Assembly: GCF_021917145.1 (NCBI RefSeq)
Contig: NC_061061.1
Location: 13,518,908 to 13,582,907, forward strand
Length of the DNA: 64,000 nucleotides
Source of the DNA: Hypomesus transpacificus
Lineage: Eukaryota > Chordata > Actinopteri > Osmeriformes > Osmeridae
Reading direction: 5' to 3'
Program-made: the position numbers and the translations under genes
In this document: positions 1 through 64,000 of the stretch, in pieces
Numbering within the stretch: the stretch's first letter is position 1
Layout: each line of letters begins with the position of its first letter
The notes under the pieces: model-generated
Seen by the model: only the letters and a program-made list of their open reading frames with translations
Databases searched by the model: none
Told to the model about the DNA's origin: nothing

Positions 1-222
1 CTAAATATCTGAATCAGTATGAGACCTTAAAGTCTACATGGTCCTAGCTCTGGTTATGTTCAATAAGTGTGTAATTAAAGCAGACTATCCAAGTAGCATG
101 TGTTCTGTTGTTAATTGCTCAGTAAGTCAAATTTGATACACTTTGCTGCATTGACAAGTAATCATACATTTTTGTGTTTCGTAACAAGAAAATAATTACA
201 CAATAGTCTCTGAAATTCTAAC

Positions 223-1166
223 CTTGTATCTACTGTAAAGGTCCTCAAGGTCCTCAGGTTCTGGAGCCAGGAAAGAGAGACCTGTCTGGGGTCTGGAACT
301 ATGCATGACAGGGATGTCCTCCTGTGTAGAATGGTAAATACGTTAGTTTATCAGAGAACAAATAATATTCCTTGATAATGTAATAGATATAAATCAAAAT
401 CAGCAACTAAAAACCAGAAACTAGTTAGTCTATAGATTAACAGAAATAAAATCACAGAATAAATCAATAGATACTGAGACAATAGACAATATGAACCATT
501 TCTGCAGCATACATTTTGTACGTATTTTGTGATAAATTACACAAATCAGTATGTTTAATAGACTTAACTACTACATTTGTATGTTTAAAAGAGGAGCAGC
601 ACTGCTCTCATTAAGTGTTATTTGTATAAATACAACAATGTTTTGGCTAACCAGCAACCATTCCAACACACTACGCTAGCTGATGGTGTTGTTGGTGGTG
701 ATAGCTATGCTAGCCTGTCCACAGAAAACTAGTTGGCAAGCGTAATGTTAACATGTAATCTAACTTCTAAATAGCAAATATAGTAAATATGGAAACATAT
801 ACATAAAATACAAATACATAGAATACATTCAAAGGTAAACGCCGGAAGCGATTTTGAATTAGTAAGCTTTTATGTTAGCAACTAGCCAGCAGAACCAGTT
901 ATGACAGTCTCACGCTAGCATAGCATGACAGAGCATTTGCTCGATTGCTACTAGCGTAGCTAGGCTAGAATATGTAGACTAGCTAACTAACGAGCGTAAA
1001 AATAGCTATCTCTACAGAGGTGCCATTTTAAATAGTTTAAACCGTTTCAAATAATTCAAACAATAAAACAATAATTCGGAAGCGATAAGAAAACACAAAT
1101 ATAAACGGATTCAAACATTCAAAATTATACCTGGCTCTTCTCCACAGTTACCCCGATGTCTTCCAT
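223..1166 (-). CDS. psmc4: 26S proteasome AAA-ATPase subunit Rpt3, 5' end only
   Basis: Two coding exons are visible, 1131-1166 (start ATG at 1166, 12 codons) and 223-321 (33 codons), both ending in phase 0. Donors (gtataa, gttaga) and the intervening acceptor (ctacacag) are good. The translation starts [12 protein letters not shown] and continues through [20 protein letters not shown], which matches the N-terminus of vertebrate PSMC4/Rpt3 almost residue for residue. This is one of the six ATPases of the 19S base, which unfold substrates and open the 20S gate; the visible part precedes the coiled coil and contains no ATPase motif. The rest of the gene lies left of the window. The 809-bp intron (322-1130) is AT-rich with many CTAGC-type words and no recognisable gene. 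The promoter must lie just right of 1166, but I see no clear TATA box. Confidence 0.93.
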
Positions 1167-1964
1167 GATGACTTCCCTTCGGTTAACGTTCTGACGTAAC
1201 TGTGAGTGAACGATGTTACGTTGGCACTGAACGTAATGTGAGAACTTCCGCTGAAGCCGTGAACTGGTGTCACTGTTTTTTTAAGGTGCAAAGCAGTGGT
1301 TTTGGCTTCAGTTCTCCATTTTCCTGATTTCGGAATCCAAGTACCCCATTACTGTTTTTCATAAAGTGTATCCATAAGTATTTATATCCATATTTTGATG
1401 ATTTACTCCACTTTATCTCACAAGCCCCCCTGTAGTAGGCCTACCTCCAAGTGCCCCTATGGGTAACCATACCCCCATTTGAGAAACAGGTAATAAGGGA
1501 TAGTCAAAGTAAACAGAACTGGCTTAAAAAACACGAACTATTTTTGAGATTGATTAGATTGACTGAAACTCAGTTGCAACCAATCGTCAAGGGTGCCACT
1601 GCAGGGGTGCCACTAAATGTGTCAAAAGGATGTTGCAGAGGGCGTGAGGATTTCCTGTGGAAATGTTGTGAAAAATATCTGCAGTTGACACCTCTGAAGT
1701 CTGATACCAAAAATAGTTGTACACAAAATACCTTCTTTCTTTTTCTTTCTTTCTGTCTTTCTTTCTTTTCGCAGAATTATTTTGTTTCATTTAGGGTCAG
1801 TGTAGTTTTGTATTCCCACAAAAAAAGATAAATCAAGGATGATAATGTACGATTTCTACAGTATTTCTTTTATAACTTGTATTGTATATGTTAGAGATTA
1901 AATGTATAACTTCACTCCTTATCATGATAATAACAATAACCAGAACATGATTGCAGTAAATCTG
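1167..1964. other. psmc4 upstream intergenic DNA, no gene seen
   Basis: This stretch holds the psmc4 5' UTR and promoter side, with CpG-containing sequence to about 1260, then unremarkable AT-rich DNA. A short pyrimidine (CTTT)n-like tract lies at about 1733-1770. The open frames here have no domain, no splice context and simple-sequence translations. Confidence 0.6.
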
Positions 1965-1972
1965 CAGTACAC

Positions 1973-3293
1973 CAGTGGCGTAACTATAGGGAGTGCAAGG
2001 AGTGCAGCTGCACTAGGGCCCGTGGCGAAAGGGGGCCCGTCCTCGATGTAAAAGTGAGACAACCTGACCGGGCCCCTTAAGGCAATCTGACCGGGCCCCT
2101 TGCACCGCTCTAAAATCGCAAGTTGCGGATCACATATGATCCAGTCTTATGAATTCGCAAACATTTCTCAATTATGGTGTCAGTTATTCAGAATTTTGAG
2201 CTATCACCTGCCCAATAAAAAACAGTCAGTGTTAACAACAGCAAATAATTCATTTTTCCTCATTTGCCTTTTGCTGAATGAAACAAATCTCGTTTTTATT
2301 AAGTAATATTGCCCTCGAAAAATAGCAAGGATGTCTCTGTAATATTGTTGTCAAAGATTCCCGCCCACCCACACACGATTGTTCCCATCCAGTTGTTGGA
2401 ATACCACAGACAGTTGTTGTTGGGATACTACAGTTGTGTTGCATTAGCGTTTTGAAGCGAATTAGGCTACCCCATGCCATTCCCTTTAACATAAAAGTGG
2501 CTCCAGAAAGCGGCAGGAACGAAAAGAGCAAGATTTAAGGGTGGCAAAGCTGTCAAAACTATCCTCATTTGGATTTGTGGCAAAGCGTGTTGAAGAGGAC
2601 ACTACGTCTGACCCCCAGCCCGGCAACAGCAATGAGTGTGAAACTCAGCCACCAGGGTAGGCTAATAATTACATAACGTTAACTGTCTGGTGTATGCAGT
2701 TGACATGGCTATTAAACGTCATAAAAATTCACATATAGGCCGAGGCTATACCAGGCAGCAGCCAGGTTAGATATAGTAAACTATGTGCAGGATGTAGTCG
2801 GAAAATAGCTAAAGCTAGATAGACTAAATGTAAACTAGCATATCTAACGAACATAAAATCAAATATTCACCATCGAAGTGACTGTTTTTTTTTTTTACTA
2901 GTACCCAGATAGCACACATGACAGATCGAAACGTCATTCATAACGTCGGATAAGCCTCGGTAAATGATCAGATTTTCTTTTCATCTCTGTGCTCTATTTA
3001 AACGTTGCAGATACGTCGGCTCATGACTGACTGTTCCATTATGCTCATTCCGTGTTGTAGCAAGCATAATCTAGAGCCTGAGACTCGCGAGTCAGAGACG
3101 TTCACTTTTTAAACCGTCATCCAACTTCACATAGAAGGAGCAGTCGTTACCCTTAATTGTACATCATAAGTAGCCTAAATTTCCTTGCGCATCGCTAAGC
3201 TCAACACTCAATAATTTCGCTTGACGATAGGTCGGTAAGGGGCCCGTTGGTGAGATCTGCACTCGGGCCCGCCAAGTCCTTGTTACGCCGCTG
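1973..3293 (+). mobile_element. hAT-superfamily DNA transposon relic with 8-bp target duplication
   Basis: The element begins CAGTGGCGTAAC and ends in the imperfect inverse GTTACGCCGCTG. It is flanked by a perfect 8-bp direct repeat CAGTACAC at 1965-1972 and 3294-3301, the target-site length of hAT elements. At 1321 bp it is far too short for an autonomous hAT. Inside, 2490-2657 is an open segment coding a basic peptide (HKSGSRKRQERKEQ, then LSKLSSFGFVAKR) followed by a stop and a GTAGGC donor-like site at 2658. It resembles the N-terminal exon of ZMYM-type hAT transposases in fish. The catalytic part is missing, so I infer an internally deleted, non-autonomous copy. Confidence 0.88.
2490..2660 (+). 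pseudogene. hAT transposase N-terminal exon remnant
   Basis: A stop-free segment of 56 codons lies between TAA (2487-2489) and TAG (2658-2660), inside the hAT element. Its translation is rich in Lys/Arg, with the string RKRQERKEQDLRVAKLSK and then SSFGFVAKR. Basic, low-complexity starts of this kind are typical of the leader exon of fish hAT transposases with a zinc-finger (ZMYM/TTF) region downstream. No BED finger, RNase-H core or dimerisation domain follows. Family assignment is by resemblance only. Confidence 0.5.
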
Positions 3294-3784
3294 CAGTACA
3301 CCCACATCCTCAGTCTCCACTAAACAGTGAAATGACGACCACACAGTAGATTGTTGTCACAGTGTCACACATTCATTTCAATGAGTTCAGAATGTACTCT
3401 AAACGCTATCACTAACCACAAAATTCTAATGAGAATGAAGTAGTAGAACTTGAGATACATTTGAAATACATTAAGACATTGATCTAGGTGGTGTGTAATA
3501 CATATCATCAGTACATATTAAATAAGTTACATATTACATCTGGTTGGAGCAGGCAACTAAATTTGATACATTTCAATGTAGTCTATGATGTCTTGACAAA
3601 TATGGCAGCTAATAATGTCGACCAGTAAATTTTGTGTGTATTGTAACCACAATAACCTTTGGAAGAGGAAGTAATACAGTCAAACCACGCATCCTGTGTT
3701 CCTCCTCTGCTTTAGTGTTTAGTCTACATTTATTTGAACTAAATAGATTCAGACTCGATGTATTTCAGTATTTAGTCAACAAAG

Positions 3785-5549
3785 ATGTTTTGTGGCCCAA
3801 TCATCGCACGTTGGAAGAAACATCTGTGGAATAGTGTTATATTTTGTTACCTTCTTTCAGGTGAGAAAGTGATTTTATGTTATCATTGGGACTGATATCA
3901 CAGGGACTGATAATTTACTGGACTAAATACTGCTGCTACTCAATAATTGTATAAAATCTGTTTTGTCAGGTACCTGGTCACAGATTAACGTTGTCCAGCA
4001 ACCGGATGTGGTTTTAATCAAACTGTGTGGAAATGCCATGTTAAACTGCGTATTCACCCATACCCCCGACATGAAAGTCTCCAACAAGCCGATTCTGTAC
4101 TGGGAGTTTATGAGTCAGAACAAATCAAGACTGTTTCCCAACCAAGAGCCACAATACAACGGCCGTGTGGATGTTCTGGACGATGTTCAAAGTTCACCCA
4201 ACAAGTCTATTCTTTTTAGGAATGTTCGGTGGGAAGACAGTGGGAAATATCAATGCATGCTTTCATATGAGAGGGATGGAGATAGTGAAAGGAAGAGGGG
4301 AGCAGGAGTTAAACTCTTAATTTACGGTAATTTCACATCTTTCAATTGACAAGATGTAGCTATCACCTTTTTACAAGGTGTGGTATTTTAAGAGCATTTT
4401 AAATGATTTAGATAATAAATGTTTAAACAAAGTGTTGCTTTTTGCAAAGGATCAGATATCATCTGATGTGTGTGTGTGTGTATGTCTGTCTGTCTTGTGT
4501 TTCAGATTCTGCTATCTTTGATGTCCTTCCTGAGAGTAAGGACCAGCTTCGGTGTGCCATAAATGTCTCTCAGGATCCAGGATTGAACTTGTCAATGTAC
4601 CATAATGGAGTGCCAATAGACACAAGAAGAAATGACACCCTCTTTAGCCCTTTTAGACAGCTGTCTGTATACATCCCCTTGAAAGAGGCTGGTAACTATG
4701 AGTGCAAGCTTAACCTGGCATCCAAACTGATACTGAACCGCAACTACTCTTATTACCCTGGTAGTGTATTTTTGTATTACATTTATTTTGACCACATTAA
4801 TTTCTGGGCGTTGTTGAGAACTGGAGGGGGGGGGGGGTTGCTGGTAGCAAGACATTTAACCTTGATACTCTAATCTCAGTAGAGATGTAAATTAATTAAT
4901 CAGCATGTTGAAGAGAAAATGTCTAGTCCATGAAGTTACGTAGTAATAATTTGAACAAAACTGTGTTTTGAAGTCCTTCAGCTATGATTTAGAAACACAG
5001 ATTTGGGACAAATTAATCTGTATTGAGACTCTTTTGTAAATCTATTCCAAGATGATGGTACAAAGTACATAAAAGTTACAAAAATCTGTTAAGAAATTGG
5101 GAACAATTAACAGGATAAAGTCTTGCAAACGAAGAGGGTATTCACCCACACACAAAAAAACAAGAAATTAAGGGATTCCAAGTTGGCTTTTGAAATAAAA
5201 TAACACAGGGACTAAGCCTTTGATTAAGCAAAGGCCAGCCGACCCTTGCTACAATCACTAGACCACAAATCCCTTTAGGCCTCACAAAACGTTAAGCATA
5301 AAAAAGAAACAGTAGTTCATAACTAGTGCTACATGAAAAGAGTATAAGGGCTAGAGTGTAAAAAGTATAACATCAACAAGGTGTATGATTCTCACAGTTC
5401 TTTATCCTCTGGTCTTGTGTTCTTCAGAAGAGAAGATTCTCCCCGAGCCTTGGATCCTGTACGTGGCCATCGTCTCAATCCCTTTCACTGGAATTTTGAT
5501 CCTGCTCACTGCCTGTGTCTTTAAGTTTAGAAGCAGGGGCGCCTCATAG
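3785..5549 (+). CDS. Two-Ig-domain type I membrane protein, tail rewritten by a MITE
   Basis: Four exons join in phase: 3785-3860, 3970-4326, 4506-4760 and 5428-5549 (269 codons plus stop). Exon 1 encodes a leader starting MFCGPIIARWKKHLWNSV with a hydrophobic run to about residue 25. Exon 2 is a V-set domain with the first Cys (MLNC), core Trp (LYWEF) and DSGKYQC. Exon 3 is a second Ig domain (QLRC ... AGNYEC) with several N-glycosylation sequons. Exon 4 supplies one transmembrane helix (about residues 239-263, WILYVAIVSIPFTGILILL) and a very short tail. No ITIM, ITAM or TM charge is visible, so it may act as a ligand or adhesion molecule or need a partner. The present stop lies inside a hAT-type MITE inserted in exon 4. 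I do not recognise the orthologue. Confidence 0.8.
4467..4481 (+). repeat. (TG)n tract just upstream of an exon acceptor
   Basis: A pure TG run lies 25-39 bp upstream of the acceptor at 4504-4505 of the Ig gene's third exon. UG-rich tracts at this distance can bind splicing regulators in other genes; whether this one does so is inference. Confidence 0.7.
4826..4837 (+). repeat. Poly-G run (12 G) in intron 3 of the Ig gene
   Basis: A simple homopolymer lies 66 bp past the exon 3 donor. It is listed because such runs are common sites of assembly error. Confidence 0.8.
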
Positions 5550-5678
5550 GGGGGAAAAGTTAGGACAATTCCAAGGGCCCCTGACTGACGGGGGCCCCAA
5601 AAAATGAAAAACGAATAGAAATTATAAACAAACAAAAAAATGCTATCATGGGGCTTAAAATTCCTGGTGGCGCACCTG
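5534..5678. mobile_element. 145-bp hAT-type MITE inserted in the Ig gene's last coding exon
   Basis: The element begins CAGGGGCGCC and ends GGCGCACCTG (imperfect inverted termini). It is bracketed by a perfect 8-bp duplication TTTAGAAG at 5526-5533 and 5679-5686. The left duplication is coding sequence of the host exon. The first 16 bases of the element supply codons and the TAG stop (5547-5549) now used by the Ig gene. Short size, hAT-like ends and 8-bp duplication identify a non-autonomous hAT derivative. The inside has a GGGCCCC pair and no coding capacity. Confidence 0.88.
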
Positions 5679-5994
5679 TTTAGAAGAGAGTACATTTGTT
5701 AGCCAACATTGAACTTGAACTTACTGAACTTTTAATTATAGTTTTTGCAGCAAAATGTTTTGGGCTTTTTTAGCAAAACTCTGAACTGTAGCAAGTTTCC
5801 TTCAACCAGGCATGTCTGTGGCCAGCAGTTCTCTGGGTACACAGGGTGATCCCATCTTTTTTACAAATCCTTCATGACAACTGTTATCCAAGATGTCCTA
5901 CAGTTTTAGCTATATTAAATCATTCTCTGTGAGTCTCCCTATCAATCATTTTATGGATGTTTGTGACACTGGGTGTGGAAGAGAACATGTAAAT

Positions 5995-6122
5995 TGGCCG
6001 TGACAGACCTGAGACACAATCCAGCACAGTAGGTGGCGCTATATTCGCCTTATAGTTGGACGCGAGCCGCCAACCTGAATATAAAGAAGAAGAAGAAGAC
6101 GAAGAACACGACGAAGAAGAAG
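5995..6122 (+). repeat. Retroposon-like 3' tail with (GAA)n microsatellite
   Basis: A segment with GTAGGTGGCGCTAT and GAGCCGCCAACCTGA runs into an imperfect GAA repeat from about 6083. Many fish repeats end with this pattern (a GGCGGT-like arm, a GCCGCCA arm, then a GAAGAAGAAG tail). The class (SINE/LINE tail or other) is uncertain. Confidence 0.45.
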
Positions 6123-6333
6123 CTACTTTGTTCACCTGCTAAAAGTATGCCGTGGTTTTTGATAAACAGTTTTGCATGCTGTTATCCGTATATTCCACTG
6201 AGTCTGTCACCGTGGAATAGTTACAAATGAGTAGACTACCTCAAGGACATGAGATATCTAGCTAAGGTAGCTAGTGGCTAGATACATTCACTGAATTAAA
6301 CTGGTATACCTAGCTAATGGCAAGTAGAACAGG

Positions 6334-6438
6334 GGCTTGTTTCATAAAGCGAGTTCAAACCAGGTTTGTTTCAGGGAGAGTCACTGACATAAGCATGTCT
6401 TATTCGGTAAACTTGCTCTATGAAACAGGTTTGACAGG
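6334..6438. repeat. Fold-back repeat with TTTCATAAAGC-type arms
   Basis: The left arm TTGTTTCATAAAGCGAGTT and the inverse of the right arm, CTGTTTCATAGAGCAAGTT, are near-matching inverted repeats about 100 bp apart. This looks like a small MITE; I could not find a convincing target duplication. Confidence 0.45.
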
Positions 6439-6967
6439 TTCTGTCAAAGCACGGATGGACGCATGTTTTACATTCAAAACATAAATTACGTATAAAGCAA
6501 GGTTCTCAAGTTTTATGAAATGTTGGCGTGGGATTACAAGCCTATACTTGAGTGCAGCAAACTAATAAGTAGGGTACAACAGCAAAGCAGGTATGTCTAT
6601 CATTATTGCCATCACAGGGCATTGATCTAACACAAAAAGATAGTTGTTGATTGAAAAAATATGTATCTTTAAGAAACAGTGAAGGCTACCTAAATTGAAA
6701 CGATCAGATCCTTAGAAAATAGAAAATCCTTAAAAATAGTTCCCTCATCAATGTGGTCTCAGACTTATAGACTAAATATTAATTATCTTCTGATGTTGCC
6801 CTTTAGTGGCACGATAAAGCTGACACTTCCTCTGTGGTAATTTTTTAATTCCAATATGTAGGTTTGTTTGATATTGTTCTGCAGATAGAAAACCTCTGCC
6901 GCACTGCTGGCCCTGACTGACCTGAGTGGCACAGTTCAGCTCTTGGTCTTCCATAGGGACAACTACC

Positions 6968-8062
6968 ATGATCCTGCCCTACTTGGCTCCCCAGTTACTG
7001 CTGCTCCGCAGATTGAGCTCCAAGCCTTTCATCAGCAACAGGCTTCGGGACAACTACCGGGCACTGCAGCTCCCAGAGGATGGAGAGAGCAGCCCTGCCC
7101 AGGTGAAAGAAGCCTACCTAAGCATGGCAAAGCTCTACCACCCGGACTCTGGCACTGCCACAGCTGATGCAGCGCTATTTGCCAGGGTTGAGGAGGCTTA
7201 CCGTGCAGTCTTGGCGCACAAGAGACAAGTTCAGGCCAGCGGAGCAGAGAACGTTGAGGAGGAGGATGAGGATAGCATGAAAGGTATGGTTCCTCAGCAC
7301 CGACACTATCTCAGCTATGAGGGCATTGGCTTGGGCACACCGAGTCAGCGGGAGAGGCAATACCAACAGTTCCGTGTTGACAGAGCAGTTGGGCAGGTAC
7401 TCGACTATCGCCAGAAGGAACATGAACGAGCAGCGGCTGAAGAAGGGGAAATAGTGGTGAGGGATAAGCAGAGCCGGCAGATCAAGATTACCCAGGCAGT
7501 TGAGAGGCTGGTAGAGGATCTGATCCAGGAGTCCATGGCCCGTGGAGACTTTCGCAACTTGAGCGGCTCCGGAAAGCCCATCAACAAGTTTGACCACAAC
7601 CCATATGCTGACCCCATGACCCACAACCTCAACCGGATCCTCATAGACAACGGGTACCAGCCACCATGGATTGTCATGCAGCGTGACATCCGTGAGACCA
7701 CTGTGCAGCTCCGTGAGAGGCTGCTGAAAGGGAGGGCAAAGTCAGGTGAATCTATGACTTTGAGGGAGAACGCTCAATGGCAGCAGCTTTGTGGATCCGT
7801 ACGGGAGGAACTTGTGAATCTAAATAAAATGGTGGACAACTTCAACCTTGTTGTACCAATGCTCTCCCGACAGATGGTCCATTTCAGTTTGGACCGTGAG
7901 ATTGCCATTGCAGAGAAAGCGGCCCACCAGCACAGACAGAAGAGAGAGATGAAAAGGGAAACTGAAAAAGAAAAGAGGAGGGAGGAGAGAAAGAGGACTA
8001 AAGTGGGCACACAACAGACTACACAAGGTTTACTATCATGGATGACGAATTTACTCAAATGA
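6968..8062 (+). CDS. dnajc28: DnaJ homologue subfamily C member 28, mitochondrial
   Basis: One uninterrupted coding exon of 364 codons, close to the roughly 388 residues of human DNAJC28, also an essentially one-exon gene. The start ATG at 6968 opens an Arg/Leu-rich presequence (MILPYLAPQLLLLRRLSS) expected to target mitochondria. A J domain follows at about residues 27-90, with the diagnostic HPD in KLYHPDSG and helix III around ALFARVEEAYRAVL. The conserved DUF1992 module is at about 170-240 (AVERLVEDLIQESMARGDF, SGSGKPI, NGYQPPWI). The C-terminus is a Lys/Glu/Arg-rich helix ending GLLSWMTNLLK. The family are J-domain co-chaperones; the client is not known from sequence. Possible poly(A) signals are ATTAAA near 8151 and AATAAA at 8310-8315. 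It is convergent with kcne1. Confidence 0.95.
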   Translation: MILPYLAPQLLLLRRLSSKPFISNRLRDNYRALQLPEDGESSPAQVKEAYLSMAKLYHPDSGTATADAALFARVEEAYRAVLAHKRQVQASGAENVEEEDEDSMKGMVPQHRHYLSYEGIGLGTPSQRERQYQQFRVDRAVGQVLDYRQKEHERAAAEEGEIVVRDKQSRQIKITQAVERLVEDLIQESMARGDFRNLSGSGKPINKFDHNPYADPMTHNLNRILIDNGYQPPWIVMQRDIRETTVQLRERLLKGRAKSGESMTLRENAQWQQLCGSVREELVNLNKMVDNFNLVVPMLSRQMVHFSLDREIAIAEKAAHQHRQKREMKRETEKEKRREERKRTKVGTQQTTQGLLSWMTNLLK

Positions 8063-8569
8063 ATAATCAATCAACATCGATACCATTGATACATTGTGAT
8101 TTAGAATACTCTACTTTGAATAGTGATTTCAAAATTTGATGTATGAACACATTAAAAAAATTCAAGGTAATGTCTCATCTGGTTGTTAATTAAAAACATT
8201 TTGTAGACTGCTTCACCCTGCTGTTTAAAGAATGTCTTCAAAGTTGTTTGCAAACCATTCTATATGCAATACTGTGTCCTGACCCCATGACATATTCAAA
8301 TATTACCACAATAAATTTGGGTCAAAAGCAAAGCTAATTTAAAATAGTGATTATCTCCAATCACACAAATTGTGTGATTCAACTGACTATTCACTCATAT
8401 AAGATAATCAAACTTCGATTGTGAACTGCAATATTCATTACCTATTAAAACTCATGGTATTTATCTTATAATAGAATGCTAACAGTGTGAACTCTTAAAG
8501 TTATAAATACAGATGGATTTTTTCTTCCGTTGGATCAATTAACTTTTGGTTTGCTGTCTATTCCCATTT
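8063..8569. other. Convergent 3' UTR region of dnajc28 and kcne1
   Basis: AT-rich DNA between two convergent stop codons, with poly(A)-like hexamers on the plus strand (8151, 8310). No other gene or repeat was recognised. Confidence 0.6.
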
Positions 8570-8992
8570 TCATCCTGGAAGCTGCTCTAATGCTGAAGGG
8601 TTGCGGATGACAATGAGGTCTTTGCCTTTTTCTCCATGGTTTAGGACTCCCCCATGCTGTACCTGAGTGACAGCTTTTGAGGAGGTAATAGCCTTGGTCC
8701 AGTCGTGGGCAATGTACTGGTGATAGGGGTCATGGGAACTCTCCAGCTTCTTAGAGCGGATATAGCTGAGCATGATGCCAAATATAAAGAAACTGAACAT
8801 TCCCACAATCAGCAAAATGTACACCATCCCCTGAGCCTGGTCTGGAGTCATAGTTATACTTATTGGGAGAACTGTCTGCTGAGTAGTATTATTCTGAGGG
8901 AACACAGGGACAGTCACCCCGGTTCCATTCAGGCAGTGCTGTAGGAAAGCGAGCAGGAGAGACGGCAGCTCTGTGCGGTTGAAGTGCAGCAT
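8570..8992 (-). CDS. kcne1: KCNE1-type potassium channel beta subunit (MinK)
   Basis: A single coding exon of 140 codons; human KCNE1 has 129. ATG at 8992 is preferred because it puts an N-glycosylation site at residue 5 ([10 protein letters not shown]), as in mammalian KCNE1, and an acceptor (TTGTTACAG) lies at 9020-9028, just upstream of the 5' UTR bases. There is one transmembrane helix at about 60-80 ([18 protein letters not shown]), then the family signature [12 protein letters not shown] and [12 protein letters not shown]. Two more sequons, NGT and NNT, lie in the ectodomain. KCNE1 is the accessory subunit that slows and enlarges KCNQ1 current. The cytoplasmic tail after residue 100 is divergent. 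The 5' non-coding exon was not located. Confidence 0.92.
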
Positions 8993-10643
8993 TTCCAACC
9001 TCTTTGGGTGGTGAAGGTAACTGTAACAAAGGCAGCAAATGAAAGAAAAGGCTTTGTCATAACCAACTCTCAATTAGTGTAACCACGACACCCCCCAACT
9101 TATGTAAACGTTTTAGCATCAGACCTCACCTTAATATCTCCTTTTCTGAATGAAGCACCTTTGATTAAGAAATGCCTTTTCTTTTGAGCTTTAAAAGACA
9201 AAGAGGGATACATCTCTTATCCCAATGCATGTCTGTGATTATGTTAGTGAAATGAACTGGTTAAGTGTACTGTGCTTTTAAATATACAGAAATTGCAATA
9301 CCTTTAGAAGACCAACTGCATCAAAGTAAATAAAGCTGAGACGGCTCCTATTATTGTAGAGTCTTGGCTGTATTCAGGAGTCTTGGAAGCACTGTAATTC
9401 ATTACTGTAGGTCTCGTATGTGTATATAAAAAACTGGTCTCACCGTACTATAGCTCCATCTCAAAAACAAACACACTCACCCAGTCTGATGTCTTTCTCT
9501 CTTCCACATACATGCATTTCATGTCTTGTTCCCTTTTTCAAGCCACTCTCCAATCCCTCACACACACACCTCTTCATACAGGCATAATCACAGGTATAGA
9601 GTGACAGCGGTACATTCAGCTTGTCAACACTTTTAATGAAATAGATGTCCAGGATCGAGAGACCAAGGTCAATCTCAGCAGGTTACAACAACTGCTGTGT
9701 AGTTCAGCATTATGACCACAGGCTTGCATTCTTAAATGGTTCATTCATGGTTACTTCACCCCCCAAAAAAAATCTCAGATCCCTGAGGGAAATGTGATTA
9801 ACAGATATTATGTTTATGTCTGTGGTGTAATCAGTCTTTGGTCGTATTTAAAAGGTTTTGATAATATTGACACAAATTATATCCTACTCACGTATATTTG
9901 GAATATTTTGTGATTTATGGCATGTTTGTGTTGGTATATCATTGCGATGGAGCTAGGTTGTAGCGGTTGAACAAAGCAACAGTCAGACTTGAAGGAGGGT
10001 GGAGACACTACAGACAAGATTCAGTTACACAATGCCCTTCAAACATCCTTCCTTGTCTCCTCCAAAGTACACCGTGGTTCTGTAATGTTGAGATTAAGAG
10101 TAACATCCAATAGGCAAGGAGTCTCAGAATGTAAGCTATGAATACTGAGATACCTTAAAGATACAGATACAGTATAGTGTTACTACATGACCCATATAGT
10201 CAACCGTGTACACTTGTTTTGTACAACAAAGAGTGACATAATACATTTTCACAATAACTTTTCAGCAAAAATGTAAACACTGTAGGGACATTTTGCTTGA
10301 GCTGTAAACTGTGTTGACACTAGACAGAAAATCAATTTGTCACTTCACTTCACTTTTATTGTGCATTTCACACAACTGAAAAATCACATTTTTGAAAAAT
10401 AGTTATGGTTACTTAAGAGAGTGGTTAACATGGTAATACTGTATGTTCTCTTACAGCATAATATATCTTCATGTCTTTAGATCTGTTGGACATAAATTGA
10501 GAAAATAGAACATCAAGTCACAAAAAAGTATTCACTCCTTAAATGTATTACTTTTACAAAATGTTGTACTGTTACTTGTCCAATATAATCACAACAACAT
10601 TAAAGAGGCCGACTATTTATCAAAATACTCACCATTGTGTAAA
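8993..10643. other. kcne1 to scn1b interval, no gene seen
   Basis: AT-rich intergenic DNA between two minus-strand genes. It includes the kcne1 upstream region and the scn1b 3' UTR. A short string AAAAAAGTATTCACTCC near 10524 resembles decayed Tc1-type terminal sequence but has no partner. Nothing else was identified. Confidence 0.55.
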
Positions 10644-12089
10644 TTACTCCAGATGCACCCCATCACACTTGTCTTTTGATTCTAATGGTCTGGAAATAAA
10701 AAACAAGAAATGAGTAAGTGAGTGAGAATATCAAGGAAATGTGTGTTTTCATCAGGACTCCTTCAGATCCTGATAAAAAAGAAAATAAATAAACTTCTGG
10801 GCTAAGGACATGGATTGATTGTGCTACATCTCAGTTGAGATTATTAAAGGTGGATTCCTAACAATGTCTGAGACTGCCATTGCAGGTTAATTTAGGAAGC
10901 TTACCGGTTTTGGGCCTTAAGGGCTTTGCGGGCTTCCCGGGCTTCATGCTCAGCAGATATCTTTTTATAACAATAGATCAGCACCACGATCATCCAAAGC
11001 TGCAGCACCACAATCAGTACATACATCATGATTTCTGATATCACTGCAGTCAGCTCCGGATTGGCTGTGAAAGCGCCCAGAGGAAACATTAGAAGATTAA
11101 AGAATACACAAGAATACAAAACCATTATAAACATAAAGTTGTTTAATAAAAAAAGACTACAACTGACCAACAGCCACCACGCTTAGCTCCACCTCCTTCT
11201 GCACAGTGACATACTCATTGTCCAATGGGAGAAAGAGTGTGCGTTGGACGGTGCAGAGGAATGTTCCAGTGTCGTTAAAGGTTACATTATGAAGAAAGAT
11301 GGCTCCTACTTGAACATCCTGAGTCCCCTCTGTCCCATGCCACTCCAGACGGCCTTCAAAGTCTTCATAGAGGATGGTGGGTTTAGGGTAGTCATAATGA
11401 AATACCTGTGAAATAAAATTGTCACTTTTGAGATTTTTTTTGTTGTTTTATTATGTCCCTTGAATCTTTAACCTTTTCTGGTCTTTTCTGAGTCTCACCA
11501 TAAAAGTAGGATAAAGGATAATAAGAAAGGGGAAAATAAGTTACAACAGATCTTTGAAACCCTGTAGGTCAGATTGCTAAACTACGAGGAGCTATGGGCT
11601 GATTTGTGACCAGCCCTCTGTAGTACAGACTCTCTACTCACATGAATAAATTCCTCCTCTCCTTTAGGTCTGAAGTGCCAATCCACAGTAGTGTGAGCAG
11701 GGACCTCTTCTCTCCTCTTGCAGGAGATACAGCCTAAAAGGAAACGTTCCCCTGCCACAGCCTCTGTCATCGAGTCCACCTCTGCACAACCCCCATGGCA
11801 ATGAGGCACTGCAACTGACACACATGGATACGTACACCCAGATGAGTCCGCAATTTTAAAGAATATATGCATCAGGCACTGACCAGTAACTTTAATAAAT
11901 GCGGCAGTGTAACTCAATACCATACATAGAACACATAAATATATAAAATATTATATCATCCACCATGAACTGTAGAGAACCTGAATGATACTATTATTCT
12001 AAATATGATGTATATTCCAATGTTTTTATATAATGTTACAGAAATGACTTACCATACAAAATGAATAAAATCAGAAGTGACTTGAGCAT
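10644..12089 (-). CDS. scn1b: Voltage-gated sodium channel beta-1 type subunit, with an apparent 1-nt frameshift
   Basis: Five exons on the minus strand: 12053-12089, 11642-11814, 11168-11406, 10905-11064 and 10644-10689 (stop). Signal peptide MLKSLLILFILY; V-set Ig domain with CAEVDSMTEAVAG, GCISCKRREEV and TVDWHFRPKGEEEF in exon 2, and DFEGRLEW, HNVTFNDTG, FLCTV in exon 3. The TM segment is in exon 4 (SEIMMYVLIVVLQLW then IYCYKK), and the C-terminus ESKDKCDGVHLE parallels ESKENCTGVQVAE of human SCN1B. Every junction keeps phase except exon 2 to 3: exon 2 ends in phase 0, but exon 3 reads GTATTTTC and hits TGA at once. With three T instead of four the total is 654 nt, or 217 codons plus stop, against 218 residues in human. 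The subunit modulates Nav gating and acts in adhesion. It is convergent with nothing and head to head with gramd1a. Confidence 0.9.
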
Positions 12090-14868
12090 ACTATCCCTCC
12101 AAGTCTGGGTGATTCGAAATTTAGTTTCTCAAGACAAGGTTACTTGTTGGCAATCTCGTAATTGCGCAACCTTTGTCTGATCGATGATATAGCCTACTGG
12201 AGACACAAATTGCTCCTCCGAATGATATTTATCTGCGAAAACTGTATATTACAACTTAATTTTCCTTAAGAGTTAAATGTGTAAAACTCATGTAGGTTTT
12301 CTTCACGTTCTACCAGTCTCACCCGATCGTATGCAAGGAAGCTAAATTTAGACCGTGTGAATCCCTATGTCCTGTCCTAACTCTTTTGGAGTGCAGTGCA
12401 GGTCAAGAAGAAATGTTAGGCTGAAATCAACATGACAATGAATGTTTGGCTGTGTGCATTAACTTGACCAATATGTGCAAAGAAACTTTGCATGCAACAT
12501 GCAATGTGTACATGAGCTAAATAGGTAAATCAACTTTGATTCTAACTTTTAATGGGCCAATAGGCCTAATTGTATATGTACTATGTTATTAACTGGTTAG
12601 ACAACGCAACCGTTTAATCACCAAGAGGTTATAACTGCTTGATTTGGCATGTTTGCGTTTGATCGGAAGTTATGTTCAAGCTTACAAATTGCCTGCATTG
12701 TTTATCTGTCCCCAAACATCCAAATACAATCTCAAGGTGATCGAGGTTGATTTGGTGGGATGGATGTTTTAGTCTCTTATCGGGATCTGAAGCACGTTCA
12801 ATGTCAAACAGCACGTAAAACACAAGGCTATTCTAGGGAGGACAAGGTTGAAAAAATAATTGCACATTGAAGTTCAACTTCTGACATAGATTGACGCTCA
12901 CATAAGTGAGTTTATTGACTCTGATAACATCAAGGCATATCCACATATTTGTCTTTGTAAACGATTGTATTTAACAAACTTAGATACACATCTAGACATT
13001 AAACAATTTATATGTCAAGGATGTCGATTTGAGATGTCAAGCACAGAGCATCTGGCCTTCTGGGATTTGAGTTTTATAACTTTGACTTGGTAAAAAGTAG
13101 TGTTTTGTAGGCTATCATGCATACACATGTGAAACACAAACAAACAGGAGGTGGACAAAATATTAGGAAAAGAGTATAAAAAAGCTGATAGATCACTCTC
13201 TCTTTCTCTCCCTCCCCCCAACTCAATTTCAAACCACACATGCTGTGAATCTTATTTTTAGATCAGATCGGGTTTCCAGTTCCTCAGCACTGAGAAGGCA
13301 ACAACACAGCACGTTTTGTGACCTGGAGGGGTTTGGACCATAGCCAGTTCAGTAAAACAGACCTATGACAGTCTTGAATCTAATTTATTTTGAAGAAATA
13401 CGCAATGTCTAATGGACTGCAGTTGACTGAAAATTGCTGTTTAACCGTGGGAAAGGTAGGCTATTTCTCTTGGTTGGATGTGACTTTTTATTCAAAACAT
13501 AATATTTTACGTAAATTTTGCTAATTAATTGTAGAACCATGCTATTGTAGGCTATTTATTTGGGGAGATTTTCTAAGCTTTTGAGTTAAAATGCATTTGC
13601 ATACTGAGGTGTTGTTCTATTGTCTCCTCTGATATGTTGTTATAAAGTAAATATGTTTAATCAATTCTACCTAAATCTTTAAAAATAATATTATTGAGTG
13701 GGCTATTTGTATTTTTTGCCCTGTTAAACCAACTATAACTGATTTTTTGCCAGGATTATTTACATTTAGCTTGTATGTCTTTGGCCCAGGTTCTAATAAC
13801 CCTATCAATGCTGTTCCGTGTGTCAGTATTTCTTCTCCCTGCTTTAATGTCAGTACAAGGTGACCTGTCCTAAGCTGTGGCAGATTCTGCATGGACTGGA
13901 AGTCACTGTGAGACAGTGAGAATGCAGAGGATCACTACATTGCAACAATTGACCAGTATTACAAAGGTGAGGTACCTGAGATTTATAATGAAAATGAAGT
14001 CATTATTGTATAATTTTACTGTAAAATAGCAATGCTGTCCAGGGTTCAATCTCATTTGCAAAACCTGTGATGCCATGGATATGCCATGGTCACAGTTTTT
14101 ATTAGTTTGATCAAAAGCAGCTCTCTTCATATTAACGCAGTATGTAAATTGTAATTTTCACATGTACAGTACCTTAGAATGATACATTATTGAAGATATT
14201 TGTCTGATGATTTCGACCAATAGATTATCCAGCTCCACTACCAAGTCATCTCTAATTGGTTTACATTTCTGCCCATCTTTAGAACCCGTTATTTTTTCCA
14301 GACTGTACCACAAAGTTCTTTAACAGGGGTTCCAAGTCTATGGCACCACTTTAGCTACCCAAGTTACGTACCATTGTTGACATTTAAACCTATATGTAAC
14401 AAATGAGGTAAATAAATAAATATGTATACATATATACACACATTTAAAATAAACCTGGGAATATTTAATACCGTTACATTCCGGTTCCATAATTCGGTGA
14501 CCCTCCCGTCTAAACTTATTTTGCGACTGAGTTGTTGATTCCGTTGTACGATAGTACATCAACAAAAAAAAGTTATTGTTGGTCGCCGAGACGGTGCCTA
14601 AAATCCAAAATTATCCAACCAGACAGCTGTTCATGGATAAATCGAAATATTTGAACAATAAACACATTTGACATAGTTCGACATACATTACTTTAATGAT
14701 AGCTAGCTTGGTAGTCATCCGTCTTGGGGGGTATGCTAATACTGGGAACCTGTGCTGTATTGAGCCGCTACAGTACGCTTCGATAGATTAGATAACTAGA
14801 GCTAGTACCAGCTAGTCTAGACTCTTTTGCCTGTAAATAGGATGCTGATGTGTTCCTGTGAAAAAGGG

Positions 14869-14956
14869 GATTTTATCGTTACATCTCGCACCGTCGCTCG
14901 GCTTGTTTGCGAAGCCGAGCAGGATATTCGGAATGGGGGAAATTCATCAAATGGGA
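14869..14956 (+). promoter_or_regulatory. Candidate first (mostly non-coding) exon and promoter of gramd1a
   Basis: A local GC/CpG-rich block (CGCACCGTCGCTCGGC and inverse-like GCCGAGC) ends in a strong donor, GGGAG followed by GTAGGAAC at 14957. The position, CpG content and donor fit a 5' UTR exon of the plus-strand gene downstream. Its short ATG frame (MGEIHQMG) could be an upstream ORF. RNA evidence is lacking. Confidence 0.35.
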
Positions 14957-16438
14957 GGTAGGAACTGAAATATACAACTAGCTAATGCTAGCTAACTCAG
15001 ACCCTTGTTTCTGAAGCTATGGCAAAACCAGTCATGATTTGTACATCTTTAGTAGCCAAGCTCTAGTTACTAAACTAAAATTATTTTTGGTAAGTAAAAG
15101 AGTAAGTAAAGGGTACTTTAAAAACCCTTTTTATAGCATAGGCTATGTTTTTTGTCTATAGTTTTAACTCAAAATTGAGGATAATGTCATGGCTACATCC
15201 ATTTGGTGACAGCTGAGAAGTATTAGCCTATCTGCTTAGTTTCTTAATAACAGATACACTCAACATATAATTTAAATTGATATTGACCATCGGATGGTTG
15301 ATGTATTGTAAACCCGCAAGCTATTTCTTAGATGTTTTTTAATCCTTTTTTATAGCTAGTTTACGATGTGGCTGTGTGAAAACAGAAAGCCAGAGGAGGA
15401 AAGGTCAGACCTGGATTACGATAGATTACCTTGAGTAAACAAGGCCATGCCAAGATTGCTCTTGTTCAAACAGATGAGTAAATACTTACTGTACTCGCTG
15501 TCAATCCTGAATGCCCTTTGTCTTAGTCTTTAGTGGTACCCGCATTGGAATTTGTTTACATTTGAGTTCTCCCTCCATGGTCACGCACTAGCTAGTGAGT
15601 TAGAACTAGCCACTATTTGACATTTGTCAGATATCTTCACCTCATCAAATCAAGCTTCAGAATGCATGTGCACTTTGGGCTAAATCCAAGGGGGTCTGCT
15701 TCATTGTCTTCAAGTAGATTAATGTGCTGTTGTAAATAACGGATGATTCGATTTAAGAATGCAAATAGCATGCAGTGAATTGTAATTCCACTGAATCCAC
15801 ACTATGAAATGGGTCTGTTATCCCAGGCTCTCAAATTAACTTTATCTGTTGTTTCCAACTAGGCCTACCTTAGGGCTGCACTATATATTAAATCAATTCA
15901 GATATGAGAAACAGAGCCTCCAAATCTTACCTGAACTGTCATGCTTTACCCCAGCTCGAGTTTGATTGACAATGGTATATTTCAGGAACAGGATTGCTAG
16001 AACATAAAAGTGGAAAGTAGTGGGTAACTCCAAAAATCAGAAATTGATATTCCAGTTAGCAGATAACAGTCTGTGTTTCTAAACAACTCTCTGCAGGCCT
16101 CATTAGCTTTCACAACATGTTCATAGGGACAAAACCTTTTTATTTTCCTTTCTTTTTAACCTATTGTACCTCATAAAGGTTACTGTAGGTTAAAATAAAT
16201 GTTGTATTACACCCAATTACAACTGTAAACATTTTGCTTTATGACTCCTGCAATGAATGACAGAAGAAGCATGTATCATGAAATATTCCCAGAAACCCTT
16301 GGGAAATGTTCCGGAAATGCTCTACCCATATAGTTCTACCCATGGTGGCATTGTTCACGTCCCTTACAATCTTATTTATGGTTTGCAAGATAGGCGTTAT
16401 GAAGCCTATACATTATTGTCAGTTATAGTGTTCCATCA

Positions 16439-16628
16439 CGGGTTTCCAAACATTTCAGTCCACGACCCCTAAAATAATGGTGCCAGTGACTCGCGACCGC
16501 TGCATGGCTAAAATATGCTATTTCTAATTGTTTTAAAATGTTCCTTGATTTCTGGAAATCATCTCGCGACCCCCTTCGCTGTCTCGTGACCCCCGGAAGG
16601 GTCCCGACCCCTACTTTGGGAACCACTT
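16439..16628. mobile_element. Degenerate hAT-type MITE
   Basis: Its ends resemble the common fish termini (GGTTTCCAAACATTTCAG at left; the inverse of the right end reads AAGTGGTTCCCAAAGTAGGG). The flanks TTCCATCA (16431-16438) and TTCTATCA (16629-16636) are an 8-bp duplication with one mismatch. The interior is C-rich with CGACCCC arms. It is non-coding. Confidence 0.6.
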
Positions 16629-17572
16629 TTCTATCATATAATGTTTTTTTTCTTGGAAGTGCTTGGAAGGATTTCATCATTTTTGCCATGTAGCACCGTG
16701 ACCTGGAGGTCAAATTGCATACTGTTTTAATATCAAAAGGGAGCTAAAGCTGCAAAATCCAAATTCACAAGTGATGCAAATGAACCGTTGAACTTCTATA
16801 AATACCTGTTTATTTATCTGACCATATAACATCTGCTTTAAAATGTCTGTGATTGCCTGTGAGCCAGCAACTTGTCTTTATGAGAGTATCAGACAACACA
16901 AGACTTCCCAAAATATCTAGCCTTAGTGGAATGTTTAATTTTAAATGTTTTAATGTAGGCAGTGTCCTGAAAGAGGCCCTTTTATATGTGGTTAGTCAGG
17001 GAGAATGATAACTATTGATGAGTAAAGGCTTTATTCTTTCCAGCCATATCTCTTCTGTTCAACTTTTGCAGTTATGAAACTGAAGCACTGTTTAGGCCTA
17101 CACTCCAACAAAAAAAGAACGGGCAGAGACATGGGTTTAGAGAAGACTCTAAACTAGTGAAATGTGCAGAGGACAAAACCGCGAGCAACGGATGAAGAGA
17201 ACAGTATTTCCAGAAAGCAGGTTAACTGTCAAATATTTCTCAAAAGAAGAACATTTTTGAGAGTGAAGATGGCATTTTTCCCCCTACTACAACCCTTATA
17301 TGTTACTGCTGCATCAATATAGTGATGTGGTTAGATGAGACATCAGCTGATAAAGTATTTTTTTTAATTTGGGGGAATAAACGAGACTGTAGAATTGAAT
17401 TTAGGAAACGCGGATGGAACTTTGGACCTTGACCAAAAGCAGTGAAGAGAAGTTGTTGGCTGATGGGAACATCTTATACCAACATTCTCCCTGGAACTGG
17501 AGCTGTTACCCTGACTGGAACCTCCAACCAATTTCTCTTTAATCTAATCAACGGGTGGCTGGAGCTTTAAGA

Positions 17573-35692
<18,120 letters not shown>

Positions 35693-37381
35693 GCCTGCCT
35701 CAGTCACCCTCTCCCCTGTACCCAGAAAAGAGTCCAGTTAGTCATAGTATAGAGAAGAAAACTATGGGGGGAGATGTGGCATGAGGGAGAGGGTCAGTCA
35801 ATCATAGACACAGTCTCACACTTTTTGGCTCTGCCCTACATTCCCTCCTCTTGACTAAGACAGTACTTGACTGAGTAAATAGAAGGGGAGGTCATGTGTG
35901 AACTACATGGATTTGGCCTGAAAGACTTGTAAAGGTATAACACATTTTTCCACAACCTTCAGGACTACAGCAATAACACGCAGTGAATGGAGAGCCAACC
36001 ATGTGTACTGTCTGTCCTGGGCTACAGGAGGGCGAGTTAGCACTGTCCTCGGTCCTTGAACTCCTCACACCATACAGCTTCCCATTGAGTTCAACTGCAT
36101 TCAAAGCCAACTGACTCAACTTGAAACTAACTTAATTTCAACATGGATATTTTTTCAGTCCATTTCATTGTGACCCAGAGCAGGATGAACAAAAACATTG
36201 TTTTTATCTGGGTGGATAGAATTTCCTTGGCAGTGGAGGACATACTAGTCCTGGTAGTAGTAGGTCTCCTGGCCTCAAGTTAAAGCCGTTGGCTGGGGAG
36301 TAGGTTCTCGTTTGGTGATTCCCCCCATGCCTCCAAAGACCAGGAGGATTATATCTTGTTACCAGCACTGACATGAGACAGATCCTTTCAATCTTGTTTT
36401 CCTCCTCCCTCTTTCTCATTCTCTGATTCTTCCCTTTTGTTTCAATGGGGATTTTTCTCAACATAAACTCCAAGACCACAGGAACACTCATCTTACACTC
36501 CCTCCTCAATTTTAATGTCTATTGTGTGATTGGGTTGTTTGGAAAGTGAGAGAGCAAGTGCAGCATAGGACTGCATTATTTATTACTTTTGTTTTCAGAA
36601 AGTCACGTCCTGCTTGCAATAATAATAATAATTAAGGTTGTATTATTTTATTTTTTGTGCTCTGTTACTGTTCAGCATGGACCAAGAAAGAGCAAAATGA
36701 TTGTCTAAATGATGGCGATCATAGCAATAATGACAGAACAGTGATTCTAGCACTCTTTGAATGTTAAGTAATATGTGGAGTAGTAGTAATTGTAGGGGGT
36801 GCGTGTGTGTATGTGTCTATCTTGTAGCAATAGAGTCCTCAGTCAAATATTACATTTGGTATTATTTTTTATTTGTTTGTGTCTTTGTTTTGTTGTTGAT
36901 CTACTTTAGTTCAAAATTCAAAATTGTATTATTGGAATAAGACTTGAACTGTTCAGAGTGACTGTAGTCTTGACCAGGTAAACGTACATGGAAACCAGTA
37001 CTTTGTAGTTGAGCTGGGCTGGACTTTAAAAGGACCAACCAGAACACTAGGCCCGGATGAAGACAAAGGGAATACAGTATTATCTTTTTGTGATTGAAAA
37101 GTAGATTTTCTATATATTTTTTTTCTTTGATATCTTTATTTCGTTGTTTTTCATTTTCTTTTCGTTTATTGAAAGGTCATCTAATTCTTGCCCATTCCTG
37201 TGTTCTATTTATCCGCTCTGACACTTTTCTTCTTCTTCAATACTTCCCTTTTCCATCAGCCTAACCATCCACTTATTCTCACACTTTCCTCATTTAGCTG
37301 CCCTGCGCACTGAATACCATCTGTGGAAGTCTGGGCCTTGCTGTGCATGGTCAATAAGGAGTAATGAAAGAATGTATTATT

Positions 37382-37412
<31 letters not shown>

Positions 37413-38420
37413 GGTATATACTGTAGGTCTAGATGGTGAAAGAGGGACATTAGGTTGGTTGTGCAGGGGGGGAAACGATTTGATTGTTCGCAATGTTGTG
37501 GAGAAAAATGAAAGTTCTGAGATTTGCAATAATTGTTTGTTTGTGGTCATTGTGCATGCATCTGCAATCTTCAGATAAGAAAGCAAAAAGCACTACATTA
37601 AATCAGCTCTTTCCTTAAAGCTATCTCCTTGAGGTCCATTGGATCGCTATGCCATACTCTATGCCAAACCAAGATGCACACCAAACTAACTTGCACCTCT
37701 TCAGCTACAGGGCAAATTCATGAGTTCAGATCACAACTGCTGTTCACAATGTTCATCGGATGCATATTAGTTTTTTTGTATTTTTTTGTATGTCCAGTAT
37801 ATCCTAAAGAATTAGTGAAACCTTTCCATATTTAAGGCTGATAAGATGCAATCCATGGCAGATAAATATAAAATATACATTCGCTTTACATAACTTGACA
37901 GGATTCAGTGTGTTGAAATCAAATGCTTGATGTGATTTGCCATAGAAGAATTATTGTGTGAGATTTTGCTAAAATAATTTTTTTTAAGACTAGATTGTCA
38001 AGCAACACCAGTTTACCTCACATTTTATATTAAAGAAAAAGGCCCAAAACAGTGTGTAACTGAACAGAATAGACAGATTATGCTATATTCAATCACATTG
38101 GCATTTTATTCAGTATATGTAAATGTATATGTAGAAAAATATTTCCATTTACAAACTATCACTACTCAAATCAGAGTAAAATATTTTTACAAAACAAAGT
38201 ATAGCTTTAGGCTAATATATTGCATAGTGCTAAATTTAAATAACCTGCCTCTCAAGAAAATAATGTTTCCAATTTCACATCAATAACTAACATCAGTTAA
38301 TGCATTCAACAACATTGCATTGACAAATGATTAAATCAGAGGTTGTAGAGTCATTGGCCAGGTGGCGGAGAAGGTCTTCCCTGATGTGGCCACAACAAAC
38401 CTTTAAAAGCTTGTCCACTA
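35693..38420. other. gramd1a 3' UTR and convergent gramd1a/etv2 interval
   Basis: DNA between two convergent stop codons. It probably contains a long gramd1a 3' UTR. Simple repeats are (AAT)n near 36619-36632 and (TA)n at 37384-37412. An ATTAAA near 37597 is a candidate poly(A) signal. No additional gene was seen. Confidence 0.55.
37384..37412. repeat. (TA)n microsatellite
   Basis: A TA dinucleotide run of about 14 units in the presumed gramd1a 3' UTR or just beyond. Confidence 0.9.
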
Positions 38421-41201
38421 CTATACTGCCCATGTTTCATTGCTCTGTTCTGGGGATGTTGGTGTCACATCCGGGCACTGCCAAGAGGACTCAATGCCTG
38501 TAGATATAATGTTTAGGCTGTCAAGGACCTCCTGTGCAGTCTTCCCCACCATACCCTGCACATCGCAGACAAAGCGGTACACATAGCGTTTGCCTGCCGT
38601 CTTGTGGATAATGTTCTTGTGGTAGTAGTAGCGTAGACCACGACTCAACTTTTCGTAGTTCATCTTGGGCTTGTTCTTGCACTGGCCCCAACGTTTGGCC
38701 ACCTGACCCAAGACAGATGAAAGGTGATTAATCATGGTGAATCAGAGATCCATAGACTAATATGACATGACTGCAGGTAAAACAGGTCTTCATATTCTTT
38801 CTTTTTTTACACAATGACAACATGTTAAATGTCAACTTTCTTTAAGCTGCCAGATGATAAATAAGATCACCTCTGCTGGATCAGACATCTTGAACTCCCA
38901 GCCGTCTCCAGTCCAGGAGATAAAGTTATGACAGGCAGAGTCGAGCAGAAGCTCCAGTAAGAACTGCCACAACAGGATAGGGCCAGATCCTGAAAAGAGG
39001 AAAAAATCCCATGTTTACTGTGAAGCATTTAAGATACATATAAAGGAGTTCAAACTTGATTGTTGAAAGATGTGGGTGTTTGTTTCATCTTGAATGATAA
39101 TATAAGCCTGGAAAATTATCTTCTGTAACAAATAGCTAATTTAGGTCCAAACAAACAACAATTAACACTAAAAAGGAGCCAAACCATGCAAACATACAGG
39201 GAAGCCACTTTCTTACCTGGATAAGTTGACATGCCCACCATCTGTCCTTCTCTTGCTGGTCTTTGGGAGTGTGTACTTTTGCGTTTAGCCACACGGGGGC
39301 AGTACTGCTCTGGGGACTGGGATCCAGCTTTTGAAGCAGTTGGGTGTGGCATGGGGGCTGTGTAGCCAAGCGTAGGATATTCAGGCCAGAAAGAGGAAGA
39401 TCTTTGTTCTTCCAAGTCATACAGCTCACCTATGTTGTGGCCATAACTCTGGACTACTTCACCTGTGTGGAGGGACAAAGAAAGTTTGAGTCATTATTTA
39501 ACATACATGGGCCTGTTTGTTTAATTAGGATGACAGTTTTTTGTGTAAAAATATTACCAAGATGGTCTAGGCTGACAGTGCTGGTGATTCCTCTGTGGTT
39601 GGTGTCTTTACTCTGCAAGAAAGGGCTGCTGGCGTCATCTATGCCTGGGCTCAATTGTCCTTTCTGGGGCATTAGACTGTGGTAGGTCTGAGTGGAATGG
39701 TCCAAAGTCACCGCATCTTGAGAGAAAATAATTGGTATATTTTTCATCATTATTCATCATTCGTCAGATCATGTGATCATTACTTAAATTAAAAAAATGT
39801 AAAATATGCACTCACCACGTGGGTTTGACGCCCAACAGCTTAACTCTGGGTATGAATCCAGGTTGAACAGTACAGAATCATTGGTGTTTACTGAAAATCC
39901 CATGGGAGATAACTTAAATTAATCTGTAATTTTGACTGAAATGCTTTTTTTGTATTGCTATAATAATGTGCTGAAATATTTCTATTTGTATTTCAATATA
40001 TTGTTTATATATAAATATTGCAGGTTTACCTTTGATATCATGTAGGCATTTTTGTTTTTGTGGCTCTCGGTAGCTGTCCAGGTACTGCTGCTGCCCAGGT
40101 CCTTTACTGTCTAACAGAAAAGACAGGTCTTCACCATTGTAGTCTGAAGGTGACAAGCGTAGGAGAGGGAAGAGTTAGATGCAGTGTGCATTGAGAAACA
40201 GCACAGAACAGGCTCGAGAAGAGGCCACAGAGAACAAAGGCTAATGTTGTTTTAGTGAAACAGGGAAATGGGTGGAAGATTTGTTCAAAAATATATATAT
40301 TTAAAGGACCATCTCAAGGAAAATATAGAATGAACACAATCTGTTTTCTGTCAGACTCAGCACCGAGTTCATTGAATAAAGGGAGAGGAAGAAACTGAGT
40401 GGAAGAGGAGGAGGAAACACAAACGGAAGGAGTGTGACAGAGTAGTGATGAGAGGGTTCTAAATCTGTTGGAGGAGGAAATCTGGAGGAAAGGATTAGGG
40501 GGAAATGAAAGGGAGCAAAACTGGGAGTATCTTTAACCTGACCACCTTGTCTCTAAGCCTCCATTCAGAAATCATTCAGAAATAGTTGATGCACAAATAC
40601 ACCACCCCACCCCATGACACTGACCCTGGTTTGGGCAAAAGGACCAAATGTCAAGGTCCCATTATATTATGGTCACAGGGGTGTTTGCAAACATTTCCTT
40701 TGTCCTTCAATTGTTCAGAGCAACCGGATATATGGAATGGATGGTCTGCAAGCCTTTGTAAGCCTTTTTTGCTCAAACTTACAGATGGTTGAACAGTTAT
40801 GGTTTGTTTGAAGACTAATTCATGTTGATTACAGGAAAATCCAATTAAAACATGGCTTACCATATGCTGCAAAGTCAAAACCAGCAGGAACTTCTTGTGT
40901 TCTGAAGTCTGTGTAATGTCCAGCTTGGTACATCTCCATCTGGAAAAAGATGTGTAAACATTTAAGATACATGGATTTTCTTCTGAAAACTATACTTTCA
41001 ATAGTCATGTATATTTGATATGCTGTGATTTTATTTGAAAGGTTTATTATCTCTGTTCACACAATAGCCTACAATATCTAGCCTATAATATATTATGTGA
41101 ACTCTGCATAAACACAAAGCATAAGCTACACGATGTCCTACCTTTATAGAATCTTTGTCTAAGTCTCTCTCGATCGTTTTATGGATGTTATCCCAGTACA
41201 T
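38421..41201 (-). CDS. etv2: ETS transcription factor Etv2 (Etsrp)
   Basis: Eight exons on the minus strand join in phase to 377 codons plus stop: 41142-41201, 40861-40939, 40030-40143, 39816-39890, 39558-39716, 39217-39462, 38871-38989, 38421-38702. Zebrafish Etsrp is of similar size. The N-terminal half is acidic and Gln/Ser/Pro-rich ([19 protein letters not shown]), as expected for an activation domain. The ETS domain fills the last two exons, about residues 245-330: [25 protein letters not shown], then [20 protein letters not shown] and [12 protein letters not shown]; the two DNA-contacting Arg of helix 3 (RGLRYYY) are present. There is no PNT domain, as in Etv2. In fish Etv2 is the master activator of endothelial and blood progenitors. 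It lies head to head with fli1b, as in zebrafish. Confidence 0.93.
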
Positions 41202-41280
41202 ATTCCTCGTAAACTACTATTTCTACTTATAGTTTAAAGGTATCCTGAATTGTATTGTCTTTCATCCCGATCTAGGCCCC

Positions 41281-41290
41281 TTATATAAAG
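41281..41290 (-). promoter_or_regulatory. TATA-like box upstream of etv2
   Basis: On the minus strand CTTTATATAAGGGG lies 80-90 bp upstream of the etv2 ATG. That would put transcription initiation near 41255 and leave a 5' UTR of about 50 nt. Position and sequence fit a core promoter; this is not experimentally shown. Confidence 0.5.
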
Positions 41291-44200
41291 CGTTGGAGCA
41301 TGAAAGGGGCGTGTTCGTTCCAGAACGCAAAGGAATGCGTCCTCTTGATTCGTGACCACTGCTTCCAGTTAAACTGGGCGTGTTGTCCGACAAGTCTCAT
41401 ACACAAATTTGACAGCTTCGTGCCGTATCCATTCATAAGAATCTAGTAATTATAATGAGGTGACATTTAAGCGTTCAATTCCTCATTGATTTAGGACATT
41501 TTGCTAAAAGGTTTATATCAAAGCAGTTTATTTTGACACGAATAGATATCTTGGTCCAAAATTATTTAATTAAATGCAGTGTCACATAACTTCAGACAGC
41601 TATAGGCTATGCCTATTTCTCACCATGTGAATAAGCACCAATCCGTAAAATATTGTGTCTGTTGAGTAAAGGCTTTAAAAAAAATCAGAACAAGTCGATT
41701 TTAATGAGGTTGGAGGCCGTAAACATATCTTTAGAAGCAATTTGGCAGAACAATAGCCCGTAAAACGACTTGCTGAAGAACCCTGAAATCCTGGCGTGAG
41801 TGGCCTGAGTAGATAAGACGGTGCAAGGGCCTTAAACAAACAGCCTTGCCATTTTCCCCGGACAGAGAGAAAAAAATAAGCCACATCTGGAAAAGTGAGC
41901 TACAGAATCGTGCACCATGTGAAGACACGAGTCGTGATTACAATCTGTCTCCCGACAAGGACACATCAGGGATTGAATTACACGACTTGGTCTGTTGGTC
42001 TAAGGCAAAACCAACTGATTAACAATATTATGTAATTGCTTTTAAGTAGACTATCAGGATCGAAATTACTGCAATAATTTAAGTAGGCTAACTAGCCTTC
42101 AATGTTTAATTGTCTTCAAAATAGAATATAGCCTACTTATAATAATAATAATAATAGCCTATATTAGAGAATACAAATTAAATGATAGGTTACTAACAAT
42201 AGCATACTAACCAAATTAGCCTAATAAAGCAATAGGCTATATACTAGACCTGATGCAACAGATCCTACTTTCAATAGCCATGTGCAATCCAGTTTCCGAG
42301 CCAAGACATCGTTTTCAGAGACAGTAAGGCCATATGTAGGCTAGGCAGTCTATGAAAAGTGTGTATTTGAAAGCACCTTTGTTGTACGCCGTACAGCTCA
42401 TGAATAAGGCTGTAAAACTATGAGGGACCGTTTAGGAAATATTTCAGACTGTTCTTTCACACATAAATACATAGGCCTACACTTCCACTCGTGAAACGCT
42501 GCATTAACTGGCTACTGAAAACTCACATAGGCCTACACATAATAGCTGGCATACACATGAAACGCATTCACACACGCATAGCCTATGAAATGTCCGTACA
42601 GATACATTTGAAATGTGCGCATATGAAATGCTCATGCAGGTGGAACGGACTCAGGGCTACAGGCTGCATGCAAATGCAAAATTAAATGTTGTCTAGGTTA
42701 CATTCCCTATTCGTTGTGTAGCCTAAGCCCTATTGGCTACATTGATCTACACTGATCATCATGTAGGCTACCATGTCCAGGGGCTCTCCAAGGTGCTGAT
42801 ATAGTGATCGACCCATCACAATAGGCTACCATGCCTACAAGTGGATTTGAAAAGTGTGATTTGACGTTAAATCTCAATAAAATGGATGGCAGGTTAGCCT
42901 ACTTTGGTTCCAAGCTATTGAAACCTAAATATAGCTTATTTACCAATGTTTCCTTTTTATGACATAAACTTAGGCTAGGCTATGTAGCCTAGCTAAACGT
43001 TTGGCATTTATGCACATGTAGCATATGCCTAAGGATTTATCATTTAGTTGAATGTGTAAACCGAATGATTCCATTATAAAGCTATTTTGAATCCTGCATT
43101 TGAAACATAGTCGTTTCAGTTGGATTGATTTAAATGGCTTGTAGGCTAGGCCTACGAGGAAGTCTAGGGCCTACTAACAAGGCATCAAAAAAGGTTCATT
43201 TTTAGGTGGGCTATAGCCTATAGTCAATGAAGAATTGCTGAACATTTGGTCAAAGGTTTAACTATTTTCACCTCGTTTGCGCCATGCACAAACTGCTTTT
43301 GGGTCGCTCCGTATTATTAACATTTGAAAATAGGCCAAAGCAGTCCTAAAACACAAGGCCTGCGAAAAGTAGCGTATGCCCAGTGTGGTGGTGGATTCAT
43401 GATTTGGGGCGTCTTTACTTCCAAAGGCCCTGGTGAGTTGTTGGGTTATAGGTTACATGGCAGGATGTACGCCATAAATTACCCCGAGATTGTTGGTCAA
43501 AACCTGTTTACCTCTGGTAGGAGGCTAAAACTGTGATTTTTTGTTGTTATATGATTGTTGATATATAATAGCTGATATATGATACCACCTATACATCCAT
43601 GGGGGCCTATACACACTAACGATGACAATCTGTCAACCCGGAGTGGTCTGAGTTTGTCCTCAATATGGCCTATGGGCCGAAGTAATGCCTGATGTGCAGT
43701 CTGATGTGCAATAGGCAAGCTTACATATTGCTTACAGTGTTTAAAGGACGATACTTTTGACAAAAACGTTTAGACAATTTGCTTCTAATATAGCCTAGCC
43801 TACATCCCACGATAAGACCATAATCAACATAGCCTAAACCGCAAACGAAGAGTATGGCTATTTAGTTGGTCGAAATATCCAATTTTATTCACTCTCTAGG
43901 CAATTCTTGTAGCCTTTGTCTTGTGTTTATTACGATGTGGCCCCTAGCACTGTTATCGACCGTATAAACAAACAAATTAACCTAAACACCTATTCCAATC
44001 TTTTTGCAACAGTAGGACAACTGCTACAAAATAATAGGGTATATGTAGCCTATAGAGTCAACATTGGGGGAGACGAAATCTGCGGGGGAATCTTGGGATC
44101 CCCCCTGAAAACATTTAACGTTTAGTTATGAATATGATTACATTTTTTATGATAATTTTGGACAGCGTGCGTGGTTGCCTGTCGTAGCGTAGCAGATTTA

Positions 44201-44975
44201 TATTTTATTTGTATGGGGGGATGTATCCCCCCATTATGATTACGGCCCTGGATGCCATAATGTCGTATAGTAATGTAGTAATGTACAGCCTAATGCTTAC
44301 GGTGTAGCCTATACGCACAAATGAATACATGTAGTTTAGATGATTAGCAAAACTACAGGCTGATGTTATCCAACAGGTTTAGGCTATGGTCTCATGAAAA
44401 TATAGCCAGACCAAAGGCTTACATTTTACATTTCTGAAAAGTACATCGGTAACACTTATGACTAGTTTCAGTAGGCCTATAGGCACATATATATATATGG
44501 CTAGCCGGTAGTTTAGTATATTTAGACTTTACTCCTGAATTTGATTACTTGACTGTAGCCTAGTCAGAAAAATCTGTTAACTTGTCAAAATGTGTATCGA
44601 AAATTTGCCTATTCAGCTCTCATTTTCAGAAACGCATTATAGAGTAGTTTAAAGTAGAGTTGTCATCTTTTGTAATCTGGGCCCAAAAAAGCTATTTAAT
44701 TTCATTGGAACTGAGAAGGTTTTAGTTAGAACCACCCCAGCAGGGACCCAGTCTCAATACGTTGTTAGAATGACTTCACTTCCCAATTTAGAGACAGAGA
44801 AAAAAAAAAATTGCCATCCGGTTATCGTCTTTGCGAAATTTGTCGATGCAATGGTTTGCGACATAGAGTTAATGCGCCGGTGGAAGGATTGATGCGACTC
44901 TGCGAGGTTATCAAGGCTATTAAGTTATAATATCAAAAGGATTAAATGAGAAGTAAGGACTAAGATACTCTTGCA
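41291..44975. promoter_or_regulatory. Shared etv2/fli1b head-to-head regulatory interval
   Basis: About 3.7 kb between divergent ETS genes, expected to hold the promoters and possibly shared enhancers. Near fli1b, CACTTCCC (44777-44784; inverse GGGAAGTG) and ATCCGGT (44816-44822; inverse ACCGGAT) are ETS-type sites that would suit auto- or cross-regulation. The interval contains a Tc1-type transposase relic (43366-43530) and is unusually rich in TAGGCTA/TAGCCTA/AGGCCTA words. No other gene was found. Confidence 0.5.
43366..43530 (+). pseudogene. Tc1/mariner transposase fragment
   Basis: The translation contains CGGGFMIWGVFTSKGPGELL and HGRMYAINYPEIVGQNL, matching the segment between the first two catalytic Asp of Tc1-type transposases (GGGSIMVWGCFS... 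then ...Y..IL..NL). Only about 55 residues are recognisable; neither end nor the rest of the gene is present. It is a different and much older lineage than the intact copy at 28.4 kb. Confidence 0.7.
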
Positions 44976-47900
44976 ATGGACTGTACAATAAAGGTAGGGT
45001 TTTTACTTCTTTCTTTTTTTAATGTCGACTCTCCTCTGAAAAAGATTGCTGCAGCCACCCACTAAGTCGGTTAGCAGGTCTCTGTGAGAGAGACAAGGCG
45101 GTGATGCGAAGTCCCCACTCTTTCCTTCTCGTACAAAATTTCCTCTTCCTTCCCGTTCGTGGTTGTATGTCGGCTCTTTAATAACACAAGTAACCACCAC
45201 ATCTTTACGCAGAATACAAACTATTCGTGCCCAGTGTGCGTGCACCGGGATATCTAAAACAAAAGCTATTTCAATATTTTTTTACATTTAAGTAGGATTC
45301 AAACTATTTTTGAGTATACATAGTCCTATGTAAAATCGTGCTCAAATAGTTAATGCTATGCCTTTAACAGCAAGACATTCATTTGCAAATAAATCATCTG
45401 GCCTCATAATTACCCGAAAAGGACCGAAAAGGTGTGCGCAAGGCAGGTGTTTCTGGCGCCATGAAACTTCGGATACAAAATCACATCACAAAGAGCTGGT
45501 GGAATTATACTGAGATGACTGGTAGGTGTATTTTGTGTGTAACTTTTAATTTTTTTAATAATAATGACCACTCCTAAATGAAAGTAATTAGGCCTACTGA
45601 CATAAAGATTTGAACAACTACATTGAGCAGCAGTTCAGGCCTGAAGTTTTGTCATAGAATGACAAACGGATGCCTAAAGTAGCGTATGTCATGTAAATAT
45701 ACCTTCAGCCTATCAAGGAAACAAATAGCCTAACTTGCTTATTTTTTACTGAAAGCTTATCGTAGATGAACCTTTCATTAATAACTATTAATGAACTACC
45801 ATATAGCCTAGACTAACCCCCTACTTTTACTTTATCCAATTACGAAAACAAAATATGTGGTAGGCTATTTAAGGAGTTTATACTTTAGGCTTAGGCTTTT
45901 AGCCCTAGATTGTGGAGAGAACAAATTGTGTAGTTAATTTCTATATGATTAATCGTGTAGGCCATAGGCCCGATCACGACAATAATATAATTGAAAAAAA
46001 ATGGGTCTAAAGAATCAGTAGCCTTTAGTTTGTGGGTTATGAAGCTTATAAGCAAAATCCGTCAACATTGCAGAACGAATAACAGCGCAGTTACAATCAA
46101 GGTTAAAATAAAATCTAATTTTCCATCATTTGGATATATTATCTCTCTAGGAAAACTGGAATGCTTCCTTTTGCAGTTTCAATACTCCCCGAAGAGTTAA
46201 GGCAGGCCTAATTCAACCTTGTTAATTCCCAAATTTTTGTGAAATTGTTCAACAGCAGCAGGATACTGACTATTTAAAATAGTCGCTCTCAAACGTAAAT
46301 AATGTAGGCCTTATAACTGATTGATTACATTTCAGGCTATTGGTTTTATCCAAGTGAAGTCAGTTGTTTAGGTTATTTAACTGGAGAGCTTGTCAGGTGT
46401 CGTTATCTGAACTCAACAGGCTTCCTGTTTCAAACCACATACTTTCCGCACACATATCCGTTCCCTTAACTCGAGCTGAAAGGTACTAAAATACTTTGAA
46501 AAACATCTAACAGTATGCAACGAGGTAATGCATTGTTTTAAATGTTTAGTAGATACCTTGTGATTTCAACCAATTCGACCAACTTTTTGAACCCCGAAAG
46601 TCTGGCCTAAGCATTGTACATTTTATTGTTTGACACCCTAGAAGGCCATGATGTCGCCATAGAGAAACTGTTGCGAAAACCACATCGTGTTCTGCAGTTC
46701 ACGCCGCATCTGCTCAGGCCTTTGCAAAATCAGCTTCGTTGAATTCCTGTTTCTGCTTTCATTGTCTCTGTGTCTGATGTGTGTTACTGATGGTGTTGGT
46801 CCATGTTTTGGATTTTGTGTTAATGTTTCCCATGCTTCTCATCTTACATGCTGATGTTGTAATTTTAGCAGTAGGCCTATTTAGTCATATATAGGCTTGA
46901 TCATTATAATTTACTTGCATAACTGACTAAAGACTTACATGTGTAAAATTGAACTGATCTTATCTACGTGTAGATATGGACAGCACAGCTGTCACACACA
47001 ACATCTACATTAATAAACCAAATGTTTAGAACAAAAACATGTAGCCTAATTTAATAAACCTGTGAAACGCAGTTGGTGTGACAAAATTTCTGAATCAAGT
47101 CAAGAATCAGGAAAAAGACAATGCAGCCCAACCCTATATACAGTACACTGAGGTTACAGTTTTGTTTTCAAATACATGGTGTTTTCACACAAGTGTTTTG
47201 TGAAAGAAAATAGGTTGCCTGGTTAGTTCAATTAAAAGATAAAAATAAATAATTTGTGGTTACTGTTTTGTTTAAACTGTGTGATAACCACCCTTATCAT
47301 TAGACGATTATTTGATGTGGGAATAGCCAATAAATGCTTGGAGCATAAGATAACATTTATGGTCTGCCCAAGTTATTCTTTTGCATTGTAATTAGATACA
47401 AACATTTCCAACATGTACAACACAGTAATATTTTCATAACTTGTGAATAAGTACAGACAGTTGTCTTTTGGTGTATGTGAAGAAACCAACATTTTGTTAC
47501 TTATATATGCAGGCAAATAGTTGATTTGTCTCCTTGGCAACACGGTCTGCAATATGAAACTCATTGAACAGGAAGTCAGTTGTGGCATTGGTGGTCAGGC
47601 CACACTGGGTATATTTGTGTCAGTTTGCAAATGAGAAAGAGAGAGAAGAAACACACAAAGAAATGTACAGAAAGGAGAGGGGAAAAAAGCGGGACGGTGA
47701 ACTTGTGGCAAGATCACCGTCTTAACTGACACAATTAAGACTGAAAAATGAGCAATAATATTATTAAAAGTAGGTTGAGGTCCAATGTAATGAATTTAGA
47801 GGAGTCACAAGCCTTTGCTGCCTAGACTCCTGCCCTCCTCTCAGCCCATTGTTTCACTTCTCCACGAAGTGAGGTCAACTATAAACCTTTACAGAGTGAG

Positions 47901-50900
47901 AACAATAAACAGGGAGGTGAGAGACCAAAAAATTCAATAATGAGACAAAAGAAGGAGATTGTGAAATGACAGGAATAGAGCGAATCCATTGAAAATAAAA
48001 GTGTAGAGGCCTAATGTGAACTAAGCATCGTCTCGTCTGTAATAACATGTTACTGCTGCTTTGTAGGCTATATATGCCTACATGTACTACATCTACATCT
48101 ATATACAGCAGAATAAATAAAGTACTGCCATTTAAACTTATGTTGCTATAACTAACAAACCTCAAATTGTGCATCACCACTAGTCTACCATAGGAGGAAA
48201 TGCCAAACTATGTGCAATGCAGATGCATTTTACAATGCTCAGGTAACACTTTAGTTAGAATAGCACAATCTAACCGTTGGTTTAAAATTTTGATCAATGC
48301 AGTATTCTTGTCCCTACTCAGTGCCCACCGCCCTTCAACTCTGGATTGTTTTGCAGCTTTAAAATGACCCACATTTGTAATTTGTGCCCCCCCTCTGTTT
48401 CCTATCCCTTGTCCTGTGTCAAAAGGTTTCTTTGCACATGGGGGCCAGGTTTCCTGTGGGGCTACTGAAAAAGCACAGCACTGACGTACAAGCCACAAAG
48501 ACAATGCAAAACTCCTCAAACACACAATTAGGCACACTTAAAGACACACACACACAAACATACATGGACTGAACATCCATACTCTTTACTTCTTCTGTAG
48601 AGCACCCACATAGACCCACACTTGTACACTGGGGTGAGTGCCATCTTAAGTTGGTATGGAGTCTGGTGGCTTTGTTCAACGACAAACACAGGAAGCAGCA
48701 CAAATAATCTCTTTACTTTTGATCAGACTTCACCAGCTTCTTAAACTAGAACTACTAAATATCAGTATGTCATCTGTCCAAGTGCTGCAAACCGTTTTCT
48801 CAAATGTCTAGCTTACCACATAATAAATGTATCACAACATACCATTATTAAGTTCTGTAACACATCAAATAAACCCTACTGTGACATTTCAATATTTAAT
48901 GCGTGACATCTTATGTTACTGTATACAATGTTTAACTTTCTCCTGATAGGAAGCCTTATCTGTGGTGAGCGAGGACCAATCAATCTTTGAGGCACCCTTT
49001 CCCAGCACCCCCAGCATGCACATGAAGGGGGAGGTAACATCCTCCAGTGGGTTCAGCCAGGCCGAGCACAGCCCCGATCCCACTGAACCACAGTGGGTGG
49101 GTCCAGGACCACAGAACCCTGGGAGGAGAAGTGAACCGCTTAATGGTACCAGGTGAGTGTGTATGTGTTGGGTGGGTCAAAGCCCAAATATTATATTGTA
49201 CTGGAAAAATGTATAGTTGCCGTTTCAGGCAACATGTAGAGGACAGTCAAACGAGAGCGGTTGACATCTGACTGGTCCACAATCTCACCCACGTATCTTC
49301 CTCTGTCTCTCTAGTTGTGAGTCCCCTGTGGACTGTAGTGTGACCAAACGCTCCAGACACATGAGCAGTAATGAAGGCAGCGAACTGGCTTATCATCCCT
49401 CTTACACAGAGCCACGCACAAGCCCTCAAATTGCTAGTCCTCCAAACAGTGCCACAGAAGAGAAGAGGGTCATTGTGCCTGCAGGTGAGATTCCTTGTGG
49501 ATGTATTCTTTAACATATAATGTGATCTAATAGTTTTAATACACTTCAGCGTAAGTCAGAACACTGAATAATTCAGATACAAAAATAAAGGTTAAATTGT
49601 ATCTGTTTTGTCAACAGCTAGAGAAAGATGAGATGAAAGGAGTGGTCAACCTCTGTTGTCTATTTTTAACTGTTGTGGAGGAAGTGGTAAATGAGATGGG
49701 GACAGATTATTCGGAGATGGAAACACATTTACATATGTTAAAACATATGGTTAGAAAAACTGTGCCTCAATAGAATATATTAATTGACGTTAGCATTTTT
49801 GTTAATTGCATTGCACATAACTGGAATTGGAAATATTACTAGAGACCCTGATGCTGAATAAAACTGAGCATGACTCATTTAGGTAATTTGGAGATAATCA
49901 AAGAACGAAATACATTTTGTGATGTGTTCATGAGATTGGTTTCCTGTTTCATCACTCAATAACGATTAGGGCCTCGGCCTAATATACTCAGAATCCAAAG
50001 AATTCATTTAAGTAACTCGTTGTCATTATATTTGTGCAAATATGGCCTACATTAATCTGTTAGAATGAATTAGTTAGTGCAGATTGTGGTAAATTAGGAC
50101 TTTTCTAGGGAGCAAGGGATCCACAGCCAAACTACCACTATGGAAGTACAATCCAAAGATTCTACTTTCATATATTTGTAGCCCCCATGTTTGTAGTCTT
50201 TTTGAATGCAGGGATGGTGATTTGATATCTGTTGTTTTCTTTTTTTTAAGCAATAATAGTTCAATTGTATATGCTAAAGTGATGGGAAATTATAATGTAT
50301 CTTGGTGGGGCTGTCTTTTGTGTGCAGTTGAAGAAAGTCTGTGGCAGCTACGTAACACTTCAAAAAAGTATTGCCAACTAGCCATGGTAGCATATTGATT
50401 AAAAAGACAGCTGTACAATATCAAGTGTGAAGTAAATATAGATATATTAACATTCAACAAATTATGCAAATGTACTCATTATTTAGAAAAACAAGGCTCT
50501 AAAATGTCCACTGTGTTTTAGCTTTAGAGCACCATTTAGAAATAGTTTCCATAAATTCAGATATCTCAGCTGTCTTAATCCTTTTCCTACTCCTTTCGGT
50601 CCCAGACCCTGAGGTGTGGTCTCAGGACCATGTGCGCCAGTGGTTGGACTGGGCCATAAAGGAGTATGGCCTTGAAGAGGTGGATGTCATGCTCTTCCAC
50701 ACGCTTGATGGAAAAGCTCTCTGCAAAATGACCAAAGAGGACATGATGCGTCTCACGTCCGCCTACAACACAGACATCCTGCTGTCACACCTCAATTACC
50801 TCCGGCAGAGTAAGACAGTGTTCTCTGGTTTCTCTTAACTTGTTAGAATCACAAATTAAAAATGGATTTTTTGCAACTTTGATCCTAGTATCTCCCTTCT

Positions 50901-53231
50901 TTTAGGTAGTCCTACTTTTTCATATGCTACAACTCCCACCAACACACCACAACAGCCAAGACTACAGGTCAAAGCAGGTAAGGGACCTCCATGAATTATA
51001 ATTATTAAAACTAAGGACAACTTGTGCTAAATCCTTTGACTGCAAAAAACTGATGTTAACCTACTTAAAAAATGTAGTGAATTAATAGATGGTCATTGCT
51101 GAAGTGACAATATGGCAGGAAGCACCTATTAAAATATTGCATTACTGTGGGGCATTAAATAAATGCAATGCAGTGGATTGTTGAGACTGCACAGTTTAAA
51201 GAGCTGTAGCGTTTTCTGCCTAAGCAGGGCCCCAAGTTATTCTTTTGATGAGCACACAACTTAAAGCCAGTTTCAAACAGGACACAGCTGCACAAGTGCA
51301 GGAAATGGGGGTAAATGTCCTCTTTGGGACACAATTGGCAATCTTGTGGCAACAAAGGTAGTCCAGACAAACGGCGTCCTGGATCATCTTAAGCACTCCT
51401 TTGTTTTTGAATATTTCAGTATTGGTCATCATTTACAGGCTTTCGTCCTTCCATGGACGGCCTATCCTCTTCAAAGTCCTCTCTGACTGGTCAGGTCTCA
51501 TCTTTGTTTGTTTTTTGAGCAGAGAACAACTTTGAGGAGATAAACAGGAGGAACAGCTGGCCATCAAATGCCATAACTGCTGTACCAAAGGGTATGATGA
51601 TAAACACAATACACTACCTTGCGAAACCACAGTACTGTTCAAAACCAATACTTCATCTCATATTGTCCTGACAACAGTTTTTGACTGATTTCATAAGTGT
51701 GTAAAAACAGATGTTGATTTGTCCAGTACAATAAGAAACAGACGCAGGACATTTGTCCTTACAAATATTCCTCTCTCCTTTGAATTAGCTACTCATATGG
51801 AACACCAACACAGTGCCAGGGTCACAGAACCTCCCCAAAGAATTGTTCAACAAGGTTTGTGCAACAGCATTTGTTAATATCTCCTTCAACCTACAGTATT
51901 TGAGAATCAGTTGTAATGCAATTACATTACAATGAGGATATAACTTTAAATTGAAATGACATGTTACAACACTGTCAGTCTAACACATTTCACATTTCAT
52001 TTTCGTGCAGACCCTTACCAAGCATTAGGCCCCATCAGTAGTCGTCTAGCCAACCCAGGTGAGAACATGTACCACAGCTTAACAAAGAATACCAGTAAAG
52101 TCAGAAGAAATGTGTTCTTTCCACTGTTTGCTTTGGTGACAACATGAGGGAGCACACAATCCATATCGGGACTTTGAGGACCAAAAATATTCTGTAACAT
52201 ATGAATAGTCCTCAAATTCACTTTTAAATTTACATTCACATAATTAGTTACATCAAAAAACATTCCCTGAACACTGAGCTGTGTCCAGCTAAACATCAGT
52301 ATGACCCTTTGCCCCCACTGTCTCCTAACAGAAGGCCAATCCCTCGAACCCAAGATCCGAACAGCTAAACACAGTTCTTTAAGGCTGCCTGACCCAAGCA
52401 CTCACAGGCCTGTGGGTAGGTTCCTGGCCTGTCTTGCCCTCACCATGGCACACAGTGAAAAAGTCACATTTGCACAGAAAAAAAGAACCTAGGCATCAAA
52501 CATTAATTCAAACTTAAGTGCGACTTTCATCACTATTAGTTTGAGTTGTCTTTTGAGGCTTTGGGCCATAGGGCAATCCTTATCTATATGCCAGTCATGT
52601 CAGGAGTATGGAGAGTTTGTCAATTAGTGTATTCCCCACAGTGCTTCATGTGTGTAGACATCATTTTACACAGCACCTTCACCAGTTCTTTTTTCTGTTT
52701 CCCTTCCCAGGCTCTGGTCAGATCCAGCTGTGGCAATTCCTGCTGGAGTTACTGTCAGACAGCAATAACTCTTCCATCATCACATGGGAGGGAACCAATG
52801 GTGAGTTCAAGATGACTGACCCGGACGAGGTTGCCAAGCGTTGGGGTGAGCGCAAGAGCAAGCCCAATATGAACTACGACAAGCTGAGTCGCGCACTGCG
52901 CTACTACTATGACAAAAACATAATGACTAAAGTGCACGGAAAGCGTTATGCATACAAGTTCGACTTCCAGGGCATATCCCAGGCACACCAGAGCCATGCT
53001 GGGGAGGGCACCATCATCAAATACCAGGCGGAGCCTTATGTGCAGTCCTATCACAACCACCAGCCTAAAATGAACTTCATGAGTGGGCATGCCGCACCTA
53101 TGCCTGTGTCATCTGGGAACTTTTTTGGGACTCCATCAACATACTGGAACTCAACCAATGGTCCCATATATCAGGGCACACCCATGCCCAGACACCCAGG
53201 GACTCATTCCCACCTAAGCTCATTCTACTGA
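44976..53231 (+). CDS. fli1b: ETS transcription factor Fli1b
   Basis: Nine exons in phase give 456 residues (human FLI1 452): 44976-44993, 48950-49152, 49315-49484, 50606-50809, 50906-50977, 51523-51591, 51789-51854, 52011-52058, 52711-53231. Exon 1 codes only MDCTIK; exon 2 continues [16 protein letters not shown], the signature start of FLI1/ERG. A pointed (PNT) domain is in exon 4 ([20 protein letters not shown] ... [10 protein letters not shown], about residues 133-198). The linker spans four small symmetric exons and ends [16 protein letters not shown]. The ETS domain is at about 286-370 ([46 protein letters not shown]). The C-terminal activation region ends [12 protein letters not shown]. 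The protein binds GGAA sites in endothelial and blood lineages. A candidate 84-nt cassette exon lies at 52332-52415. A poly(A) signal AATAAA is at 53773-53778. Confidence 0.95.
44994..48949 (+). other. fli1b intron 1, candidate enhancer-bearing intron
   Basis: A 4-kb intron after the six-codon first exon. No gene or complete transposon was found. Poly-A/T tracts and many TAGCCTA words continue from the upstream interval to about 47 kb. First introns of FLI1/ERG genes often carry endothelial enhancers; that is known of the family and not shown here. Confidence 0.45.
52332..52415 (+). other. Candidate fli1b cassette exon of 84 nt
   Basis: It is bounded by TCCTAACAG and GTAGGTTC, with no stop in the required phase. 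Starting and ending in phase 1, like the exons on both sides (ending 52058 and starting 52711), it could be included or skipped without changing frame. It would insert 28 residues ([19 protein letters not shown], then PDPSTHRPV) between LANP and GSGQIQLW, immediately before the ETS domain. FLI1 and ERG in mammals join LANPGSGQ directly, so this would be fish- or lineage-specific if used. Confidence 0.45.
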
Positions 53232-53903
53232 GGACTGTTCAGGTATCTTTTCCACTGGCCTTGTTTTGTAGCACTCAAAGCATCGCCAGAAACGGGGAGA
53301 AACTGTTCTTGTGCATGTAGCTTTCGGGAAATTTAAGTTTGGTTAAGTCGAAGTTTCCATAGCTGAAAAAGTCATATGAAATCCATCCATATACTGCTTG
53401 TTGGAATGTTCTCTGACATGATCAATGGAAAGGACAACTATAAGCTTATGCTGATTTTTAAATGAAAGGATTAGCAGTGTAAAGATTTCAAGAACATGTA
53501 CTTAATATTAATCAAACATGGACTGAAAGATGTGACTCACTTGTCCAGTAACCACATTCTTTTATTAAACTGTAAGAGTGTAATATCAATCCAAAAAGTT
53601 GTAAGTTACCAGTCATCACTTGAGATGTCTTGAAGTAGCAAATAGTCTGTCTGTTCAATACTTTTGAAAGGATTTCTTTTAATTATCGTATTAATTGACG
53701 TAAAACCTTTAATGTACAGAATGTTTCATAAGATTGTAGCAATAGGACTATTAACCCATATACTGTAATGGCAATAAAAAAACATTGATATTGGAATTTG
53801 GCACAAAATGAACTAATTTAGCAATTGATACCAAGCAATTGATCCGAAGTACAATGTAAGTTTATGCTTCAATGTATTAATTTTTGCAATATTCACACAG
53901 TCA
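53232..53903. other. Convergent 3' ends of fli1b and the Ly6 gene
   Basis: Only 672 bp separate the two stop codons. AATAAA on the plus strand (53773-53778) and on the minus strand (TTTATT at 53561-53566) are each placed beyond the other, so the two mature 3' UTRs may overlap by roughly 200 nt. Confidence 0.55.
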
Positions 53904-54724
53904 CTACAGTGAGAAAAGGATGATTGAGAGGACAAAGGCCATCCAGTAGGGGGCAGAGTTGGTTCCAGCACCATTACATAGGTTGGTGTCACAGCATTCA
54001 TTGGTGAAGGTGAAATTCAGGCCCATGGCAAACTTCTCACCGGTCAGACCACACAGTGAGGATATAACACAGCTCTTCTCATACAGGGTTACACTGAAGT
54101 CCCCTGAAAAATAAATGTAAATGCAAACCCAGATATATTTTTGTAACTAAAACATTTTTACAGCAAAAAATATTTTGACAGTTCTCAACAGAAATGCATT
54201 AGTTCATATAACCAGAACATTATCATATAAAGTTATTTAGTAATACATTGCTCAGTTTTTTGTGGCAGCCCTCACCTCGCTGCCCCACGGCTTTGCTCGA
54301 CAGACACAGTTGATTGAGGGGGCACTTAGTTGGGTACCGGATACAGTCCAGTGGAGAAATGGCAGGGAACACGCAGGTGTAACAGAACAGGGTAACTGAA
54401 ATTTGGATAATGAAGATTTGACATGTAGTTGTGGCATTACTATAGTGTCTTTTGTCTCATCCAGAAACAAACTGGAAAAACATCAGCAAGATAAGGATTT
54501 TGGACCTACTATGTATAATATCAATCATCTACTTTATTATCTAATAATACAAATGTCAGTATGAAAAGGACACTAGGGAAGAAGCTAAAACCACAACCCA
54601 TTATCTAGAGGAATCGGAGATGAATTAATTCACAGCACATATTACTTAAAATCTTTCTTGTTTTTTACTTACCCACAGATGGAAGCAAACACAGGAAAAG
54701 TAGGAAACTGAGAAGCTGCGACAT
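53904..54724 (-). CDS. Ly6/uPAR-domain GPI-anchored protein, SPACA4/Bouncer-like
   Basis: Three exons, 54673-54724, 54276-54395 and 53904-54103, give 123 residues. Signal peptide MSQLLSFLLFLCLLPSV; one three-finger domain (about 19-97) with ten Cys (FCYTC, LDC, TKC, QLC, KSC, SLC, ECC, NLCN), ending in the diagnostic CCDTNLCN; a hydrophobic C-terminus after NGAGTNS that fits GPI anchoring. An N-glycosylation site (LNFT) precedes the CC pair, at the place where fish Bouncer has one. Size, ten-Cys pattern and the G-x-N-x-S/T motif before CC resemble SPACA4/Bouncer, proteins of sperm-egg membrane binding. Other single-domain Ly6 proteins remain possible. The family call is firm; the subfamily is tentative. 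It is convergent with fli1b and downstream of a tektin-like gene on the same strand. Confidence 0.85.
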
Positions 54725-55833
54725 GTTATGATTTCACTGCACACAAAAAGTAAAAATATCTTTATCCCCTTTGCACACTTAAGTCTTCTCTACCTACCTA
54801 TCTTCTTTAGAACAGAAAAAATGCTTTTCCAGTTACCAGTGTCCTGGTCTACCTGGGAGTTCACTCTTCTTATACAACAGCTGCAGAGATCTGAAGATAG
54901 ACTCCCACATACTTGATATTCTCTTGATTACGGTATCTCCCCACCCTAACACATCTGATTAAATTAGGACATTAGCCGCCAAATGAGTTAAGTCATTAAT
55001 CTGTTGTGGCTACTTTTGAGGATTATGCTCGTGTAAGTGCTATGGAAAACAGATGGAATCATTTACTTGAACTTATCTTTATCTGTCTTTAACGTATTAC
55101 TGTAGTTTCTGGTTTTGCCTACATGTGTGTCCATGCACAGGTTGGTCCTGTTATGCTCCTCCACAGAAGAAGAGAGCCTAATTAAATTATCCCTTATTTC
55201 TTAATGACAGACGTGAAGTTCAGAGGGAGGACTATCAAGTGGCCTGCTGTCTTGTGACTTGTGACTCAAAAGAAAAATGCGAGTACTGAAATTGCACTAC
55301 CTAGATGACCATATGCAGTATGATGAATCTTTTTAACCTATATTTAAATCAGTAAGTGTTGCTGATATATTAAAGAAGGACTCTTAAAAGTCGCCTTGGA
55401 TAAAAGTATCTGAAAAATTACAAATATGAGGTAAATGTAGAGGTTTAGGAACTTTAGCTACTCACATTTTCTGATAGTCTCAACAAATAATAGACACTCA
55501 TTTAACAGCAATACTGTTTATTTCTAGAAGGAATCATACTGTGAGCACAGTAAAGGGGCAGGTGAACACACATTTCTATTCCCTTTCTTTTCTTTTACAA
55601 GATGACAACCAGCAAAACCATCTTCTGTGATAGTCAGAGCCCAATTAAAGTTGATTTGAATTCTTAATGTTTGAGACTCAAGATGAAATTAAAGTTCAAA
55701 TTAAAGTAAATTATAAAAACAAACAAAAACAATCTTTCTAGAAAGTGGAATCAGCTAACTAGATTGATTCTCTTTTCACTTGATGTACCAAATCATGATT
55801 CTTTTGTGCAGAAAACATACATATGCAAGTGTC
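54725..55833. other. Ly6 upstream region and tektin-like 3' side
   Basis: Contains the Ly6 promoter side and the 3' UTR of the next minus-strand gene. A SINE-tail fragment CCTTGGATAAAAGTATCTG lies at about 55393-55411. Nothing else was recognised. Confidence 0.5.
55388..55440 (+). repeat. SINE 3'-tail fragment
   Basis: GTCGCCTTGGATAAAAGTAT matches the conserved 3' tail seen in the intact-looking SINE at 27.75 kb and in many fish SINEs. The tRNA-like head is absent. Confidence 0.5.
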
Positions 55834-58295
55834 TCAGTACAGGCCCTGTTGCAGGATTTTTGGAACAGCCCGCTGATCAACCAGCTGACGTCTCATTCTC
55901 ACCACGGCTGAGTCCACTTGGGCTGCAGCCCTCTTGGCATTCAGGTTTTCTGTCAACTGCTGACAAGAGCCCTGCAGCTTTGCAAGTTCATTCTCAGACG
56001 ACTGCAGGCACCGCCTCAGCACAGCACTGCCCTACAGATCACACAGATAAGGACTTAGTTTCCTGGAGCATGGTGTTGTGATAACCATGGCACGTTCTCT
56101 AAAAAAAACAATTTTATGCATTATCAATGATCTGTGTTTATCTGTTTATCGAACGCCAATTGATACAGGCTTTAACCAGGCAAATACTTTACCAAAAAAA
56201 AGAATAAATAGAGCCATTACAAATGCCAGCGCTTCATACTATAGAGGGTGTTCATGTGATTTTTGTTGTTGATGTTTTAATATATTAATCACCTGCAGGA
56301 GATGAGACGCCTCAAGTAACTGTGTACCAGGGTGTCTGTGGTAAATCTGGACTAGAGGCCTGTTGAGTTTCTCTCTGGACAGTAAATCTCCACTGTTCTT
56401 TGGGCCCTGGAAAACACATGGATAACATTAAATTACAATGCCAATCCCTCAGTTTTATCACAATTCCCACTTCTATGCTGCATACCAGTGCTGCATTATG
56501 ACTGTGGCTAATGCAGTTGAGCTTCCTCTGTTGACGGAAAATCGCCTGTCTGGTTGCTGCAGACATCACAAGGAGGTTTTGCTGTGCAAGAGAATAACAT
56601 TTAACATAAAGCTGGAAACTGCAATGGATTTTAGAGAAGCTAAATGTAAATTCGCTAAACTGTACCTTTAGGGTTATTGTCTCTGCAATTTTCTTCACAA
56701 GACAATCATTGACAGTACGATGTGCAGCCCTTTGTCTGGCGATGGTAGTAGTGATCCTCTGTTTGATGTCCTCCCTCAGCTTCTGTGACTGTTGTACAGC
56801 CAATAAAGAAGCCTTCAGAACCTGCATACAATCTGAGACAAGGAATCACATTTCGCTGATATTATTTAATGGTAATTCATTAAATTGCAAATAGGTAGTG
56901 GGCTAGCTTCTAATCAGTTGCTGTCTTTTCATGAACTTGCAAGGTACCCAACATTATAAAACTATCTGTACGGGATGAAGCACAATATACTGTGATAATA
57001 CTTAAGCTTGTAATTGAAACCGTACTTGGAGTGAATGGACCCGCAGGGTCCGGTTTGACGAGTGCTTGAGAAGGAGAGGCTCCTCTGGAGAGTGAGCCGC
57101 TGTGTGGAAGGAGCTCCAATACACGATACCTTTCACTGGCACACTCCAGCAGCTGCCTACTACTCTGCCCCAGGATCTACAGTAAAGATGAAGAACGGAA
57201 GACCAATCAATACCAATCAAGGTTGACGGACATCACATTACATATTTTAAAGTAAGCAAAGTTAATTGAATGTATCAACTTTTGTAGACGATGAGACATT
57301 TTACATTTTGTTGATTTACACTCTCAAGGACACCCAGTGAGCCCTGTTAAAGGAATGTCCATGTCATCACCTGTAGCTGTGCCAATGTGTTTCTCAGTGT
57401 GCTCTCCAGCTCTCGTTTCAGCTCTGTCAGCTCCATTTTTTCACACTCCAGTAAGTGATCTGCACCATCTCTTTCCTATATGAACAAAGCAGGTGTTTTG
57501 TCAAAACAACAGGAACATCAGAAAAGTGGTATTGGGATTGAAGTTGTAAAATGTTATATACATTTCAACAGTATAGCTCTACACGTTTGTCAGCATTCTT
57601 TCTACTCACCAATTCAGTAGAAGCTGGTCTCCTGGTCCTGCCTTCCACACTCCACTTGTTAACCTGTATGTCATGCTTCAGGCTCTGCAGCACTTTCTCT
57701 AGATGTCCTCTTTCCCTCTCCAGCTTTGTGGCCTCTTTGGACACCTTGCTTACTTGTCTGCGTAACTGTGCCTCCACCTCCCTCACACCACGCATGTACT
57801 CAAATGCTAGGCCCACACTGACTTCTGCACACTGCTCTTGCAGGCTGGGAGGAGGGAACGGGGCCTCAAATCTTGTATGGCGGTACTACAAGGCAGATTG
57901 CTTGAATTAATCTCCCATTGATAAAAACATACTGACATTGTATTGTTTCATAGAGGTTACTACTGTAGGCTGTAAGGGGATAGCCAATGCATCGTTTGTG
58001 TGATGTTAATTCTTACCATTCTTCCTGTGGTTTGTGGTCTTGTCCCATTGTTCCACACGGGATTCTCAGTATCGCTTTTTTCATTGTTAGAGGCTTTATC
58101 AACCGTGTCGCCATGCGCCTGAGAAAAAGTAACGACGTTACAACTCATAGGACGCGTAGGCCTACGACTACCCCACCGTTCAGGATGGGTTTTCCGCACC
58201 AAGTTTTCTGCGGCCTGTATAGAGCGCACTGTGCTGTCCCGCCAGGACGGTGGTCCAATTGTTACAGAACCAAGAGCAATCGACTGAATAGGCAT
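55834..58295 (-). CDS. Tektin-like coiled-coil protein, probably CCDC105/TEKTL1
   Basis: Eight exons in phase give 461 residues: 58017-58295, 57610-57885, 57371-57475, 57026-57176, 56666-56832, 56486-56581, 56293-56406, 55834-56031. The exon 4 to 5 junction is only in frame with the GTACGG donor at 57024-57025 rather than the GTTTCA donor five bases on. The N-terminus (about 1-95) is non-helical ([19 protein letters not shown]); the rest is mostly heptad-rich helix with Cys/Arg positions spaced like tektins ([52 protein letters not shown] at the end). I do not see the classic RPNVELCRD nonapeptide. Length and domain layout suit TEKTL1, a sperm-flagellar microtubule inner protein. Recognition rests on overall pattern, so the symbol is left blank. 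Confidence 0.7.
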
Positions 58296-59345
58296 CTTGC
58301 ACTAGGTTGAATCAAAATCTGATTTTACCGCTTCACCTTCTTCAAATTGTATTACTTACTTTTAGTAAACGCAACGCAGGTTATTTGAAAAATTTAAGTT
58401 CAAACATAATTCCACATATCACCGCCGGGGGTTTACGACAAGTTTACATGTCGTTTCTAAAGCAACATAACCAGAAACTCGGCTCGGTTTGTGATTGGAC
58501 AGTGTGTGAAGTGTTGAAGTCGGTCAGTCAGTTCTGGGGTTTCTGCAATTTAATCTGCCAAGATCAAGTTCCTGGAGAGTAAACGCAATGTGAGAGGCAC
58601 AGCTAACAAATAAGACACTTCAACAACAAATACATTGGGAACATACCTTAAATAAATAATAAAAACACGTCAACCGTCAGAGTTTGGATTAGAGGTGTTT
58701 ATTTCTCTTGGATTAAAATGTTTATTATTGCACCAATAGTACATTTCCAGTATAATAAACCCAGAATACATATATTAAGCATTATGCAGAGGAGGAGCTG
58801 GATTGTACACAAACCAGAATACATTTGTGGGTAAATGTATAAACCTTTTCATACAAATGGTATTAAGCCTGATACCTTGTAAACAAATGTTAAAAGAAAA
58901 TTTACAACTTTGAACAAAATGACAATGAAAAAATCACAAATAACAACAACTTCATGATTGTGCATGGAACTTGGCAGCATTTAATATACCATACAGACAA
59001 TGGAGAATCAATTAACAATAAACCCAGGCTTCTGTACATGAAATCAAATGAGTCACACATGATCCCCCAGCAATAGTTGTATTTAGGCCAAACATTTCCC
59101 CATACTCCAAATGCTATGACTTATGACACGTGAACAATTGAGCAAATTACCAAATTTTCCCATTGGTCCATGCCAAACAAAAAAAGGGGAAGTTGCCAAT
59201 GCAACCTGCATGCTAGAATGAAACAAACAAAAAAACGAATGTGATCAACCACAATGTTAACTACCTCTGGTGCAAAAAGTGCAAGTAGTTTGATTTTTCT
59301 TTCCCTCGTTCTGTCTCATAAGGCCTGTTTCACGGCAGTCATTGT
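58296..59345. other. Tektin-like promoter side and myomegalin-like 3' UTR
   Basis: The right half is the 3' UTR of the next minus-strand gene, with AATAAA on the minus strand at about 58698-58703 and 58721-58726. The left half is the tektin-like upstream region. No other gene was seen. Confidence 0.55.
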
Positions 59346-62300
59346 TCAGTTGTTCAGAAGGTTCTGCTGCAGCTCTTGAAGCAAGTGATCCCGCTCCTCA
59401 GAGTCCAGGAGAACTTGCTGATAAAAAAAGCCGTAATAATCATTGTCACCATGTCACAATATTCTTGCACTACCTTATGGCTAAAACAACCATTATGTAT
59501 TTGGAGTGATCTAACTGGTAATAACTATTGCCACTAGGTAAGGTTAGGTTAAGGTCACTTTAAAGGGGGCCACATTAGGAAATGTGTAGCAACAGGTCTT
59601 GTACATCAACATACCTCAATAAGCTTGTTCCTCATCTCCAGGCTGTCCTTCAGTTTCCACTCTTTCCTCTCCCTGTCCTGCTTGTCCTTCTGCCAGGCTT
59701 TCTCCACCTCCTTGTTCTCCTTACATCTCTCCCTCAGCTTATTTTGAGTTTCGCAAAGCTGTTCCTTTAGAAAGGACAGCGTCTTACTGTGGGTTTCCTG
59801 TTGCTCCTGATGAAAAGAAGACAACATAATGTACAATGGCTCAGAATGGGTTTTAGTAAAATAAATTACAAAAACTAAAATATACTAAATACTTTACTTT
59901 AGATTACATTGGATGGTGTTGTCTTATGATTTGACCCTGTAAAAATATAATCTAGCCAACCCAGACACAGTTTCTTTTCATAGTGGCATTACATACACCC
60001 TGCCTTGTCAAAGGTCTGCTCAACAGCAAGGTGAAATTACATTACATTAACTGGTCTTTCCCACTAACAGCCGTTGGCTTGTAAGCCCACAGCCTGGCTG
60101 TGGTTTAGACAGGGTCATCATTGTTCTCCTGCACCTGATAGCTGAGATTCACATACTCTGTAGTGTGGCTAGTAAATACAGAATACAGTAAATATTGAAC
60201 TTTCCTCAAACTGCTGCTCTACGTTTACCATGCACCTTTTGTACGCCCCATGTGCTAAATGAATATGTGTAAATGTGTAAATATTTTGAGTGCTGGGTTA
60301 CTATGCTGTGAAATTCACTTGGTGAAACAAAGATTCCTCACCTGCACCATGTTTTGGTAGTCATTCAGGGCAGTGGTGAGCTTGGTGACCTCTTGACACA
60401 AGGTGGCACTCTGCTCAAATCTGCCCTTGATCCAAACTGTGAGAAGGGCCTCCTTGTCTTGTAGCTGACTGGCTACAGCCCCCTCAGCCCTGCCCCCTGA
60501 CATTCCATGACCAATCACAGAATCAGAAAGAGCCTGGGAGGATATACAACAGAAAGAAGAGGAAAGAAATTACCTTGCAGTGAGTGGTTTTTGTATATAG
60601 ATTTCAATGGAATAGGAATATAACTCAAGATATCAAATTAGGCCTAAGATTATATGGATACAATAAAAACTCTATACTGGATGCGTTTTCACCATCCATT
60701 TGGACAAGATTTGCAGAGATAATTCTCTCACCTGCACATCTTTCTGACAGCTCTCTAGCACCTCCTTCTGGTAATGCAGAAGTTCTTCTTTCTCCTGGAT
60801 GACTGCAGACAGGGTTTGCTCTCTCTGTCTCCAGACCTCCCTCTCTTTCTGAACTTGCTTTTGCATTTGTTCCTTCTCTGCTAGCTCTACTCGCAACTCC
60901 TGTGGAGAAAGACCTTGGCAGTAATTCTAATGGAATTAAGGATGTCCAAATTGTGTGAAATTCTAATTAGTGATGTACATAAAACATTTTTTAATCACAA
61001 ACATAAGCTGTACATGTTTTCTCATTTGTGTCATTGGACTTACATTTATGATATCTTGGTTACAATGGAGCACAGTGTTTAGTATGTTGATGTCCATTTC
61101 TTTGTCCTTCCCAATCTTCCTAAGTTCCTCAATCTCTCCATCCGTTCTGTTGTCCCTCTCACTCATCTCTGACTGTAAAGACTCCAGAACTTTCTAGAGT
61201 GGAGCAACGTAGAATAAAACACGAGACTAGTAAAACGTTCAGTGCATTTGGACAGAATACAGACCTCATCACTTATGCTACATTTAAAGATGTTGCAGCC
61301 TCTCTCTAACATTGATTAGGTAAATTGATTACTCTTTATCAGTCTATCCATAGATGAATAAACCACAATGCCAAAGTAATACCGGGCTTTTAGAAATAAT
61401 TTGAACAAAAAACTTGCTGAAAAACCACATTTACATGCTATAAGTATTCAGACCCTATTAAACTCATCACTTAATAGGTGTTAAATGTAACTGATATGAT
61501 TTGGAAATAAAACAAATAGTCCAAGTAATTCTCCAGCCCAGGACAGGTATTGTGTCTGTGTGCATGGCTAGGCTCCTCTCATATCATCACTCACATGTAT
61601 CATTTGTTCCCTGCTGTGAAGAGTGTGTCTAATGCTGTGGAGCAGCAGGTCCCCACCTTCAGTCTGTGACAATTGGATAAAAAAGGGACAAAAGCTAATT
61701 AATGAACAAACTACTTTTTATGGAGAGATTATAATTTATGAAAAACAAAAGAAAATTCAAAAGAGAGGACATTTAAATCAACACAACCCTAACTCTATAG
61801 ATGCACAAACAAAATGTTTTATGATATAGCCTACATTATGTTTTTAGTACAGTAGACTAACATAGCTACAGTGTTGAAACTGATGTGTGTATTGCTGTGT
61901 ATTGGAATGAACCTTGTTCATGGATAGGTGCTTTAGCACCTATAGCTTTCTTACAATGGAGATGTTCTCAATGGGACACACTACACACTAAAAGGTTGAG
62001 AAAATAACACACATTTCACAGGAAATGAAAAAGTAATACACTTTTCATTTTATCAAACATTTCCATGATGTGAAAAAAAGGGAGGATGCAAGATCAAAAC
62101 AGGCCACAGAGCAACTGAGAAGCCTGTTAAAGATATGAGAAGCCTACTGAGCCCTGGGCTAACGTGGGAAACATTCCAAAGTAAGGAGTGTGAGATTATT
62201 AAAATGCACGGTAAAATGACCCGCCCTTACACCATTACAAGCAACACACCGAGTTCCTTGCATGAGTCCAGGTATATTTGTGCTTAGTAAACACATTGTT

Positions 62301-63928
62301 TACAACCTAAACCATGCTACTGTATGCATTTCTCCATATGCGCAGGGTTAGGGTTGGCCATATTTTCATTGCACCATCTGATCAAACCAGTTTCTGAAGA
62401 GCATAGAGACACACCCATTCCAAAGACATTGAGTCTATTTTAGCAGGCTTCATATGAAATTCAATTATGTCTTAACAGGTTGCATATTTAACTGAACCTA
62501 TCAAACAACTCTTCACCCATACACTGCTTACTGTTTCAGAATCCACAGATTTGTTGTCATCACTATTGGCTGTAGGTTTCTGTCCACGTTTCAGCTCCAT
62601 CTCTAGAGTGTTGATACGGGCCATGGCCTGAACCAGCTGTCTTCTCAACTGGCTGACTGCAAGATGCATTCTACCTGTTATGTGCTAAATTGAAATAAAA
62701 TTCATGAAAGTCTTAGTTGACAATGAAATATATCAGTTAAATAACCACTGCTCTTCTGATATTTGTTCTGGCCATAAAAAGTAATGGATGACCTAATACA
62801 CTGCTCACATTGACTGTGTCAATATTTACATTTCCGTGACAGATTGGAAACCTGCAGATAAGTGCTATGATTCTATGATCTAGTGTCGTGTTGGCTTTTG
62901 AGGCATTACAAAAAAATAACTCACCTCTGTATGTAAGGGAATAAACTCATCTGTTAGAAGATCGCTTCTCTCTCCATTCAGTTCATCTACGTTTTCTTCA
63001 TCCTCCCCGTCTCCAAAATTCAAAGCCCTTGTCACAATTGGTGATGACACCTCTTCAGCCTCCCCTGTATTTCTCTCTTCCTTCCTTTCCAAAACAGGGA
63101 TTCTACTTCCTGATGGTGAAGTGACTGGCTTTCTCTCAATACTCTTCAGATCTTGAAGCACCCTTACTAGGTTGAAAGACTGATCAACACACCAATCCAA
63201 ACAATCATTACCATCTAGCGAGTCCACAGATTGGCTGGACGAAGGCACTTGTAAAGACAGGCTGGACCCGACCAGTGAAGCTGCGCTGGAACTGAGTGAA
63301 GGCCTTCTTGACCAATGAAGAGGCATGCTCTGTGACTTTACTCGTGATGAGGCAAATGGGGAGAAGGCTTGGAATGGCAGGTAACGGGGAACGCCACAAA
63401 CAGACTCATAATCTGAATCAGAGACCCTCAGTGAATCACATCCCTCGCAATTTTTACCTTCCTTGCATTTTTTACCGGTTCTCCTGAAAAATGTGCACCG
63501 TTCCCACTTCTCAGACCAGCATTCAAACTCTGAAAGAACCATATTCTCCGTAAGCATATCTCTGTAACCCTCTTTCTCCTCCCCTCCATCCTCTTCACTA
63601 GTGTTGCTCTCAGTTCTGAAGCCATGAGGGTGGTGCTGGCGGTATGCACTGCGTACCCACTGTCTGATCTTATCCCTCTCCTGGTACAACTTCTGCAGCC
63701 TCTCAGATGACAACACTCTCACTCTGGCTATCACTGTGTCAAATTTGAACACTCGCTCTAAAACTGACACACATTTTCCGCACAAAAACTCCTCTTGTCC
63801 GCTGCCTCTGGGTACAGACTGCCCCAATATGTGTGTGAGTATGGACAGAAGGTCTATTCCTTTAGTAGGGGTGAGCGAGGTATGGAATTTTGAGATGGAA
63901 ACTGAGGACGCAAGAGATGTAGTGCTAC
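59346..63928 (-). CDS. Compact myomegalin (PDE4DIP)-like protein with a ZAD-like N-terminus, 5' partial
   Basis: Exons on the minus strand: 62925-63928, a possible 22-nt microexon 62830-62851, 62532-62674, 61595-61663, 61044-61193, 60732-60899, 60342-60533, 59615-59806, 59346-59417 (stop). The big exon matches the long PDE4DIP isoform: LLSILTHILGQSVPRG, FLCGKC, RVFKFDTVIARV, LSSERLQKLYQERDK, GCDSLRVSDSDYESVCGVPR and SPSGSRIPV. The second Cys pair of the ZAD zinc knuckle (LCGKC) is here; the first pair must be in an exon beyond the right edge. The rest is coiled coil ending LQELQQNLLNN, only about 340 residues after the big exon, whereas myomegalin runs to over 2000. The microexon is inferred because the phase between 62925 and 62674 needs one extra base. 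Function (centrosome/Golgi/Z-disc scaffold) is by family only. Confidence 0.8.
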
Positions 63929-63939
63929 CTGTGAGAGGC

Positions 63940-63955
63940 GGGGGGGGGGGGGGGG
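63940..63955 (+). repeat. Poly-G run (16 G), antisense to a polypyrimidine tract
   Basis: On the minus strand this C16 run lies 12-27 nt upstream of the acceptor at 63929-63930 and would serve as its polypyrimidine tract. Length in the assembly should be treated with caution. Confidence 0.85.
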
Positions 63956-64000
63956 ACATTAAAGATACACATGCAGACATTAAGGCACACACAGACACCC

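Follow-up and report, generated by a model that had tools for sequence, protein, structure and literature searches.

A 145-bp hAT-type miniature element supplies the stop codon of a B7-like membrane protein gene with no change in protein length

The window (the whole 64-kb stretch of Hypomesus transpacificus DNA analysed here) carries on its plus strand a sequence-derived gene model of four exons at 3785-5549, which when joined read open for 269 residues and have AG..GT at the intron borders. The coding part of exon 1 (3785-3860, +) holds the start codon and, judged by eye, a likely signal peptide, and ends at a GT donor; exon 2 (3970-4326, +) encodes a V-type Ig domain (Pfam V-set, residues 35-142), exon 3 (4506-4760, +) encodes a second Ig domain (Pfam Ig_2, residues 153-213), and the coding part of exon 4 (5428-5549, +) encodes a membrane helix (hydropathy peak at residues 242-260), the tail KFRSRGAS and the stop codon. 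Both domain matches lie above the Pfam cut-offs, and that of the second domain is not to C-set. The resulting layout, in which a leader and two Ig domains (the first of V type) are followed by a membrane helix and an eight-residue tail, agrees with a first-pass annotation that had described the Ig domains and the helix as intact, and it fits a B7-like, two-Ig membrane protein. Among solved chains, the nearest to the predicted receptor is the kinase-like otk (7.6e-8), followed by CD276 (1.2e-6) and PD-L1 (3.9e-5).

The receptor gene is single-copy in the 437-Mb assembly (376 contigs), where the gene and both flanks of the insertion described below were each found once. When the protein in its empty-site form, as read with that insertion removed, was searched against its own genome, it returned its own four exons and two other matches, with E values of only 0.72 and 0.90, and no paralog bearing the old tail was found in this search.

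Profile matches mark several neighbouring coding stretches, namely DNAJC28 at 6926-8059 (+), an ISK-type potassium-channel subunit at 8573-9073 (-), two ETS domains at 38424-38741 (-) and 52572-53228 (+), and a SMYLE N-terminal domain at 62883-63998 (-). The presence of DNAJC28, the channel subunit and the two ETS-domain stretches indicates that the window comes from a vertebrate. Elsewhere in the window, a 358-codon open frame at 28729-29802 matches domains of Tc1-type transposases over residues 81-152 and 161-319, and 26451-27030 holds short repeated units of LTLDPS type, probably a minisatellite, in which both strands have several open frames.

Exon 4 contains a 145-bp element (5534-5678, +) that starts CAGGGGCGCC and finishes GGCGCACCTG and is flanked by two copies of TTTAGAAG, at 5526-5533 (+) and 5679-5686 (+), the left of which is coding sequence. 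This arrangement, which the first-pass annotation had pointed out, was read directly and recovered by script, with 145 bp between the copies. A G precedes both copies of TTTAGAAG, extending the repeat to nine bases. An exact match of eight bases at a named place would arise by chance about once in 65,000 cases (4^-8), and a chance repeat as the origin of the pair was ruled out by alignment of the element's family. A search of the element's own genome yielded at least 40 matches (L001-L040, the window copy included) scored among 200 candidates, which is a lower bound; 27 of the 40 span the whole element in one alignment, and the other 13 were omitted as partial, split into two pieces or missing an end by at least 3 bases. 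The full-length copies measure 134-161 bp, making this a small, non-coding, multi-copy family. Their flanks carry 8-bp duplications that are exact in 14 copies (window copy included), match at seven of eight positions in 6 and fare worse in 7, although the 27 are not all independent: a single duplicated locus seems to underlie L007 and L008, and the duplication sequence is the same in L016 and L037. Because duplications match at seven or eight of eight positions in 20 of the 27, the boundaries of the element are independently confirmed. Within the 64-kb window, the search for a second copy gave nothing beyond weak matches, none with an E value below 0.024.

The window copy has imperfect terminal inverted repeats, which we identified by eye as CAGGGGCGCC versus CAGGTGCGCC, the script's best self-match being an inner palindrome. 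The majority sequence of the family reads CAGGGGCGCCG at both ends, and the ends of the element pair with each other in the predicted RNA fold. Ends of the CAGGGGCG type are typical of hAT elements. In the duplications of the family (n=20), T occupies position 3 in 14 and A occupies position 6 in 12, a preference from which the target patterns of Ac and Buster differ. Judged by its anatomy of 8-bp duplications, short inverted ends and absence of any gene, the family is a hAT-type MITE, a class for which ends of 10-25 bp and 8-bp duplications are described in the available text of PMC3942097; the assignment, first proposed from the single copy, is supported by family copies with matching ends. 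A second hAT-like element, 1321 bp long, lies just upstream of the receptor gene at 1973-3293; its ends read CAGTGGCGTAAC and GTTACGCCGCTG, and CAGTACAC flanks it on either side as an exact 8-bp duplication.

With the element in place, the reading frame of exon 4 ends in KFRSRGAS at the TAG at 5547-5549 (+), which corresponds to element bases 14-16. When the flanks are joined after one duplication, the frame instead ends in KFRREYIC at the TAG at 5700-5702, and the former coding sequence together with this old stop (5687-5702, +) now belongs to the 3' UTR. Both frames reproduce those given in the first-pass annotation, and its conclusion that the MITE supplies the stop and moves the 3' UTR is supported, the rest of the old frame having become 3' UTR. 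Its further statement that residues coded by the element had replaced the native tail holds as to the replacement, but the old end was swapped and not shortened: the protein has 269 residues with or without the element, and only the last five differ (SRGAS versus REYIC). The first new codon is formed partly from the duplication and partly from the element, and a Tyr and a Cys of the old tail are lost. Its remark on the tiny size of the earlier tail is correct for the empty-site reading, in which five codons were left before the stop. To call the element exonised, in contrast, is loose and misnames the mechanism, since the MITE inserted directly into an existing exon and needed no new splice site.

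The stop codon arrived with the element. In the frame that was entered, 20 of 26 full-length copies (the window copy counted and L008 dropped) have a stop at element bases 14-16. The family majority reads GTATAG up to and including this stop and the window copy reads TCATAG, so that two private changes just 5' of the TAG converted a Val codon to Ser while the stop was kept. Read forward, the element most often meets its first stop at 30, 16 and 41 bases in the three phases (18, 20 and 9 of the 26 copies, respectively); among the reverse phases, one most often has its first stop at 33 (20 of 26), and the other two are stop-free in 7 and 5 of the 26. Since early stops occur in all forward phases, a stop supplied by the element is the expected outcome in this orientation and not a rare accident. 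The equal lengths of the two protein forms follow from where the element landed and thus provide no evidence of selection.

Exon 4 is probably the terminal exon of the gene, given that no good donor precedes the old stop, that ATTAAA, a candidate polyadenylation signal by motif only, occurs at 5914-5919 (+), and that DNAJC28, which shares the receptor's strand, has its open frame starting at 6926. Donors were scored with a crude matrix. By this measure, the GTs that follow the helix and precede the old stop in the empty site score -8.67 (5525), -3.47 (5690, AGA/GTACAT) and -4.73 (5698), and the highest of these values is equalled or exceeded by 37% of all GTs in the window. Within the gene model itself, the donors score 6.89, 2.61 and -1.07, and because the last value is that of exon 3, a poor score is compatible with a donor at 5690. 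Two further sites that might bypass the new stop were set aside, one at 5459 (score -0.05) because its use would remove the helix, and one at 5559 (score -0.47) because it lies 3' of the stop.

If the ancestral gene had possessed one or more separate cytoplasmic-tail exons reached from a donor near 5690, then the insertion would have truncated a longer tail, and the stop after KFRREYIC would never have been used. Related genes lend some weight to such a history. B7 members are among the closest sequence matches of the receptor, and in many ray-finned fish (nine of 13 representative sequences) PD-L1 has a long conserved tail from exon 8, according to the available text of PMC12151841. CD80/86 genes have 7 exons in grass carp, 6 in zebrafish and 8 in trout, compared to four here, in an account whose available text leaves the tail-coding exons unspecified (PMC9245511), and a fish pIgR gene is described, in a source available in part, as encoding its tail in further exons. 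We nevertheless regard loss of a longer tail as unlikely: the donor at 5690 is weak, the ATTAAA and the same-strand DNAJC28 frame leave little room for additional exons, and the long PD-L1 extension is missing in other fish, salmonids included, in the same available text (PMC12151841). A short native tail encoded to its end in exon 4 is the reading that we carry forward.

We then considered how long the element has been in place. The window copy differs privately from the 25 other full copies at 7 of 145 positions, a fraction exceeded by only 3 of those 25, and its terminal branch in a FastTree phylogeny is 0.095. Among the matches listed, its best full-length relative is about 86% identical, and in the 5' part of the element identity rises to 95.5% with the closest partial copy, L011 (89 aligned bases); the 3' half is AT-rich and hard to align. 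We take the divergence since insertion to be an estimated 3-9%, some of which may predate the insertion, as the source copy possibly lies outside our sample. The insertion does not look recent, which makes the rare private insertion entertained in the first-pass annotation less likely. We sought an empty-site haplotig or allele in this one assembly and found none, with each flank present once, although absence from a single assembly says nothing about other individuals, and on that ground the insertion could be private to the individual sequenced, present at low frequency, or an artefact of assembly. However, a fresh insertion should have a closer sister copy than any among the matches listed, from all of which this copy has diverged, and a perfect 8-bp duplication is not something that a collapse error can produce. 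We therefore consider a private allele or an assembly error very unlikely, and the insertion is presumably fixed.

The same divergence bears on whether the gene still functions. The start, the frame, the splice borders, both Ig domains and the helix are intact despite 3-9% private divergence of the element, and under a neutral-decay estimate in which the rates of substitution and of indels were assumed, at eight substitutions for each indel, a dead gene would retain an intact start and frame with a probability of 0.028 at 3% divergence, 0.0033 at 4.8% and 1.6e-5 at 9.5%. The intact frame thus argues for use of the gene after insertion, though not strongly at the low end of the range. Against this, the weak donor of exon 3 is what one might see in a gene that was disabled or is being lost, with the insertion as a neutral passenger, an explanation that we consider quite improbable in view of the features that remain intact. 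Most likely, the gene stayed in use after the insertion and its product retained its function.

Taken together, these data favor an account that we hold to be probable, in which a hAT-type MITE landed in a terminal coding exon and exchanged the protein's tail without altering its length, and the gene was kept in use. A non-autonomous element would have entered the last coding exon of the B7-like gene by cut-and-paste transposition, duplicating TTTAGAAG; as its left end contains a stop in the frame entered, translation would terminate 16 bases into the element, and as the old frame had just five codons left, the length and domains of the product would be preserved while REYIC gave way to SRGAS. 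With its stop in the probable last exon, the message, if the gene is expressed as we presume, should escape exon-junction-dependent decay, and it would carry a longer and more structured 3' UTR. The element's RNA is predicted to fold at -45.2 kcal/mol (z -2.75, with 1 of 200 shuffles as good), and the stop codon falls within the stem formed by the paired ends. We claim no special role for this hairpin, because inverted ends fold by construction. A bolder proposal is that selection has long maintained the five-for-five MITE end and its stop-holding hairpin as the only terminus of a single-copy B7-like ligand, with a membrane-proximal Tyr and Cys removed; this we offer tentatively and regard as rather doubtful.

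The locus is a clean example of a DNA transposon, and not a spliced-in retroelement, providing a gene's only evident stop with no domain spoiled. Most phases of the element soon run into a stop, so that an insertion only a few codons short of a native stop changes almost nothing, which shows why such insertions can survive. Should orthologs prove to be occupied and their frame constrained, the locus would offer a natural exchange of a receptor tail that can be dated.

That mobile elements can supply stops or protein ends is already known (PMC8615635, PMC6824096, as far as their available texts describe); the new points here are that the stop was brought by the element, that protein length is unchanged and that the insertion is not recent-looking. 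Among the papers listed, our literature search returned precedents of this kind and none on the receptor gene or the element, in a coverage that excludes most subscription journals and so does not prove absence. Exonised Alu elements, as in DAF, Bcl-rambo and PKLR, likewise give a host transcript its stop and 3' UTR, but in the cases covered by the available text of PMC8615635 these are mostly retroelements that are spliced in, often in an alternative isoform, whereas here a DNA transposon lies directly in a coding exon. The BuT2-related hAT MITEs, as far as described in PMC3942097, share with our element 8-bp duplications, short inverted ends and small size. In wheat, exon 6 of one gene holds a 307-bp miniature element, Mariam, which, as here, has a target duplication, lies in a coding exon and alters the protein end, with a stop at insertion position 41 (PMC6824096). 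According to the available text of that report, Mariam differs in having no inverted ends, in its 9-bp duplications, in being present in only some accessions and in disturbing the end of a domain (PMC6824096), whereas the insertion described here touches no domain and leaves the length of the protein unchanged.
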